DNA of 64,000 nucleotides, from NCBI GenBank assembly GCA_015061605.1, contig SUWH01000007.1, positions 39,772 to 103,771 of the forward strand, in the 5' to 3' direction. The notes under the pieces are model-generated. The model was not told the DNA's origin. It did no database searches and saw only the letters and a program-made list of their open reading frames with translations. Below are positions 1-64,000 of this stretch, piece after piece (the stretch's first letter is position 1; each line of letters starts with the position of its first letter). The stretch comes from Lentisphaerota bacterium (GTDB lineage Bacteria > Verrucomicrobiota > Lentisphaeria > Victivallales > Victivallaceae). The position numbers and the translations under genes are program-made.

Positions 1-2348
1 TTCTGTTCCAGAACGAAACCGACCGTCTTAAAGGGGATGATCGCCACAGAACGCCATTCACCGTCCTTGAATTGAGTTTTGACATCCCAATCGCCATTCC
101 ATTTGCCATCGGTACAGAAAGCATCATAACGGCTGGAAGTGCTGTTGGCAAAGGTATTGTACACCAGATGATAGTAACCGCCGGCGCGCCGACCGAGGAA
201 AAGTTCCATGTGGTCGCCGCTGGGCCATTTATTCATCGGGATACCGGGTTTGGCGGTGGTGATACCGTCAAGGAATTTGCACTGAACGGCGATGTAGAGA
301 TTTTTGCCGTTGTGCATAAGTTTGACCGTAGTGGCTTCAGGAGCATCGGTCTGCTTGCCCATAGACTTGAATGCGGGCATGGTCGCGGCTTTCTTCCACA
401 AACCGGAGTCGAAATCAAATCCCGGAAATTCCCGGACATCGACTTTGGGAACATTCTGTTCCGGAACAGCGGCAGCGGCGGCACGTTCCAACCAGCTTTC
501 AAAAGTCTTTGACAGCATGGCAAGCTGGCGGCAGACGACCGGATTTTTGACCAGTTTTTCCGCTTCTGCCAGCGCGGTGCGGCAGGGTTCGGTCAATTTT
601 TTACTGATGACATAGCGACCCATTGAACGGCGGTAATCATCGTTGAAGGCACTGGCGGTAGAGTCATTGAGCCAGCTGTCGCGCAGCAGCTTGTAGAATT
701 TCTGCACCGCCGGGGCAGCTTCACGGTAGACGCGTTTGATATATTCGTTGCGGAGTTGGTCAGGATCCTGACCGGGATCCCAGAAAAGCTGGGTGATCGT
801 CCAGAATTCAGGAGCCGTGATGGAGAAAAATTCCGTTTCAGGGAGCGGATGTTTTTTCCGCATTCCCGGACGGTCGCCCCAGCTGTGCTCTGAAGTCACC
901 TCTTTGATGCCGAGTTTGGAAATAAAACGCAAATCCTGCACGATGATATTCGCCTGCGCACGCGGGAATCCGGCACCGGAAAAATAATATTCGCGCCACA
1001 TCACCGAGGGACTCATCGCGGCATATTTGGTGGTGCGGTTCAGCCATTTGACATTGCTGGGGCCGTGGAGAGTTTCCTTGTCGTTGCGGACATAGGGACA
1101 GAAGCTGATGCGGATATTGTGAGCGATGGGAATTTCCGGCGGAATGGCGGTAAAAAAGTAGCCGAAACATTTGATACGCATTCCCGGACGGGCTTTTTCC
1201 ACAGCGGCGGCAACTTTATTGAGGAAAAGGAAAAACTGGGTGGATTTGAATGCTTCATGCGCCCTGTCCAGAACTTTTCCGTCAGCAAGTTTGATCGGCG
1301 CCATGCAGAGTTTGCATTCGCAGAAACTCTGGGTATCGTCGATCATGATGTTGATGCAGTTGTAGAAATCCGGCAGATTTTTGACGATTTTAAGGGTATT
1401 GGCGATAAAGGCTTCGTGCATTTTTTCATTGGCATAGCAGAGCTGGACTCGGCCGGTGGTAACGCGCTTGCCTTCGATCTCCATGTAGTATTCCGGATTG
1501 CTCTTGGCAAAAACCGCCTTGGGCAGCCAGAGACGGCTCATGTTGTGGCCGCCGCCGTATTCGACAAACATACCGCTGTCAGCGTAACGGTCGCGGATAG
1601 CGGGTTCATCGGCACCGGGAAGATAATTGATGCCGTTGCGGACACAATAGTTGAAAAATTCTTCACTGTACTGGGCAATTCTGGCATTGGCAAGCCAGGC
1701 ACGCAGACGGAACACCGGATTATCAACATAATCTGTAACAGTAAAACTCAAATTGGGATCAAAGGTGAAGTTCGCCAGTTCCTTGTGGGGACGCACCCAG
1801 ATAAAGTCGGTGTGTTTCAGGATGAAACGGTGAACACCGTTAAGCACGCCGCGCGGAGTTTTGCCGACGATGTACAGCTTGCCGTTCCGGACGAAAGCGG
1901 CGTAACCATCATATTTGATACGTTTGACCAGTTTGAGTGCCGAACTTTTGGGAGTCAGGACCGCTTTGACCGGAGTGGAATCGACCGTGCCCAGCACGAT
2001 CGCCGGCGAATTGCTGTACACAACATTGTTGACTGAAACCGATGCACCGCTCATCAGCCGGAAGTAATTCTTCAATTCCCGGGCAGCGTGGTGAATAACC
2101 CGTGAATCACGATCATCAATGACGATGTATCTTACAGCTTCCTGATTTTTTGCCACCTGGATACGTTTTACATTTTTGGCACCTTCAGCCTTTGCAGCTT
2201 TTTTAACTTTTTTAGCTTTGGGAGCAGCTTTGACCTTTTTGACCTCTTGAGGTGCAGCGGCCTTGCGCTGGTTTTGGTCTGCTGTCCGGCACGCCGTCAT
2301 AATGATAGCGGCAACAGCCAGTACAGCGATGATAAAAATACGTTTCAT
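1..2348 (-). CDS. DUF4838-type lipoprotein, putative glycan hydrolase (partial, runs off left edge)
   Basis: Not in the ORF track because it has no stop in the window, but the minus strand stays open for 782 codons. It begins with a lipoprotein signal peptide (lipobox MTAC, Cys20) and a Lys/Ala-rich linker to about residue 62. A DUF4838-type core follows (RELKNYFRLMSG near residue 90, CECKLC near 347, SEHSWGDRPG near 490). From about residue 650 there is a CBM9-like beta-sandwich (FDSGLWKKA, NLYIAVQC, MELFLGR). DUF4838 proteins relate to GH20/GH67-like enzymes, so a surface-anchored glycoside hydrolase is likely; the substrate is unknown. ATG 2348 is preferred over in-frame ATG 2354 because AAGGAG lies six bases before it but directly abuts the other. 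It is the last gene seen of the uxaE-sec operon. Confidence 0.82.
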   Translation of the reverse strand, partial: MKRIFIIAVLAVAAIIMTACRTADQNQRKAAAPQEVKKVKAAPKAKKVKKAAKAEGAKNVKRIQVAKNQEAVRYIVIDDRDSRVIHHAARELKNYFRLMSGASVSVNNVVYSNSPAIVLGTVDSTPVKAVLTPKSSALKLVKRIKYDGYAAFVRNGKLYIVGKTPRGVLNGVHRFILKHTDFIWVRPHKELANFTFDPNLSFTVTDYVDNPVFRLRAWLANARIAQYSEEFFNYCVRNGINYLPGADEPAIRDRYADSGMFVEYGGGHNMSRLWLPKAVFAKSNPEYYMEIEGKRVTTGRVQLCYANEKMHEAFIANTLKIVKNLPDFYNCINIMIDDTQSFCECKLCMAPIKLADGKVLDRAHEAFKSTQFFLFLNKVAAAVEKARPGMRIKCFGYFFTAIPPEIPIAHNIRISFCPYVRNDKETLHGPSNVKWLNRTTKYAAMSPSVMWREYYFSGAGFPRAQANIIVQDLRFISKLGIKEVTSEHSWGDRPGMRKKHPLPETEFFSITAPEFWTITQLFWDPGQDPDQLRNEYIKRVYREAAPAVQKFYKLLRDSWLNDSTASAFNDDYRRSMGRYVISKKLTEPCRTALAEAEKLVKNPVVCRQLAMLSKTFESWLERAAAAAVPEQNVPKVDVREFPGFDFDSGLWKKAATMPAFKSMGKQTDAPEATTVKLMHNGKNLYIAVQCKFLDGITTAKPGIPMNKWPSGDHMELFLGRRAGGYYHLVYNTFANSTSSRYDAFCTDGKWNGDWDVKTQFKDGEWRSVAIIPFKTVGFVLEQ

Positions 2349-2363
2349 TTTCATCTCCTTTGG

Positions 2364-3506
2364 TTAATGAATTATTTTACGGATAAATTTTTCCAAATTA
2401 TCAAAAAACTTCATCAAAACTGTCTTGCGGGAAGTTATCGCCCCTTTCGGGCAATGCTCCTGACAGCAGAAACAGCGGATACATTCATTGAGCTTGAATA
2501 CCGGTCTGCCGTTGACCAGTTTCAACGATTCCGGCGGACACATTTTAACACAAATACCGCAACCGATACAGAGATTGGCATCCAATTCCGGTTTGGCGAC
2601 CATTTTTTGCCGCAGAAATTCCCGGAGTTTAGGAGGAAAATATACGCCCCACTCCAATCCCATTTGCGGCGGATCGGGCAACTTTACAGCACGCTTTTCC
2701 GGAATATCACCGCAGTCAGTAAAAGCTGTATCAAGCGCGCGTTTCTGCGCCTGTTTCACAATGAGCAGATCGTCCACCCCCATTTTTTCTGCAACCGAAG
2801 CATCCAGAGCAAGAGCATCGGTGGAACAGGCAATAAAATTCAAATTTACCGGAGTACCGCTTCCCGGGCCGTTGCCCTCCATCGCGACGACCGCATCAAT
2901 TATTGAAATCTGCGGCTTTACAATGGAATAAATATCCAGCAGCATATCGGCGAAGCGTTCATAATCGCGCCCGACTGCCAGATGCCAGCCCAGACGTTCA
3001 CTGCCGCGAACCAGACCGAAAAGATTTTTTACCGCTAACGTCAAGGTCATCATCGCGTGGGTCTTGGCTTTGGCAAAGTCGATCACCAAATCAAAATTTC
3101 TGAACTCCTGTGCCAGTTCCAGCTGGTGAAATGCGGAACTTTCCGCCATGGAACAAAGCTGATAGTCGGCACAGTTTGCAACAGTCACACCAAGTTCGGC
3201 AAGCTCCTTTGTTATCCCCATATTTTCCACGATGACCGGAGCGGACTTCACAGCGGGATTTTCAATCACAGCGATCTGCTGCGCGCCGAGAGATTTGAGC
3301 AGACGGCACAGAGAAAGCAGCAGTTCCGGAGCGACACAGACTGGTTTGTCATGTCCTTTCCATTCCAGAAAATTGGGCTTGATCATCACCCGTTTACCAT
3401 TCACACCGCCTATGCTCTCCACACAGGGTAAAAAAACAGACAACAAGGCATCATCCAACACCTTGCTGTCATAATTTTTTGCGTATGCGTAGTAAACGTC
3501 GTGCAT
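2364..3506 (-). CDS. DUF362 domain protein with C-terminal 2x[4Fe-4S] ferredoxin domain
   Basis: 380 aa. The N-terminal three quarters match the DUF362 family (KRVMIKPNFLEW, VIENPAVKSAP, DLVIDFAKAKTH, NLFGLVRGSER, VAMEGNGPGSG). The C-terminus carries two four-cysteine clusters, CIGCGICVKMCPP from residue 313 and CIRCFCCQEHCP near residue 342, as in bacterial-type ferredoxins. There is no signal peptide, so it is cytoplasmic. The family lacks a settled function; an iron-sulfur redox role is the safe statement. It lies 12 bp after ybaB and 15 bp before the DUF4838 gene, consistent with co-transcription. Confidence 0.88.
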   Translation of the reverse strand: MHDVYYAYAKNYDSKVLDDALLSVFLPCVESIGGVNGKRVMIKPNFLEWKGHDKPVCVAPELLLSLCRLLKSLGAQQIAVIENPAVKSAPVIVENMGITKELAELGVTVANCADYQLCSMAESSAFHQLELAQEFRNFDLVIDFAKAKTHAMMTLTLAVKNLFGLVRGSERLGWHLAVGRDYERFADMLLDIYSIVKPQISIIDAVVAMEGNGPGSGTPVNLNFIACSTDALALDASVAEKMGVDDLLIVKQAQKRALDTAFTDCGDIPEKRAVKLPDPPQMGLEWGVYFPPKLREFLRQKMVAKPELDANLCIGCGICVKMCPPESLKLVNGRPVFKLNECIRCFCCQEHCPKGAITSRKTVLMKFFDNLEKFIRKIIH

Positions 3507-3518
3507 AAAAGCAACCGT

Positions 3519-3836
3519 TTAAAACGAGGGGATATCGATGCCCAGACCGCCGCCGATCGCCCGCATCTTTTCCTGCATGGTGGAACGGGCGGAAGCCAGT
3601 GCGCTGTTGAGCGCATTTTGCAGTTCCTGCGCCAGGAAAGCGGTATCAGCTTGCAGCTCCGGAGCAATAACGATGTTCCGTACGGTAAGATCGCCTCCGA
3701 CGGTGACCGTAACGCCGCCGTTGGCGGCAGTCGCGGAAAATTCCATCTTCGGCAATTCTTCTTTCAGTTCCTGCGCAGCAGCCTGAAGCTCTTTGGCATG
3801 GGACATAAGTTTAAGAACGTCACCGAAACCGGCCAT
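3519..3836 (-). CDS. ybaB: YbaB/EbfC family nucleoid-associated protein
   Basis: 105 aa, the usual length. It shows the family pattern: an N-terminal helix rich in K/E/Q (LMSHAKELQAAAQELKEELPKM), a beta segment (GGVTVTVGGDLTVRNIVIAPE) and a C-terminal helix (QNALNSALASARSTMQEKM). Known homologues are dimeric DNA-binding proteins, often next to dnaX and recR. Here the gene is instead wedged between secDF (1 bp gap) and the DUF362 gene. Confidence 0.9.
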   Translation of the reverse strand: MAGFGDVLKLMSHAKELQAAAQELKEELPKMEFSATAANGGVTVTVGGDLTVRNIVIAPELQADTAFLAQELQNALNSALASARSTMQEKMRAIGGGLGIDIPSF

Positions 3837-3837
3837 T

Positions 3838-6342
3838 TTATCTGGCTCCTTTTTTAGCTCTCAAATTCTCAAGGAAGTTGACCAGCGGTCCGGCAAGACA
3901 GACCGAGCTGAATGTACCCATAATGACACCGAGCATCATCACCATGGTAAATTCCTGCAAGTCCGGGCCACCGGCGATCCACAGGATGAAGACCACGAAA
4001 AAGGTGGTCAGAGTAGTGATAAGCGTACGGCTCAAGGTCTGATTGACCGACAGATTGACATTATCGGCAAAATTGTTGAACTTCTCCAACTTATTGTTTT
4101 CACGGACACGGTCAAAGATAACCACAGTATCGTTGATTGAGTAACCGATAACGGTCAAAAATGCCGCAACGGTGGTAAGACTTACCGTCTTACCGGAAAC
4201 CAGATAGATCGCCAGCACCACCAGTACGTCATGGAGCAGACAGAGGACACTCGCCAGCGCATAGGTGAATTCGTAACGCAGCACGATGTAGGCACCGATA
4301 CCGATCAACGCCAGAATAATAGCGATCATAGCCGCCTTGGTGAACTCCTTACCGACCAGACCGTCCAAATGCTGGGCGTGAGCGGAAGCAGGATTGATGC
4401 CGCATTCGGGAAATTTCTCCGCCAGAAGTTTACCGACCGTCTGCTGAACGGTTTCATTGCTGTCGCCGTGGAGCATAACTTCGAGTTTTTCGCGGTCAGC
4501 ATCATCCGAGGAGGTGACGTTGGACTTGTAGGTGACAGACGGTTCTTTGAAACCGGCTTCTTTCAGTACCTTCGCCATGGCGGAAGTATTGCCTTTTTTG
4601 GCGTAATTATAGGTGATGGAAGTACCTCCGGTAAAGTCGATACCCAGCACACCCTTGCCGCGGATACCGAGCATGATGATGCAGAGCAAAATCAGTGAAC
4701 CGGAAATGGCAAAAGTATATTTGCTGATCTTGATAAAGTTGATATTGGTCTTTTTCACCAACTGCATCATTTTCATCGATTCAAAATCTTTGACCCGGAA
4801 GAAGTAATCGTAGATCAGACGAGTGACGAAAAGCGCGGTGAACAAACTGCTCAAAATACCGATCGCCAGAGTGATGGCAAAACCTTTGATGGCACCGGTA
4901 CCGACATACATCAGAATGAATGCGGTAATAAGCGTGGTGATATTGGCATCAAGCACCGAACTCAACGCGCGGTCATAACCGGCATCGACAGCGGCACGCG
5001 CCTTTTTACCCAGCAGCAGTTCTTCGCGGATACGTTCAAAGACCAGCACGTTGGCGTCGACTGCCATACCGATGGTCAAAACGATACCGGCGATACCCGG
5101 CAGAGTGAGCGTGCAGTCAAACGCCGCCATAGCTCCGAGGATGAGCAGCATATTCAAACCGAGGGCGAAAACGGCGAGCAGACCGCTCAAGCGGTAATAG
5201 ATGACCATGAAAACCGCGACCACGATCAGTGAAACCACACCTACCCAGACACCGTTTTTCACACTGGCGAGCCCCAGTTTCGGGTCGGTATCAAAGACGG
5301 CACCGACCTTGATGGCGAAGGGGAAGTTGCCCGCCTGAAGCGCATTGGCGATGGTCTGGGCTTCTTCATCGGTGAAACTGCCGGAAATGGAGGCGCTGCC
5401 TCCGGCAATAGCTTCGCGGATACTGGGAGCGCAGTAAAGTTTGCCGTCAAGGACGATCGCCAGCTGGCGGCCGACATTGTTTTCGGTAACGCGTTTGAAG
5501 TCTTCAGCGCCCTGGGTGTTGAAAGTAAGGGAAATGGTGCGCTGTCCCATCTGGTCGCGCATGGCGCGCGCTTTGTCGATATTTTTTCCGTCCATTTCGG
5601 GACGCACCGCGACGAGGAAACTGCGAACCAGCGGCTTGCCGTTTTCGATTTCGGTGTATTCCATAAATTCAGTACCGGGAGGGACGGAATTGGGATCGGC
5701 CTTGTAGCGGGCAAGCTCTTCGGCAGAAGCGTTTTCGACCAGACGGAAGTGGAGTTTGGCACTCATCTGGATCATATCGCGCAGTTTAGCTTTTTCGTCG
5801 TTGGTGACGATGGGGGCGCGCAGAACGATGTGTTTTTCGCCGGAGGGGGCGAGTTCAGCTTCAAAAATTTTCAGCTGTTCCAGACGTTTGCGGAGCTGCT
5901 CGATAGCGACATCACGATAGTGTTTAAAGTCGTTTTCGATCTCCTCTTTTTTGTCTTCATCGGGGAGCAGTTCCAGATAGAATTCCACACCGCCGTTGAG
6001 GTCCAGTCCCAGACGGATGGAACTGGAGGCCTTTTTGCGGATCAAGCTCATGGCGTCGCGGTTGTTTTCCAGACCTTCGCCTTTGAGCATGGGAGCGAGG
6101 TTGACACCTTTTTCATCGGCGGCGGCAAGCAGAGCCTGGGATTCAAAGATGTCACGATCCTTCGCCTGACGGGCGCGGGCATCGGAGATCAGTTCGGCGG
6201 CGACTTTATCATTTTTATCTTTGAGCAGATCAGTAAAAGTCGCGTAGAAATCCTTGGGAGCCAGCGGATACATCGCCGCACCGAAGATCACCATGGTGAT
6301 GATCGCCAGCAATGTACGCAGGAATATGGGTTTTTTATTCAT
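3838..6342 (-). CDS. secDF: Fused protein translocase subunit SecDF
   Basis: 834 aa, the length of a SecD-SecF fusion. The SecD half has LGLDLNGGVEF near residue 110, a long periplasmic P1 region and the GMAVDANVLVFERIREE transmembrane motif. The SecF half has LGIDFTGGTSITYNY and GYSINDTVVIFDRVREN, with about 12 membrane segments in total. SecDF uses the proton gradient to help SecYEG-driven export on the periplasmic side. It is 2 bp after yajC and 1 bp before ybaB; the yajC-secD order is classical. Confidence 0.97.
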   Translation of the reverse strand: MNKKPIFLRTLLAIITMVIFGAAMYPLAPKDFYATFTDLLKDKNDKVAAELISDARARQAKDRDIFESQALLAAADEKGVNLAPMLKGEGLENNRDAMSLIRKKASSSIRLGLDLNGGVEFYLELLPDEDKKEEIENDFKHYRDVAIEQLRKRLEQLKIFEAELAPSGEKHIVLRAPIVTNDEKAKLRDMIQMSAKLHFRLVENASAEELARYKADPNSVPPGTEFMEYTEIENGKPLVRSFLVAVRPEMDGKNIDKARAMRDQMGQRTISLTFNTQGAEDFKRVTENNVGRQLAIVLDGKLYCAPSIREAIAGGSASISGSFTDEEAQTIANALQAGNFPFAIKVGAVFDTDPKLGLASVKNGVWVGVVSLIVVAVFMVIYYRLSGLLAVFALGLNMLLILGAMAAFDCTLTLPGIAGIVLTIGMAVDANVLVFERIREELLLGKKARAAVDAGYDRALSSVLDANITTLITAFILMYVGTGAIKGFAITLAIGILSSLFTALFVTRLIYDYFFRVKDFESMKMMQLVKKTNINFIKISKYTFAISGSLILLCIIMLGIRGKGVLGIDFTGGTSITYNYAKKGNTSAMAKVLKEAGFKEPSVTYKSNVTSSDDADREKLEVMLHGDSNETVQQTVGKLLAEKFPECGINPASAHAQHLDGLVGKEFTKAAMIAIILALIGIGAYIVLRYEFTYALASVLCLLHDVLVVLAIYLVSGKTVSLTTVAAFLTVIGYSINDTVVIFDRVRENNKLEKFNNFADNVNLSVNQTLSRTLITTLTTFFVVFILWIAGGPDLQEFTMVMMLGVIMGTFSSVCLAGPLVNFLENLRAKKGAR

Positions 6343-6344
6343 GA

Positions 6345-6821
6345 TTACTTGTTTTCTCCGGATTTTTTATCTTCGGTCTCTTCTTCGACCGGGGTCACAC
6401 CGTTTTTGACGACGAGGACGCGGACATTTTCAGCAATTTCGACGAGGAACTCTTTTTCGCGGACTTCAACGACCTTGCCCAGCACGCCGCTGTTGAGCAT
6501 GACGCGGGTACCTTTGACGGTGCGGTCGAGAGCTTCCTGACGCTTCTGCTGCTGTTTTTTGTTGCCGCGGAAGATAAAGAAGTAGAAAGCGACGATGATG
6601 AGGATGATCGGCAGGAAATCCATCAGACCGCCGGCTTTTTTCTGCTGGGCTTTGGCTCCGCTGTTTTCAGCGGCGGGAGCAGCTTTGGTGACTGCAGAAC
6701 CCGGCAGGGTCTGACCGGCGGCGGGAGCGTTGGAGATCGCCGGAGCTTTGGCTTCGGGAGCTGCGTAAAGGAAAGTTCCGCAAGCGATAACAGCTGCGGC
6801 GAGCAAACTTTTGATCTTCAT
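6345..6821 (-). CDS. yajC: Preprotein translocase subunit YajC, with an N-terminal extension
   Basis: 158 aa. The C-terminal 90 residues are typical YajC: one membrane helix (FLPIILIIVAFYFFIF), a basic RGNKKQQQKRQEAL stretch and the small domain VKGTRVMLNSGVLGKVVEV. Ahead of this is an extra segment of about 65 residues that begins like a signal peptide (MKIKSLLAAAVIACGTFLYAA) and continues as an Ala/Pro-rich linker. YajC partners SecDF, encoded directly downstream. Confidence 0.93.
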   Translation of the reverse strand: MKIKSLLAAAVIACGTFLYAAPEAKAPAISNAPAAGQTLPGSAVTKAAPAAENSGAKAQQKKAGGLMDFLPIILIIVAFYFFIFRGNKKQQQKRQEALDRTVKGTRVMLNSGVLGKVVEVREKEFLVEIAENVRVLVVKNGVTPVEEETEDKKSGENK

Positions 6822-6858
6822 GATTTCGATTCCTTAAGTAAGTTAAAGTTTTCCAAAA

Positions 6859-8382
6859 TTATTTGGCAGGCACGCCGAGGAGGGTGAGGTGCTTGTCAAA
6901 GTGTTTTTCCAGAGCGGCTTCGTATTCCGCTTCAAACTTGTGCATCGCCTTGAAGAAACGTTCACGCAGTTCACCGCAGAGGATCGGACCGTAGGTGATG
7001 TGCAGGAGCTGACGGGCTTCGGGCATATCCATCAAAGCGGGCAGTTCGGCATCGCTCAAAGTATCGACAGCCGGGATCTTGTTGATGTCGGCGGTGATGT
7101 GATAAAGTTTGAGCATATCGTTGAAGTTGGCAAGGGCGCACTTGTGCATATCGCGGTAGAGCGCGGCATCATTTTCAGCGATGACGGTGACGGCGACCAG
7201 CCAGCTGGTACCGGCAGTTTTGAGGTGGAGGTAGTGGCGGGTCTCACGTCCGACGGTGGGATAGACGGCGAATTTGTCGCTGCCGCTGTGGACGGAAACT
7301 TTGTAGTTGCCGTAGTTCTGGGCGATAAGGGCGTGGACTTTGAACTGACGGTCAAATTCAGCCAGATCACCGATGTAGTCGATAGCTTTCTGGAATTCTC
7401 CGATGAAGCGGGGAGCGAGCGAACTGAATTCGACCTTGCGGAAGCGCAGTTCGCGGACGATGAAAAGGTGGTGGCTGGGCAGCGTGGGGCTGGTGGTTTC
7501 GTCGATGGAGATCTCCAGATCGAATTCATCACCGCGGGCGGCTTTGAGGTGTTCATAGACCTTGTGAGCGAAATCGAGCGCGGCGGTGTACATCACGGCA
7601 CAGCGTTTGGCAGTAAGTTCATCGATATCGACGGCGACTTCACCGAGGACGAACTTTTTACCGGCGTAATCATCCATGATGCGTTTCCGGAAGTCGGCGG
7701 GAAATTCAGCGAAAGCGGCTTCGATGGCGGCTTTGTCCCAATCTCCGGCAGCGGCATTCATCACCTCGGAGAGGTCGAGGGTGATCATAGCCATACCGGC
7801 GGCGAGAGCCACGTCGATATCCGGAATGGTTTTGAGGTGGTCGCCGTCCGCGCCGTAACCATCGCGGTAGTCAGCGGCATAGACCATGAAACAGGCATCA
7901 TCGACCACCTGACGGAAGGTACGTTTGGTCATGGTAAGTTCGCGCATGGACTGCTGGGCGAGAACCGGATAAGCCTGAACTTTACGGGCAGCTTTGATAT
8001 GTCCGAAGCTGGCGAGACCGAGACGGTCGCCGCAGCCGATGGTGGTACGTTCATTGCGCAGACTGCGGGGGGCGCACCAGGGGAAGTGTTTACGCAAAGC
8101 GGCGGCATTTTCAGCGGTGAGATCGCCTTTGAGAGCGACACCGCCGTCGGCGAGCTGAATGGTTTCTCCTTCAAAACCGCAGGGCATATCTTTGCCGCAA
8201 TCGGCAACAACGATGATGAAGCGTTTTTCTTCATCGCGCGCCATCATAACAACAGCATTGCCCAGTTTGTGAACGGAATCAGCATAAACAGAGATACCGT
8301 TGTCAGATTTGATCATTGCCGCCTTGATCGCGGCTTCATCCTTGTTGAGCAGAGCCAACACGCTTTCAGCTATTTTTTTCAT
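6859..8382 (-). CDS. uxaE: Tagaturonate epimerase family protein (UxaE-like)
   Basis: 507 aa. Recognised by family-like features such as HSGSDKFAVYPTVGR near residue 360, ETTSPTLPSHHLFI, YGADGDHLKT and GHIKAARKVQAYPVL. UxaE enzymes epimerise D-tagaturonate to D-fructuronate in galacturonate catabolism; histidines and acidic residues in these motifs would bind the metal and substrate. It is the first gene of the operon that continues into yajC-secDF, an unexpected pairing. With the CE12-like esterase at 18296 it suggests pectin-derived uronate use. A promoter lies 63 bp upstream. Confidence 0.8.
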   Translation of the reverse strand: MKKIAESVLALLNKDEAAIKAAMIKSDNGISVYADSVHKLGNAVVMMARDEEKRFIIVVADCGKDMPCGFEGETIQLADGGVALKGDLTAENAAALRKHFPWCAPRSLRNERTTIGCGDRLGLASFGHIKAARKVQAYPVLAQQSMRELTMTKRTFRQVVDDACFMVYAADYRDGYGADGDHLKTIPDIDVALAAGMAMITLDLSEVMNAAAGDWDKAAIEAAFAEFPADFRKRIMDDYAGKKFVLGEVAVDIDELTAKRCAVMYTAALDFAHKVYEHLKAARGDEFDLEISIDETTSPTLPSHHLFIVRELRFRKVEFSSLAPRFIGEFQKAIDYIGDLAEFDRQFKVHALIAQNYGNYKVSVHSGSDKFAVYPTVGRETRHYLHLKTAGTSWLVAVTVIAENDAALYRDMHKCALANFNDMLKLYHITADINKIPAVDTLSDAELPALMDMPEARQLLHITYGPILCGELRERFFKAMHKFEAEYEAALEKHFDKHLTLLGVPAK

Positions 8383-8444
8383 AATGTCAGACTTTCCTTT
8401 CTAAAAAATTCAAAGACATCACAATCACACAATACAATTTTAAT

Positions 8445-8473
8445 AATATAGTGCCGCAACAGCGCAAATGCAA
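8445..8473 (-). promoter_or_regulatory. Sigma70-type promoter for the uxaE-yajC-secDF operon
   Basis: Read on the minus strand: -35 TTGCAT (8473-8468), a 17-bp spacer, -10 TATATT (8450-8445), upstream of the uxaE ATG at 8382. It is back to back with the plus-strand promoter at 8522. The 217-bp gap 8383-8599 holds these two promoters and AT-rich DNA; nothing else was recognised. Confidence 0.65.
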
Positions 8474-8521
8474 GCTGAAAAGAAATTTTTCACTTTTTTT
8501 TCATTTTTGGCAAAAAAACAC

Positions 8522-8550
8522 TTGCTTTTGAACTGCATCGTGATTATACT
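8522..8550 (+). promoter_or_regulatory. Sigma70-type promoter for prepilin-like gene 1
   Basis: -35 TTGCTT (8522-8527), 17-bp spacer, -10 TATACT (8545-8550). Predicted transcript start is near 8557, about 43 bp before ATG 8600. Confidence 0.65.
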
Positions 8551-8588
8551 GTGTCTGTGCATCTCTTGATATCAACTGAAACAATATT

Positions 8589-8665
8589 GAGGTATTTTCA
8601 TGACTTGTAAAGATTTTTATTCTGTCCATGATCATGGACAGAAGCTGTACAGCTTCTGTCCATGA
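8589..8665 (+). promoter_or_regulatory. Strong RBS and ATG 8600 opening a 21-codon ORF out of frame with prepilin-like gene 1
   Basis: GAGGT (8589-8593) is six bases from ATG 8600, the best initiation signal here. Translation from it reads [21 protein letters not shown] and stops at TGA 8663-8665, inside the second copy of the 34-bp repeat. If one repeat copy were removed, the same ATG would read directly into ..[10 protein letters not shown] in frame. So this is either a leader ORF or the true start of a gene currently in an out-of-frame state. Confidence 0.6.
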
Positions 8666-8689
8666 TCATGGACAGAAGCTGTACAGCTT
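8622..8689 (+). repeat. Two tandem copies of a 34-bp double palindrome inside the prepilin-like leader
   Basis: Copies at 8622-8655 and 8656-8689 are identical. Each unit is a perfect 20-bp palindrome (CTGTCCATGATCATGGACAG) followed directly by a perfect 14-bp palindrome (AAGCTGTACAGCTT). The unit is flanked by TTC at each junction. Its length is 1 mod 3, so copy number sets the reading frame. A variant unit sits in the gene at 13461. Confidence 0.95.
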
Positions 8690-9392
8690 CACGCTGATCG
8701 AATTGCTCGTTGTTATCGCCATCATCGCCATTCTGGCAGCAATCCTGCTCCCGGCATTGCAGAGCGCCAGAGAGCGGGGAAAAACCACCCAGTGCCTGAA
8801 TAATTTGCGCCAGCTCGGACACGTAATGCATAATTATGCTGAAGCCAACGACGGCTGGGCAACTGACGACACCTGTGGAGAAACCAGCGCCTCAAACTAT
8901 TACTATTCAAAAACCTCCAAAAAAGCCAAAGGCCGACTGGGCGATTACATCAAATCCCCGAAGATTGCCGACTCTCTTCCCGCCATCGCGGTCTGCCCGC
9001 AAGGCGGACGCGACTGGGAGAAACCGGCAGGATTCCCCACGGTCAAAACCGGCAGCAATCCGAACTTCAGCTATGGTGCAAATTACTACATAACCAAAGT
9101 TGCTCTGAGTTACCGGCAGAAATATTCCACAGTGCGTCTCGGCAGCAAAGTCTTTGTTTTCACTGATATCGGCGAAAAACATCCGACCTTTTCCAAAGAG
9201 GCAAAAATGATTGGTGCCATGGAAGTCGCCGGATTTTACCGTTTCAGTTTCCGGCATCCCAAGTACAAATTTTCCAACACGGTGTTTGTTGACGGCCACG
9301 CGGAGGGAATCCACTTTGCTTATACATGGAGCGGAGCCGAGGGGTGGAGCAAAGCCAGTGACACCAGAAATTTGTTCCGGGATAACTATTGA
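8628..9392 (+). CDS. Prepilin-type N-terminal domain protein 1 (H..DGH type)
   Basis: 254 aa in the open frame. After a repeat-encoded leader (ending GQKLYS) comes [25 protein letters not shown], the class III/type IV prepilin helix, then a pseudopilin-like globular domain ([23 protein letters not shown]) and a C-terminal FRHPKYKF...FVDGHAE motif, where H and DGH are 11 residues apart. It ends in RNLFRDNY, shared with the protein at 13461. Such proteins are numerous in Lentisphaerota and Planctomycetota and may form pseudopili or surface assemblies; no role is proven. The residue before the cleavage phenylalanine is Ser, not Gly. The start is uncertain: ATG 8628 and 8634 have no Shine-Dalgarno, whereas ATG 8600 has one but is out of frame. 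Confidence 0.8.
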
Positions 9393-9576
9393 TGGGTGTT
9401 GTCTCATTTTTTGTAAAAAATATAACCTGCGGTGGCGCATTGTGCGCAATCTCTTGGCAAATCTTCGGACTCATCTTCAGTCGAGGACGCAAGTCCACTC
9501 CTTCAGATTCGCCTTGATTTGCCGTCGACCTTGCATCACACTGCATCCACCGACTGCAATCAAACCGTTTTATTAT
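9393..9576. other. Intergenic stretch between prepilin-like gene 1 and the DUF4091 gene
   Basis: Part of a 250-bp gap. A short GCGCA-TTG-TGCGC inverted repeat lies near 9435 but has no T-run, so it is not a convincing terminator. No gene was seen. The right end holds the promoter at 9577. Confidence 0.5.
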
Positions 9577-9605
9577 TTGACAAATCATCCCTTCTGTGGT
9601 ATACT
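9577..9605 (+). promoter_or_regulatory. Consensus sigma70 promoter for the DUF4091 gene
   Basis: -35 TTGACA (9577-9582), 17-bp spacer, -10 TATACT (9600-9605), the best promoter match in the window. It indicates that the DUF4091-CBM9 pair is transcribed independently of the prepilin-like gene in front. Confidence 0.8.
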
Positions 9606-9674
9606 TTTATACAGCAACAGTGGATATTGCAAGTTATAACATAAATGTTTCACAAAATTCTGGACATTATCTAT

Positions 9675-12107
9675 ATGATGAAAAAAAATTTTTTATTTTG
9701 TCTGTTGTTGACGGCACTGCTGGCAAATGCCGGAAAAATCGTTATGGTCGATAATTTCGATCTGCCGGATATGCGGGTATGGAACTTCAAGGCTCCGTCA
9801 ACCGCTGCCAGCTGGTCAAAAGAGATGGAGATAACCAAACCTGCCGGAAGATTGTTTGTCCGCTTTTTCCAAAAAGATTCTCTTAAAAAGATTGAGTTCA
9901 GCACCCCGGGAAGCAGTAAACCGCTTTGGACCGCAAAGAAATTTGACCGGTCAACCGCAATAAAAAGCACTCCGGCAGGTCAATATGTTTTCCGTTTCTC
10001 CGGCGAAGGCAATTCCGGCTGCCGGGTGGAGATTTCCGCGCGCAGCCAGTATGGAAGAATGATCGACTGGAACTGTTCCAACGCCCGCATAACTCCGCGC
10101 GCTCAAGGCGCATTGCTTCAAGCCAACGGTAAAAATGCTTCATTTTACGGCAGATGTTTTCAGCTGGCAAAGAACCGGCTCTATACCCTCGCGCTGGAAG
10201 CGGAATCTCTGGAACCGCAAACCGTTTCTCTGGTCGTATCCAAACACAAAGTTGCCCGCCGGGTCGTACCATTCCCGATGGAAGCCGGAAAAAACATGAC
10301 GCTCAGTGCCAAATTTCAGCTTCCGGCGGATAACGGCAATATCTCCATACTTTTCAGCAAAGATCTGCTGGTCAAAAAGTTGACCATCACCGACGAGGGC
10401 GATGCTCCGGAAATCCAAACGGCAGTAAAAGCTGCTGCTTCAAACAAAAAAAGAGGCGGCAAAAAAGCTGCGCCAAAGGTCGCCAATGACGGCAGATTCC
10501 TCGAACAGCGCAACGAAGAAAAAGAGCCCGCCAATCCGATGCTGAAACTTCCGGTATTCTACCGTCGCGCACCGCGTCTGGTCTACCCGGACAGCATCCC
10601 GCAGGAGTATGAAATTTGCAGCGGACTCAACTGTTTCGGCACCCCGGGCAGTTATGTTTTGATCTATGCGGCACTCCACAATCCGGGAACCGACCGCGAA
10701 GTCGGCATCTGTTCCGTTTCGGATCTGCTCTCTGCAAAGGGAAAAATTGCCGCCGGACAATGGGAGATATCTGAAATCGGTTTTTCCAACTACCCCAGAG
10801 GGAAACTTTCCAGCCAGATCATCCCGGAACTGATTCTCAATCAATCCGGCAAAGCTCTGAAAGCAAACGGGAACCGCATGTACCGCTTTTTCCTCAAACT
10901 CCCCGCCGGAACCGCCCCCGGCAGATATCGCGGCTCCGTAAATCTCACCTGCGGCGAAACCGCGCTTGCCCTCCCGCTGGAAGTAAGCGTGCTGCCCTTT
11001 GAACTTATGGAACCGGCAAATGATGAATTTTTATGGTCTGTTTACAGCCGCATCCAGGGCAGACCGCAGCGCTTCTATTCCGGGGCCTTGCGCGACCGCT
11101 ATTTTCAGGATATGCGCGAGGCGGGGATCAACGGTCTGCATTACAGCATGGGCAACAGTGAAGCGGCAGTCAAGCGGCTTCAGGAGATCCGCAAAAAACA
11201 TGGCTTTACCGCGCCGCCGGTGCTGTATGGCATCCGTCCCCATCAGGCCGCGCTGAAAAATCTCGGGCTGCCCGTTACCGAAAAACGGTGGTTCGACAAC
11301 GCCGCCGTCCGCAAAGAGTATGTCCGGCTGTTGAAAATTTTTGACGGCTGGATGAAGAAACATGGCGGCGAAAACTGGAATGATTATTACGTCTCCTGTG
11401 TCGATGAACCTTTCCTCGGCCAAATGGAGCGTGCCGCATGGGAAAACAAACTCGCCAGAGAAGCCGGATTGAAAACCACCGGCACCATCTACCAGCCCCG
11501 GTTCGTCCGGACACTTGCTCCCGATCTGGATATGTCGATAAATATGTTCATCAACCGCGACCCGGAAATCTTGCAGCAGTTGAAAGATATTCAAAAAGAG
11601 TTCCCGAAACTGCATTACTGGTATCTCGGTGCCGGAGCCTACGATAATCAGGAAGGCGGTCTGATGCCCAACCGGCTCATGGCAGGCTTCGGCAGTTTCC
11701 GTTCCGGAGTCAAAGGGCACATCTCCTTTACGTATCAGAATATAGATCCACACCATGAACCATTCCGCAGTCCGCTGCTCCGGGGATACGGCATGACCTT
11801 CCCCCATCCGGAACCGACGCCGGAGAAGGTGACGATCTTCACGTTGGAATTCGACGGCTTGCGCGAAGGTATCACCGACTACAAATATCTTTACACCTTG
11901 CAGAAATTGATTGTGCAAAAAGCCGGAACCGATGCGGCAAAACGCGGTCAGGCGGTTTTGGATCATATTCTGAAAAGCACCACGTGGCACGATAAGATGA
12001 CCCACGCTCAAGGCATCACCGCCAAACGGGATATGACCAATGACAATATGGATAAACTCCGTGCCCTTGCCGCCAACGCCATAACGGAACTCATTCTGGA
12101 GAAATAA
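9675..12107 (+). CDS. Secreted DUF4091 putative glycoside hydrolase with N-terminal accessory domain
   Basis: About 810 aa. Start 9675 is chosen because MMKKNFLFCLLLTALLANAG is a clean signal peptide; the track start at 9645 adds ten residues and neither has a clear RBS. Residues 20-250 form a beta-rich domain that resembles the stand-alone protein at 14289 (DNF..P near the N-terminus, then LVKKLTI). A KKRGGKKAAPK linker leads to a long catalytic-like region with YYVSCVDEPFLGQ (candidate acidic pair) and the DUF4091 end motif LEFDGLREGITDYKYLYTL. The role is probably extracytoplasmic glycan cleavage, specificity unknown. The CBM9-like gene follows after 3 bp. Confidence 0.82.
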   Translation: MMKKNFLFCLLLTALLANAGKIVMVDNFDLPDMRVWNFKAPSTAASWSKEMEITKPAGRLFVRFFQKDSLKKIEFSTPGSSKPLWTAKKFDRSTAIKSTPAGQYVFRFSGEGNSGCRVEISARSQYGRMIDWNCSNARITPRAQGALLQANGKNASFYGRCFQLAKNRLYTLALEAESLEPQTVSLVVSKHKVARRVVPFPMEAGKNMTLSAKFQLPADNGNISILFSKDLLVKKLTITDEGDAPEIQTAVKAAASNKKRGGKKAAPKVANDGRFLEQRNEEKEPANPMLKLPVFYRRAPRLVYPDSIPQEYEICSGLNCFGTPGSYVLIYAALHNPGTDREVGICSVSDLLSAKGKIAAGQWEISEIGFSNYPRGKLSSQIIPELILNQSGKALKANGNRMYRFFLKLPAGTAPGRYRGSVNLTCGETALALPLEVSVLPFELMEPANDEFLWSVYSRIQGRPQRFYSGALRDRYFQDMREAGINGLHYSMGNSEAAVKRLQEIRKKHGFTAPPVLYGIRPHQAALKNLGLPVTEKRWFDNAAVRKEYVRLLKIFDGWMKKHGGENWNDYYVSCVDEPFLGQMERAAWENKLAREAGLKTTGTIYQPRFVRTLAPDLDMSINMFINRDPEILQQLKDIQKEFPKLHYWYLGAGAYDNQEGGLMPNRLMAGFGSFRSGVKGHISFTYQNIDPHHEPFRSPLLRGYGMTFPHPEPTPEKVTIFTLEFDGLREGITDYKYLYTLQKLIVQKAGTDAAKRGQAVLDHILKSTTWHDKMTHAQGITAKRDMTNDNMDKLRALAANAITELILEK

Positions 12108-12110
12108 GCG

Positions 12111-13349
12111 ATGAAAAATTTACTTTTATTCCTTGCCGCGATTCTTCTTTCCGCCGGTAACGCGGCGGCATACGAACTTGTAAAGGTTGCCGGAGCGCTG
12201 AAAATCGACGGCATTGCCGAAACGGCGTGGCAGCAGGCCAAGCCGATAAAACTTTTCAAGTGGCGCGACAGCAAACTCCCCGTCTTTATGCCCTCAACAG
12301 TAAAATTTCTCTATGATGACACCAATTTGTACTGCCTGGCGGAATTTCAGGAGGTGAACCTCAATGAAGCATTGATGCAGTCAACGAAATATCCGCACCG
12401 GGATGCGCCGGTCTATTCCAATGACTGCTGCGAACTCTTTATCGACCCGTTCCGGGATGGTAAACGGGTGTTTCATCTGGTCGTGGATATCCACGGCGGG
12501 GTGGCGGATTATCTGTGCGGCGACACCGTAAGGTTCCGCAATGAATTGAGCTGGAACGGCTACTGGAGAAGTGCCGTCCACATCTCAAGTGAACAGTGGA
12601 ATGTCGAATATGCCATCCCCTGGAACACCATCGGAGTCAAGCCGGGCAAAGCACGGCAGCTCGGCGTAAATCTTTCGCGTTCCCGCCGCTGCAATCCGAC
12701 CGAACGTACGGTGATCGTGGATAAACTGGCTCTGCGCAGCACTCCGGATTATATTCAAATGAAAGCCGATATCGCTCCGCTTCCCGTGACCGGTTCCATC
12801 GAATACGGCGCCTTCTTCTCCGGCAGCAACAGCTTCAGCGTCATCTTGCAAAATGCCGCCAAACACACTCAAAATGGTATACTGTTGATCAGCGGCACTT
12901 ACAGTGACGGAAAGACGGCGTTCACAATGGAACTGCCGGTTTCCGCAGCGCCGCGCCAAAAGCTGACGATCCCGGTCAAAGTCAACGTTCCGGCTCCGGG
13001 AAATGTCAATATTTCAGCTGATTTACAGCTTGATAAAGCGAAAATTTTTATCGGCAGTACCAATGTCAAAATCCAGCCGCCATTCGATATCAATGACCCG
13101 CATCCGATGGTCTTTCAAGGTGAAAAATGGGGCATTTATCTGCGGATATTCACTGCCGGAGCAAGAGATTTTTCTGTAAAAATAAAGCAAAATGGCAAAG
13201 TTGCCGCCCGGGCAGAATATCCGGCGCTCCAAGGCAGAAACTTTGTCACTCTGCCCACCGGAAGCCTTCTGCCGGGAGAGTATGATTTGAGTGTTATTTC
13301 CGGCAAGGATACGGTAACTGTACCGCTGCAGATCATTGCCAGACCATAA
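12111..13349 (+). CDS. Secreted CBM9-like carbohydrate-binding protein
   Basis: 412 aa. Signal peptide MKNLLLFLAAILLSAGNAAA, then a CBM9/DOMON-type domain of about 190 residues (KIDGIAETAWQQAK, VKFLYDDTNLYCLAEF, DCCELFIDPFRDGK, WNVEYAIPWNTIGV, LGVNLSRSRR). The C-terminal half is Ig-like beta sandwich without catalytic motifs. It follows the DUF4091 gene by 3 bp and likely shares its promoter. CBM9 domains bind the ends of polysaccharides, so it may hold substrate for the neighbouring hydrolase. Confidence 0.82.
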   Translation: MKNLLLFLAAILLSAGNAAAYELVKVAGALKIDGIAETAWQQAKPIKLFKWRDSKLPVFMPSTVKFLYDDTNLYCLAEFQEVNLNEALMQSTKYPHRDAPVYSNDCCELFIDPFRDGKRVFHLVVDIHGGVADYLCGDTVRFRNELSWNGYWRSAVHISSEQWNVEYAIPWNTIGVKPGKARQLGVNLSRSRRCNPTERTVIVDKLALRSTPDYIQMKADIAPLPVTGSIEYGAFFSGSNSFSVILQNAAKHTQNGILLISGTYSDGKTAFTMELPVSAAPRQKLTIPVKVNVPAPGNVNISADLQLDKAKIFIGSTNVKIQPPFDINDPHPMVFQGEKWGIYLRIFTAGARDFSVKIKQNGKVAARAEYPALQGRNFVTLPTGSLLPGEYDLSVISGKDTVTVPLQIIARP

Positions 13350-13375
13350 ATTTTTGATTTTTTTTGCAAAAACAG

Positions 13376-13404
13376 TTGTTTTTTTACTATGTTATGGTTA
13401 TAAT
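13376..13404 (+). promoter_or_regulatory. Sigma70-type promoter for prepilin-like gene 2
   Basis: -35 TTGTTT (13376-13381), 17-bp spacer, -10 TATAAT (13399-13404), about 44 bp before ATG 13448. Distance and downstream RBS resemble those of prepilin-like gene 1. Confidence 0.65.
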
Positions 13405-13436
13405 ATATCCTGTGTCAATTTAAGAAATTTTCATAT

Positions 13437-13450
13437 GGAGGTATTTTATG
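13437..13450 (+). promoter_or_regulatory. Strong RBS and ATG 13448, out of frame with prepilin-like gene 2
   Basis: GGAGGT (13437-13442) is five bases from ATG 13448. Translation from it follows [19 protein letters not shown] and then, because of the second repeat copy, runs in the wrong frame to 13690. With a single repeat copy it would continue ..[12 protein letters not shown] in frame, so this ATG probably marks the ancestral start. Confidence 0.7.
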
Positions 13451-13460
13451 ACTCATAAAG

Positions 13461-14255
13461 ATGCTTTTTCTGTCCATGGGCATGGACAGAAGCTGTACAG
13501 CTTCTGTCCATGGGCATGGACAGAAGCTGTACAGCTTCACGCTGATCGAATTGCTCGTTGTTATCGCCATCATCGCCATTCTGGCGGCGGTACTGCTCCC
13601 GGCGCTGCAACAGGCGCGCGCCCGCGGACAGGGGACCCAATGCCTCAACAACATCAAGCAGCTTGGATTTGCAGTGAATCAGTACGCTGACGAAAACGAC
13701 GGTCACGGTCCCTGTCCTAAAATGGATGCGACCTATCACTACATCTGGAGCAGTAATGGAGGAAAAGGTACCGTAGGAAAATATCTCTCGAACATAAAAG
13801 ATCATTGCGTTCCGGCAGCATATTGTCCGCGCGGCGGCAGAACAGCTGATGGCACAATACAATCATACTTCTGGCAGACAACCAGTTATGCAGTGAATGC
13901 TTTTCTGGGCGTTCATCCGTCTTTGGGGAAAGCTTTCATGCAGAAATACAGCACCGTCCGTTTCGCTTCCAAAGTCATGTCGGTCGGAGAAATCGGTCCG
14001 ATCAATAAGGTTGGTCCATTCACCCATCCGGCCTTGTCACCGACCAGTACCAACCTCACAACCAATAACCTTGCCTATTTCACCCACCTTTCATTCCGTC
14101 ACCCTGCCAAACGCGGTGCGAGCATAGCTTTTATCGACGGACACTCCGAACACGTTTCACCTTATGACCATACGGCTGGTGCAGACGGTTATTCCGGCGT
14201 CCGGGATAAAAAATTTCTCTTCCGCGATAACTACGCGCAGACCGGACATCTCTGA
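13461..14255 (+). CDS. Prepilin-type N-terminal domain protein 2 (H..DGH type)
   Basis: 264 aa from ATG 13461, which has no clear RBS. The leader is encoded by the 34-bp repeats, followed by [25 protein letters not shown], a pseudopilin-like body ([21 protein letters not shown]) and the C-terminal FRHPAKRG...FIDGHSE motif, ending in FLFRDNY. The first 115 bp are nearly identical to gene 1 while the rest has diverged strongly. It heads a locus with the secreted proteins at 14289 and 15063. The functional start depends on the repeat copy number; alternatives are ATG 13476 and 13482 inside the palindrome. Confidence 0.8.
13470..13537 (+). repeat. Two tandem copies of the variant 34-bp double palindrome
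   Basis: Copies at 13470-13503 and 13504-13537 are identical to each other. They differ from the copies at 8622 only at the centre of the first palindrome (CTGTCCATGGGCATGGACAG), which leaves it a near-palindrome; the second palindrome AAGCTGTACAGCTT is unchanged. Confidence 0.95.
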
Positions 14256-14288
14256 TGATCACACCATTACAATATAAGGAACAATAAA

Positions 14289-15062
14289 ATGAAAAAATTT
14301 ATCGCCCTGCTGTTTGCAGCACTTTTCGTCTCCGTCCTCGGCGCGGCAGAAAACAAAATCTACTTTGACAACTTTGAGTATCCGCTCACCCGTACCCACT
14401 GGCTGAAAATTGATCCGCACACCGAAGCATGGACACAGGAATGGCAAGTTCCCGCCTCCGGAGTCCGTTGGAGATTACGTTTCAACGGCGACAGAAGCGC
14501 ATTCAAAACCTTGTCCGTGGTAAACTCTCAAGGCAAACAGATTTTCCTCGATGAAGCATGCAAAAAGGCAACCTGGATCAATTTTACCGGCAATGACACC
14601 TATACCATCAAAGCAGCGGGGAATCCGCACACCAAAGTCTCCTATCTGGTTCTCGACACCTATGCACTCGAAGATAAAACCCAGCCCGGATGGCGTTCGA
14701 CCTACATGCCCTCATGGCGTTTCCTCCGCGTCAAGCACGAAGCTGCCAAAGACGGCGGTACAACTCTGACCCCCAACGGGGTAGCGCCGTCGATCTACAC
14801 GCTGTTGAGCGGACTTACAAAAAAATACCGCGCTGAATTCACCGTGATCAGCCCGGTCGCCCAGAAGGTCAAAGTCGATGCCGCATGGCAGCGTAAAACC
14901 GGCAAAGGCCGTGACCGGGTCAATCAGGTCGTGGAAGTTGAGCCGAATAAGCCATCAACCGTTTCTGTTGAATTTACTCCGACTGCCACCCCGGTCGCAG
15001 TAACATTGCTCATCGAAAAGGAATTGACGGTAAAGAACTTCAATCTGTTTGAGGTCAAATAA
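14289..15062 (+). CDS. Secreted beta-rich protein of unknown function
   Basis: 257 aa with signal peptide MKKFIALLFAALFVSVLGAAE. The mature part has no known catalytic motif. It resembles the N-terminal domain of the DUF4091 protein at 9675: both begin with K-I-x(2-3)-DNF and end with a (L)TVKNF/LVKKLTI strand. RBS AAGGAA precedes the ATG. It abuts the next gene with no gap, so the two are probably made together and may form a complex; this is an inference from the fused version at 9675. Confidence 0.75.
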   Translation: MKKFIALLFAALFVSVLGAAENKIYFDNFEYPLTRTHWLKIDPHTEAWTQEWQVPASGVRWRLRFNGDRSAFKTLSVVNSQGKQIFLDEACKKATWINFTGNDTYTIKAAGNPHTKVSYLVLDTYALEDKTQPGWRSTYMPSWRFLRVKHEAAKDGGTTLTPNGVAPSIYTLLSGLTKKYRAEFTVISPVAQKVKVDAAWQRKTGKGRDRVNQVVEVEPNKPSTVSVEFTPTATPVAVTLLIEKELTVKNFNLFEVK

Positions 15063-17408
15063 ATGAAAAAATTTATGACAATCCTGCTTGCTTCAAGCGG
15101 GATTTTTCTGTTTGGGGCGGAACTGAGTTCCGGCAAGCTGCACGTCGAACTGCGGAAAAACGCCACTGCCCCGCAGAAAATTTCATATAACGGCATGGAG
15201 CTTATCCAAAACTTTTTTTACTCATGGTACGCCAGAGGATACTGGTACAGCGACCGCAGTGGAGTAAGCAATTCATTTGACCGTTCCGGAACCGGAAATA
15301 TCAAAGTTGAAGAACTTTCCGGTGACACCTTGAAAATCAACTATGATTGCACCGACTTCAATGTTGCTGCCTCCTATGAACTGCTCAAAGCTCCCGACGC
15401 GGTAAAGGTCGAATTTTACCTTACCGCGCGCAATGACATCTATCTCGGCGGCATCGATCCGCCGGGCGGATGCAGTCTGCCCCTGATAAGAAAAAATAAG
15501 GCATTGACCCACTTTTATGAAGTAGCATCTGATCTGTCGGTCAAACTCAAAAGCAAAGGTGATTACCCCGAACGCCTTGCCGGAGTTGTCCGGAACAACT
15601 GCATCGGCGGCTATACCGATGCCAAGGGAGAAAAAGGCTTTTTCATTTTGCTCGATCGCCGCTTTTACGGCAGACAGCAGGATACTCCGGTCATCACCGG
15701 AGGCGGATTGTGCTTTTCCAAAGATGTCTGTAAGCTCATCCGCAAGGGTGAAGTCATCAAAGGACAATTCTACATCGTCCCCTTTGACGGTAATGCTGAA
15801 AAAACAGCCAGAACCGCCGTTGAAAAATTTTGCGATCAATCCCCGGTCAAGCGCTGGGATTTTTACGCTCCCTACCGCAAGCTCCGGGGAAAAACTGCTT
15901 CAAGTTTCGTGACCGTTGCCGACAATGAATTTTTCACCGCCGCCGCCGGGAGCACCGGGCATGTCCTGCCGGAAACGCCGCTGCCCAAAATCACTGCTCC
16001 GTCAATAAAAGTTTCCGGAGCAAAAAATCAGCACATCTTTTCACAGATCGTATTGAATGCCAAACAGGATTTGAAAGATTTGAAGTTCACATTAAAGTTC
16101 CCGGAGTTCAAAGATTGCCGGATCGAAAAAATCACCCCGGTTCCCAGCGATTATCCGGCAACCGCATTTGCTGTCGCCGGAGATTTCCCCGATATTCTGC
16201 AAAAAGCTGACACCCCGGAATTGAAAAAATCTTCCGGCAATGTGCCCTATTTGCTGACGGTTTATATTCCGGAAAATGCCCAAGCCGGTCCCCACACGGG
16301 AAAGGTGAAAATATTTTCCGGTGAAAAATCCATTGCTGAACTGAACGTGGAAATGGAAGTTTTTGATTTTGCCCTGCCGAAAATGAGCAGCTTCCGTTCC
16401 GCATTTCTGGCATGGACCTCCGCCGCATACCGCAAAAATTTCCGGGCAAAAGATTATATGCTCGACCAGCGCAAACTGCGGATAACCACCCCGGTCGAAA
16501 TCTACACCCCATGTGATAAACAGGGAAATCTGAACAGTCCGGATGGTTTCAAAAGAGCGGTCAAAAACGCTCTGGATGCCGGAGATACCTGCTTCCGTTT
16601 GTCCAGCGTTTACATGTGGCGTTCCATGCCGTACAAAGACAAAACCGGCAAAGAGGCGGAACTTTACATCAAAACTTTCACCCGGCAGGTCTACGCCATC
16701 ATGAAAGAACTCAATGCGGTAAAATATGCGTGGTTCCTGATGGCAGATGAGACTCACCGGCCGGAGATGAACAAAATGCATGCCCAGTGGTGCAAATGGG
16801 TCAGAGAAGTCGCCCCCGATCTGCCCATATTCTCCACCCAGAACCATCCGGAATACTCCATTGCCGATCAGGCGGACATCCTCTGCGGCCCCTTGAGTTC
16901 GGTCAATGTCCTGCGCCAAAAATACGGCGATAAAAAGGAGTATTGGGTCTATGAAAACGGCTATCCCTTCAGCCTCGGACAGAGTGAGATCGTCACCCGT
17001 TCCATGCCGCTGCGGAGCATGAAACACGGCATAAAAGGCTATCATCAGTGGAGCTCCTGCCACTGGCCCGCCGAAAAAGATGGTAAATTCCGCCCGGGAT
17101 ATTTTCACGGAACCGCATCGCTCTACTACCCGCCGGAATTCGGATACCGCAAAAATCAGCCGGTACGTTCCATGCGGCTGATCAACTGCGCCCAGGGCAT
17201 CATCGACCACGATCATATCGCCATACTTGAAAAACTGATCGCCGAAAATCCCACCCTCCAGGAAGCGCAGGATGCGGCAAAATATCTGAAGCGGGAGTTG
17301 GACCGGCTGGTTCCGGATGTGTATACTTTCAACAGTTCAAGTGCCGATTTTGACGTGTTCAGACTTGAAATCGCTCACTGGATCGTCAAAATATCAAAAA
17401 AATTGTAA
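15063..17408 (+). CDS. Secreted putative glycoside hydrolase, DUF4091-like architecture
   Basis: 781 aa with signal peptide MKKFMTILLASSGIFLFGAE. The first 300 residues form a beta-sandwich-like region (GGIDPPGGCSLPL), then an NPCBM/Ig-like stretch (AGPHTGKVKIFSGEKSIAELNVEMEV) and an alpha/beta barrel-like C-terminus (YAWFLMADETHRPEM with acidic residues, GYHQWSSCHWP, SMRLINCAQGIIDHDHIAILEKL). The domain order matches DUF4091 hydrolases, but catalytic residues are not assigned. RBS GAGGTC lies at the end of the preceding gene. Confidence 0.7.
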   Translation: MKKFMTILLASSGIFLFGAELSSGKLHVELRKNATAPQKISYNGMELIQNFFYSWYARGYWYSDRSGVSNSFDRSGTGNIKVEELSGDTLKINYDCTDFNVAASYELLKAPDAVKVEFYLTARNDIYLGGIDPPGGCSLPLIRKNKALTHFYEVASDLSVKLKSKGDYPERLAGVVRNNCIGGYTDAKGEKGFFILLDRRFYGRQQDTPVITGGGLCFSKDVCKLIRKGEVIKGQFYIVPFDGNAEKTARTAVEKFCDQSPVKRWDFYAPYRKLRGKTASSFVTVADNEFFTAAAGSTGHVLPETPLPKITAPSIKVSGAKNQHIFSQIVLNAKQDLKDLKFTLKFPEFKDCRIEKITPVPSDYPATAFAVAGDFPDILQKADTPELKKSSGNVPYLLTVYIPENAQAGPHTGKVKIFSGEKSIAELNVEMEVFDFALPKMSSFRSAFLAWTSAAYRKNFRAKDYMLDQRKLRITTPVEIYTPCDKQGNLNSPDGFKRAVKNALDAGDTCFRLSSVYMWRSMPYKDKTGKEAELYIKTFTRQVYAIMKELNAVKYAWFLMADETHRPEMNKMHAQWCKWVREVAPDLPIFSTQNHPEYSIADQADILCGPLSSVNVLRQKYGDKKEYWVYENGYPFSLGQSEIVTRSMPLRSMKHGIKGYHQWSSCHWPAEKDGKFRPGYFHGTASLYYPPEFGYRKNQPVRSMRLINCAQGIIDHDHIAILEKLIAENPTLQEAQDAAKYLKRELDRLVPDVYTFNSSSADFDVFRLEIAHWIVKISKKL

Positions 17409-17426
17409 AAAAAAGCGGAAAAACGC

Positions 17427-17454
17427 TTGAATGTCAAATTTTCCGGTGTATACT
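17427..17454 (+). promoter_or_regulatory. Sigma70-type promoter for lptB
   Basis: -35 TTGAAT (17427-17432), 16-bp spacer, -10 TATACT (17449-17454), about 67 bp before the lptB ATG. Confidence 0.6.
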
Positions 17455-17520
17455 AATAGCAGAAAGCAGGGAATGCTTCACTGCAATACACTGAATTTTT
17501 GAGAAAGATTTTTTGGAATA

Positions 17521-18264
17521 ATGAGCGAATCCGACAACGACAATCTGCTCGTAAGTGCCGAGCATCTGGTAAAAACCTATCACGGACGCACCGTCGTCAA
17601 CGATGTTTCAGTCTGCATCCGCCCCGGCGAAGTGGTCGGTCTTCTCGGTCCCAACGGCGCGGGAAAGACCACCAGTTTCTACATGATCATGGGGCTGGTT
17701 CGTCCCGACAGCGGTAAAATCACTTTCCGCGGCGTCGATATAACTAAAATGCCGATGTACAAACGTGCCAGAATGGGCATGGGCTATCTGGCACAGGAAC
17801 CGTCGATTTTCCGCAAACTCACGGTGGAAGAAAACATTATGGCGATCCTGGAAACTCTCGCCATCTCCGGCAAAGAGCGCAAAGCCCGCCTCGATGCGCT
17901 GCTTGAAGAACTCGAACTCACCCGTCTGCGCAAACAGAAAGCAATGACCCTCTCCGGCGGTGAACGCCGCCGTCTGGAAATAACCCGCGCCCTGGTGACC
18001 AACCCCGCCTTTATCATGCTCGATGAACCTTTTGCCGGTGTCGACCCGCTGGCAGTTCACGATGTCCAGCAGATAATCCTCAAACTCAAAGAACGCAATA
18101 TGGGCGTACTTATCACCGACCACAGTGTCCGCGACACACTGAAGATCGTCGACCGCGCCTATATCATGTGCATGGGCAAAACATTATTGGAAGGACCCAG
18201 CGAATTTCTGGTCAATGATCCGCAGGCAAAGGAGATCTACCTCGGACCGGAATTCACGATGTGA
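17521..18264 (+). CDS. lptB: LPS export ABC transporter ATP-binding protein LptB
   Basis: 247 aa. Walker A GPNGAGKTT at residues 43-51, Q-loop AQEPSIF, signature LSGGERRR, Walker B IMLDEPFAGVDP and switch histidine ITDHSVR. The LptB-specific pattern GLVRPDSGKITFRGVDIT and the C-terminal LGPEF are present. LptB powers LptFG to move lipopolysaccharide from the inner membrane toward the outer membrane. Other lpt genes are not in the window. Confidence 0.95.
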   Translation: MSESDNDNLLVSAEHLVKTYHGRTVVNDVSVCIRPGEVVGLLGPNGAGKTTSFYMIMGLVRPDSGKITFRGVDITKMPMYKRARMGMGYLAQEPSIFRKLTVEENIMAILETLAISGKERKARLDALLEELELTRLRKQKAMTLSGGERRRLEITRALVTNPAFIMLDEPFAGVDPLAVHDVQQIILKLKERNMGVLITDHSVRDTLKIVDRAYIMCMGKTLLEGPSEFLVNDPQAKEIYLGPEFTM

Positions 18265-18295
18265 AAATGTTGATTATTTTTTGAAGGAAAGTTTT

Positions 18296-19006
18296 ATGAA
18301 AAAATCAATTGTTATTCCGGGTATTTCACTGCTGACCATCGCCTTGCAAGCTGCGAATATTTTTATGGCAGGTGATTCCACTTGTGCAAACTATCCGGCA
18401 AACAGAGCACCGCTGACCGGTTGGGGACAGGTGCTCCAGCAGTTCTGCAAGGAAGAGTGCAAAGTTTACAACTTCGCCAAGCCCGGAGCCAGCAGCCGCA
18501 GTTTCATCGAAAAAAAACTGTGGGACAAGCTTATTGCAAAAGTGCAAAAAGGTGACTTCGTCATTGTTCAGTTCGGTCACAACGACAGCAAAAAAAATAA
18601 TGACCGCTTCGCCGCTCCCGGGGCCGCCTACGATGCCAATTTGAAAAAATTCATCGCCGATGTCCGCGCCAAAGGTGCGTATCCGATCATCGCCACCAGC
18701 ATTGCGCGTGCCAATTTCAAAAAAGGCAAAATCGCCCCCGGAAACCTCAACGCTTACCGCGCGGCCTGTTTCAATGTCGGCAAGGCGGAAAATGTTCCGG
18801 TAGTCGATCTTCTTGTCGAAACCGGCAATCTCTTCAACAAACTCGGTCCGGAAGCAACTTACAAGCTGTTCATGTGCTCCTCCGGCATCGAAAAAAAGAA
18901 AAATGACCGTACCCATGTCAACAAAGCCGGAGCAGAAGCCATTGCAAAACTTTTCGTCGACAACGCGAAGAAACAGAATCTGCCCGTAGCGGAGTGCTTT
19001 AAGTAA
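18296..19006 (+). CDS. Secreted SGNH esterase, rhamnogalacturonan acetylesterase-like (CE12 type)
   Basis: 236 aa from ATG 18296, with RBS GAAGGAAA; the track start at 18215 overlaps lptB and lacks an RBS. Signal peptide MKKSIVIPGISLLTIALQAA. SGNH blocks: AGDSTCANYP with the nucleophile Ser28, NFAKPGASSRSF, QFGHND and DRTHVN with the D-x-x-H dyad near 204-207. CE12 enzymes remove acetyl groups from pectic rhamnogalacturonan or xylan. This agrees with uronate catabolism by UxaE. Confidence 0.87.
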   Translation: MKKSIVIPGISLLTIALQAANIFMAGDSTCANYPANRAPLTGWGQVLQQFCKEECKVYNFAKPGASSRSFIEKKLWDKLIAKVQKGDFVIVQFGHNDSKKNNDRFAAPGAAYDANLKKFIADVRAKGAYPIIATSIARANFKKGKIAPGNLNAYRAACFNVGKAENVPVVDLLVETGNLFNKLGPEATYKLFMCSSGIEKKKNDRTHVNKAGAEAIAKLFVDNAKKQNLPVAECFK

Positions 19007-19030
19007 AGTCATGATTTTCAAATACGGGAT

Positions 19031-19045
19031 CGGGAATGGTTCCCG
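19031..19045 (+). terminator. Short hairpin between the esterase and hpf
   Basis: CGGGAA-TGG-TTCCCG stem-loop followed by GTTTCCCG. The T-run is weak, so it may be a terminator or a leader hairpin of hpf. Confidence 0.35.
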
Positions 19046-19073
19046 GTTTCCCGAAGTCACAGGAGGTGCTTAT

Positions 19074-19409
19074 ATGCTCATCAATGTCATCGGTCGTCAA
19101 CTCGAAATCACCCCGGCAATCAAGACTTATACTGAAAACCGGCTTCAGGCTTTTGAAGCGATTTCCGCGCTTAAAATATCCGGCATAACTGCCACATTGG
19201 AATACAGCAAAGGTCATTTCCGGGTCGGACTGGTACTGAATTGCAAACTGCACACTTTGACCAGCAATACCGAAGATTTCGATCTCTACCGCGCCTTTGA
19301 TGCCGCTGCTGACAAACTGGAATCCCAGTGCATCGCGCTCAAGGAAAAAATCCACGAACACCGCGCTGAATCCATCAGTCAGGTCGACATCCAGCAAGCC
19401 GGAGCGTAA
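19074..19409 (+). CDS. hpf: Ribosome hibernation-promoting factor, short HPF/RaiA family
   Basis: 111 aa from ATG 19074, chosen because AGGAGGT lies seven bases upstream; the track start at 19011 adds a non-homologous tail. The protein has the HPF/RaiA fold pattern: MLINVIGRQLEITPAIKTYTENRL, a central VGLVLNCKLHTL strand and DLYRAFDAAADKLESQCIALKEKI. Short HPFs bind the 30S decoding region and help dimerise or protect idle ribosomes. Confidence 0.92.
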   Translation: MLINVIGRQLEITPAIKTYTENRLQAFEAISALKISGITATLEYSKGHFRVGLVLNCKLHTLTSNTEDFDLYRAFDAAADKLESQCIALKEKIHEHRAESISQVDIQQAGA

Positions 19410-19443
19410 TCAAATTATTAACAATCAAATAAAAATTGTACGG

Positions 19444-19475
19444 CAGTCCGGAACTTTCGGGTTCCGGACTGTTTC
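19444..19475 (+). terminator. Hairpin after hpf, probable terminator
   Basis: CAGTCCGGAAC and GTTCCGGACTG form a perfect 11-bp stem with a six-base loop, followed by TTTC. Strong stem but short T-run; it may act as a partial terminator before the next gene 20 bp away. Confidence 0.6.
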
Positions 19476-19494
19476 AATATGAAAGAAGAAAACA

Positions 19495-19785
19495 ATGGTA
19501 ATCGCAGTTTCGACCTCGCTTTCTGAGAACGTGGAGAAATTCATCTACTGCAAAGTGGAGAAAAATATCATCCGCGAACAGGAGAGTGCTTTCACTCCAC
19601 CCGGCGGCAAAGCAGCATTGATCAGGCAGTTCATCGGTCTGGAAATCGACCTGCTCATCGCCGGAAAAATTCCGGAAGAACTGGAAGCCGACCTCCGCGA
19701 AGCCGGAATTGCCGTTATCAGCAACATCAACGGTGCCCCCGAACAGATTTTAAAGCAATATCTCGACGGTACACTGGATTTTTGA
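19495..19785 (+). CDS. NifB/NifX-type dinitrogenase cofactor-binding domain protein
   Basis: 96 aa, a single small alpha/beta domain. Pattern typical of the Di-Nase_FeMo-co fold: MVIAVSTSLSENVEKF at the N-terminus, GLEIDLLIAGKIPEELEADLREAGIAVI in the middle and APEQILKQYLDGTLDF at the end. Members outside nitrogen fixers are common and of unknown function. The gene is followed after 13 bp by the hotdog thioesterase. Confidence 0.8.
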   Translation: MVIAVSTSLSENVEKFIYCKVEKNIIREQESAFTPPGGKAALIRQFIGLEIDLLIAGKIPEELEADLREAGIAVISNINGAPEQILKQYLDGTLDF

Positions 19786-19798
19786 ACAGGATTTTTTT

Positions 19799-20209
19799 AT
19801 GGATTGCGAAAAACTGCGGGATTTTCTCAACAACAACGATCTCTTCTGCCGTTACTGCGGTATAAAAATCACCCATATCGCTCCGGGCGAAGCTGAAGCG
19901 GAACTGCAAATAACCCCCGATATGATGAACAGCCGCAATGTTGTTCAGGGAGGAGCCATCATGACCCTTGCCGATTTTGCCTTTGCCGGAGCCTCCAATG
20001 CGATGGGACACACGACCGTTTCCACCGGATTGAATATCAATTTTCTCCGTCCGGGTTCAGGGAAAAAACTCATTGCCAAAGCGAAAAAGATCCATCACGG
20101 CAGATCGACATGTTTGTATCAGGTGGATGTATTCAACGAAGAAAACAAACTTGTCGCGGCGGTAACGGTTTCCGGCTTTACTGTCGACGACAAACCGGTT
20201 GCCGGATAA
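19799..20209 (+). CDS. PaaI-family hotdog thioesterase
   Basis: 136 aa, the usual length for a single hotdog domain. Motifs: NVVQGGAIMTLADFAFAGASNA (the helix with the catalytic Asp and conserved GG), STGLNINFLRPG and a C-terminal VFNEENKLVAAVTVSGF strand pair. Relatives hydrolyse acyl- or aryl-CoA esters; substrate unknown. One base separates its stop from the copA ATG. Confidence 0.88.
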   Translation: MDCEKLRDFLNNNDLFCRYCGIKITHIAPGEAEAELQITPDMMNSRNVVQGGAIMTLADFAFAGASNAMGHTTVSTGLNINFLRPGSGKKLIAKAKKIHHGRSTCLYQVDVFNEENKLVAAVTVSGFTVDDKPVAG

Positions 20210-20210
20210 G

Positions 20211-22379
20211 ATGAAAACCACGAACCGCACCTACATCATCCGGGGGATGCGCTGTGCCGGATGTTCAAAAAATCTGGAAAGAGCAGTTTCCCGCCTGTCC
20301 GGAGCGGAAAATGTTTCGGTAAATTACGCCACCGGAACCTTGTCGCTCACTTTCGATTTGTCACAGCTCGATGAAGAAACGATTTTTGCCACGGTAAAAA
20401 AGATGGGCTTTACTGCCGAATATCCTCCAAAGGACCCGGCTGAAGAAGAAAGAAAAGAGGCACTGCGGTTCAAGAAACAACTGCGTGATCTGGTTATCAG
20501 TATCGTATTCACCATTTTGCTGACCATTGCGGCTTTTTCAAATTTGGTTTCAAACATTCAGCTTTCCGGAGTTGTCCAGTTGACACTGCTGTTTCCGGTT
20601 TTATATGCGGGACGGAAAATTTTCATTGCCGGAATACCGGCACTTTTGAAACTCCGTCCGGATATGGATTCGCTGATCGCCTGCGGAGCGGGAACGGGAG
20701 CAGTTTATTCGCTTTATCTTCTGATTTCCGGCACAGCATCCTGCCATTACCACTTTGATTCAGCGGCAATGATATTGACTTTGGTCATGCTGGGCAGAAC
20801 GTTGGAACACCGCGCGAGAAACAGAGTTTCCAGTTCCATGCGGGAACTGCTCAAACTTGCCCCGGAATATGCAACCGTCATAACCAACAAAACGGAAGAA
20901 AAAGTCCCGGTACATTCACTTCAAATCAACGCTCTCATCCGCATCCGTCCCGGAGAAAAAGTTCCCGCCGATGCCATTGTTACAAGTGGAAATTCTTACG
21001 TCAATGAGGCGATGTTGAGCGGCGAAGAACTTCCCGTTTCCAAAGTTCCCGGCAGCCGCATTTACGGCGGCACGGTCAATGTGGACGGCGTACTGGAAGC
21101 AAAAATCACGGCACTTGGAGAAAACAGCGAACTCGGACAGATAATAAAACTGGTCTCCGATGCCCAGAACACCCGCCCGCCGATTGCAAAACTTGCCGAC
21201 AAAGTGGCGGGAGTATTCACCTGGATAATTTTCTCTTTGTCACTTCTCACGCTTGTTTTGTGGTTGATTTCAGGAGCCGGTTTTGCAACTGCGTTCAACT
21301 ATGCGCTGTCCGTACTGGTCGCCGCCTGCCCCTGCGCGCTTGGTCTTGCGACTCCCATCGCGCTGATTGCCGGTATCGGGCGCGGCGCCACGCTCGGAAT
21401 CCTGATCAAAAACGGTACCGCACTGGAAAATTGTGCAAAAGCCGGAACAGTGATTTTTGATAAGACCGGTACTCTCACCTCCGGCAAACCGGAGATAAAA
21501 AAGGTACTCGTTTATCCTGAATGCGGCATTACAGAAAAAGAACTTCTTAAAATTGCCGCCGCCGCAGAGAAAAACTCCACCCATCCGCTCGCCGCCGCAT
21601 TGAATACGATCGATACAGATGTCGCCGTCACGGATTTTGTAAATCACAGCGGACTTGGAATAAGCTGTAAATCAAACGGTAATGATTGGCTTTTCGGAAA
21701 TGAGGCGTTGATGAAAAAATCCGGAATAAATTGCAATGTTCCGGCAGAATTTTCCGGCTTGACGCTGATTTTCTGCGCCAGGGACAAACAACTCTCCGGC
21801 ATCATCGGTGCCGGAGACACCCTGCGTATTGAAGCGGCAAAAGTTATTTCCGGCTTGAAAAAAACCGGACTCCGCTCCATCATGCTCACCGGAGACAATC
21901 CCGCTTCGGCACAGCGTTGTGCATCAGATTGCAATATCACGGAATTTTATGCCGGACTCACTCCGGAAAATAAGAGTACAAAAATAAAAGAGCTTTCAAC
22001 GACCTCCCGTACTCCCGTGATCATGGTCGGCGACGGTATCAATGATGCCCCGGCACTGGCAAGCGCCGATGTCGGCATCGCCATCGGTGCCGGAACGGCG
22101 GCGGCTATGGAAAGTGCCGGTATCATCCTGAAAAAAAGTGATCTGCACGGAGTATGTGATGTCATAAAATTGAGCCGGGCGGTTTTACGTGTCATCAAGC
22201 AGAATCTCTTCTGGGCATTTTTCTATAATTTCGGAGTTCTGCCCTTTGCCGCCGGGCTCGGCACTTTGTGGGGAGGCTTTTCTCTCAATCCCGCCATCTG
22301 TGCCGCGACCATGGCGGCAAGTTCGCTTACGGTGGTTTTGAATGCGCTGCGTTTACTCAAATTCAAGGTGGACAAATGA
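20211..22379 (+). CDS. copA: Copper-type heavy-metal translocating P1B-ATPase
   Basis: 722 aa from ATG 20211; the track start at 20199 is a TTG inside the preceding gene. One N-terminal HMA domain with GMRCAGC (residues 12-18), then the membrane region with the ion-binding CPC (AACPCALGLATP near 372), DKTGT phosphorylation site near 417, THPLAAAL nucleotide-domain HP motif and GDGINDAPALASADVGIAIG near 607. The CPC plus CxxC set indicates Cu(I) efflux across the inner membrane. The stop overlaps the next ATG (ATGA). Confidence 0.95.
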   Translation: MKTTNRTYIIRGMRCAGCSKNLERAVSRLSGAENVSVNYATGTLSLTFDLSQLDEETIFATVKKMGFTAEYPPKDPAEEERKEALRFKKQLRDLVISIVFTILLTIAAFSNLVSNIQLSGVVQLTLLFPVLYAGRKIFIAGIPALLKLRPDMDSLIACGAGTGAVYSLYLLISGTASCHYHFDSAAMILTLVMLGRTLEHRARNRVSSSMRELLKLAPEYATVITNKTEEKVPVHSLQINALIRIRPGEKVPADAIVTSGNSYVNEAMLSGEELPVSKVPGSRIYGGTVNVDGVLEAKITALGENSELGQIIKLVSDAQNTRPPIAKLADKVAGVFTWIIFSLSLLTLVLWLISGAGFATAFNYALSVLVAACPCALGLATPIALIAGIGRGATLGILIKNGTALENCAKAGTVIFDKTGTLTSGKPEIKKVLVYPECGITEKELLKIAAAAEKNSTHPLAAALNTIDTDVAVTDFVNHSGLGISCKSNGNDWLFGNEALMKKSGINCNVPAEFSGLTLIFCARDKQLSGIIGAGDTLRIEAAKVISGLKKTGLRSIMLTGDNPASAQRCASDCNITEFYAGLTPENKSTKIKELSTTSRTPVIMVGDGINDAPALASADVGIAIGAGTAAAMESAGIILKKSDLHGVCDVIKLSRAVLRVIKQNLFWAFFYNFGVLPFAAGLGTLWGGFSLNPAICAATMAASSLTVVLNALRLLKFKVDK

Positions 22380-23545
22380 GTGATTTCCCGCAAAACAGTC
22401 TCTTTTATTCTGCCTTGCGCCGCTTCTGGAGTTCTCCTGCGGCAAAGCTCGGTACGATCGGAATAACAGTGCTGTTGTTTCCGGCACTTTTTGCTCCGCT
22501 GCTGATAAATCAGCGGCCGCTGCTGATGATTAAAGACGGAACTGTATCGTTCCCGTTTCTCCGTTACATTTTTGCTCCGGAAAGCCCGGAAGTGCTGGTG
22601 GAACAATTCTTTAACTTCAGCGCAATATATCTGATCATTTACCTGATGTTTTTCCTGATAAAATTCCGCAAACTGCGGAAAATATTACAAATAGCAGCAT
22701 TTATACTGTTGTTGCTTCCATTCATTTTCACTGAACCGAAAATGGAACGCATAAACTACCGGCAAATGGCGGCAAATGGCGAAATAAAAGCGCTGTTTGC
22801 CCCCATCCCCTACGGCCCGTTTGAAATCAGTGCCGCCCCCTTTGAAGCACCGTCAGAAGAACATATTTTCGGTTGCGACGACATCGGGCGCGATGTAGCG
22901 GCAAGACTGATCTGCGGAGCCAGGGTCTCGCTTGCCGTCGGAGTTTTCGCCACCTTGTGTGCGCTTTCACTCGGCACGGCGGCGGGATTGATGACGGGAT
23001 ATTTCCGGGGGAAATTTGACCTCTTCATGATGCGGCTGGTGGAAATATTGATGTGTTTTCCCACCTTTTTGTTACTGCTGATATTGATGTCGATGTTGAG
23101 TGATCATCACTTCACCCAGTCGATACCGCTGTTGATCGGTGTGATCGGTATCACCGGCTGGATAGGTCCGGCGCTGCTGGTGCGCGGCGAAGTGCTTAAA
23201 CAAAGTGCCTTGCCCTACATCCAAAGTTGTGTGGTAACTGGTCTTCCGGTGCGCAAAATTCTTTTCCGCCATCTGCTGCCCAACATCCTGCCGCCGGTGC
23301 TTATCAGTTTTACTTTCGGCGTTGCCGGAGCGATACTTTCAGAAAGCGGTTTGAGCTTTCTCGGATTCGGCGTCCAGATGCCGACCGCCAGCTGGGGAAA
23401 TTTACTGCGGCAGGCATTTGACAATCCGCTTGACCACTGGCATTTGACCGTATTTCCCGGGGCGGCACTGTTTGTGGCAGTGATGTCATTCAACTTTACC
23501 GGAGAAGGGTTGCGCCGCGCACTCGCCCCGGAAAAAGCAGAGTAA
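22376..23545 (+). CDS. ABC transporter permease, OppC/DppC family
   Basis: 389 aa from ATG 22376, which overlaps the copA stop as ATGA and has AAGGTGG upstream. The N-terminal membrane segment is followed by an about 100-residue extracytoplasmic insert, then the permease core: FGCDDIGRDVAARLICGARVSL, five membrane helices, the EAA-type loop and the end motif GLSFLGFGVQMPTASWGNLLRQA. OppC-type proteins pair with OppB, ATPases and a binding protein; none of these is in the window. Substrate unknown. Confidence 0.9.
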   Translation: MSDFPQNSLFYSALRRFWSSPAAKLGTIGITVLLFPALFAPLLINQRPLLMIKDGTVSFPFLRYIFAPESPEVLVEQFFNFSAIYLIIYLMFFLIKFRKLRKILQIAAFILLLLPFIFTEPKMERINYRQMAANGEIKALFAPIPYGPFEISAAPFEAPSEEHIFGCDDIGRDVAARLICGARVSLAVGVFATLCALSLGTAAGLMTGYFRGKFDLFMMRLVEILMCFPTFLLLLILMSMLSDHHFTQSIPLLIGVIGITGWIGPALLVRGEVLKQSALPYIQSCVVTGLPVRKILFRHLLPNILPPVLISFTFGVAGAILSESGLSFLGFGVQMPTASWGNLLRQAFDNPLDHWHLTVFPGAALFVAVMSFNFTGEGLRRALAPEKAE

Positions 23546-23550
23546 CAGTT

Positions 23551-24657
23551 ATGAAAAATCAGAAAAAATATCTTGAATTATTGAATACCGCCGCCGCAGG
23601 CAAAGTCAAGCTCAATGTCCGGCAGATCGAGGCATTGCTCTCTCCGCCGGATGAAAAGTGCGAACAGAAACTCTTTGAAGCGGCACTTGAATTGAAGCGG
23701 GAACTTTTCGGCAATCTGGTCAATTTACGCGGATTGATCGAATTTTCCAACATCTGCAAATGTGATTGCCTTTACTGCGGCATCCGCAAGAGCAACCGCA
23801 AAGTCACCCGCTACACCATGAGCGAAACTGAAATACTCCACAGCGCGGAACTTGCTTCGCAGTTCGGCTACGGCGCAGTCGTTTTGCAAAGCGGTGAACG
23901 CGATGATGTACAATTCACCGGTCAAGTCACTGCGTTGATTAAAAAAATCAACGCAGTGCCGAATCCGCCTGCCATAACGCTTTCCTGCGGTGAGCAGAGT
24001 TTAAAAACTTACCGCCGATGGGTGAAAGCGGGAGCAAAACGCTATTTACTGCGTATAGAAAGTTCCACTCCGGAACTTTTCAATGCCATCCATCCGGAAT
24101 TCACCACCCTTGCCAAACGCAAAGCCGCATTGCGCCGCATCCGCCGCGCCGGATTTCAGACCGGTACCGGGGTGATGATCGGCCTGCCGGGACAGACATT
24201 GAAACATCTGGCACGCGATATAAAATTTTTCCGGGATATCGATGTGGATATGATCGGTATGGGTCCTTTTCTGCCGCAGCAGGATACGCCGATGGGCAAT
24301 GCGGACAACTCCCCGGAAACGATTCAGCGCCGCTTCAAGTGGGCGTTGCGGATGATCGCCGTCACCAGACTGGTTCTGCGTGATGTGAATATCGCTTCCA
24401 CGACTGCGCTTCAGGCACTCGATCCGGAGAACGGCAGGGAAAAAGGACTCCTTGCCGGAGCAAATGTGATCATGCCCAATGTGGGCGAGGTCGCCTACCG
24501 CAAAGATTATCAGCTCTACAACGGAAAACCCGCACTGGATGAGAATGGAAAAAATATCCGTTCAGCCCTGTTGAAATCTCTGCGTAAAATCGGTGAAGAA
24601 CCCCGCTGGGACAGCTCCGGAGATCCCATCCACTTTGTCAAACGTACAGCGAAATGA
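23551..24657 (+). CDS. hydE: [FeFe] hydrogenase maturase HydE, radical SAM
   Basis: 368 aa. Radical-SAM cluster motif C-x3-C-x2-C at Cys69, Cys73 and Cys76 (FSNICKCDCLYCGIRKSNR), with an additional Cys71. HydE-like blocks: LFGNLVNLRGLIEFSN, VVLQSGERDD, GTGVMIGLPGQTLKHLARD, MGPFLPQQDTPMGN. HydE helps build the dithiomethylamine-bearing diiron subcluster for [FeFe] hydrogenase. hydF, hydG and the hydrogenase are not nearby. PylB is a related alternative but fits less well. Confidence 0.88.
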   Translation: MKNQKKYLELLNTAAAGKVKLNVRQIEALLSPPDEKCEQKLFEAALELKRELFGNLVNLRGLIEFSNICKCDCLYCGIRKSNRKVTRYTMSETEILHSAELASQFGYGAVVLQSGERDDVQFTGQVTALIKKINAVPNPPAITLSCGEQSLKTYRRWVKAGAKRYLLRIESSTPELFNAIHPEFTTLAKRKAALRRIRRAGFQTGTGVMIGLPGQTLKHLARDIKFFRDIDVDMIGMGPFLPQQDTPMGNADNSPETIQRRFKWALRMIAVTRLVLRDVNIASTTALQALDPENGREKGLLAGANVIMPNVGEVAYRKDYQLYNGKPALDENGKNIRSALLKSLRKIGEEPRWDSSGDPIHFVKRTAK

Positions 24658-25730
24658 AAAAATTTGATGTTGACAAATACTTGAGAAAAAATCCGGTTCT
24701 GGAACTTCTGCCGTACGGTAAATATTCTGAAGCGGTGGTCATTCCCGCCTACGATGAATTGGACTCCATCGGTTCGACATTGGATTCGCTTGAAAAGGCA
24801 TTGACCAAAGCCGCAATTGATGCCGCAATTATCGTGGTCATAAACCATCCTCCCGGCGCGGATGATTTTCAATCGGTAAAACTGCTTGAAGAGATAAATT
24901 CCGGAAAGTACAGTAAAATCCACACCATTTATCTTCCAAATAATCCGGGCGGAGTCGGAGCGGCGCGGAAAGCGGGAATGGACACGTTCATCCACGCTGT
25001 TCCTCCGAAAGAAATGGAAAAATCGGTAATTTATTCCCTGGATGCCGACACCATCGTTGAAGAGGATTATTTTTCTGACACGCTGCCGGAAGTTCTCAAA
25101 GGCGGAGCAGTTTCGATACCTTTTTCCCACCAGAAAGCTGAAACTCCCGCGCTTCAGCGGGCGATCGATGATTACGAAGCGTACATGACAAGATATGTTC
25201 AGAAATTATCCGAAGCCGGTTCACCATACGCCTTTTACACCATCGGTTCAGCCTTTGCGGTGCGAGGCGATGCTTACATCCGTGCCGGAGGGATGAAAGT
25301 CAAACCGGCAGGCGAAGATTTTTACTTTTTACAGGCGGTTGCCAAAAGTTCCGGTGTCCGTCAGCTTTCATTCCAAGCACTGGTGCATCCGTCACCGCGC
25401 ATATCGAAACGGGTCCCTTTCGGCACCGGTCCGGCCGTTGAACTGCTGCTCAACGGCGGTGAACTCAACATTATCTCCGATCCGGCGTTTGATGCCCTGC
25501 AGAGATTTCTTCATATTGCGGCAGACTCTGAAGCGTTGGCAGAGCCGGGCGTTTTGCGGAACCGTCTGGAGGAAAAAATGAGGATATTTCTGGAAAAAGA
25601 GGGCTTTTTTGACCGCTTCGGCAAAGTTGCAAAAGACAACCGGAAACGACCGGAAAAACTGCTGAAATCCTTTCACGAGTGGTTCGATGGACTGAAAACT
25701 TTAAAATTTCTGCATTTTTTCTCTGATTAA
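24654..25730 (+). CDS. Family 2-type glycosyltransferase
   Basis: 358 aa, no membrane helices. GT-A pattern: VVIPAYDELDSIGSTLDSL at the nucleotide-sugar site, NNPGGVGAARKAGMD, SLDADTIVEEDYF (DxD-like), TIGSAFAVRGDAYIRAGG and GEDFYFLQAVAK. The acceptor is unknown. It overlaps the hydE stop (ATGA), so translation is probably coupled. Confidence 0.83.
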   Translation: MKKFDVDKYLRKNPVLELLPYGKYSEAVVIPAYDELDSIGSTLDSLEKALTKAAIDAAIIVVINHPPGADDFQSVKLLEEINSGKYSKIHTIYLPNNPGGVGAARKAGMDTFIHAVPPKEMEKSVIYSLDADTIVEEDYFSDTLPEVLKGGAVSIPFSHQKAETPALQRAIDDYEAYMTRYVQKLSEAGSPYAFYTIGSAFAVRGDAYIRAGGMKVKPAGEDFYFLQAVAKSSGVRQLSFQALVHPSPRISKRVPFGTGPAVELLLNGGELNIISDPAFDALQRFLHIAADSEALAEPGVLRNRLEEKMRIFLEKEGFFDRFGKVAKDNRKRPEKLLKSFHEWFDGLKTLKFLHFFSD

Positions 25731-25743
25731 GGGCTTTTTTGTA

Positions 25744-25772
25744 TTGACAAAAAATAATTGAAATGCTAGTTT
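25744..25772 (+). promoter_or_regulatory. Promoter candidate for the EIIA-like operon
   Basis: Consensus -35 TTGACA (25744-25749) and a 17-bp spaced, weak -10 TAGTTT (25767-25772). The weak -10 may mean it needs an activator or is not the true promoter. Confidence 0.45.
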
Positions 25773-25780
25773 ATCACCGT

Positions 25781-25820
25781 GCAACTTTGAAATAACAGCA
25801 AAGTGTCCTTTCAGAGTTGC
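25781..25820 (+). promoter_or_regulatory. Leader inverted repeat before the EIIA-like gene
   Basis: GCAACTTTG (25781-25789) pairs with CAGAGTTGC (25812-25820) with one mismatch around a 22-base loop. It would lie at the very 5' end of the transcript from the promoter at 25744. Confidence 0.4.
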
Positions 25821-25876
25821 GTAAAACGTAAAATTTAAATTGCAAACAATATGTTCAGCAAAAGAGGTTGAAGGCT

Positions 25877-26344
25877 ATGAAAAACGATTTTTCCCAGTAC
25901 GTTGACAAAGATTCGGTAATGACTCTGGTCGGCAAAACAAAACTGGAAGTAATGGATCAGTTGATCTCCCGCGCGGCGGATCTCACCAAGTTGAGCCGCG
26001 ATTTGATCTTCCGTCTGGTCTGGAAACGTGAACAGATGATGACCACCGGTGTCGGCGGCATGCTCGCGCTGCCACACATCCGTATCAATGATATCCTCCG
26101 TCCGTTCGTCATCGTCGGTGTCTGCGAAAACCCGATCGAAGATTATCAGGGACAGGATGATCAGCCGGTGCGCGTGATCGTTTTCACCGTTGCCCCGGAC
26201 GAAAATCAGGAAGCCTATCTGCAGCTTTTGAGCAGCATTTCCCGCCGTCTGCGCAACCCCAAACTTATCGAACAGATGATCGGCACCGTTGGCAATACCG
26301 TCGATCTGCTTGCCGTCATCCAGCAGGAAAGTGATCCCCAATGA
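25877..26344 (+). CDS. PTS EIIA type-2 / PtsN-like domain protein
   Basis: 155 aa from ATG 25877; the track start 25868 is a TTG nine bases earlier. A single PTS_EIIA_2 fold with VMTLVGKTKLEVMDQLISRAA, REQMMTTGVGGMLALPHIRI (phosphorylatable His in LPH) and VRVIVFTVAPDENQEAYLQLLSSISRRLRN. No PTS permease is adjacent, so a PtsN-like regulatory role is more likely than sugar uptake. The stop overlaps the next start (ATGA). Confidence 0.85.
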   Translation: MKNDFSQYVDKDSVMTLVGKTKLEVMDQLISRAADLTKLSRDLIFRLVWKREQMMTTGVGGMLALPHIRINDILRPFVIVGVCENPIEDYQGQDDQPVRVIVFTVAPDENQEAYLQLLSSISRRLRNPKLIEQMIGTVGNTVDLLAVIQQESDPQ

Positions 26345-26730
26345 GTAATGAAAATGCGATCGGCAACGGAGCCACTCTCGACTTCTGCTGTAAAAAGTCC
26401 GGTTGTGACGGAGTGATAAAATTCAACCTCGCCGATGTTGTCGATCCGGATTTTCAGGCGGTCTGCCCGACGTGTCACAATGCTTATGCGCTTGACGATG
26501 AATTGCGCGATAAACTCAAACGGATGCTGGAGTTGATCATCGCCATCCGCAACAGTGAAGACATTCTGGGCGACAGCGTGGTTTCGGTCAATGTTGCCGG
26601 CGGCGAGGTGCGGATACCTTATGCACTTTTGCTCACCCGGCTCAATACGATGATTACTCTGGATATCGGAGGCAGCAAAACCGACTTTCACCTCTGGGTC
26701 GAACCGTCTTCACCGAGTACATTACGTTGA
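26341..26730 (+). CDS. Small cysteine-rich protein of unknown function
   Basis: 129 aa, soluble. The N-terminal 50 residues carry FCCKKSGCDGVIKF and VCPTCHNAY, a likely zinc ribbon, followed by a helical segment (DELRDKLKRMLELIIAIRNSED) and a short beta-rich tail. No family was recognised. Translationally coupled to the EIIA-like gene by a 4-bp overlap, so it may work with it. Confidence 0.72.
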   Translation: MSNENAIGNGATLDFCCKKSGCDGVIKFNLADVVDPDFQAVCPTCHNAYALDDELRDKLKRMLELIIAIRNSEDILGDSVVSVNVAGGEVRIPYALLLTRLNTMITLDIGGSKTDFHLWVEPSSPSTLR

Positions 26731-26776
26731 TATAAAAAAATATCAGCAAAAAATTGAATAGAAGTATGTTTTTTCG

Positions 26777-26857
26777 CGCCGGGCAATGTTCCCGGCGTGA
26801 TGTATTATTTGAAAAGTGTAAAATATGGAATTTTCTGCCGGAGAAATTTCCCGGCAG
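26777..26857 (+). promoter_or_regulatory. Two GC-rich hairpins in the secA leader
   Basis: CGCCGGG/CCCGGCG (26777-26783 with 26791-26797) and CTGCCGG/CCGGCAG (26835-26841 with 26851-26857) are two perfect 7-bp stems, 37 bp apart, in the 168-bp gap before secA. The first is followed by TGATGTATTATT, not a T-run. One may end the upstream operon; together they could control secA expression. Confidence 0.5.
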
Positions 26858-26898
26858 CAGCAATATAAACAACAACTTCACTGAAAGGAGACCGCCTG

Positions 26899-29868
26899 AT
26901 GTTCAGTACCGTATTCAAGGCGATTTTCGGAACAAAATCCCAGCGCGACGTCAAAAAGATGCTCCCGCTGGTTCGCCGTATCAATGAGCTGGAAGTTCAG
27001 CTGCAGCAGCTTTCCGATGAGCAGCTTCAGGGAAAAACTGCGGAATTCAAATCCCGCCTCGCCGCCGGAGAAACTCTCGACGACCTCATGTGCGAAGCAT
27101 TCGCCGTGGTAAAGAACGCCTGCCGAAGAATGTGCGGCAAAGAGTTTGAGGTCTGCGGACAAAAGCTCACCTGGAATATGATCCCCTTTGATGTCCAGCT
27201 CATGGGCGGTATCGCGTTGCACCGCGGTTCGATCGCAGAAATGGCGACCGGTGAGGGTAAAACTCTCGTTGCCACCATGCCGCTTTACCTCAATGCTTTG
27301 ACCGGACGCAATTGTCAGCTCATCACCGTCAACGACTACCTCGCCCGCCGCGACTCCAGCTGGATGGGAGTTATTTTCAACTTCCTCGGACTTACCGTCG
27401 GCTGTCTGCAGAATATGCAGATGCCCGATGAACGCCGCGCCCAGTACAACTGCGATATCACCTACGGCACCAACAGTGAATTCGGGTTCGACTATCTGCG
27501 CGACATGGGCATGGCAAGCGATGCCGATCAGCTGGTCCAGCGCGACCACTACTACGCCATCATCGACGAAATCGACAGTATCCTGATCGATGAAGCGCGT
27601 ACTCCGCTTATCATTTCCGGTCCGGTCCCGATGGCAAAAGATCAGTTCACTGAACTCAAACCGCTGGTCGCCGATCTGTACAACCGTCAGAATCTGCTCT
27701 GTTCCCGTCTGGTGCGCGAAGCCCGGGCGGTACTGGATAAGGAAGATATCAGCGATGCGGAATTTGAAGATGCCATCACCAAACTGCTTCAGGTGAAATT
27801 CGGTATGCCGACCCACCGCCAGCTGCTCCACGCCTTTGAAAACGGCGAAATACTGCGCGAAGTCGAACGGCTCGATTCCAAAGTCCACAGCGACAACAAC
27901 CGCGGTATGCTTCAAGCTGTCCAGAGTGTTCTTTACTTCACCATTGATGAGAAAACCCACGAAGCCGACCTCACCGAACTCGGACGCAACACCATCAGTC
28001 CCGATGATCCGGAAGGCTTCATCATCCCCGATCTGCTGGCAGAACTTCACAAAATCGAAATCGACGAAACTCTCACTCCGGCGGAAAAACTGGAAGCCAA
28101 AGAAAAGTTCCAGGAATTTTTCGCTGACAAGAGCGAACGGCTCCACGATCTTTCCCAGCTGCTCAAGGCCTACTGCCTTTTTGAGAAAGATGTCAACTAT
28201 GTGGTCATGGACCGCAAAGTCATGATCGTCGATGAACATACCGGTCGTCTGATGCCCGGACGCCGTTTCTCCGACGGTCTCCATCAGGCTCTGGAAGCCA
28301 AAGAGGATGTCCCCGTGGAAGCTGAAACCCAGACCATGGCGACCATCACCATCCAGAACTACTTCCGTATGTACAAAAAACTGGCAGGTATGACCGGTAC
28401 TGCGGAAACCGAAGCCGCGGAATTCCACCAGATCTACAAGCTCGATGTGGTGGTCATCCCGACCAACCGTCCCTGCATCCGCAAAGATGAAAACGATTCC
28501 ATTTTCAAAACCAAACGGGAAAAATTCAACGCCATCCTCGATGATATCAATGAACGCTACACCGCCGGACAGCCGGTTCTGCTCGGCACGATTTCTGTCG
28601 ATGATTCCGAAAAACTCTCCCGCATGCTCAAAATGCGCAACATCCCTCACAACGTGCTGAACGCTAAAAACCATCAGCGCGAAGCGGAAATCATCGCCCA
28701 CGCCGGTGAAGTGCGCGCCGTCACCGTCGCCACCAACATGGCAGGACGCGGTACCGACATCAAACTCGGCCCCGGAGTAGCAGAACTGGGCGGACTTCAT
28801 GTTATCGGCAGTTCGCGCCATGACTCCCGCCGTATCGACCGCCAGCTGCGCGGCCGCTGTTCCCGTCAGGGCGACCCGGGCAGTTCCAAATTCTACGTCT
28901 CTCTGGAAGACGATCTGATGCGCCTTTTCGGCGGAGACCGTATCGTCAAGATCTTTGACCGCTTCGGCTTGAAAGAGGGTGATGAACTTCAGCACCCCTG
29001 GCTCGACCACTCCATCGAAACCGCCCAGAAACGGGTGGAACAACAGCACTTCTCCATCCGTAAGCGCACGCTGGACTTTGACGATGTGATGAATAAACAG
29101 CGCGAGATCGTCTACGCCCTGCGCAAAGATGCGCTGCTTTCAGAAACTCCGCATGAAGTGCTGTTCTCCATCATTGATCAGGTGGTGGAAACCATCGTTG
29201 CCAACGCTGCCAATGCCGCCGCCGCCCGCCGCGACAACAGCAACTTTGACTGTGAAGCCCTCGCCGCCGCGCTCAATGCGGTATTCCCGCTGGAATTCAC
29301 CGCTGCCGACCTCACCGCCGGTATCGTCAGTGAACGTTTGACCAAACCGCGCGACCTCGAACTGCAGATAATCGAAAAAATCGAAAAATCCTACCGTGAC
29401 CGCAACGAAGGCATGCCCGATGAACAGCTCGCTTATCTCCAACGGCATACCATTCTCGAAGCCCTCGACCGCTTGTGGCAGGAACACCTCTACGCCATGG
29501 ATCATCTGCGTTCAAGTATGTCACTGCGCGTCTACGCCCAGAAAGATCCGCTGGTAGAATACAAAAATGAAGCTTTCGGTATCTTCAAAAACATGATGGA
29601 TCAGGTCTATATGGATGTGGCAAAGAATCTCTTCCGAATCACTCTGACCCGCATTGAATCCATCGAAGAGTTGTTGAGTTCCATGCCGCAGGAGATGATC
29701 CATCAGCAGTTCGGACAATTCGGCGGCGACACTGCTGAAGCTGAACCGCAGGAGGAGGCTCCGGAAGTACACTTCACCTTCCACCGCGAAACCCCAAAGG
29801 TCGGACGCAATGATCTCTGCCCCTGCGGCAGCGGTAAAAAGTATAAAAAATGTTGCGGCAAAGATTGA
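26899..29868 (+). CDS. secA: Preprotein translocase ATPase SecA
   Basis: 989 aa. Nucleotide-binding motifs MATGEGKTLVATM near residue 115 and IIDEIDSILIDEARTPLI near 222, the preprotein cross-linking region, NMAGRGTDIKLG and the SEC-C zinc motif at the end (NDLCPCGSGKKYKKCC). SecA drives unfolded preproteins through SecYEG. RBS AAAGGAG is 11 bases upstream of the ATG. Its partners YajC and SecDF are encoded at the left of the window. Confidence 0.98.
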   Translation: MFSTVFKAIFGTKSQRDVKKMLPLVRRINELEVQLQQLSDEQLQGKTAEFKSRLAAGETLDDLMCEAFAVVKNACRRMCGKEFEVCGQKLTWNMIPFDVQLMGGIALHRGSIAEMATGEGKTLVATMPLYLNALTGRNCQLITVNDYLARRDSSWMGVIFNFLGLTVGCLQNMQMPDERRAQYNCDITYGTNSEFGFDYLRDMGMASDADQLVQRDHYYAIIDEIDSILIDEARTPLIISGPVPMAKDQFTELKPLVADLYNRQNLLCSRLVREARAVLDKEDISDAEFEDAITKLLQVKFGMPTHRQLLHAFENGEILREVERLDSKVHSDNNRGMLQAVQSVLYFTIDEKTHEADLTELGRNTISPDDPEGFIIPDLLAELHKIEIDETLTPAEKLEAKEKFQEFFADKSERLHDLSQLLKAYCLFEKDVNYVVMDRKVMIVDEHTGRLMPGRRFSDGLHQALEAKEDVPVEAETQTMATITIQNYFRMYKKLAGMTGTAETEAAEFHQIYKLDVVVIPTNRPCIRKDENDSIFKTKREKFNAILDDINERYTAGQPVLLGTISVDDSEKLSRMLKMRNIPHNVLNAKNHQREAEIIAHAGEVRAVTVATNMAGRGTDIKLGPGVAELGGLHVIGSSRHDSRRIDRQLRGRCSRQGDPGSSKFYVSLEDDLMRLFGGDRIVKIFDRFGLKEGDELQHPWLDHSIETAQKRVEQQHFSIRKRTLDFDDVMNKQREIVYALRKDALLSETPHEVLFSIIDQVVETIVANAANAAAARRDNSNFDCEALAAALNAVFPLEFTAADLTAGIVSERLTKPRDLELQIIEKIEKSYRDRNEGMPDEQLAYLQRHTILEALDRLWQEHLYAMDHLRSSMSLRVYAQKDPLVEYKNEAFGIFKNMMDQVYMDVAKNLFRITLTRIESIEELLSSMPQEMIHQQFGQFGGDTAEAEPQEEAPEVHFTFHRETPKVGRNDLCPCGSGKKYKKCCGKD

Positions 29869-29914
29869 TTTGCCCTGAATAATAAGAGATAAAATTACGG
29901 AGTTTGTTATAATC

Positions 29915-32563
29915 ATGGCTAAACAGGAAGCATTGCCCCGCGCATACGAAGCAGCGGAGGTCGAAAAAAAGTGGTTTCCCGAATGGGAAAAATCCGGTTG
30001 CTTTCACGGCGACCCCAAATCTGCAAAACCGGGATTTTCCATCGTCATCCCGCCCCCCAACGTCACCGGTATATTGACTCTCGGTCACGTCCTCAACAAC
30101 ACTTTGCAGGATATTCTCTGCCGCCGCGCCCGGATGAAAGGTTTTGAAGTCTGCTGGTTTCCCGGCACCGACCATGCCGGTATCGCCACTGAAGCGCGGG
30201 TGGTCAAGTTTCTCAAAGAAACTGAAAATGTCACCCGCGACGAACTTGGACGTAATGAGTTCATCAAACGGGTCTGGCAATGGAAAGATGAATTCGGCGG
30301 CAAAATCATCCGTCAGCTCCGGACTCTGGGTTGCTCCTGCGACTGGGAGCGTGAACGCTTCACCATGGACGAGGGACTTTCCAAAGCAGTGCTTAAAGTT
30401 TTCATTCAGCTTTACAACAAAGGTTACATCTACCGCGGTCAGCGGATGATCAACTGGTGTCCGGCGGCAAAAAGTGCGCTTTCGGATGAAGAGGTGATCT
30501 ATAAAGATGTTCCCGGCAAATTCTACTATTTCCGTTATCCGCTGGCGGACGGTTCCGGTTTCCTCACCGTTGCCACCACCCGTCCGGAAACCATGTTCGG
30601 CGATACCGCCGTCGCGGTCCACCCGGAAGATCCCCGCTTCAAGCATCTCATCGGGAAAATGGTCAAACTTCCCCTTACCGACCGGGAGATCCCCATCGTC
30701 GGCGACCGGCACGCCGATCCGACCAAAGGTACCGGCTGTGTGAAAATCACTCCGGGACACGACCCAAATGACTTTGAAGTCGGCCGCCGCTGCAATCTGG
30801 AAATCATCAACATGATGAATCCGGATGCCACTCTCAATGACAAGTGTCCGGCTGAATTTGTCGGCATGGACCGCTTCGCCGCCCGTGACCTCTGCGTCAA
30901 ACGCATGGAAGAAGCCGGGTTACTGGAAAAGGTCGAAGATATCACCCACGCCGTCGGCTACTCCGAACGCGGTGATGTCCCCATCGAAACTCTGGTCAGT
31001 GCCCAGTGGTTCTGCAAAATGGGCGAACTTGCCAAGCCCGCCATCGAAGCAGTGCGCAACGGCAACATCAAATTCTATCCGGAACGCTGGAGCAAAACCT
31101 ATTTCCACTGGATGGAAAATATTCAGGACTGGTGCATCTCCCGTCAGCTCTGGTGGGGTCACCGTATCCCCGCCTGGTACAACGAAAAAGGCGAAGTCTA
31201 TGTCGGCGAAACCGCCCCCGAAGGCGACAACTGGAAACAGGAAGAAGATGTGCTTGACACCTGGTTCTCCAGCTGGCTGTGGCCATTTTCCATCATGGGC
31301 TGGCCCGATGCCGGAAAAGAGGAGATGGAGAAATTCTACCCGACCAACGATCTGGTCACTGGTCCTGATATCATCTTCTTCTGGGTGGCGCGTATGATCA
31401 TGGCCGGTTGTGAATTCACCGGCAAGATCCCCTTCAACAACGTCTACTTCACCAGTATCATCCGCGACGATCTGGGCAGAAAACTTTCCAAGAGTCTGGG
31501 CAACTCCCCCGACCCGCTGGATGTCATCGCCGAATACGGTGCGGACGCACTGCGTTTCTCCATCGCCTACATCGCTCCGATCGGTATGGATATCAAATAC
31601 AGCAATGAAAAATGCGAAATCGGTCGCAATTTTGCCAATAAACTCTGGAACGCCTGCCGTTTCCGTCAGATGCAGTGCGATGTGACGGACTACTCCCGCA
31701 AACTTATCGATGCGGAACTTTCCAGCGACGAAAAATGGATGCTCGCCAAACTCGATGCCGCTGAAAAACTGGTCGAAAGCGAACTTGCCGCTTTCCGTTT
31801 CCACGCCGCCGCCCACGCGCTCTATGATCTGGTCTGGAGCGACTTCTGCGACTGGTTCATCGAAGCGGAAAAAGTGCCGTTCCGCGCCGGAGAAGCCGAA
31901 AAAATGCGCGCCTGCGCCGTGCTGGATTTCGTTTTGTTCCGCATATTGAAACTGCTCCATCCCTTCATGCCCTTCATCACCGAAGAGCTTGCTCACCGCA
32001 TGGGCTTTGTCGAAGAGGGCAGCTTCCTCGACAATGAATCTTTCCCGATGGGTATTGAAGGACTTGAAGTCGATCCGGCAGTCATCGCCAAAGTCGATGC
32101 CAAGTTTGAAGCGGTCAAAGCGGGGCGCTTCCTCCGTTCCAGCTACAATATTCCGGACGGCAAAAAGCTCAAATTCCACTTCAAGCTCAATGATGCAGAA
32201 GGAATGGAATTTTTCACCAAACAAAAGAGTTCGCTTGTGAGTCTGCTCAACGCCGAAGACATTGAATTCGATACCGCCGCCTTTGACGCATCCAGCCGCG
32301 GTGCCGCCGCCAGCCAGACCGTCACCGCCGGTGTGGTGAGTCTGCCGCTTGCCGACCTTATCGATGTCGATGCCGAAGTCGCCCGTCTGGAAAAACAGCT
32401 CGCCGACCTCAAAAAGTGGATCGCCGGCAACGAAGCCCGTCTTGCCAATGAGAAGTTCGTTTCCAGCGCACCCGAAAAGGTGGTCGCCGATACCAGAGCA
32501 AAACTGGAAGAACTCAAAGCCAAAGCGGCTCACACCGCCGAAATGCTTGCCACTTTGAAGTAA
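29915..32563 (+). CDS. valS: Valyl-tRNA synthetase
   Basis: 882 aa. Class I signature PPPNVTGILTLGH (HIGH equivalent near residue 53), the editing domain with TTRPETMFGDTAVAVHPED, the KLSKSLGN (KMSKS) motif near 523, the anticodon-binding domain and the C-terminal coiled coil (VARLEKQLADLKKWIAGNEARL). It charges tRNA-Val and clears mischarged threonine. It lies 46 bp after secA. Confidence 0.98.
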   Translation: MAKQEALPRAYEAAEVEKKWFPEWEKSGCFHGDPKSAKPGFSIVIPPPNVTGILTLGHVLNNTLQDILCRRARMKGFEVCWFPGTDHAGIATEARVVKFLKETENVTRDELGRNEFIKRVWQWKDEFGGKIIRQLRTLGCSCDWERERFTMDEGLSKAVLKVFIQLYNKGYIYRGQRMINWCPAAKSALSDEEVIYKDVPGKFYYFRYPLADGSGFLTVATTRPETMFGDTAVAVHPEDPRFKHLIGKMVKLPLTDREIPIVGDRHADPTKGTGCVKITPGHDPNDFEVGRRCNLEIINMMNPDATLNDKCPAEFVGMDRFAARDLCVKRMEEAGLLEKVEDITHAVGYSERGDVPIETLVSAQWFCKMGELAKPAIEAVRNGNIKFYPERWSKTYFHWMENIQDWCISRQLWWGHRIPAWYNEKGEVYVGETAPEGDNWKQEEDVLDTWFSSWLWPFSIMGWPDAGKEEMEKFYPTNDLVTGPDIIFFWVARMIMAGCEFTGKIPFNNVYFTSIIRDDLGRKLSKSLGNSPDPLDVIAEYGADALRFSIAYIAPIGMDIKYSNEKCEIGRNFANKLWNACRFRQMQCDVTDYSRKLIDAELSSDEKWMLAKLDAAEKLVESELAAFRFHAAAHALYDLVWSDFCDWFIEAEKVPFRAGEAEKMRACAVLDFVLFRILKLLHPFMPFITEELAHRMGFVEEGSFLDNESFPMGIEGLEVDPAVIAKVDAKFEAVKAGRFLRSSYNIPDGKKLKFHFKLNDAEGMEFFTKQKSSLVSLLNAEDIEFDTAAFDASSRGAAASQTVTAGVVSLPLADLIDVDAEVARLEKQLADLKKWIAGNEARLANEKFVSSAPEKVVADTRAKLEELKAKAAHTAEMLATLK

Positions 32564-32592
32564 GCAGTAATTTCCGGGGAAATATCTGCAAT

Positions 32593-34413
32593 ATGGGTAA
32601 ATGTGATCTTGCAACAGCGCTCCAAAACGGGATACTGGTGTTCGACGGCGGTTTCGGTACCGAGTTGTACCGCAAAAACTACTTTGTCAACACTTCGTAT
32701 GACAATCTGGTGCTGACTGATCCGGCAGTGGTAAGTTCGATCCATCAGGCATACGTCGATGCCGGAGCGGATGTACTTACCACCAACACTTACAGCGCAA
32801 ACCGCCTCTCGCTGACGCGCTTCGGTCTGGCGGAAAAGGTTGCAGAAATCAACTGTGCCGCAGTCGCGCTGGCAAAAAAAGCCGCCGCAGGCAGGGAAAA
32901 TATCCTGATCGCCGGGTCGATCGGCCCGGTTTCAGGAGACGATGCCGCATTGAGGACAGGTGCGATTGCTGAACAAGCTTCAGCACTTATCGGCAGCGGA
33001 GCGGATTTCCTCATCTTTGAATCCATCTCCAATATCAGCGATCTGCAGGATATTTTAAAGGTCGTCCGCAAAGTTGATTTCCCGTGGGTTCCAAGTTTCG
33101 TCTTTGACGGCAATGGAGTGCTGGCAGACGGCAGTAATTTTCACGCGGTTCTGACTGAACTGGAAAATTCCGCTCCCGCCGCATTCGGCATCAACTGCGG
33201 AACCGGTCCTGAAACCACCTTTGAAGCGGTAAAATTGATCATTCCGCAGCTCAAACTGCCTTTGATCGTCCAGCCGGGAGCCGGAGTACCCAAAAATGTG
33301 GACAACCGCTTCATGCCGATGACCACCCCGGAGTACTTCACCACCTACGCCTTGCGCTATGTCAATCTGGGCGCAAAAGGTGTCGGCGGCTGCTGCGGCA
33401 TCACTCCGGCACACATATCCGATCTGGTGCGTTCCCTCAAGCCGATGACCAAAATGGAAAATTCCGCCGCGCTCAAGATCGAGGTCAGAGAAGCGGATTT
33501 ACTCCCGGCAATTCCGACGGAAGAAAAAAGCACTTTCGGCAAAAAGCTGATTTCAGACAAGTTCCTTAAACTTATTGAACTTACCCCGCCTAAAGGCTTT
33601 GATCTGACCGATACCATCAACAAAGCAAAACTTTGTAAAGAGGCAGGATTTGATGCCATAAATCTGCCGGACGGCCCCCGCGCCAGCTGCCGGGTGTCCC
33701 AGGTCATCACCGCTGCCGAGATCCAGGAACACGCCGGGATCGAAACCATTATCCACTGCTGTGCCCGTGACCGCAATCTGATAAGTTTACAGTCGATGAT
33801 CCTCGGCTGTATGGCAAAAAAGCTCAATAATATTCTCTTTATCACCGGTGATCCGCCGAAACTTGGAAATTATCCATTCAGCTCCGGAGTCTTCGATGTC
33901 GATTCCATCGGTCTGGTGAAACTGCAAAGCCGCCTCAATTGCGGTATTGATGTCGGCGGTCAGCCGTTGGGAAAAAACATTCAGACGGCGATCGTTTCCG
34001 GTGTCGGAGCCGACCCCAACGCCATCGACCCGGAACGCGAATACCGCCGCCTCGCCGAAAAAATCGAAGCCGGTGCTGAATTCATCATCACCCAGCCGGT
34101 CTTTGATCCGGATGCATTGTTGAAATTTCTCAAAAGAATCGACCACTTCCATATTCCGGTCATCGCCGGAGTCTGGCCGTTTGCCAGTTACCGCAACGCC
34201 GAATTTATGAAAAATGAGGTTCCGGGAGTCGTCGTGCCGGACTGGATCATGGCAAAGATGAAAGCCGCCGAAACCAAAGAAGCTCAACGCGATGCCGGTA
34301 TCGCCATTGCCAGACAATTGCTCAATGAGATCCACGGAGCTGTCCGCGGTGTTGCCACCAGTGCGCCATTCGGCAATGTAAAAACCGCCATCGAAGTTTG
34401 TGAAGGATACTGA
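32593..34413 (+). CDS. Bifunctional homocysteine S-methyltransferase / methylenetetrahydrofolate reductase
   Basis: 606 aa. Residues 1-290 are the homocysteine methyltransferase barrel (FDGGFGTELYRKN, TNTYSANR, GINCGTGPE, zinc-ligand GGCCGITPAHI). Residues 310-606 are the MTHFR barrel (ELTPPKGFD, HCCARDRNLISLQSMILG, NILFITGDPPKLGNYP, FIITQPVFDPDALLKFL). The fusion resembles YitJ-type proteins that reduce methylene-THF and pass the methyl group toward methionine without cobalamin-dependent MetH. The next gene, truB, begins 4 bp after the stop. Confidence 0.93.
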   Translation: MGKCDLATALQNGILVFDGGFGTELYRKNYFVNTSYDNLVLTDPAVVSSIHQAYVDAGADVLTTNTYSANRLSLTRFGLAEKVAEINCAAVALAKKAAAGRENILIAGSIGPVSGDDAALRTGAIAEQASALIGSGADFLIFESISNISDLQDILKVVRKVDFPWVPSFVFDGNGVLADGSNFHAVLTELENSAPAAFGINCGTGPETTFEAVKLIIPQLKLPLIVQPGAGVPKNVDNRFMPMTTPEYFTTYALRYVNLGAKGVGGCCGITPAHISDLVRSLKPMTKMENSAALKIEVREADLLPAIPTEEKSTFGKKLISDKFLKLIELTPPKGFDLTDTINKAKLCKEAGFDAINLPDGPRASCRVSQVITAAEIQEHAGIETIIHCCARDRNLISLQSMILGCMAKKLNNILFITGDPPKLGNYPFSSGVFDVDSIGLVKLQSRLNCGIDVGGQPLGKNIQTAIVSGVGADPNAIDPEREYRRLAEKIEAGAEFIITQPVFDPDALLKFLKRIDHFHIPVIAGVWPFASYRNAEFMKNEVPGVVVPDWIMAKMKAAETKEAQRDAGIAIARQLLNEIHGAVRGVATSAPFGNVKTAIEVCEGY

Positions 34414-34417
34414 TTTT

Positions 34418-35164
34418 ATGCGTTACAATCCCAAAAAACACCGCCTGCCGATCTGCAAAGCTGAAGGTGTTCTCACCATAGATAAACCGCAGGGGTGGAC
34501 CAGCTTTGACGTGGTCAATTTCGTCCGCGCCCGCTTCAACATCCCCAAAGTCGGTCATTGCGGCACTCTCGATCCGGCGGCGACCGGACTTCTGGTGCTG
34601 GTCATGGGCAAATTCACTGCCGTCAGCCAGAAGTTGAGCGCCGATGACAAAGTTTACACCGGTTCGCTCAAACTGGGTATCGAAACCGATTCCGCAGATA
34701 TGGACGGAGAGATCATCCGCGAATGTCCGGTCGATGTCACGGAAGAGCAGTTTATTGAAAATTTCAACAGCTTCCGGGGCAGACAGTTTCAGATGCCGCC
34801 CATGGTCTCCGCAGTCAAAGTCGGCGGCCAAAAGCTCTATGAACTGGCACGCAAGGGGGTCGAAGTCGAGCGCGAAGCCCGTGAAATCGAGATCAAAAAA
34901 CTGGAAATAACCCGCCTCGCCCTCCCCGAATGTGATTTTATTATGGAATGCAGTAAAGGCACTTACGTCCGCAGTTTCTGTTCCGATCTGGGCAAAAAAC
35001 TCGGTTGCGGCGGTGTACTCACCTCATTGCGCCGTCTGCGTTCCGGAAAATTTTCTCTGGACGATGCCGTCACAGTGGACTATCTCAAGACCCTTGAAGC
35101 ACCGGAATTTACTTCCCTCATGGCGGAGCGTCTGGTCAAACTGCTGAAAGAACATAATTTATGA
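34418..35164 (+). CDS. truB: tRNA pseudouridine(55) synthase TruB
   Basis: 248 aa from ATG 34418 with RBS GAAGGAT; the track start 34400 is a GTG inside the previous gene. Catalytic motif GHCGTLDPAATGLL with Asp52, plus KVYTGSLKLGIETDSADMDG, RGRQFQMPPMVSAVKVGGQKLYELAR and the C-terminal GTYVRSFCSDLG. It makes pseudouridine 55 in the T loop of tRNAs. Its TGA overlaps the next ATG (ATGA). Confidence 0.96.
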   Translation: MRYNPKKHRLPICKAEGVLTIDKPQGWTSFDVVNFVRARFNIPKVGHCGTLDPAATGLLVLVMGKFTAVSQKLSADDKVYTGSLKLGIETDSADMDGEIIRECPVDVTEEQFIENFNSFRGRQFQMPPMVSAVKVGGQKLYELARKGVEVEREAREIEIKKLEITRLALPECDFIMECSKGTYVRSFCSDLGKKLGCGGVLTSLRRLRSGKFSLDDAVTVDYLKTLEAPEFTSLMAERLVKLLKEHNL

Positions 35165-36597
35165 ATGACGAAAAGAATATTTCCACAAGTTTACTGGAAG
35201 AAAAAATAGCTGAAGCAGGTGACAAATTCACCCTCGCTTCAGTTGCCCGCGCGCTCGGTTCTCCGCGCTCGGATGTGTTGCGCCGCCGTCTGGAACGCCT
35301 CATTGAAAGCGGCAACGACTATTTTTATGATAAAAAATGGAACTGCATCAAGCGGGAAAGTTTCTTTACCGGCAGAGAGTTCATCATCACCCCCGATGAA
35401 TGGGAAATTACGCAAGGGGTACTTTTCCCGGGGCACCGTTTTATCCCGTTTCTGCCGGATACCGTTTTCCCGTCTGATGTAAAATTGCTTCTGTCCAATG
35501 GAGAAGAACTTCCCAAATGCAAGATCACCCTGCCTTTAGGAAAAATTTTCCACTACCACTTACTGCTGGGATCGGAACAGATTTTCGATTATCTGATCGC
35601 TGAAGATCCCGCCAATGCCCATCTGGCGCACCACGCAAACTCCAATGAACAGGTCACGTTGGAAGTTTTTGACCTTGCAACATTCTACCGCGCATTGAAA
35701 TTCAGTGCCGGTGATGCAGTGTGCTGTCAGGTAGTCGATTACAGTAATGGTATAGTAAAATGCCGTCCGCTCGCCGCCGATGAACGTTCTTTCAACGACA
35801 GAAAAAAACGCATTGCCGCACTGGATGAAGCGATCAAACAGGTTTGGGAGGAGTTCATGGACTATCCGGATATTCCCGAACAGCTGGCATGGGCGGAATA
35901 TTATTCCGGTGAATCCAGCAGTACCGGAGCATCCATTGACGAATTCATCAGTCAGTCTGCCATGGTCGAACTCCGTGCAGACGGCGATCACGCCGTACTC
36001 AGCATCCGGGAAGCAGATAAGATTTCAGATGATCCGGTTCTGCCGGAGGGATTGAGCATTTCCAATACCGCGCTGGATGATCCGTTGAAACTGCTTTCCG
36101 GCAGCGGCATTGCCCTTACCGAAGCGGAACTGGACAGCTTTATGCTTGATGCCATCAACAAACGGGAAACCGATTTTGACGGCGTTTATTCCCGGATATT
36201 CGCCCACCGCGAACTGGATATGAATGATGAAGCCCAACAGGCGGTATTGCTCAACTATCTGGAGGAACGTTTTGAAGAGTTGCTCGAAAACTACAACCGC
36301 GTGGATGATGAACCTAAAGCTGAACTGCGTTCCGATCTGGTGGAAGCGATCAGCGAACGGCTCGAACTGCTCTCTTACTTTGGTTCCCTTGACCGCGAAC
36401 TCAATGAAAAAGAGACCGCGTTGCTCAAAGCTCTCGCCGGAGTTTCCACCCGGCTCAACGAAGCACTCAAACTGCTCAATAATCCGGCATTCACACCGGA
36501 TGAAATTGAATTGGAACGACTTGCCACTCTGGTCGATGCCGGATTGGACGAACAGGAAGAGCTGTTGAACGATTACAACTCTTCCAATTCAAAGTGA
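35161..36597 (+). CDS. Conserved-looking hypothetical protein with N-terminal winged-helix-like segment
   Basis: 478 aa, strongly acidic, no signal peptide or membrane helix. Residues 10-60 (LLEEKIAEAGDKFTLASVARALGSPRSDVLRRRLERLIE) resemble a winged helix. The middle is beta-rich (FFTGREFIITPDEWEITQGVLFPGHRF), and the last 200 residues are predicted helical with many Glu/Leu. No family was recognised. It is coupled to truB by a 4-bp overlap and precedes iorA, which hints at a housekeeping role but does not define it. Confidence 0.75.
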   Translation: MNDEKNISTSLLEEKIAEAGDKFTLASVARALGSPRSDVLRRRLERLIESGNDYFYDKKWNCIKRESFFTGREFIITPDEWEITQGVLFPGHRFIPFLPDTVFPSDVKLLLSNGEELPKCKITLPLGKIFHYHLLLGSEQIFDYLIAEDPANAHLAHHANSNEQVTLEVFDLATFYRALKFSAGDAVCCQVVDYSNGIVKCRPLAADERSFNDRKKRIAALDEAIKQVWEEFMDYPDIPEQLAWAEYYSGESSSTGASIDEFISQSAMVELRADGDHAVLSIREADKISDDPVLPEGLSISNTALDDPLKLLSGSGIALTEAELDSFMLDAINKRETDFDGVYSRIFAHRELDMNDEAQQAVLLNYLEERFEELLENYNRVDDEPKAELRSDLVEAISERLELLSYFGSLDRELNEKETALLKALAGVSTRLNEALKLLNNPAFTPDEIELERLATLVDAGLDEQEELLNDYNSSNSK

Positions 36598-36636
36598 CAA
36601 TAACAAAAATATATAATAAAAATGGAGAAACAGAAC

Positions 36637-38211
36637 ATGAAATTCTTTGCCAGCGGTAATGAAGCCGTCGCAATGGCGGCATTCGACTGCGGCGTAAATC
36701 TCGGATGCGGTTATCCGGGTACGCCCTCTTCGGAAATTCTGGACGAATTGAGCAAAATCGGCGGAGCCGCCGAATGGGCTCCCAATGAAAAATGCGCCAT
36801 GGAGGTCGCCATCGGCTGCGCTTACGCTGGAGGACGCGCTCTCGTCACCATGAAACATGTCGGGCTCAATGTCGCCGCCGACCCGTTTTTCACCATCGCC
36901 TATTCCGGAACCCCCGGTGCGCTGGTGGTCATCAGCGCCGACGACCCCGGCATGGCGAGCAGTCAGAATGAACAGGACAACCGCCGTTACGCCATTGCTG
37001 CCGGTGTCCCGATGTTTGAACCGTCGGATTCCCAGGAGTGCTACGACTATCTCTGTGCCGCCTTTGAACTGGCGGAGAAGTTCCGTTCCCCGGTACTGTT
37101 CCGCATGACCACCAGAGTCTGCCACTCCAAGTGCGTTCTGGAACGGCGCAAAGCAACTCCCGATGCCAAAAAGACCGGCAGTTTCACCAAAGATCCCAAG
37201 TCCAACGTAATGGTTCCCGCATTCGCCAAACTTGCCCACCGCCGGTTGCGCGCCGACCTCAAAACCATGGCAGAAATCAATGAAAAAGGCGAATATACCA
37301 CCATCATTGAAAAAGATTCCAAACTCGGTATCATCACCAGCGGTGTCTCTTTCCATCATGTCCTCGATGCCGCGCCGGAAGCTTCCGTCCTCAAGCTCGG
37401 CATGACCTACCCGCTTCCCGTTGAAACCGTCCGCGCTTTTGCTGATAAAGTTGACCGCTGCCTCATCATCGATGAAGGCGACCCGGTACTCTTTGAACAA
37501 CTTAAAGCCGCCGGTATCAATGTGGAAAACAAACCCGAAGAGTTCCGCTTCGGCGAACTCAATGTCGCCCGTGTCCGCAAACTCATTGCCGGTGATACCA
37601 CCCCCGAAGCTCCGGGAAAACCGGGCAAACCGCCCCAGCTCTGCGTCGGCTGTCCCCACCGCAAAACCTTTGAAGTCATCCGCGATCTGGGTTGCATCGT
37701 TTCCGGTGATATCGGCTGCTACACCCTCGGTGTCATGCCGCCATTCAATGCCATCGACACCTGCGTCTGCATGGGTGCAAGCGTTACCGTGGGTCTTGGT
37801 ATGCGTCACCAGCTCCCCGAAGCTGAAGCCCGCAAAGTGGTCAGCGTCATCGGTGACAGCACCTTCCTCCATACCGGTATCAACGGCATTGTGGAAATGG
37901 TCTACAACCGCCCCAAAACCGGTCATGTGGTGATCATTCTGGACAACCGCATCACCGGCATGACCGGCTGTCAGGAAAACCCCGGCACCGGCTACCATCT
38001 CGACCTTACTCCGGCATACGCAGTCAACTTTGAAAACATCGTCAAAGGTATCGGTGTCGATAACTGCGATGTCATCGACACCACCGCCGAACCGGAGAAA
38101 TTTGCCGAACTGCTCAAAACCCGTTTGGCATCCAATGATTGCAGTGTCATCATCGCCCGCCGTCCCTGTATTCTGGCAATGGCAAAACGCAGTAAAATGG
38201 AGAAAAAATAA
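36637..38211 (+). CDS. iorA: Indolepyruvate ferredoxin oxidoreductase alpha subunit, lacking the ferredoxin domain
   Basis: 524 aa. ATG 36637 is preferred to 36622 because GGAG sits nine bases before it. Motifs: GNEAVAMAAFDCGVNLGCGYPGTPSSEI, MKHVGLNVAADPFF, CVGCPHRKTFEVI, and the thiamine pyrophosphate site VIGDSTFLHTGI...DNRITGMTGCQENPGTG. Typical IorA is near 600 aa and ends in two [4Fe-4S] clusters; here the protein stops right after VIIARRPCILAMAKRSK. The enzyme oxidatively decarboxylates aryl pyruvates, reducing ferredoxin. iorB follows after 2 bp. Confidence 0.93.
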   Translation: MKFFASGNEAVAMAAFDCGVNLGCGYPGTPSSEILDELSKIGGAAEWAPNEKCAMEVAIGCAYAGGRALVTMKHVGLNVAADPFFTIAYSGTPGALVVISADDPGMASSQNEQDNRRYAIAAGVPMFEPSDSQECYDYLCAAFELAEKFRSPVLFRMTTRVCHSKCVLERRKATPDAKKTGSFTKDPKSNVMVPAFAKLAHRRLRADLKTMAEINEKGEYTTIIEKDSKLGIITSGVSFHHVLDAAPEASVLKLGMTYPLPVETVRAFADKVDRCLIIDEGDPVLFEQLKAAGINVENKPEEFRFGELNVARVRKLIAGDTTPEAPGKPGKPPQLCVGCPHRKTFEVIRDLGCIVSGDIGCYTLGVMPPFNAIDTCVCMGASVTVGLGMRHQLPEAEARKVVSVIGDSTFLHTGINGIVEMVYNRPKTGHVVIILDNRITGMTGCQENPGTGYHLDLTPAYAVNFENIVKGIGVDNCDVIDTTAEPEKFAELLKTRLASNDCSVIIARRPCILAMAKRSKMEKK

Positions 38212-38213
38212 TC

Positions 38214-38690
38214 ATGAAAGTTACCAATATTGTTGTTTCCGGCCTCGGCGGTCAGGGAGTTTTGAAAATCACCGACATCCTGTCTGAAGTTCTTTTCAAT
38301 CAGGGCTACGATGTCAAAAAAAGTGAAGTCCACGGCATGAGCCAGCGCGGCGGATCGGTTTCCAGCGAAGTCCGTTTCGGCGAAAAGATCAACAGCCCGA
38401 TGGTTCCCGCCGGTGAAGCGGATATCCTCGCAGTGCTGGATGCATCTCAGACCGAAGTTGCGCTCCCGGTACTCAAAGCTGACGGCAAACTCATCACTCC
38501 GGAATCAATCCCGGTCGATCAGCTCAAAAATCCCAAAGCTCTCAATACCATGCTCCTCGGTGCGCTCTCCGCCTGTCTGCCCGAACTTCCGGAAGATGCA
38601 TTCATCGCCGCGATCAACAACGCTTTCCCGGAAAAGCTCCGCGCGTTGAATATTGAGATGTTCCAGCTGGGACGCAACTGCGGAAAGTAA
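38214..38690 (+). CDS. iorB: Indolepyruvate ferredoxin oxidoreductase beta subunit
   Basis: 158 aa, shorter than the usual 190-200. The gamma-type domain is clear: NIVVSGLGGQGVLKITDILSEVL, KKSEVHGMSQRGGSVSSEVRFGE and SPMVPAGEADILAVLD. It pairs with IorA to make the active enzyme. The short C-terminus lacks the final helices of longer homologues. The following gene starts 5 bp later. Confidence 0.92.
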   Translation: MKVTNIVVSGLGGQGVLKITDILSEVLFNQGYDVKKSEVHGMSQRGGSVSSEVRFGEKINSPMVPAGEADILAVLDASQTEVALPVLKADGKLITPESIPVDQLKNPKALNTMLLGALSACLPELPEDAFIAAINNAFPEKLRALNIEMFQLGRNCGK

Positions 38691-38695
38691 TTTTT

Positions 38696-40354
38696 GTGAC
38701 AAACTCCCGGAGCTCATACGCGCGTCTTGCGCTTATACCGGTGTTTATCGCCGGGAGTTTGTTCATTGCCGGACTTCTGCTGCCGCCATTGCCGCTGTTT
38801 ATCACCGACAACGGCAACAAATACATTATCATGCGCGACTTTGCAGAAACCGGCACACTATTTATCGATCACATTGAACCCGCCCTTTTTCCAAAAGGCG
38901 GGTTTCATTTTCAAGCTCTCGGAAACGGTCGGATTTACTCTTTTCATTCGTGGGTGCTTCCGGTAATTTCATCATTTTTCTACAAGATCGCCGGAGAAAA
39001 TGCCGCATTGCTCCCGGTATGGCTCTGCGGAGTTGGAATTTTACTGCTTTTGAGCAAAGATAAAAGATCCCGCTTTGCCGCGTGGGGATTGCTTTTGACG
39101 ACTCCCGTGTGGCTTTATTCGCAAATGCTGTGGGAGATGGTGCCAAGCACGCTGGCGGTGCTGGCAGCATTCATACTGCTTGAAAAACGACATATTTTCA
39201 CCGCCGGGCTCATCCTCGGAGCGGGTATCTGGTTCCGGGAAGAACTGTATATTTTAAGTGGTATCATCGGCATACTGATGCTCTTTTCCCGCCGCTGGAA
39301 AGATGCTCTTTTTCTCGCATTGGGCGGCATTGCCGCAGTACTGCCGTTGTGGCTGTGCAATTTTTTCATCTACGGTCATATACTCGGACTTCACGGTGCG
39401 ACCTATGCGTTGAACAATCGTACAGAATTTACTTTCCTGTCAGAACTGAAGGGATTATTTTTCAACTTCTATCAGCATTTGCTCCGGTTTGAAACGCTTT
39501 CTCCCCGCGCATCATTTATTCTGTCGCTCACAGGAAGTGCGGCACTGCTTCTGCCGGGATTGGTAAAAAATGAAAAGTTCAAACTTGCCGGATTGGGAAT
39601 CTTCACCGTGGTCGATGCGGTTTTCATCCGGTATCTATTCAATTCATCTTCACCACTGTTCACTTGCGGAGTGACGATGAGTCTGTTTTTCACATTGCCG
39701 CTGGCGGCGGGATTTTTCATCAATCTGCGCCAGTTGTGGAATGACACAAATCAGCACATACGTTTTATGAGTCGCGCGGTAACGATATTTATTTTTGCCG
39801 TACCGCCGCTGTTGACCAGATTTGACATCGGCTTGACCTTCGGGGCGCGCCACTACATTTGCATCATGCCGCTGCTGATGATCTTGAGTTTCCGTGGATT
39901 TGCAAAAATGCAATATCCGGTAAAAATCAAACAGTTTTTCCTTATCGTTCTGTGCACCGGCGGTATTATTTTGCAATATTGGGGATTTGCCACGCTGTAC
40001 CAAAGCAGTCATCACAGCACAAATTTTGAGAAACACCTTGCCGCATTGCCGGAAAAAGTGGTGGTGACTGATGTATTCTTTCTGCCGGAACAAGCTCCGC
40101 GGATATTTTTTGACAAAACCTGTCTGGAAGTCGCAACTGATGAACAAGCTGAAATTCTGCTGAAATATCTGGAAAAACATCAGATCACAGAATTTATCCT
40201 TCTCTTGAGTTCAAACAGCAACTTCCGCCGGATGGGAAACCAAACTTTAGGAAAAATTTTAACCGCATATCCGGTGATCGAAGCACCGGTACCGATCAAT
40301 GCCGCCCCCGGGATGCCGTTATTCACAGCCCGGTGCCGGAAAGCTGTTCAATAA
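38696..40354 (+). CDS. Multi-pass membrane protein, GT-C-like glycosyltransferase
   Basis: 552 aa from a GTG start with GGAAAG upstream. About 12 hydrophobic helices. The first loop contains DNGNKYIIMRDFAETGTLFIDH, which resembles the acidic loop of GT-C enzymes that use polyprenyl-phosphate sugars, and a soluble tail of about 100 residues follows the last helix. Donor and acceptor are not known. Its last 32 bp overlap the 3' end of murC on the opposite strand. Confidence 0.7.
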   Translation: MTNSRSSYARLALIPVFIAGSLFIAGLLLPPLPLFITDNGNKYIIMRDFAETGTLFIDHIEPALFPKGGFHFQALGNGRIYSFHSWVLPVISSFFYKIAGENAALLPVWLCGVGILLLLSKDKRSRFAAWGLLLTTPVWLYSQMLWEMVPSTLAVLAAFILLEKRHIFTAGLILGAGIWFREELYILSGIIGILMLFSRRWKDALFLALGGIAAVLPLWLCNFFIYGHILGLHGATYALNNRTEFTFLSELKGLFFNFYQHLLRFETLSPRASFILSLTGSAALLLPGLVKNEKFKLAGLGIFTVVDAVFIRYLFNSSSPLFTCGVTMSLFFTLPLAAGFFINLRQLWNDTNQHIRFMSRAVTIFIFAVPPLLTRFDIGLTFGARHYICIMPLLMILSFRGFAKMQYPVKIKQFFLIVLCTGGIILQYWGFATLYQSSHHSTNFEKHLAALPEKVVVTDVFFLPEQAPRIFFDKTCLEVATDEQAEILLKYLEKHQITEFILLLSSNSNFRRMGNQTLGKILTAYPVIEAPVPINAAPGMPLFTARCRKAVQ

Positions 40355-41579
40355 GCGGAGCAATGACCTTTTCCACATCGCCCGCACCCAACACAGCAAT
40401 AATTCCGCCTGCTTCCGGAAGATTTGCCGCAACCGAACGGGCGATCTCCTGCCAGCTGCCGGAAAGATATTCACCATTTGCAGCGGCAGCAAGTTCAGCT
40501 CCACCGACTTTTCCGCTTTCGCACCATGCGGCAAAGACCGGGACAACGACCAGTCTGTCCGCCTTGCTCAATGCAGAAGCAAAACTTTCAAAATAACGCT
40601 CCAAACGGGCGTAACGGTGGGGTTGAAATATTACGGTCAAATGTTTCCCGGGATAGTTCAAACGCAGTAATTCAAGACTTTTTTCCACCTCTGTCGGGTG
40701 ATGGGCGTAATCTTCAATAACGGTGAACTGTTCCGAAATGTGATGTACCGTCATCCGACGCTTCACCTGCGGATAGTTTGCCGTCGCCCTGAATGCGGCA
40801 GTTTCATCACATCCGGCAAGCAATGCCGCCTGATAAGCAATAAAGCTGTTTGCCGCCTGAAATCCCCGCAACCCGGCAAATTCATCCGGCATCATTTCCA
40901 GCCGCACCGCATGGGAGTGGCCGGCAAATAAACGATCACACTCCTCTGAAGCATAATAGAGCAGTATTTCTGAATTTGCCGCAAAGGTACGGAAATTCTT
41001 TTCCAATACCGCTTTACCGCCCAGACTCCATGAGTGGTCATCCTCGACATTGGGAACGACCCCGATAAAGTTTTTCAACGCGGTATGAGTCCCGTCGGAT
41101 TCGTCGGCTTCAGTGACAAAGAGATCGTCATTTTTCCCATTGCTGCATGACGGCATCCCGTCGACTTGCGCTCCGATCATAAACCCTGGAGCTTTGCCGC
41201 ATTCACTTAAAATCGAAGAAATCAACGCAGAAATCGAACTCTTGCCATGCGTACCTGAAACCGAAATCACCCGGCGGTAATTTTTGGCAAATTCAGCCAG
41301 ATATTCGCCGCGCCGGAAACAGGGAACTCCATGTTCCTGCGCCGCCAGCAGTTCGGGATTATCAGCGGCAGCCGCCGAAGTAAATACTGCAGTCGTCACA
41401 TCAAAGGCAAAGTTTTCTTTCCGGTGACCGGTAAAAATCTGCGCCCCGGCGGCTTGCAATGAAGCACACTTGGAATTGAATTCAATATCTGATCCGGACA
41501 CCGCAACATTGCGCCGGAGCAAAAGTTCAGCCAATGGAGCCATTCCTGCTCCGCCGATGCCGATAAAGTGTACTTTCAC
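40323..41579 (-). CDS. murC: UDP-N-acetylmuramate--L-alanine ligase
   Basis: 418 aa from GTG 41579, chosen because the family begins VKVHFIGIGGAGM and GGTGGAG lies just upstream; the track start 41705 lies inside the ABC gene. Motifs: ISVSGTHGKSS (P-loop), VTEADESDG, VPNVEDDH, VIEDYAHHPTEV and FQPHRYAR. MurC adds L-Ala to UDP-MurNAc in peptidoglycan precursor synthesis. It follows the MsbA-like gene by 10 bp. It is a little shorter than typical homologues. Confidence 0.95.
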   Translation of the reverse strand: MKVHFIGIGGAGMAPLAELLLRRNVAVSGSDIEFNSKCASLQAAGAQIFTGHRKENFAFDVTTAVFTSAAAADNPELLAAQEHGVPCFRRGEYLAEFAKNYRRVISVSGTHGKSSISALISSILSECGKAPGFMIGAQVDGMPSCSNGKNDDLFVTEADESDGTHTALKNFIGVVPNVEDDHSWSLGGKAVLEKNFRTFAANSEILLYYASEECDRLFAGHSHAVRLEMMPDEFAGLRGFQAANSFIAYQAALLAGCDETAAFRATANYPQVKRRMTVHHISEQFTVIEDYAHHPTEVEKSLELLRLNYPGKHLTVIFQPHRYARLERYFESFASALSKADRLVVVPVFAAWCESGKVGGAELAAAANGEYLSGSWQEIARSVAANLPEAGGIIAVLGAGDVEKVIAPLIEQLSGTGL

Positions 41580-41589
41580 TGCTCCACCG

Positions 41590-43536
41590 TCACGCTTTAC
41601 GCGCCTGATTGAGCCGGCAGTAGATACCGCCCTTTGCCAACAACTCGCTGTGAGTACCGCTCTCGGCGATCTTACCATGTTCAAGAACGATGATGCAATC
41701 GGCATGCTCGATCGTGCTCAAGCGGTGGGCGATGACGAAAACCGTACGGTCTTTCATCGCTTTATCCAGAGCTTCCTGCACCAGTTTTTCAGTAACATTG
41801 TCCAATGCACTGGTGGCCTCATCCAATATCAGCACCGGGGGATTGCGCAAAATCGCCCGGGCAATGGTTACGCGCTGTTTTTCGCCCCCGGAAAGTTTGA
41901 AACCGTTTTCACCGGCGATGGTATCGTATCCTTCCGGATGAACCCCGGCAACAATGAAATTATGAGCGTTGGCAAGTTTTGCAGCGGATTCAATATTTTC
42001 CATTGTTGCCTCCGGCGTACCATAGGCGATATTTTCTCTTATCGTCTCATTGAAAATGATCGGCTCCTGATTCACTACGCCGACCATGTCGCGCAATGAA
42101 GCGATCGTACAATCCCGGACATCAACTCCGCCGATCGTTATTCTGCCTGATGAAACATCATAAAAACGGGCGATAAGATTGGCAAGAGTGGATTTACCGC
42201 TGCCGGTCTCTCCGACGACCGCGACCACATGACCGCGCGGGATGGTGAAACTGACATTATCGAGGATCGTCCGGTCATCATAACTGAAAGTGACATTTTC
42301 CAGAACGATGCCGTCACCGACATCTTTCAATTCCACCGCATCAGCTTTTTCCGGCAGTTCCATGTCAACATCCAGAGTTTCAAAAACCCGTTCCGCCGCC
42401 GCCATGGACTGCTGAAGCATACCGATAACCTTGGATACATCTTTTATCGGACGATACGCCATCAACAGCGGAGCCAGCAATGCTGCCAACTGGGTAACCG
42501 TTGCACCATTGGTATAACTGTACAACAGAAAAACCACGGTGGCAATAACAACGACCAATTCAGTCAGAGGAGAAACCAGCAGCCGGTATCGGGTACCGCT
42601 GATGATCCTGCGGATATATTTCCGGTTGGCAGCTTTGAAACGCAAAGTTTCATAATCTTCGGTATGATATGCTTTCACCGCCTTGATACCGAAAAAAACT
42701 TCCCGCATCCGCGATGTAACTTCTGCGATGTGCTTATATCCTCTGCGGTAAATCTTCCGTATCTTGGAACTCAATATATTTATCGGAATAAGCAAAACCG
42801 GAAAACAGACTATCAGCATTATCAAAAGCATATAACTGTTATTGTCCCGGCAGGCAACTATAACCGCCGCCAGACAGCCGATTATCTGCAACGGAGCATT
42901 GGTAATATCTTCCACGCTGTGGCTTACAGCATATTCCAACGCCTGAACATCGTTACTGATCCGGCTGATAAGCTGACCGGAATCCACGTTGCCGTAAAAC
43001 TTCAATGATTGTCCGGTCAGTTTGGCAAACAATTCATTGCGCAGATCCGCCACCACCCGGATACCGACCCAGCGGGTACAGTATCCGTGAATGTAATGGG
43101 CAATATTTTTCAATGCCCACACCAGAACAAACAACACAGCGTACAAACTGAACAACTGCCATGCGACCCGTCCATCCGGCGAAACAGCACAAAAACTGAA
43201 TTTCCGGGGCCAGCTGACGGTGACCTGAACGCCCTCGATATGGATCGGCAGATGGAACTTTTCAGCGGCACTCCGGGCCTGATCAAGCATCTTTGCCAGC
43301 TGCGGATCAGTTATCTGCAACTCACTGTCCGGTGAAACACTTTGCGCACTCAACTGTTTTTGAACAGCTTTTGTCTCACTTCCTGACATTGCACCGATCA
43401 TCTGGGGCAACATCAGCAAGCTGACAAAAAGTGATCCTCCGACCAGCAGACCGGCGATCAACCCCACGGTCAAACGGAACCAGTAGGGTTTGAGATAACC
43501 CAGCAGCCGGAAATAAAGATGTTTGGATTTATTCAT
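41590..43536 (-). CDS. MsbA-like ABC exporter (fused membrane and ATPase domains)
   Basis: 648 aa. Six membrane helices, then an ABC domain with Walker A GETGSGKST, Q-loop NQEPIIF, signature LSGGEKQR, Walker B VLILDEATSALD and the switch IAHRLSTIEHAD. Between helices 1 and 2 is an insert of about 80 residues (starting MSGSETKAVQKQ) that is far longer than in typical MsbA. With murC and a sugar aminotransferase nearby, lipid A or another envelope lipid is a likely cargo. Its ATG overlaps the preceding stop (TAATG). Confidence 0.88.
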   Translation of the reverse strand: MNKSKHLYFRLLGYLKPYWFRLTVGLIAGLLVGGSLFVSLLMLPQMIGAMSGSETKAVQKQLSAQSVSPDSELQITDPQLAKMLDQARSAAEKFHLPIHIEGVQVTVSWPRKFSFCAVSPDGRVAWQLFSLYAVLFVLVWALKNIAHYIHGYCTRWVGIRVVADLRNELFAKLTGQSLKFYGNVDSGQLISRISNDVQALEYAVSHSVEDITNAPLQIIGCLAAVIVACRDNNSYMLLIMLIVCFPVLLIPINILSSKIRKIYRRGYKHIAEVTSRMREVFFGIKAVKAYHTEDYETLRFKAANRKYIRRIISGTRYRLLVSPLTELVVVIATVVFLLYSYTNGATVTQLAALLAPLLMAYRPIKDVSKVIGMLQQSMAAAERVFETLDVDMELPEKADAVELKDVGDGIVLENVTFSYDDRTILDNVSFTIPRGHVVAVVGETGSGKSTLANLIARFYDVSSGRITIGGVDVRDCTIASLRDMVGVVNQEPIIFNETIRENIAYGTPEATMENIESAAKLANAHNFIVAGVHPEGYDTIAGENGFKLSGGEKQRVTIARAILRNPPVLILDEATSALDNVTEKLVQEALDKAMKDRTVFVIAHRLSTIEHADCIIVLEHGKIAESGTHSELLAKGGIYCRLNQARKA

Positions 43537-44660
43537 TACTTACCATAGAATTTGGCGATCGTCGCGACGACATATTCCAACTGGTTGGCTTCAAGTTCAC
43601 CGAAGATGGGCAGAGCGAGGACTTCGCCGGTAGCTTTTTCGCATTCCGGATAGTCGCCAACTTTACCGCCCAGTTCCTTGAAGCACTCCTGCAAGTGCAG
43701 TGAAAGCGGATAGTATACAGCACAGCCGACACCGTTGTCCAGCAGGAACTGTTTCAAAGCATCGCGCTTGCCGTCAGCGACCCGGATGCAGAACTGATTG
43801 TAGATGTGACGTACCGGATAAGCGGCTTCCTGTGGCAGGGTGATGAAATCGCTCAAATTGGCATCGGCAAAAAGTTTGCGGTAAGCTGCGGCATTTTTCT
43901 GACGGCCGGCACTCCAGCTGTCCAGACTGCGGAGCTTGATGGAAAGGATCGCCGCCTGCAGCGCATCCAGACGGAAGTTACCGCCGACATATTCATGGAT
44001 ATAGGTATTGCTCTGACCGTGGTTGCGGTAGATTTTGAGCAATGCTTCACGTTCTTTGGTATCGCAGCTGACCGCACCGCCGTCACCGAAACATCCGAGG
44101 TTCTTGCTCGGGAAGAAGCTGAATGCACCGTATTCGGCAAAAGAACCGACCCGTTTGCCTTTGTATTCGGCACCGATCGCCTGGCAGGCATCTTCGATGA
44201 TAAAGAGGTTATGCTCTTTGGCGATCTTGACGATGGGATCCATATCGGCGGCCTGACCGAAAAGGTGAACCGGGATGATACCACGGGTTTTCGGAGTGAT
44301 TTTTTCGGCGATTTTGGCAGGATCGATGTTGAAAGTCACCGGGTCGATATCGGCAAAAACCGGAGTTGCTCCGGCGCGGACGATAGCACCGACGGTGGCA
44401 AAGAAAGTAAAGGGAGAAGTGATGATCTCATCACCGGGCTTGATTTTTTCGACCATCAGAGCGATGAGCAGAGCATCAGAACCGCTGGTGACACCGACCG
44501 CACCGCCGCTCTGGCAGTAAGCCGCGAGCTCTTTTTCCAGATTCTCGACTTTAGGTCCGAGAATAAAACGCTGACTGTCACAGATTTCCGAAACCACAGA
44601 GAGGATCTCCTCTTTCATCGGGGCATACTGGGCGGTAAGGTCAAGCAAGGGTACATTCAT
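43536..44660 (-). CDS. DegT/DnrJ/EryC1/StrS-family PLP aminotransferase
   Basis: 374 aa. PLP lysine Lys186 in FFPSKNLGCFGDGG, plus GVTSGSDALLIAL, DEIITSPFTFFATVGAI, PVHLFGQAADMDPI, IIEDACQAIGAEYKGKRVGSFAEYGAFSF and NFRLDALQAAIL. The family aminates nucleotide-linked keto sugars for surface polysaccharides. The first residues NVPLLDLTAQYAPMKEEI are also typical. First gene of the transcript that continues into the MsbA-like gene and murC. Confidence 0.93.
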   Translation of the reverse strand: MNVPLLDLTAQYAPMKEEILSVVSEICDSQRFILGPKVENLEKELAAYCQSGGAVGVTSGSDALLIALMVEKIKPGDEIITSPFTFFATVGAIVRAGATPVFADIDPVTFNIDPAKIAEKITPKTRGIIPVHLFGQAADMDPIVKIAKEHNLFIIEDACQAIGAEYKGKRVGSFAEYGAFSFFPSKNLGCFGDGGAVSCDTKEREALLKIYRNHGQSNTYIHEYVGGNFRLDALQAAILSIKLRSLDSWSAGRQKNAAAYRKLFADANLSDFITLPQEAAYPVRHIYNQFCIRVADGKRDALKQFLLDNGVGCAVYYPLSLHLQECFKELGGKVGDYPECEKATGEVLALPIFGELEANQLEYVVATIAKFYGK

Positions 44661-44703
44661 TTTTTATGATCTCCATTTTATTTTGGTTTAAAACCTTAAT
44701 TCT

Positions 44704-44721
44704 GCAGGAACAACTTCCTGC
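44704..44721 (-). promoter_or_regulatory. Hairpin in the leader of the aminotransferase transcript
   Basis: GCAGGAA-loop-TTCCTGC, a 7-bp stem with a 4-base loop, 43 bp before the ATG and just after the predicted transcript start. No T-run follows, so a leader structure is more likely than a terminator for the upstream RodZ-like gene. Confidence 0.4.
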
Positions 44722-44738
44722 CAAAATCAAATCCATTT

Positions 44739-44767
44739 AATATACAGCCAAAATGCACTGTTTACAA
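44739..44767 (-). promoter_or_regulatory. Sigma70-type promoter for the aminotransferase-exporter-murC operon
   Basis: Minus strand -35 TTGTAA (44767-44762), 17-bp spacer, -10 TATATT (44744-44739). It lies 24 bp beyond the stop of the RodZ-like gene. Confidence 0.65.
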
Positions 44768-44791
44768 CTGTATCAGGCAATTAAATCACAA

Positions 44792-45526
44792 TTATCTCCG
44801 CCGCATCTGCGGCATCGGCTCTGAAACTTTCAACTTCTGAAGCGGCTGGATCTTCACGATCTCCGCTTCATCGAATGAAACTTTACTGTTTCCGACATTG
44901 TTGCGGACAAAAGATACCAGCAAAATCACACCGGAAACCACAAGCGCAATGACTGCCAGAGCGATAATGGAAAATATCACTATCTCAAGTTTGCGGATAA
45001 CATTGCGGTTGTCACCGGATTCATCGGAGTAAACGGTGGTGGAATAGTTATCCGGAGTTTCAAACTGCAGTTCGCTCCACGGCGCAGTTATCTGTTCTTC
45101 ATCATCTTTGGACAAGCCGTAAAGTTCACATAAGCGGCGCAAATAAGCCAGAGTGTAGACCGGCTGCGGCAGTTCGCTGAAGTTGCCCTGTTCCAGAGCG
45201 TTGATGTACATGGCGCGGATCTTGGTGATCTCTTCGACATCAGCCGGAGTCAACCCCATGCGGCAGCGGGCTTCTTCGAGGATGCGGGCAGCTTCGAGTT
45301 TATCCGGTTCGGCATCATCGGTATTGCGCCGTTTTTTCCTTTTTGCAGGCAGGACGGCAACCGGAGAAGCAGAAACATCTTCCTCTCTTCCCGGGAGTTC
45401 TTCATCGATTTGAGCGTCAAGAGTTTCGGGTTCTTCAGCTTCAGTAAACTCCTCTGCGGAACCGAAAAGATCATCGGATTCAGCAGAAGCATTCTCATCT
45501 TTGAGCCGTTTATTCAAATCAAGCAT
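44792..45526 (-). CDS. RodZ-like helix-turn-helix membrane protein
   Basis: 244 aa. A long acidic N-terminal region and a basic KRKKRR patch precede an HTH_25 domain (AARILEEARCRMGLTPADVEEITKIRAMYINALEQGNFSELPQPVYTLAYLRRLCELYG, spanning roughly residues 80-140). One membrane helix (IVIFSIIALAVIALVVSGVILLVSFV) leaves about 40 residues outside. RodZ links MreB to the cell-wall machinery; the very short outer part differs from classical RodZ. It follows ftsK by 5 bp. Confidence 0.82.
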   Translation of the reverse strand: MLDLNKRLKDENASAESDDLFGSAEEFTEAEEPETLDAQIDEELPGREEDVSASPVAVLPAKRKKRRNTDDAEPDKLEAARILEEARCRMGLTPADVEEITKIRAMYINALEQGNFSELPQPVYTLAYLRRLCELYGLSKDDEEQITAPWSELQFETPDNYSTTVYSDESGDNRNVIRKLEIVIFSIIALAVIALVVSGVILLVSFVRNNVGNSKVSFDEAEIVKIQPLQKLKVSEPMPQMRRR

Positions 45527-45531
45527 CGGCG

Positions 45532-48096
45532 TTATTCTCCTATATCAATTCCATCAAACACCAGAATATCCCGCTTGTTGCCGCTGCCCGAAGGCGGCCC
45601 GACAATGCCGCGTTCTTCCATCTGATCGACGATCTCTGCGGCGCGGTTATACCCGATTTTCAACCGCCGCTGCAAGTAACTGGTACTGGCTTTGCGGTCG
45701 AGGATGACCACTTCCAGCGCCCGCCGGAAGGTATCATCATCATCAGGACGCATATATTTCTTTATCAACGGCGCAATATCGGCGCGGTCATCATTGTCAA
45801 TGGCTTCGTACTCTTCGTCGATCTCTTCGCCGTCAGCTCCGCACTCATCGGAAACCAGAACATTGTCATCAAATCTCTGCGGCGCCTGATCGGAGATGAA
45901 TTGCACCACCTTTTTGATGTCATCATCCTTGACCCATGCACCCTGAACACGTTCGATTTCCATACTGGAACTGGTCATGACCAGCATATCGCCCATACCG
46001 AGCAGTTTTTCTGCGCCGGGGGTGTCCAGCACCACGCGGCTGTCGACCAGACTGCGCACCTGGAAGCAGAGCCGGGTGGGCAAGTTGGCTTTGATGACAC
46101 CGGTGATGATGTTGGTTGAAGGACGCTGGGTGGCGACGATGATGTGGATACCGGCGGCACGCCCTTTCTGGGCGATGCGTGTGATGTTGGTTTCGACATC
46201 TTTTTTGGCTTCGGTCATCATCAAATCGGCAAGCTCGTCGAGGATGATCACCAACAGCGGCATTTTAGCGGGGATAACTTTGCCGTCATTATCGAATTCC
46301 GGTTCAGCGGGAATGGGGCGGCTGTTGAATTCAGAAAGTTTTTTCACCCCGACTTTGGCAAGCACATGGTAACGGCGATCCATTTCGTTTGCCGCCCAGC
46401 GCAGAGCGATGGGGACTTTGGAGGAATCATTGATTATCGGAGTGAGCAAGTGCGGAAGTTTCTTGTATGCATCGAATTCAACGATCTTCGGGTCTACCAT
46501 GATGAGGCGCAGCTCATCCGGACGGAAACGGAAAAGCATACTCATAATGAGCGAGTTGGAACACACACTCTTACCGGTACCGGTGGCACCGGCAACCAGC
46601 ATATGCGGAGCTTTGGCAAGGTCGAGAATGACCGGTTTGCCGGAAACATTTTTTCCGAGCGCCAGCGGGATCTCCGCTTTACCGAGTTTCCACTCATCAC
46701 TCTCCATGACAGAACGCATAAATACCGCTTCCGGACGGGTATTGGAAACCTCCACCCCCACCACCGGACGGCCGGGGATGGGAGCAAGGACACGGATGCT
46801 CGTTGCCGAAAGTGCCATGCGGATATTGTCCTGGATCTGCTCGACCTTTTTGACATTGATACCGGGATCAAGGGTGATTTCGTAACGGGTGACACGGGGA
46901 CCGGAAACAAAACCGGTAACGCGGCCGGAAATGCCGAAGTCATCAAGGGTCTGCTGGATCCGCGATGAAGCAAGTTCAATAGCATCGCTGCTTTCGCCCA
47001 TGACATTGGTTCCCTGGGCGAGCATGGAAATGGGCGGCAGGACAAATTCTCCGATCTCTCCGCGCAGTTTTTCGCCCTGCTGAACCACTTTGGTTCCGAC
47101 TTCCGGAGTGTCGGCAATGGCGGCAGCAACCGGAGCGGGAACGGCGGCGGCAGGACTTTTCGCAACCGGGATATCCTCTTTTTCTTCACTGTCAAAAAGT
47201 TCGTCTTTAAAAGAGGGGGCATCTTTTTCTTTTGCTTCGACTTCCTCCTCTTCTCTCAAGCGGAACATATCGCGCAAACGCGAACGCGGTTCGGTACGTT
47301 CCGTTTCAGCGGCGGCCGCCTGCTGCAGCCGGCTTCTGAAAGCGGGAAGCGGTTCTTCGGGCTCATCCTCATCATCATCTTCATAATCATCGTCTTCATC
47401 GATCTCCTCCGGACGGCGCTGAAAACGTTTCAGCAAAGATGGAGTATCCGCTTCACTGCTGTGCATCATCCACATCCGGACGATGGTGTACCAGTCATTG
47501 ATGTAAAGCACCGTAACTCCGGCGACGGTCAGGATCCATCCGGCAACCATAGTGCCGATGACGCCGATGATCCCGGGAAGAACCCCCGGAACAATATTTT
47601 CCGAAGCGGGAGCGGCAAAAAATTGTCCGATAACGCCGCCCGGGAGCGAAAGCTGCGGCACATCCATCCGCGCCAGCCCCAGATTTGCCGCGACGGGAGC
47701 AAACGCCGCCGGTTCCAGACCGAAAAGCAGCATTGCACCGGAACACAACAGCAAAAGCCCGTAAATAAAGCGGGAAAACCGGCCCGGTTCCGGAAAAAAC
47801 AACCGGATCGTCCGCAGTAATATCGCGAAGACCGCCAGATAGCTCACCAGACCGAAATTGAGCAGCATATACCAGCTGAATTTCGCCCCGGCAGGACCGA
47901 TCCAGTTCACCGGAGGTGCAGTCGTGCCGCCATAGATGAAATTGACATCTTCCGGAGAATAGGAAACCAGCGCGAGCAGGGCAAAAAATGCTGCGCCGAA
48001 AAAGAGTAACGGCAGGATTTTTGAATCCTTGCGTTCACTCTCATTGTTGTTGTCAAAATCTTTCCTTATCACCGTTTCACCGCAATTGAAAAACAT
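45532..48096 (-). CDS. ftsK: FtsK/SpoIIIE-family DNA translocase
   Basis: 854 aa. Four N-terminal membrane helices, a highly acidic linker (EEIDEDDDYEDDDEDEPEE), the alpha/beta motor with Walker A GATGTGKSVC near residue 502, Walker B LLVIILDELADLMM, and a C-terminal gamma winged helix (KASTSYLQRRLKIGYNRAAEIVDQMEERGIVGPP) that reads orienting DNA sequences. FtsK pumps the chromosome terminus across the septum and activates dimer resolution. Start 48096 has only a weak RBS. Confidence 0.97.
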   Translation of the reverse strand: MFFNCGETVIRKDFDNNNESERKDSKILPLLFFGAAFFALLALVSYSPEDVNFIYGGTTAPPVNWIGPAGAKFSWYMLLNFGLVSYLAVFAILLRTIRLFFPEPGRFSRFIYGLLLLCSGAMLLFGLEPAAFAPVAANLGLARMDVPQLSLPGGVIGQFFAAPASENIVPGVLPGIIGVIGTMVAGWILTVAGVTVLYINDWYTIVRMWMMHSSEADTPSLLKRFQRRPEEIDEDDDYEDDDEDEPEEPLPAFRSRLQQAAAAETERTEPRSRLRDMFRLREEEEVEAKEKDAPSFKDELFDSEEKEDIPVAKSPAAAVPAPVAAAIADTPEVGTKVVQQGEKLRGEIGEFVLPPISMLAQGTNVMGESSDAIELASSRIQQTLDDFGISGRVTGFVSGPRVTRYEITLDPGINVKKVEQIQDNIRMALSATSIRVLAPIPGRPVVGVEVSNTRPEAVFMRSVMESDEWKLGKAEIPLALGKNVSGKPVILDLAKAPHMLVAGATGTGKSVCSNSLIMSMLFRFRPDELRLIMVDPKIVEFDAYKKLPHLLTPIINDSSKVPIALRWAANEMDRRYHVLAKVGVKKLSEFNSRPIPAEPEFDNDGKVIPAKMPLLVIILDELADLMMTEAKKDVETNITRIAQKGRAAGIHIIVATQRPSTNIITGVIKANLPTRLCFQVRSLVDSRVVLDTPGAEKLLGMGDMLVMTSSSMEIERVQGAWVKDDDIKKVVQFISDQAPQRFDDNVLVSDECGADGEEIDEEYEAIDNDDRADIAPLIKKYMRPDDDDTFRRALEVVILDRKASTSYLQRRLKIGYNRAAEIVDQMEERGIVGPPSGSGNKRDILVFDGIDIGE

Positions 48097-48114
48097 TAAA
48101 AATCTTCAGGATGT

Positions 48115-48143
48115 AATATACCGCACAACGCTGTTTTTTGCAA
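48115..48143 (-). promoter_or_regulatory. Sigma70-type promoter for ftsK
   Basis: Minus strand -35 TTGCAA (48143-48138), 17-bp spacer, -10 TATATT (48120-48115), 19 bp before the ftsK ATG, which leaves a very short leader. Confidence 0.65.
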
Positions 48144-48184
48144 GCAGAGAAATGCAAAAATTACATCGTTTTTCAACGCCGTGA

Positions 48185-48213
48185 TTGCAAAAGCTGTTCA
48201 CGGGTATTATATT
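48185..48213 (+). promoter_or_regulatory. Sigma70-type promoter for the 48235-52275 gene run
   Basis: -35 TTGCAA (48185-48190), 17-bp spacer, -10 TATATT (48208-48213). It is divergent from the ftsK promoter, whose -35 and -10 elements are identical in sequence. Confidence 0.65.
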
Positions 48214-48234
48214 ATTTCTCCGGAGGATGAATAT

Positions 48235-48855
48235 ATGAAACATTTTTGGTTGACAGTGCTGATTTCAGCATTTCTCCCGGTGCTTGCGGCAGGAGAATTT
48301 ACTGACAAGGGATTGATTTCAAACTGGAGCTTTGCGCCGCTGCAAGTCAACGTCGGACTTATCAACAGCAAAAATCTGGTCGATGAAAGCAGTAACACAT
48401 TGCTTTCGCTCGGACTTTTCACCTTGCAGCAGAAGTCGGCAGTCGTTTCAGTTGCGTTCATCGCCAACACGTTGCAGAATAATTACGGACTTCAGGTCAA
48501 TCCTCTCTTCATGGGCACAGTTACCGACAGAAATTACGGGATCTCAATCGGATTTGAAAATTACAGCAAAAGGTGTTACGGTATCCAGCTCGGAGTGCTG
48601 AACCACTCCTGGGCGGGTGAAGAGATTGAAAAAGAACGGGAAAGATTGCAGATTTTCGGCATCAATATCGCCGACACGGTCTATTGCGGATTGGTGAATA
48701 TTTCCAACAAAGTTCAGATCGGCATATTCAACGCCACTCCCGGAGGAGCTTTTCAGATCGGCTTGCTCAATTACAACTCCAAATCATACATTCCATTTCT
48801 GCCGCTCGTAAACTGGGATATGGGCCGGGAGGAGAGAAGCAATGAAAATAAATGA
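48235..48855 (+). CDS. LA_2272-like surface repeat protein
   Basis: 206 aa from ATG 48235 with CGGAGGA six bases upstream; the track start at 48181 is a GTG lying upstream of the promoter. Signal peptide MKHFWLTVLISAFLPVLAAG. The mature protein has repeated aromatic/glycine beta strands (LQVNVGLINS, YGIQLGVLNHS, VQIGIFNATPGGAFQIGLLNYNSKSYIPFLPLVNW), typical of LA_2272-type outer-surface repeats. Its end overlaps the next gene by 14 bp. Confidence 0.78.
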   Translation: MKHFWLTVLISAFLPVLAAGEFTDKGLISNWSFAPLQVNVGLINSKNLVDESSNTLLSLGLFTLQQKSAVVSVAFIANTLQNNYGLQVNPLFMGTVTDRNYGISIGFENYSKRCYGIQLGVLNHSWAGEEIEKERERLQIFGINIADTVYCGLVNISNKVQIGIFNATPGGAFQIGLLNYNSKSYIPFLPLVNWDMGREERSNENK

Positions 48856-50581
48856 TAAAACTGTAAGTTGCGAAAATGACATTCTTTTTATACTGGATGC
48901 CGTTGCATCCGGCGAGGAAGAGTTTGCCATTCTCGCCAAAAGTCCGAAGCGTTTTATTCAAACATCCGGAAATATGCTTGAATACAACAGCGGACAGAAA
49001 CTTTACAGTGCCGGAAATATTTCCAATGAAAATATAAAAGCCGCATTTCTCGACTATTACCGGGGAAATGACGGATATAAAAAGTTTTTCCGCAAAACCT
49101 CTGCTAAAGCAGAAAAAGAGACCTTCTCCGATATTGTCCGGGAAACCTGGCACGACTTTCTGGATATTTGTATTTTCAGAACGGTGCGCTTCACTCCGGA
49201 TGGACTCTATGTCGGTATATCTCTGTCCAGCTGGTTATTTTACGGATTTTTCATCGGATTCGGGACATATCTGATCTCCCTCGGTCAAAATGAAAATATT
49301 TTAGAGACTCCTTATCTCCCGCTGGGCGGTGCGGCGATTTTAAGCGGTTTACTGGTTCTGCTCGGCAATATTTCCCGTAAGCGGGCGAAAATCGAAAGCG
49401 GCATGTTTTATCCGGACCCGGATTATGACAACACACCGTTTTTACTGGAAGAAATAAAATGTGTCTATGTGCGGCAATATAACCGCCATTGTCAACTGGG
49501 CGTATTGAAGCGTAATGATGACTTCAGTTTATTGAGCAGTTACTCCGGAGGTCTGGCATGGGTTCACGGTAAACGCTTGGCACAACGCCTTAACAGACCG
49601 TTAAAAAGTGAAAAAACTTATCAAAAAATGGTCAAAAATCAGCAGATAATCATTGTTCTTCTGCTGGTTTGGTCGATATTTCTTCTGGCGTTACCATTGC
49701 TGGGAAGAATATTTGTTGGCACACTGTTTTTGATCGCAATTTCCAAGCGGCTCTATGAATTGATTTTGGGAATGATATACCAAAGTGCTGATTCAAGTGC
49801 AACGAAAACCAAACGGAAGTCGATTTTTTGGAAAAATAAACGATGGTATTGCGGAGATTCCAGTTACAGTTCACACCGGCTGATTTTTTCCGAAGACAGA
49901 ATCACCGTCCGACCGTCCTGGGTGCGGGTAGTCGTTTTCAGCGGCTATGGTGCATCATTGGGGATGATATGTTCTCTTTGTCTGCTTTCGGATTATGCTA
50001 TCCGCCAGCATGGGGAGATCGTTTTCTGCGTAATTGCTTTGTTATTTGCCGGTATATTGTTATCATATTTGTTTTTACGGTCTTATCCGGAAATTGATTT
50101 TAAGAATGGTGTTTTTTATCCTTACGGCAAGCGGGGAAGTATTTTCCGTAAAAAGTTTGTGGCTGTTCCACTTGGAAATGTATCGGCAATCGACTTGGAA
50201 CATCATTCCTATTTTTCAAGATACAATTGTTTTGAATGTTTTACATTACTGCTTGTTGTGCCCAATGGAGGTCGTAATTATCGCTATATGCTTCTCAATC
50301 ACGGTGATTACCCGACTTTTATGACTGACGCTGAAAAATTAAGTAAGCGTCTGGCTTTGCCGTTGCCGGATACAGATTTGGAGGATTTCAACAGCAAAGA
50401 AATAAGGCGTTTCGCTTATATTCCTCTGCTCGTTTACCCTTTGTTTATTTTTATTGCGGTGGGGCATATGAACCTTGCGTTCCGGGAGAAAAACCTGTTT
50501 CTGATTACACTTATGGTGATAGTTCTGGTAAGTTTGATTTATAATCTGTTTAAGATAGCACAAGCACTTAAAGGAAAATAA
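48842..50581 (+). CDS. Membrane protein of unknown function with an internal duplication
   Basis: 579 aa with about eight hydrophobic helices in pairs. Two cytosol-like domains resemble each other: residues 185-258 (KIESGMFYPDPDY ... AWVHGKRLAQRLNRPL) and residues 416-508 (EIDFKNGVFYPYGK ... MTDAEKLSKRLALPLPD). Each follows a helix pair, so the protein is probably a tandem repeat of [two helices + domain]. No known family was recognised. It is translationally coupled to the surface-repeat gene in front. Confidence 0.72.
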   Translation: MKINDKTVSCENDILFILDAVASGEEEFAILAKSPKRFIQTSGNMLEYNSGQKLYSAGNISNENIKAAFLDYYRGNDGYKKFFRKTSAKAEKETFSDIVRETWHDFLDICIFRTVRFTPDGLYVGISLSSWLFYGFFIGFGTYLISLGQNENILETPYLPLGGAAILSGLLVLLGNISRKRAKIESGMFYPDPDYDNTPFLLEEIKCVYVRQYNRHCQLGVLKRNDDFSLLSSYSGGLAWVHGKRLAQRLNRPLKSEKTYQKMVKNQQIIIVLLLVWSIFLLALPLLGRIFVGTLFLIAISKRLYELILGMIYQSADSSATKTKRKSIFWKNKRWYCGDSSYSSHRLIFSEDRITVRPSWVRVVVFSGYGASLGMICSLCLLSDYAIRQHGEIVFCVIALLFAGILLSYLFLRSYPEIDFKNGVFYPYGKRGSIFRKKFVAVPLGNVSAIDLEHHSYFSRYNCFECFTLLLVVPNGGRNYRYMLLNHGDYPTFMTDAEKLSKRLALPLPDTDLEDFNSKEIRRFAYIPLLVYPLFIFIAVGHMNLAFREKNLFLITLMVIVLVSLIYNLFKIAQALKGK

Positions 50582-50584
50582 ACT

Positions 50585-51250
50585 GTGAATGACGAAACAT
50601 TATTTTGCGGAGCTTTGATTTACCTGATTGCTCTGCTGGGATTTCTGATTCCGTTGAAATGGCTTCCCCGGTGGGGGCGATTGGTTGGTTATGTGCTTTT
50701 CTGCATCATAAATATCGGTTTGGCTTTTATTTACCGTGGATTGGCTTATCTTTCTTTCAACATTCAATCCGGCGAACGGGCGTTGAAATTCTTTACGGAA
50801 TTATCTGAAACGCTTGCCAATGACACGATGAAAATTGAATATCTGCCAATGCCAAGTTATACTGCAAGTATCATTTGGGGGATCATCTCGCTGCTGGTGG
50901 TGATCGCCGGATTTGTGGTACTGGGATTGAAAATCCGCTGGTACAGTTATGTAATAACTATTGCGGCGCTGCTTTGTGCGTCTGGCATACTGGGAATACA
51001 AACGCCACATTCAGAAAAGCGGTATATAAATGATTCAAACGCTTTGCGGCAAAAGACCTATCTTCTTATTGAGCAGAAACGCAAAGAAAATGTAAGCAAT
51101 AAGCAAATATCCGAAGCGATCAAGGCAAATTTGAAAGATTTCCGTTATAATTACGAAAACCGCGAAGAGGAAAGAGAATCATCCGAAAAAATCCTGACAG
51201 CCATAAAAAATTTGCAGCCGGAAACCAAAATGGAGGCAGCAGAACGATGA
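50585..51250 (+). CDS. Membrane protein of unknown function
   Basis: 221 aa from a GTG start, with AAAGGA upstream at the end of the previous gene. Four hydrophobic segments: two near the N-terminus (GALIYLIALLGFLIPL, LVGYVLFCIINIGLAFIY) and two central (IIWGIISLLVVIAGFVVLGL, YVITIAALLCASGIL). The tail of about 80 residues is charged and helical (LIEQKRKENVSNKQISEAIKAN). No family recognised. Its stop overlaps the next start. Confidence 0.68.
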   Translation: MNDETLFCGALIYLIALLGFLIPLKWLPRWGRLVGYVLFCIINIGLAFIYRGLAYLSFNIQSGERALKFFTELSETLANDTMKIEYLPMPSYTASIIWGIISLLVVIAGFVVLGLKIRWYSYVITIAALLCASGILGIQTPHSEKRYINDSNALRQKTYLLIEQKRKENVSNKQISEAIKANLKDFRYNYENREEERESSEKILTAIKNLQPETKMEAAER

Positions 51251-52275
51251 AAACAGAAAAAAACAAAAGATCGTTCAGCAAAACAATTTGCAGTATTTTG
51301 CTTATAATTTTCATTTCAATTCTTCTTGCAGGCTGCTACCACGGGTTCGGAAGGGAGCTCTTTTACCGGTTTGATTATTATAAAATAAAGGTGGCAGATA
51401 TTGACGGCAATCCGGTAAAAAATGCGGAAATAGAATTTTCATACCAAAATAACTTTGATATTTCAGGGAAACACACCCATTATCACCATGAAAAAATCTA
51501 TACAAATAAAGAGGGTAACGCAACCCGCATCGGCTGGGTACGGCATGAACCGGAACTGCGCTGGATCTCTGCCGATGGGTATTATTCCCGCAGTTGTTAT
51601 AATGAAGTCAAAGACCGGGAAACAATGATAACTCTTTATCCGAAACGGAAACCGGTTCCTCTCCTTGGTGCAAGATTGAATTTCAGATTAAAAGGGGAAT
51701 ATCAGGGCAAATTATATTTCCGTTTTTCTGATTTGGAATTGAGCATCCCGCGACACCGGGGATCACGCATCGCTTACCGTTGGGATGAGCAGCAGAAAAA
51801 AGAGAAGTGGGAATTGCGGAACGATCCGGATTTTCAACCGGATCTTATTCTTGATTTCGATCAGAACAGATTTGTTTCCATTGAGTTTGCTTCCGCAACC
51901 ATTCCGGAAATAAACCGGTATCATTCTGTATTCAACGGTCTCTATGAAGCTCCCGTTGACGGTTATAAAAGAATCAATTGGCCGCTGAATGAAAACAACC
52001 GTTTTTTCAAACTGCCGATAGCGTTCACCTTTCCATATCAGAATAAAATCTGCTATGGCGCAGTTACATTGCTGGACTCTGATGGATACGGAGAAATTGA
52101 GCTCCATTTTCAGCTCAATCTCACCGGAAGCAGGAATCTGGAACGGGGATACGGAACTGCAAAAACAAAACCGGAAGACACTCTGATTTATCAGCAGTAT
52201 AAGTTATGGGCAAGCACCCGGAGTTTTACCCCTGATGTGATCATAAAAGCCGGAGAGGTTCATTTGACAAAATAA
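51247..52275 (+). CDS. Lipoprotein with Ig-like domain, unknown function
   Basis: 342 aa. Signal sequence with lipobox LLAGC, so probably lipid-anchored. After the cysteine comes a carboxypeptidase-regulatory-like beta domain (YYKIKVADIDGNPVKNAEIEFSYQN ... YTNKEGNATRIGW), then a larger beta-rich region without recognised motifs. It overlaps the preceding membrane gene by 4 bp and closes this run of four coupled genes. Confidence 0.72.
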   Translation: MKTEKNKRSFSKTICSILLIIFISILLAGCYHGFGRELFYRFDYYKIKVADIDGNPVKNAEIEFSYQNNFDISGKHTHYHHEKIYTNKEGNATRIGWVRHEPELRWISADGYYSRSCYNEVKDRETMITLYPKRKPVPLLGARLNFRLKGEYQGKLYFRFSDLELSIPRHRGSRIAYRWDEQQKKEKWELRNDPDFQPDLILDFDQNRFVSIEFASATIPEINRYHSVFNGLYEAPVDGYKRINWPLNENNRFFKLPIAFTFPYQNKICYGAVTLLDSDGYGEIELHFQLNLTGSRNLERGYGTAKTKPEDTLIYQQYKLWASTRSFTPDVIIKAGEVHLTK

Positions 52276-52292
52276 TTCAGGTGGATTATATT
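52264..52292 (+). promoter_or_regulatory. Strong sigma70 promoter for the GNAT gene
   Basis: -35 TTGACA (52264-52269), 17-bp spacer, -10 TATATT (52287-52292). The -35 lies within the last codons of the lipoprotein gene. Confidence 0.72.
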
Positions 52293-52323
52293 ACTGACAG
52301 ATGCATTCAACAGGGAGTATTCT

Positions 52324-52887
52324 ATGGATTTGGAATTTGAAATTTTCACTCCGGAAACTGAAGAGGATTTTGCTTCATTGTGGCGTTTCAATTACGATAT
52401 ATTTGCGGCAGAATTGAAGATGCGTCAGGAAAATCCCGATGGCTTCATCGTGGATAAATTTCACCATAAAAACATCTACCTTGCCGCAAGAAGCAAGGCC
52501 GACAACTCCATCATCGGCATGATTGCCGCCCACTGGCAAGCCCCCTACTCGGCCGAAGCTCACTTCGGTTCTTCTGTTGCCATTCCGCCATCCGACGGCG
52601 GCAAGCTCGGCGAGATCCGGCTCTTTTCCATCGCACCGCCGTACCGCAAGACAGCAGTCGTTACAACTTTAGGTATATCCATGCTGCTGGAACTGGCAAA
52701 ACATCAGGTAACGGAAGTGGTGATTTCCGGAATATCCGTCCAAAAGCGTTTCTATGAACGGCTCGGATTCAAAGTCACAGGAGATCCCGTTGCCGAAGGC
52801 GAAACCACCCTCTATCCGATGCGGATAAAGTTGCCGGAATTTATCGAACGCTGCAAAAAACTCCAGTGCTTCAAGTTCTGCAATTAA
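52324..52887 (+). CDS. GNAT-fold acyltransferase, FeeM/N-acyl amino acid synthase-like
   Basis: 187 aa, soluble. N-terminal FNYDIFAAELKMRQENPDGFIVDKFHHKNIYLAA is like the FeeM/PEP-CTERM-associated GNAT group, followed by SIIGMIAAHW, GEIRLFSIAPPYRKTAVVTTLGISMLLELAK (acyl-CoA pyrophosphate loop region, though no classical QxxGxG/A) and VQKRFYERLGFKVTGDP. It probably transfers an acyl group; the acceptor is unknown. GGGAG precedes the ATG. Confidence 0.78.
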   Translation: MDLEFEIFTPETEEDFASLWRFNYDIFAAELKMRQENPDGFIVDKFHHKNIYLAARSKADNSIIGMIAAHWQAPYSAEAHFGSSVAIPPSDGGKLGEIRLFSIAPPYRKTAVVTTLGISMLLELAKHQVTEVVISGISVQKRFYERLGFKVTGDPVAEGETTLYPMRIKLPEFIERCKKLQCFKFCN

Positions 52888-53546
52888 AAATATGTCCACC
52901 CGCCTGTCCGGCAGAAGGCGCACCATAACATAAGCCGCGCAATCGGCGGCGGCAAACGTGCCGCAGCGAGGTGTCGCGCCCTTCCCGTTGGTCGGGCTTG
53001 ATCGGACTTTAAAAAAATCCGCCGTCAGGCGGAATCAAACACTACCTCACGCCTGTCCGGCGAAAGCCGGACGACAGGCGCAAACTCCCGCAGCGCAGTT
53101 CCACCATAACATAAGCCGCGCAAGCGGCGCAACTCAACACTACCTCACGCCTGTCCGGCGCAAGCCGGACGATAGGCGCAACGCCAGAAGCGTAAATTCT
53201 TAACCCGCGCCCTTTCCAATCGGCGCGATGATCGTGCGATAAAAAAACAACCGCCGTCAGGCGGAATCAAACACTACCTCACGCCTGTCCGGCGAAAGCC
53301 GGACGACAGGCGCAAACTCCCGCAGCGCAGTTCCGCCAACCTCCCCCGTTCCAATCGGCGCGATGATCGTGCGATGATGACGCCGGGAAGTTGCGGGGCG
53401 AGGTGAACTTACGTTCCCGAGCCCTCAACTTTCCAAGTCAGCGCGCACGAGGGCGCGCCGCCCCCCGTTTGCACTTACCGCGTATTCCCGTCCCAAGTCA
53501 GCGCGCACGAGAGCGCGCCGCCCCCAGTTTGCACTTACCGCGTATT
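52888..53546. repeat. Intergenic array of dispersed and tandem repeats with hairpins
   Basis: About 650 bp without a credible gene. It contains an 82-bp unit repeated exactly (53021-53102 and 53253-53334), a partial third copy from about 53138, a 27-bp unit twice (53214-53240, 53349-53375), a 22-bp unit twice (52921-52942, 53102-53123) and a 54-bp tandem unit with 60-bp period (53433-53486, 53493-53546; two mismatches). The 82-bp unit holds CCGCC-GTCA-GGCGG and GTCCGGC-GAAA-GCCGGAC hairpins. Confidence 0.9.
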
Positions 53547-54806
53547 ATTATAAAGCAACGCTTCTGCGGGCCATGGCTGCCAACAAACCGGAGTTTTTGG
53601 GGCAAACAATGCGTCCAGAGATTCAACTTGGGCAGATTTCATCGCAGAACTCAGTTTGGCAAAGAATTGCAATCCGAAAATGGTCGCAATATCCCGGACT
53701 TTGACCAGCGAATAACCGCAATTGGGAGCAACTGCACTGGATTCAAAAAAGGCACCGCGTAAATTTTTATCAAAGAACTCCATTGAAAACTGGGTAAAAA
53801 GGAGAAATTCCGCGCTTCTTCTGACACTTTCGGCAAGAAAAGCATCGTATTCTATGCTCAACAACCGGAGCCAGAGCAGAGCCGACATGGCGACCGCCGA
53901 ACCGCAGATCTGCTGCGCAATACCTTTGCCATCGGGAGCAATGGCATAAGGGATGACTCCGTCCAGCTGCTGGGCATTCTGATAAAAGCGGGCAGTTTTC
54001 CGGGCGGCAAGCAGATATTTTTCATCGCTGAATGCAATGAAGCCGTCCAGCATCGCATGGGCATGCCACAGATTGTAGCGGGCATGGGCAAGGTCGGGAT
54101 TGCGGCGGTTGCAGCTCCAATTCCACCAGATACCGTCAGGATACTGGTCAGAGGCGAGATAGTCCAGAATATTTTTGAAAGCCGCTTCCAGAACCGGACG
54201 ATCCAGCAGCCGCCCGAGAAGCAGAAGAGATGCCCCCTCTGCTTCAGGGCGTTTATTGGCAAATTCCGGATGATCACTGCCGTGGTAGGTCGGATGCAGT
54301 GTTGGAATACCGCTTTTACCATCCATAAAGGAGTAGCAAAATCCGGTTGCCTTATCCAGAGCGCAGGTTTCAAGCCAGTTGCCGGAACGCGCCAATGCGG
54401 CACGGAGTTCCGGGGCACCGGTAGTCAGATAAGCATCGACCACACCGGGCAGACCATCGGTCAGAGTGGTGGTGGCAAGTTCGCCTTTTCTCCTGCCCTC
54501 GACCCGGCAGATTGCTCCGCTGACCGCCGGATCATCCGGAGCATCGATGATCCTCTTTGCCAGATACGCCATCATCCCGGCAGTTTCCGGCAGTGAAGTT
54601 TTGCCCAGCGCGATCAGAGCGCGGACAGCTTGCGCCGTGTGCCAGAAAGATTCGTAGATATTCCACTGTCCGGTCGCCATATCGTAATCGTTGACAAGCC
54701 CGCCGCAGCAGGGGTGTTCGTTATCGGTCACTCTGGCACGGTTTAAAAGCCAGTCAACGGCATTTCCGACAGCACTGTTTATTTTTGTTGTATTGATTTC
54801 ACTCAT
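53535..54806 (-). CDS. Putative alpha/alpha-barrel (six-hairpin glycosidase-like) protein
   Basis: About 423 aa from ATG 54806; the track start 54824 is a TTG. The sequence is a series of helix pairs with aromatic-rich turns (GQWNIYESFWHTAQAVRALIALG, NLWHAHAMLDGFIAF, CGSAVAMSALLWLRLL), as in six-hairpin glycosidases and related barrels. Catalytic acids are not assigned. No signal peptide, so it is probably cytoplasmic and acts on imported oligosaccharides. Last gene of the GntR-headed locus; its final two codons and stop lie inside the 54-bp repeat. Confidence 0.7.
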   Translation of the reverse strand: MSEINTTKINSAVGNAVDWLLNRARVTDNEHPCCGGLVNDYDMATGQWNIYESFWHTAQAVRALIALGKTSLPETAGMMAYLAKRIIDAPDDPAVSGAICRVEGRRKGELATTTLTDGLPGVVDAYLTTGAPELRAALARSGNWLETCALDKATGFCYSFMDGKSGIPTLHPTYHGSDHPEFANKRPEAEGASLLLLGRLLDRPVLEAAFKNILDYLASDQYPDGIWWNWSCNRRNPDLAHARYNLWHAHAMLDGFIAFSDEKYLLAARKTARFYQNAQQLDGVIPYAIAPDGKGIAQQICGSAVAMSALLWLRLLSIEYDAFLAESVRRSAEFLLFTQFSMEFFDKNLRGAFFESSAVAPNCGYSLVKVRDIATIFGLQFFAKLSSAMKSAQVESLDALFAPKTPVCWQPWPAEALLYNNTR

Positions 54807-54830
54807 AATTTTGTTACTTTGCAATTAAAG

Positions 54831-55952
54831 TCACACCAGCATCACCGGTTGGGCGAAAAGTTTTTCCCGTGCCGGAAATTCATGGGCGGTCAGCCGGAGG
54901 AAAAGATGTTTTTCGCGTTCACTTTCATCAAACTCAAAAACGAACTCCTTCCCGGAAGAATACGCCGCGATCCCCACTTTGCTGATAAGCTGGAAAAACA
55001 TTTCCCGGTTACAGCGGGCGTAAAGCCGGTTCCCGGAGAAACTGATCTCTTCAAATGCCGCGCCGCTGCCCCGGATCACTCCGTAAAAGTGCCCCTGCCG
55101 CAACGCCCGCAGACATCCTTCAACACTTCTGTCAGGAGTAAGAATAACACTTCTGCCGTTCCACGCGCCGTTTTTAAGGTGATCGACCGCGCAGAAACCG
55201 TAACACTGCCGTCCGGTGGCAAGCACTGCATCCCACAGTGGATCGCTGAAATCAGCATAAGTTTTGCGGCTGGTTCCGTTGTAGACCTCCAATCCCAGAA
55301 CTTCCGGAGAAAAATCGAGCATTTCGCAGATGAAATCCGGCCGCAGATACGACCACGCCGGATGGTTGATGATAATACCGCCGCCGTCGGGGATAACGAG
55401 AGTATCAAGTATTCGCTTGAACGCCTCGCGCCACGGCAGATCGCATCCGGCGGCAAAACCGCGTCCGATCAATCCGCACTTATCAGCGCGATCATCGAAG
55501 TGACCGCTGGTAAAGGTGGTTCCCGGCGCAGTGATATGGAGCTGCGGCGTGGTATCGGAAAAATTGCTGTGTTCGGCATTGGGAGCTTCCAGAATATTTT
55601 CCGGAATATGCGAAAACAGAGCCTTTCCGGCTTCTGACGGAAGTTGTTCACGGATTTCATCCGGCAGGACATCCTGCCAGCTTATTTTTTCATCAAAATA
55701 TTTCCCGTTTTTGATGAAGCCTTGCTGACTTACTCTGAATTGATCTGTTTTTATTTCCCGCAGCGGATACCACGGTGCGGAGGGGTGATAGTTGGACAGA
55801 GTGACAAACTCCAATCCGTCATCAAAAAGCCCCTGCAATTCAGCATCGCCGGTGCAGTGCAAATGGGTACATCCCATCACCCGGTGCGAACGGTTCCAGT
55901 TGATATTTTCAAACGGATTGCGGTTGCGGAAATTTTTCACGTCACTGTTCAC
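54831..55952 (-). CDS. PHP-domain-like hydrolase
   Basis: 373 aa from a GTG start that overlaps the previous stop (GTGA). Metal-site patterns typical of PHP phosphoesterases: CTHLHCTGD near residue 28, LEFVTLSNYHP, GGGIIINHPAWSYLRPDF and CYGFCAVDHLKNG. PHP proteins hydrolyse phosphoesters using two or three metals; the substrate here is unknown. Cytoplasmic. Confidence 0.75.
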   Translation of the reverse strand: MNSDVKNFRNRNPFENINWNRSHRVMGCTHLHCTGDAELQGLFDDGLEFVTLSNYHPSAPWYPLREIKTDQFRVSQQGFIKNGKYFDEKISWQDVLPDEIREQLPSEAGKALFSHIPENILEAPNAEHSNFSDTTPQLHITAPGTTFTSGHFDDRADKCGLIGRGFAAGCDLPWREAFKRILDTLVIPDGGGIIINHPAWSYLRPDFICEMLDFSPEVLGLEVYNGTSRKTYADFSDPLWDAVLATGRQCYGFCAVDHLKNGAWNGRSVILTPDRSVEGCLRALRQGHFYGVIRGSGAAFEEISFSGNRLYARCNREMFFQLISKVGIAAYSSGKEFVFEFDESEREKHLFLRLTAHEFPAREKLFAQPVMLV

Positions 55953-57151
55953 AGCTGAAACTCTTTCATATTCATTACATCAATATCAGCATCTCCGATG
56001 CCGCAGAGCCAGACCGTTGAAATCGCGCTGACATGCCACTGCTTTGAAGTGCGGAGAAAATTTATCCGGAGCGCGCCGCCGGAAACTTTGACCACACAGC
56101 GGGTGGCTGTCGGGACAGAACCTTTTACCTCAACAGTATATTTTTTACCATTGATTTCGACCTGATAACTTTTGGCTTTTTTTACCGAATCATCCCGTAC
56201 CATGAAGGTGAGGAAATAGTATCCGTCCGGAAGTTTCATCGTAAAACTCTGTTCACGAGAGCCGCCGGTTGCCGCATAGGCGTAGATCGGATTTTTACTA
56301 TTATTGGCATTGAAACGCAGATATTTTCCGGCACTCCAGCCGCCGCCGCCGAACTTGGTCGGGATACCCCGCGTGACCGGAACAAGCACCGCCTTGGAAA
56401 AACGCTTCTTTATGAGCTTGATATCATCATCACGGTAAACGACACCGCCTATTGATTCAGGACGTTCCTTTTTCGGCGTAAAACGGAAAAAGTGCCTGAC
56501 CGGAAGATTCTGCTTGTAGTGAGCCTGATAGCTGCCATGCAGTGCAATGTAGTCTGTTACTTCTGTACGAACCGCGATTCCGGCATTGAACTCACCGCCC
56601 AGATCGCCGATATAACGGCGGGGGATCCGGATGCGCAAACCGTCGGCATTGCGTTCCAGCACCGCCGCCCATGCTTCATCAGTGTAGTGCTGAAACGCCA
56701 TGGAACCGGTCCATTCAAAGTCGAGGGCAAACTTTTTACCATCTTTATCAACCGCGAGAAAAACGATATCTTTAAGTGTCCACTTCTTTCCGGCGGGGAT
56801 TTTCACCGCCGGACGACCTTTTTTACCGGAAGAATGTGCATAAAGTGTCGCGCCGTCAACGACCTCCGCCGGAATAAACAAGCCGTATTCCGGAGCAAAA
56901 TCCAACTCATTAAAAACTGCTTTCACCGATATAGAAAAACCGTCTTTTTCCGCTTTGACCGTCCGTTCCGCAGAAACATAGGGAGAATCATTCTCTTTTC
57001 GGGCAAAATCATGCCTGGTCAATCCGGTCTCTCTGAACATCAGCTTGCCGTCACGGAAAAATTTCAGTCCGGCTTTGTCATCGAAACTCCACTCCGCCAA
57101 CAGCTGAACACAACACAATGCGGTAAGAGCAACAAAAATTTTCTTATTCAT
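55949..57151 (-). CDS. Secreted protein with C-terminal malectin/CBM-like domain
   Basis: 400 aa with signal peptide MNKKIFVALTALCCVQLLAE. The N-terminal 220 residues form a beta sandwich (VERTVKAEKDGFSISVKAVFN-like strands, WTGSMAFQHYTDEAWAAVLERNADGLRIRIPRRYIGDLGG). The C-terminal 140 residues look malectin-like (SAGKYLRFNANN, SFTMKLPDGYYFLTFMVRDD, SYQVEINGKKYTVEV). It probably binds carbohydrate outside the inner membrane. RBS GAGGTG; it overlaps the preceding hydrolase gene by 8 bp. Confidence 0.72.
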   Translation of the reverse strand: MNKKIFVALTALCCVQLLAEWSFDDKAGLKFFRDGKLMFRETGLTRHDFARKENDSPYVSAERTVKAEKDGFSISVKAVFNELDFAPEYGLFIPAEVVDGATLYAHSSGKKGRPAVKIPAGKKWTLKDIVFLAVDKDGKKFALDFEWTGSMAFQHYTDEAWAAVLERNADGLRIRIPRRYIGDLGGEFNAGIAVRTEVTDYIALHGSYQAHYKQNLPVRHFFRFTPKKERPESIGGVVYRDDDIKLIKKRFSKAVLVPVTRGIPTKFGGGGWSAGKYLRFNANNSKNPIYAYAATGGSREQSFTMKLPDGYYFLTFMVRDDSVKKAKSYQVEINGKKYTVEVKGSVPTATRCVVKVSGGALRINFLRTSKQWHVSAISTVWLCGIGDADIDVMNMKEFQL

Positions 57152-59216
57152 ATTTCACCTCGATCTGGGAGTAAACCGGCAAGCCGTCAGCCTTGAAAGT
57201 ATAGAAGTCATATCCGTTTTCTCTGCGGAATTCCGCGTTGACACTCAAATCTTTTCCCGGAGTACGGACGCAAAAACTTCCGGGAACGGTAGTACCGCGG
57301 ATCTTCAAAGTCACCACACCGGAAAGTTTACTCTTTTTCAGGATTTCCGTATTGTCACGTCCGGTGACATCCATAAGGGCAACAATAAGTTTGCCGCGGC
57401 TGTCCCGCAGAATTTCCGGCAGCAAGCCATCGGGGGTATCGCAGGAAACTTCCAACGGGCGCAGGGCAAAGGCTTTTTCAAACCAGCGGTCGATAAGTCC
57501 GGTGTTTTCTTTGATGCCGAAACCGGCAAAGGGAGAGTCCCACACCTTGAAATCAGTGGAACCGCCCGGAGTATGGATACGGCTTTCCATGGAAGCAAAA
57601 GCGGCGGGATAGATACCGATGTATCCTTTGCCGACTTTACGGAACTCAGCTTCCGGCTTTTTATCAAAAATCGCCTTGACCACAATGCCGTCAGAAAGTT
57701 TGGTCGGTTTTTCAAACATGACATCCAGCGGCATATCGACTTCAATTGCCGGACGGAGACCGGATTTTTTACTCTTTGCACAATATCCGAAGCGGCCGCT
57801 GGTCAGAATCACGCCGCCGGAAGTAAGATAACCGGCAAGGACTTTCTGCTCTTCAGCAGTAAGCACGGCGTTATGCGGAAGGATGACCACCGGATATTTT
57901 TTCAATTGTTCCGGAGTCATCGCTTCACTCATTATAACATCATAGGTGAGATCGCGGGCAGTCAAAGCCCCTGCCCAACCTTCAAGTTCGCGGTTCTGGT
58001 AATAACTGTCGCCGCATTTATCCATGGAGGCATTGATGGTCAACTCTGAACAGATCAGTGCCGCCGCCGGAACCGTCCGGCAATACTGCGGATCGGGCCA
58101 GTGTTTCCACGACGTTTGAGCAGCCGGAATATTGCGCGGACTCCAAATGGTGTGGCGCATTGCTTTAAACAGTCCGGTCATAAAGAGAATATTGTCCGGT
58201 GTTTCCGGAGTCTGCCCCAGAACCCAGAGCGGTTTATCCAATGCTTCTGCGACCGCACTGCGCAATTTGCATCTGGTATACATCCGGGGGAGCATGACGA
58301 TGGTCGATCCCTGCGGAGGTTCAACACCGATGCTGTCGATGTATTTGAAGTGACTGAAAAAATTCCATCCGGTAAACAGCAGTTCCGGTTCGATAAATCC
58401 GGTGGAGTAGGAGACAAAAAACAGCTCCTTGAACTCCTTTTTGAGTGCATCGGAAACATCCCGCTGGAAGTGGTTGACACTGTTGCACCGCCACTGGGAA
58501 AACAGCGAATACCACGGATTCGGGAGCTTGCAAAAACGCACATCGTTGATTTCTGCCGGAAATTCAACTCCGGTATCCCGGGTGAATTTCTCCCGGCACC
58601 AGCGGCACATACAACTGCCGTAACCTTTGTTTTCCTGTGCAAAAGAAAGCTCATCCAGCATAAACCCGTCCACGCCGGTACGCTTGATCATATCACGCAG
58701 ATAGTCGGTATAAAATTTCTTGAATCCGGGATTGTTTACGCAAAATTTGGAAAACGGCGCCCCATTCTGCAAGTCCAGCTGCCACCACTCCGGATGCTTG
58801 AGAGCAAAGCCGTACCCGTCCAGAGAAAACTGGATAAGGTCAAAGTGGCTGATGACGATCATGTTATATTTATGCGCCAGATCGCAAACCTGCTTCAACT
58901 GCCGGAGTATTTGCTCATTATCCCGGAGCCGGTCGACCCGCCAGTGCCGGCCGCTGACAACGATACCGGTGTATCCGGCAGCTTTCAAATTTTTCATCCG
59001 GGTTTCGGCGGCTTGCGGTTCAAGATATTCCGCGCAATCGCCGCCGTTGCTCTTTGCCCAGGTCATCCAGAATCCGCCGTTGAGTTTGGCATGGGCTTCC
59101 GGAGAAACCGGCTGATTGACATTCTGGCTGCGCAGTTTGGCAATAATATCATCGTACTGTGCGGCATTGACAGACACTACTGCAGCAAACAACAATAATG
59201 CAAATATATTTTTCAT
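57144..59216 (-). CDS. Secreted putative glycoside hydrolase (GH-A-like barrel, beta-galactosidase-type architecture)
   Basis: About 690 aa from ATG 59216 (GTG 59219 is the track start). Signal peptide MKNIFALLLFAAVVSVNA. A TIM-barrel-like region contains GIVVSGRHWRVDRL, DLAHKYNMIVISHFDLIQ, GVDGFMLDELSFAQENKGYGSCMC (candidate acid pair and a CxC) and WVLGQTPETPD. A Rossmann-like beta-galactosidase trimerisation-type domain follows (YPVVILPHNAVLTAEEQKVLAGYLTSGGVILTSG), then beta domains. Substrate unknown. It is the main enzyme of the GntR-headed locus. Confidence 0.78.
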   Translation of the reverse strand: MKNIFALLLFAAVVSVNAAQYDDIIAKLRSQNVNQPVSPEAHAKLNGGFWMTWAKSNGGDCAEYLEPQAAETRMKNLKAAGYTGIVVSGRHWRVDRLRDNEQILRQLKQVCDLAHKYNMIVISHFDLIQFSLDGYGFALKHPEWWQLDLQNGAPFSKFCVNNPGFKKFYTDYLRDMIKRTGVDGFMLDELSFAQENKGYGSCMCRWCREKFTRDTGVEFPAEINDVRFCKLPNPWYSLFSQWRCNSVNHFQRDVSDALKKEFKELFFVSYSTGFIEPELLFTGWNFFSHFKYIDSIGVEPPQGSTIVMLPRMYTRCKLRSAVAEALDKPLWVLGQTPETPDNILFMTGLFKAMRHTIWSPRNIPAAQTSWKHWPDPQYCRTVPAAALICSELTINASMDKCGDSYYQNRELEGWAGALTARDLTYDVIMSEAMTPEQLKKYPVVILPHNAVLTAEEQKVLAGYLTSGGVILTSGRFGYCAKSKKSGLRPAIEVDMPLDVMFEKPTKLSDGIVVKAIFDKKPEAEFRKVGKGYIGIYPAAFASMESRIHTPGGSTDFKVWDSPFAGFGIKENTGLIDRWFEKAFALRPLEVSCDTPDGLLPEILRDSRGKLIVALMDVTGRDNTEILKKSKLSGVVTLKIRGTTVPGSFCVRTPGKDLSVNAEFRRENGYDFYTFKADGLPVYSQIEVKYE

Positions 59217-59234
59217 CACCTGACACCCGATTTA

Positions 59235-60200
59235 TCACTGATTTTCCGGCAGATTATTATTATCATAACCGAAATATTTCAAGCAGTTTCTGTAATTGGC
59301 AAGTTCAGTGTATTTATGGGTCAGCACCGAACCGCTCAAATACGCGGCATTGATGCCGTTTTCGACCATTACGACAACCTTGTTTTTATTACCGACCGGA
59401 TAAGTTATTCCGTAAGCAGGAACTTTACCATTTCCGTGCCGTCCGGCGGCAGGGTAGCTGGATTCTTCAACATGTCTGGCTTTATAGCCGACCCAAACCG
59501 CATCCAACCGTGCCCACTTGTAGCCGCCGTCAATAAAAGTTTCGGTCAGAAGCAATGCGGAAGCAGACTTTTTATGGGAAATTTTCTTCTTGAATTTCCA
59601 TACATCATCATCCAATGAACCCCAGAATTGATAGTTCATGCCATAAGTTGTGCGGCCGCCGGAATTGTAATGCTCGTCAGCTTCCAATGTTTTGGAAACA
59701 GCAGGACAAATAAGATACTCGGAGTTACCCTTTTCAGAATCCTTGATACCGGCGGTCGGCACAAAATAAGTCCAGGAATTCTTGTTGTGATTGTAAGTCG
59801 GCACCCAGCCGTCATAATTGTCGCAGTACATGATAAATCCGGTGGTGATCTGCTTGAGATTGTTGACACAGGCAGTTCCTTTTGCCCGGTGGCGCGCCTG
59901 CTGCAAAGCCGGGAGCAGCAGTGCCGCCAATATGGCAATGATGGCAATTACAACGAGCAATTCGATTAAAGTGAAATGGGAGTGTGCGGGGGACAAGGAA
60001 AACTTTTTTTCACGGGAAAAAAAGTTTTCCCTTTCCCCCGCGCCCCCTTTCTCTTTCAAAAAAAGCGAAGTGTTTTGCTGCTCCAGTTTGTCGCAGCGTT
60101 TGAAAAAATACAGTGATGAGACAGCAGTATCCACGAACAGTTCAATTAAAGTAAAGCAAGTAGCTTGCTTTACTTTCCCATGGGAAAGATTTTGTTCCAT
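59235..60200 (-). CDS. Prepilin-type N-terminal domain protein 3, with doubled FTLIEL segment
   Basis: 321 aa, RBS AGGAG upstream of ATG. It has two FTLIEL segments: an early one ([14 protein letters not shown]) at residues 15-28 and, after a 60-residue insert ([28 protein letters not shown]), the true prepilin helix [25 protein letters not shown]. The body resembles pseudopilin-like proteins ([23 protein letters not shown]). The C-terminal DGH motif of the other two is replaced by [12 protein letters not shown]. The leader and the insert are encoded by perfect inverted repeats. Lies between GntR and the hydrolase genes. Confidence 0.78.
59986..60041. repeat. 26-bp stem hairpin inside the prepilin-like gene 3 insert
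   Basis: Arms 59986-60011 and 60016-60041 pair with two mismatches around a 4-base loop; the inner 15 bp (GGAAAACTTTTTTTC and its complement) are perfect. The protein reading of this stretch is [20 protein letters not shown], and the opposite strand can encode nearly the same peptide. Confidence 0.9.
60148..60188. repeat. Double palindrome in the leader of prepilin-like gene 3
   Basis: A perfect 16-bp palindrome CTTTCCCATGGGAAAG (60173-60188) overlaps by 4 bp a 13-bp perfect inverted repeat with a 3-base loop (60148-60160 and 60164-60176). On the coding strand the order is the same as in genes 1 and 2: a CATG-centred palindrome, then a second palindrome that runs into the FTL codons. Confidence 0.92.
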
Positions 60201-60250
60201 TTTAATGATCTCCTGTTTTTAATTTTGTTTTATGAAAACTGTTGAAAAAA

Positions 60251-61216
60251 TCAAGTATCCCCATTACGGAACAGTGCCGGGATCAAAGTAAGTTTACCAT
60301 CATCTTTTCCATCCAGCATCCGCTTCATACGTTTTGCCCCCTCCTGTATAAGCGAGCTTGTATCCTGAAAAAAACTGGTGACATTGACACCCCACACCGC
60401 TTCAGTGTAATCATTGTCAAAGTCGCTGTAAAAATGAGTTTTTTTCCATTGCCATTTCTGTTCTCTGGCAACCACCATCACTGCTCCGGTGTGAAAGAGG
60501 GAATCGGAAACAATAAGCAACGGCTTATCGCTTTTCAACTCTTTAAGTCTCCGGCGCAGTTCAGTGACTTTTTCCTCAAACTCGTCCGGCATGTGCCATA
60601 TTTCATAAAAACGTTCTTTTTCGCGGCAGCCATCGGCAAAACCATTCAGCCGGTAGCGTGCCGGCAGAGTATCCCGCCGCTGGCGCAAAAACACCGGTAT
60701 CCCCTCCGGACACTCGTCCAGACGCCGCAAGATAATATCTTTATATGCGCCCCGGTGATCAAAGGAGAGTCCGGGCAGATCATCTTCCATCCGGTTTAAT
60801 ATAAGCTGGGGTCGTTTACCCTTCAAACGGCGGGCGATCTCCAGATAATTGCGGTCGGGCTGAAGCCAGATAAGAGCATCAAAATCAAGAAGCTGTGAGT
60901 TTTCAGAACGCTGTTCCACCCACTCTTCAGGTATATGTGTGAGTGCGATTTCGCATCCCCGGAGATTCTGTTCGGGAGTCCGTCCGATAAAACCGACCCG
61001 GTAATCGGCAATGCTGTTGACATAAGTACCTGAACCGCGGCGGCTGACCACATCTCCGGAAGCACTCAGCAATGCCACCGCCCGGTCAAGGGTGGAACGT
61101 GCCACGTTAAACTCTTTGAGCAGCTCCATCCGGGATGGCAAAGCAGTATCATTTTTATACACCCCTTTACGGATGCGGCGGCGCAATTCAGCGGCAATAT
61201 CGCGATAATTATCCAT
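60251..61216 (-). CDS. GntR-type transcription regulator with LacI-like effector domain
   Basis: 321 aa. N-terminal GntR winged helix (DIAAELRRRIRKGVYKNDTALPSRMELLKEFNVARSTLDRAVALLSASGDVVSRRGSGTYV, to about residue 66), then a periplasmic-binding-like domain (YRVGFIGRTPEQ, FDALIWLQPDRN, LIVSDSLFHTGAVMVVARE, WGVNVTSFFQD). Such regulators bind sugars. It stands at the head of the 53535-60200 glycan locus and its own promoter is overlaid by two palindromes. RBS AAGGGG. Confidence 0.9.
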   Translation of the reverse strand: MDNYRDIAAELRRRIRKGVYKNDTALPSRMELLKEFNVARSTLDRAVALLSASGDVVSRRGSGTYVNSIADYRVGFIGRTPEQNLRGCEIALTHIPEEWVEQRSENSQLLDFDALIWLQPDRNYLEIARRLKGKRPQLILNRMEDDLPGLSFDHRGAYKDIILRRLDECPEGIPVFLRQRRDTLPARYRLNGFADGCREKERFYEIWHMPDEFEEKVTELRRRLKELKSDKPLLIVSDSLFHTGAVMVVAREQKWQWKKTHFYSDFDNDYTEAVWGVNVTSFFQDTSSLIQEGAKRMKRMLDGKDDGKLTLIPALFRNGDT

Positions 61217-61250
61217 TGACTATACCCCTTTGAATACTCAACACAACATT

Positions 61251-61279
61251 AATATAAGTTGCCTATGCAACTTTTGCAA
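61251..61279 (-). promoter_or_regulatory. gntR promoter
   Basis: Minus strand -35 TTGCAA (61279-61274), 17-bp spacer, -10 TATATT (61256-61251), 35 bp before the gntR ATG. Confidence 0.7.
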
Positions 61280-61290
61280 GTAACTTGCAA
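61256..61290. promoter_or_regulatory. Tandem operator palindromes over the gntR promoter
   Basis: IR1 is AAGTTGC-CTAT-GCAACTT (61256-61273), filling the spacer. IR2 is TTGCAAG-TAA-CTTGCAA (61274-61290), covering the -35 element. They abut exactly. Repressor binding here would block RNA polymerase, so autoregulation is likely. Confidence 0.7.
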
Positions 61291-61472
61291 ATAAATTTAT
61301 TAAAAAAATCCACAGACATCCCATAAAATCAGAAAAATATCTGTTTTCTCAAGTTTTTCGGCAGAAGAAAATTGAATTTTGAAAAAGTGATTTTGTCAGA
61401 TTTGTTTTGCGCAGGCAAAACGTGCGTGCCGCCCCCTTTAACGCAGTGTCTAAATTCGAATGATACAATCGG

Positions 61473-61501
61473 CTTGTCGCGGCGTAATGCAATGAAGCCG
61501 G
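61473..61501 (+). repeat. Dispersed palindromic repeat, copy a
   Basis: Begins CTTGTCGCGGCGTA and ends GAAGCCGG with ATGCAAT between. Three more copies lie at 61960, 62094 and 62223 with different centres. Confidence 0.8.
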
Positions 61502-61607
61502 AAGCCAACGACCGCAGACTTGTCAAGAGACAGCCCACTCTTCTCCGCCGTCCGTTGTTTTTTATGAGACAGCTGTGAAAAAAATAGATTTTTATGGCTG
61601 ACGGGGG

Positions 61608-61636
61608 TTGTAAAATCAGCAAAATGGTAGTATCTT
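61608..61636 (+). promoter_or_regulatory. tRNA-Ser promoter
   Basis: -35 TTGTAA (61608-61613), 17-bp spacer, -10 TATCTT (61631-61636). The predicted transcript start is about 7 bp before the tRNA. Confidence 0.6.
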
Positions 61637-61649
61637 ATGAAATGTTCGC

Positions 61650-61737
61650 GGAGAAATGGTCGAGTGGTTTAAGGCAGCGGTCTTGAAAACCGCCGAGGGG
61701 CAACTCTCCGAGGGTTCGAATCCCTCTTTCTCCGCCA
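61650..61737 (+). tRNA. tRNA-Ser (anticodon UGA), CCA encoded
   Basis: Acceptor arms GGAGAAA and TTTCTCC pair fully. Anticodon stem GCGGT/ACCGC encloses CTTGAAA with TGA at 61684-61686, reading UCA serine codons. A long variable arm (GAGGGGCAACTCTC region) marks a class II tRNA, and the T arm GAGGGTTCGAATCCCTC is canonical. Discriminator G then CCA. A T8 run follows at once. Confidence 0.97.
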
Positions 61738-61787
61738 TTTTTTTTGCTATTTTCCAAGCGGTGGACAAAAATCACTGTAAAAATAAT

Positions 61788-61830
61788 AAATCTCAAGGTT
61801 GCAAGTAAACTTGCCCTTGAGATTTTTCAT
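61788..61830 (+). terminator. Strong hairpin terminator downstream of tRNA-Ser
   Basis: AAATCTCAAGG (61788-61798) pairs with CCTTGAGATTT (61815-61825); inside it GCAAG-TAAA-CTTGC forms a second stem. TTTTTC follows. Probably ends transcription from the tRNA promoter. Confidence 0.7.
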
Positions 61831-61944
61831 TTTTACGTTGTTACTTTCTGCATGACGCAGAAAGCGTGATTTTTTTATGGGTTGCCCTGCGCTTCTCGAC
61901 CGGAGGTCTGCGATGCTCACGCTCGTCGTCGCGTTGCTCCGCCG

Positions 61945-62024
61945 TCGAATCCCTCTTTCCTTGTCACGGCGTAGCCCGGATGGGCGAAGACAGATCCGCC
62001 ATTTTTTTTGCAAAAAAAATGGCG
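61945..62024 (+). repeat. Broken copy of the tRNA-Ser 3' end, interrupted by a 35-bp repeat and folded back
   Basis: TCGAATCCCTCTTTC (61945-61959) and TCCGCCATTTTTTTTG (61995-62010) match the tRNA 3' end and its flank exactly, but are separated by 35 bp of the dispersed repeat (copy b, 61960-61994). The right part then continues as a perfect 28-bp palindrome (61997-62024) that mirrors the CGCCAT8 stretch. Confidence 0.9.
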
Positions 62025-62093
62025 AACGAAGACGCAAGTCTTCTCTTCACTGTGCGAAGCACAACTTCACTCAAAAGGCGCAGCCTTTTCTTC

Positions 62094-62122
62094 CTTGCCA
62101 CGGCGTAATGCAATGAAGCCGG
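62094..62122 (+). repeat. Dispersed palindromic repeat, copy c
   Basis: CTTGCCACGGCGTA ... GAAGCCGG with the same short centre as copy a; two base differences from copy a. Confidence 0.8.
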
Positions 62123-62222
62123 GACATCTTCACCAAACTTCAGAGAAGACTTACTTGTGAAGTCGTTTCATTCCGCTAACGCTCCATTCCGCTTGTGAAG
62201 AGGTCAGCTTGCGCTGCCCTTG

Positions 62223-62259
62223 CTTGTCACGGCGTAATCTGCGGAGCAGATGAAGACGG
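62223..62259 (+). repeat. Dispersed palindromic repeat, copy d
   Basis: CTTGTCACGGCGTA, then an ATCTGC-GGA-GCAGAT hairpin, then GAAGACGG. The centre differs from all other copies but is again self-complementary. Confidence 0.8.
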
Positions 62260-62320
62260 ATGAAGTTTTCTCCCTGCGGGAGTAAGGATGGTGTTATCTT
62301 TTACTGCGCTTCGCTTACAC

Positions 62321-62347
62321 GGCGGCAAGCCGCCTTGATTTTTTTCT
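62321..62347 (+). terminator. Rho-independent terminator candidate
   Basis: GGCGG-CAAG-CCGCC stem-loop followed by TTGATTTTTTTC, 39 bp before the small membrane gene. Confidence 0.55.
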
Positions 62348-62385
62348 TTTGCGGTGATATATTTATTCCCAATAGGAATTGCAAT

Positions 62386-62706
62386 ATGGAAAAGACTTTC
62401 AAAAGAAATATACAAAAACTTGTAATATTTATGCTGATCGCGGCGATTATTCCGCTATTTGGGTTATTGGTGCCGTTGTTGCCGCATATGATCAGTGGAA
62501 TTGTTTTTCTGTTGCTGATTATTGGCTGGGGACTATTTTGTTTTTTTATCCTTCTTTTGGGTAGTTCGGTAATATTGGAGTTGCCTTGCCAAAAGTTGTT
62601 CCGGCGACTTATTTTGATTGCATGGTTTCCTTTCTACACGATGTTGTGTTGGGGATGGGCAACTTTGGTAATGCTGGTTGGGATGCAAATATTCGGGCAT
62701 GTTTAA
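62386..62706 (+). CDS. Small membrane protein of unknown function
   Basis: 106 aa from ATG 62386, with TAGGAA upstream; the track start 62260 extends into repeat DNA. Three hydrophobic helices (IFMLIAAIIPLFGLLVPLL, ISGIVFLLLIIGWGLFCFFILLL, LILIAWFPFYTMLCWGWATLVMLVG) after a basic N-terminus MEKTFKRNIQK. No family recognised. It precedes the Bro-N gene by 25 bp. Confidence 0.6.
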   Translation: MEKTFKRNIQKLVIFMLIAAIIPLFGLLVPLLPHMISGIVFLLLIIGWGLFCFFILLLGSSVILELPCQKLFRRLILIAWFPFYTMLCWGWATLVMLVGMQIFGHV

Positions 62707-62731
62707 TATAATTCGGAGATAGTAACTCTTT

Positions 62732-63589
62732 ATGACACAGCAAAATGCAATAAAACTTTTTGAACAAAAACAAGTCCGTTCCGTTTGGGATGACACCACC
62801 GAAGAATGGTACTTTTCGGTAGTGGATGTGGTTGCTATCCTGACCGATAGCCAAGACCCCAGAAATTATTGGAAAGTCCTGAAAAACCGTCTAAAAAAAG
62901 AGGGAAACCAGTCGGTTACAAATTGTAACCAACTGAAATTGCCATCAGCTGACGGAAAATTTTATAAGACCGATGTCGCTACTGCTGAACAACTTTTCCG
63001 GCTTATCCAGTCTATTCCGTCGCCGAAAGCCGAACCGTTCAAGTTGTGGATCGCTCAAGTTGCGGCAGAACGGCTCAACCAGATGCAGGATCCGGAACGC
63101 TCCATTGAACAGGCAATGCTGGATTACCGACGCTTGGGGTATTCTGAAAATTGGATCAATCAGCGGTTGAAATCAATCGAAATCCGCAAAGAATTGACCG
63201 ATGAATGGAAACGCCTTGGTTTGGAAGAAGGTACGGAGTTTGCAATCTTGACCGATATTATTTACAAAGCGTGGGCTGGCAAGAGTGCAAAAGAGTACAA
63301 GCAATTCAAAGGTTTGAAAAAAGAAAATCTGCGGGACAATATGACCAATCGGGAACTGGTGTTGAATATGCTTGCAGAAGTATCCACCAAAGATATTTCA
63401 GAGGCGGAAAATCCCGATACTTTTGCCCAACACGCTCAAGTTGCAAAACGCGGCGGCAACGTGGCAAAAACCGCCCGTGAACAATTGGAAAAAGAGTTGG
63501 GGCATTCGGTCATTTCTCCAGAAAATGCAAAAACACTTGGAATTGCTGGAAGTATGTATTTGCCGTTTGAAGATGAAGAATCCAAGTGA
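62732..63589 (+). CDS. Bro-N domain protein, phage antirepressor-like
   Basis: 285 aa, RBS CGGAGAT. The N-terminal 110 residues are a Bro-N domain (KQVRSVWDDTTEEWYFSVVDVVAILTDSQDPRNYWKVLKNRLKKEG). Then comes the conserved extension of the bacterial chromosomal type (TEQLFRLIQ-like AEQLFRLIQSIPSPKAEPFKLWIAQVAAERLNQ, YSENWINQRLKSIEIRKELTDEW, AWAGKSAKEYKQFKGLKKENLRDNMT), and a DinD-like tail (GGNVAKTAREQLEKELGHSVISPENA). Bro-N domains bind DNA; the cellular role of this type is unknown. Typical accessory gene near a tRNA. Confidence 0.88.
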   Translation: MTQQNAIKLFEQKQVRSVWDDTTEEWYFSVVDVVAILTDSQDPRNYWKVLKNRLKKEGNQSVTNCNQLKLPSADGKFYKTDVATAEQLFRLIQSIPSPKAEPFKLWIAQVAAERLNQMQDPERSIEQAMLDYRRLGYSENWINQRLKSIEIRKELTDEWKRLGLEEGTEFAILTDIIYKAWAGKSAKEYKQFKGLKKENLRDNMTNRELVLNMLAEVSTKDISEAENPDTFAQHAQVAKRGGNVAKTAREQLEKELGHSVISPENAKTLGIAGSMYLPFEDEESK

Positions 63590-63856
63590 CATTTTGAGTT
63601 TTTCTGAACCAAAGTGAAGCGATTTTCAGAATTTCACAGCGAAATTCTCAAGTTTTAAGCTCAAAATGCCTTTCATAATGGCGGGGGAAGATAAAAAAAC
63701 GCTGACCATTTTTCAACTCTCGCCAAAAATTCTGTGAAGTTTTTTTTCACAAAGCCGCTTCACAAGCGCTTTTTCGCTGCTTTTTGCCACTTGCCCGAAC
63801 CTTGCCGCAATCGCCGCGACATGCCCCTTAAAACTCAAAAAATTGTCATTCCGCAG
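63590..63856. other. Intergenic region after the Bro-N gene
   Basis: No ORF with an RBS. A weak GTGAA...TTCAC inverted repeat with a T-run lies near 63735 and might end the Bro-N transcript. Otherwise nothing was recognised up to the promoter at 63857. Confidence 0.45.
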
Positions 63857-63885
63857 TTGTAAACGCCTGCGGGAGATGGTATATT
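63857..63885 (+). promoter_or_regulatory. Sigma70-type promoter for the gene at the right edge
   Basis: -35 TTGTAA (63857-63862), 17-bp spacer, -10 TATATT (63880-63885), 29 bp before ATG 63914. Confidence 0.65.
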
Positions 63886-63913
63886 ATCAAAAGTTCAAAT
63901 AAAGGCAGTTGTT

Positions 63914-64000
63914 ATGGAAATAAACGATATTGAAGTCATTGCTCAAAACAATCTTGAAAAAGCCTTGCAGGTCATTGAAAAAAGCGGTGTCCGGCAGGCT
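63914..64000 (+). CDS. Unidentified protein, N-terminal 29 residues (runs off right edge)
   Basis: Open from ATG 63914 to the window end; begins MEINDIEVIAQNNLEKALQV, a helical, charged N-terminus. AGG lies nine bases upstream and a good promoter precedes it, which supports a real gene. Too little sequence is present to name it. Confidence 0.55.
   Translation, partial: MEINDIEVIAQNNLEKALQVIEKSGVRQA

Follow-up and report, generated by a model that had tools for sequence, protein, structure and literature searches.

The 3' end of the tRNA-Ser(UGA) gene that lies near the right end of the window, by which is meant the whole 64,000-nucleotide stretch of DNA analyzed here, recurs downstream in two pieces. 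This feature is probably a single-unit array of a repeat family that resembles the tRNA-linked repeats (TLRs) of E. coli, produced by T-loop-anchored insertion and module exchange and later split by a hairpin. In E. coli, where TLRs have been on record since 1978, neither their function nor their origin has been explained. The same architecture is now found in another phylum, where it is common enough for empty and filled sites to be compared; this comparison, together with tRNA-specific T-stem pairing and the exchange of modules, makes the origin of TLRs directly testable.

The tRNA-Ser(UGA) locus

Contig C40 of the incomplete MAG G000 (2.56 Mb, 88.7% complete) terminates at position 64000, so that the window is its right end. 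The tRNA and the parts of the repeat locus lie on the + strand, apart from the palindrome, to which no strand is assigned. ARAGORN places tRNA-Ser(UGA), with an encoded CCA, at 61650-61737, and exact direct repeats delimit a source segment at 61716-61747 that runs from T55 to CCA and includes the TTTTTTTTGC trailer. The last 22 nt of the tRNA and the T8GC trailer are copied: 61716-61730 recurs at 61945-61959 (T55 to position 69; 15/15, offset 229), and 61731-61747 recurs at 61995-62011 (TCCGCCA plus T8GC; 17/17, offset 264). Given these two offsets, the 35 bp at 61960-61994 split a copy of 32 bp; they form an imperfect hairpin (CTTGTCACGGCGTA...GACAGA) inserted precisely into the copy. The split recurrence had been described in the initial annotation, as had a perfect mirroring of the CGCCAT8 stretch, and both descriptions are accurate: the arms at 61997-62010 and 62011-62024 are complementary at 14/14 positions and form a perfect palindrome of 28 bp (61997-62024), a type of trailer palindrome that is also present at other tRNA ends.

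Between the tRNA and the copy lie three further elements. A Y-shaped spacer fold, a three-way junction with an outer stem, a long terminator-like arm, and a short arm, occupies 61763-61877 and is defined by a covariance model and by covariation. The sequence GGGTT at 61879-61883 is the 5' half of a rebuilt T-stem and pairs with AATCCC of the copy, a pairing specific to the tRNA. A GC-rich hairpin insert (GCC...CCG; 61884-61944), a module common to several tRNA loci, stands in the place of the T-loop. Beyond the copy, alignment reveals a multi-hairpin region at 62024-62360 that is near-identical to one located 3' of tRNA-Ser(cga) in G000; similar regions also occur 3' of Ser-gct (G021) and His tRNAs. 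The last gene before the contig end (62732-63589) encodes a protein with a BRO-N domain (Pfam PF02498, E=2e-13) that weakly resembles DinD/DdrC.

Distribution of the repeat family

A DNA search with 61640-62030 retrieves the same region behind further tRNAs of G000, and the tRNA-Ser(UGA) unit is shared with at least three related MAGs (G020, G031, and G012). Within the downstream flank of its own gene, the 3' 22-mer recurs with at least 20 of 22 identities at 7/40, 4/36, and 4/34 tRNAs of three MAGs; the corresponding counts are 0 for upstream regions and about 0 for mismatched tRNA/flank pairs. The recurrence of tRNA ends is thus far beyond chance. When split or decayed copies are added by eye, about 10 of 40, 8 of 36, and 6 of 34 tRNAs in the three MAGs have units, and unit counts are lower bounds, as several G000 contigs (C40, C16, C18, and C4) end near tRNA arrays, probably owing to the repeats.

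Tandem units of about 180-233 bp are found behind Asp, Glu, Arg, Leu, Tyr, Thr, Cys, Gln, Pro, Gly, and Ser tRNAs. The end of each tandem unit is the 3' end of that locus's own tRNA, with 22/22 identity in many arrays. Copies start at T55, and the base before is G in the listed units. Each locus carries one to four full units; copies proximal to the tRNA are more often intact, and distal copies are more often decayed. The Gly-gcc locus of G029 (L163, G029:C23) has, after the tRNA, one full unit and seven short repeats consisting of the T-arm only, mostly of 82 bp. Three units of 161 bp lie 3' of a tRNA-Met on a 4.7-kb RGIG5270 contig (L119), where the TCAA variant of the T-loop is tracked in the copies. 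A copy of tRNA-His in G000 (L047, G000:C47:89903-92089) is partial and begins in the anticodon loop; it shows the GGTT|GCC...G|T layout of the other copies and bears a CTTGTC hairpin within its T-loop.

Named records with the T-loop block beside tRNAs are Lentisphaerae/Lentisphaeria MAGs, many of them with ruminant-gut names. Pattern matches to the block outside Lentisphaerae had no tRNA array nearby and were set aside as chance or coding matches.

The rebuilt T-arm

Each copy is preceded by the 5' T-stem half of its own tRNA (e.g., GGGTT at the window Ser locus, GTGGTT at Tyr, GAGGTT at Gln, and TCGGTT at Thr), followed by the GC-rich two-hairpin block in the place of the T-loop, TCRA, and the remainder of the copy. 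Pairing at T-stem positions 49-51:63-65 is found in 60/81 cases compared to 44.1 in permutations (P=0.0002), and identity of the T-stem half to the own tRNA is 48 compared to 30.7. For a second set, taken largely from other genomes, T-stem pairing is 38/63 compared to 30.3 (P=0.0066).

Comparison with E. coli TLRs

The E. coli TLRs (Egan and Landy 1978, Rudd 1999; summarized in PMC8144298) include the tyrT/rttR repeats and rrA/rrB/rrF. There are 22 at ten loci, and the 3' end of a unit is identical over 18-19 bp to the end of the upstream tRNA or rRNA (PMC8144298). According to the same paper, no function is known for TLRs, and three of them bind Hfq and CsrA in vitro; beyond this paper and an editorial naming it, no further study was found in the literature on TLRs. 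Direct reading of the K-12 tyrTV and rrnB loci reveals that the copies there are also split by GC-rich hairpin blocks, and at tyrTV the T-stem half AAGGTT precedes the hairpin block.

Both systems share a position directly behind tRNA (or 5S) genes, one to five units, and a copy of the gene's own 3' end. In contrast to the 18-19 bp of E. coli, the Lentisphaeria units duplicate 22 nt plus 7-10 nt of trailer from T55; they also have a large AT-rich Y-shaped spacer fold and occur at about a quarter of the tRNAs in one Lentisphaeria family. A search of six loci against Rfam returned only tRNA at the gathering cut-off and no rtT among the weaker matches. Membership in the E. coli rtT/TLR sequence family was therefore rejected, there being no detected sequence similarity to any Rfam family. 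Judged by their layout, the Lentisphaeria units are best classed as a sequence-unrelated variant of the TLR architecture, and the E. coli TLRs are the closest known system.

Empty sites and the proposed insertion

The tRNA-Arg(acg) locus of G000 is empty and reads tRNA-CCA-AATATTAGCCCTC. Its flank, from 12 to 1396, aligns with 244-1628 of the G020 flank at 90.7% identity (about 1.4 kb, collinear), and positions 1-29 of the G000 flank are present at the tRNA in G020 as well; 232 bp thus lie between tRNA and flank in G020, with the tRNA end and AATATTA duplicated. The comparison also draws on a SIG82 contig (L130) and a sheep-colon contig (L093). At a second locus, tRNA-Ser(gct), G020 is empty and G021 is filled, with the native trailer following the copy. 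The Arg-acg alignment shows that a 232-bp unit entered there, with the tRNA end and about 7 bp being duplicated. The empty sites amount to two cases, each between MAGs that are not very close, and the duplication may be stepwise, with a duplication of the 3' end followed by insertion into the T-loop, instead of a single event.

A unit consists, in order, of the tRNA's own 3' end and T-run, the Y-shaped palindromic spacer, the 5' T-stem half, and the hairpin block that substitutes for the T-loop. The spacer includes a terminator-like hairpin, and the copied 3' end closes the T-stem. As Arg-acg shows, with Ser-gct as a second case, a unit enters between the tRNA gene and its native flank and duplicates the segment from T55 to about 7-10 nt past CCA. 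Because the tRNA end is duplicated upon entry, the tRNA remains whole and N spacers lie between N+1 3' ends. Arrays would then grow and exchange through recombination. In the window, the mobile hairpin split the copy at a later stage, and two further hairpins came to lie within 270 bp.

Exchange of modules between loci

T-loop blocks are 97-100% identical across different tRNAs within one genome (e.g., the near-identical pairs Glu-ctc/Glu-ttc, Pro-tgg/Pro-ggg, and Ser-gct/Arg-ccg), and blocks at the same tRNA in different genomes reach at most 91% identity. Sequence comparison thus indicates that modules, above all the T-loop block, have been swapped among the tRNA loci of one genome, with the 3' ends staying locus-specific. 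Foreign ends are rare and are found in copies outside any tRNA: the last Leu-taa copy in G020 (L150, G020:C25) bears a Leu-caa end (21/22), and the Glu-ctc copy in G020 (L239, G020:C27) has Glu-ttc letters. The order of the two Arg-acg spacers in G029 is opposite to that in G020.

Even without transposition, arrays could come to share modules through homologous recombination or gene conversion among themselves, a serious alternative for the spread of modules. Extended to the units themselves, it would have them arise by homologous recombination and slippage at palindromes, with template switching at the trailer hairpin followed by gene conversion. Mirror palindromes and hairpins inserted in loops are common here, and the near-identity of T-loop blocks within genomes would follow from the same process. 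This account is nevertheless doubtful, as it does not account for why copies constantly begin at T55 after a G, for the N+1 layout, or for the gain of 232 bp in one step at Arg-acg.

The Y-shaped spacer fold

The Y-fold sits between CCA plus T-run and the next copy and comprises an outer stem, a long arm, and a short arm; the long arm, with its A-tract/T-tract, resembles an intrinsic terminator. Across 20 sequences, 95.0% of cells are paired compared to 78.7 +/- 0.9% in shuffled sequences, compensatory change is found in 21 of 30 pairs (13.0 in shuffles, 3-11 in slid controls), and the covariation score is 0.473 compared to 0.163. The covariance model scores the window at 61763-61877 with 98 bits (E=1.4e-17), a sequence that was in its training set. 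In G000 the model identifies 10 places at E<1e-8, all 3' of tRNAs, and each of the 37 loci fetched at E<=1e-6 has a same-strand tRNA upstream. Among 388 genomes of the phylum there are matches in 14, namely 11 of those sampled from the genus of the window and 3 from a second genus in that family, a range that covers units with the Y-fold and misses units lacking it. Weak matches on both strands at 51053-51366 of the window (E 0.003-0.3) have no tRNA and correspond to an imperfect inverted repeat only.

G-U pairs make up 3.2% of the Y-fold pairs; the figure is 10.1% for tRNAs from these genomes and 17% for shuffled spacers, although the AT-rich composition could partly account for the low value. 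The fold energy on the other strand is equal or better. Because G-U pairs are few and both strands fold equally well, we infer that the palindrome is conserved as DNA rather than as RNA. These observations weigh against the view that the units encode a structured regulatory RNA, an sRNA derived from the tRNA transcript and kept by selection, with the repeats arising by ordinary tandem duplication; such an sRNA has been claimed for rrA/rrB/rrF of E. coli. The strong compensatory change and the location within tRNA transcripts are compatible with such an RNA, as is the in vitro binding of Hfq and CsrA by the rrnA/B/D TLR RNAs of E. coli (PMC8144298), but the units are patchily distributed across strains and tRNAs and match no Rfam family. 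A regulatory RNA is accordingly an unlikely explanation. Host function is not needed to explain the units, and the ending of tRNA transcripts by arm 1 of the fold is likely a side benefit.

Under the preferred reading, insertion would be a site-specific reaction that is anchored in the T-loop and acts on folding DNA, as suggested by palindromes that nearly lack G-U pairs and fold as well on one strand as on the other.

Tyrosine recombinases, cassettes, and att sites

Integron cassette arrays are built from attI and attC sites with a GTTRRRY core. The arrays described here resemble them in having N units with N+1 short cores, a structured, sequence-variable hairpin at the unit end whose last arm is the next core, and blocks that fold better on the bottom strand. 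They differ in that the units lack a GTTRRRY core and ORFs and the core is the tRNA end; furthermore, no integron integrase was found above the cut-off in G000, where TIGR02249 stayed below it (MAG 88.7% complete). Three PF00589 proteins are present in this MAG of 88.7% completeness, and they are XerC-like, XerD, and an integrase at tRNA-Arg. The units might constitute a cassette system acting on folded ssDNA, in which the T-loop would be attI-like and the hairpin T-arm attC-like, XerC/D or a resident integrase would act in trans, and the E. coli TLRs would be relics; this proposal is improbable. If it were true, a tyrosine recombinase would capture units without genes behind tRNA genes and shuffle them there.

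Tyrosine-integrase islands reportedly have their att sites at tRNA 3' ends (Williams 2002). Tyrosine integrases of about 440-470 aa lie directly behind Arg-acg, Ser-tga, Ser-gct, Glu-ctc, and Glu-ttc tRNAs in the genus of the window (loci L259, L255, L200, L257, L261, L256, and L228), and tRNA att sites thus exist in this genus; no second att (attR) copy is present on the short contigs of these integrases. Island att sites share with the repeat units the block of identity from the T-loop to the 3' end and the restoration of the tRNA upon insertion. The units differ in having no integrase or genes, a distal copy whose T-loop holds a hairpin block, and an arrangement in tandem arrays. The tRNA att sites are a phenomenon separate from the repeat units.

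It is highly improbable that the window feature is itself an island relic, with the tRNA as attL and the split copy as attR of an element now deleted or still present: the copy spans the T-loop to the 3' end plus trailer, as in tyrosine-integrase att sites, and integrases do adjoin the tRNAs listed above, but about a quarter of tRNAs are followed by gene-free units of the same architecture whose spacer folds are conserved, the unit recurs at tRNA-Ser(UGA) in G020, G031, and G012 without an island signature, and att scars lack a rebuilt T-arm. Conservation in relatives without an island is, in part, the finding that the initial annotation had named as refuting its reading. No integrase was found between the tRNA and the copy or in the 2 kb up to the contig end (64000), and the window has no integrase with a second att bounding an element, neither of which the unit requires for its explanation. 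The initial annotation, which had read the feature as a relic of integration, was thus right to see a true duplicate of the tRNA 3' end, of the insertion-at-tRNA kind; the island origin is not borne out, with a unit of about 230 bp and a family at many tRNAs.

Mobile hairpins and trailer palindromes

Copies of the CTTGTC...GGA hairpin are located at 61473, 61960, 62094, and 62223. In addition to the copy that splits the tRNA end, one lies upstream of tRNA-Ser(UGA) (61473-61503), a second (62094-62123, 30 bp) is missing in both aligned paralogues, and a third (62223-62260, 38 bp) is missing in the Ser-cga paralogue. Relative to the latter, each of the intervals 62094-62123 and 62223-62260 is a clean insertion that lacks a target duplication. 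The 35-bp hairpin is a separate repeat, precisely inserted, and the absence of its two sisters from the paralogous region bears out the suggestion that a miniature element invaded later. The repeat had been called dispersed and is rather rare: there are 6 exact occurrences of CTTGTCACGGCGTA in 2.56 Mb, and 4 copies fall within 61473-62236 (2 with one mismatch). Similar hairpins split the Asp and Arg-acg copies, and one is found in the loop of another hairpin in the Gly array of G029.

REP/RAYT-type palindromic repeats are, like the 30-38-bp CTTGTC hairpin, small mobile hairpins precisely inserted. The CTTGTC hairpin differs in having few copies, clustered near tRNAs, and no Y1 transposase in G000. 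A search for Y1 transposase (PF01797) in the incomplete MAGs G000, G012, G015, G020, G021, and G031 yielded none, and a Y1/RAYT transposase was rejected as the driver, since it is missing from many carriers.

The same mirrored trailer is also found 3' of tRNA-Ser(gct) in G020, with equivalents at tRNA-Pro(cgg) and Val tRNAs. In the Ser-cga paralogue, the palindrome arms are about 50 bp apart, and the spacer between them forms another hairpin at the apex.
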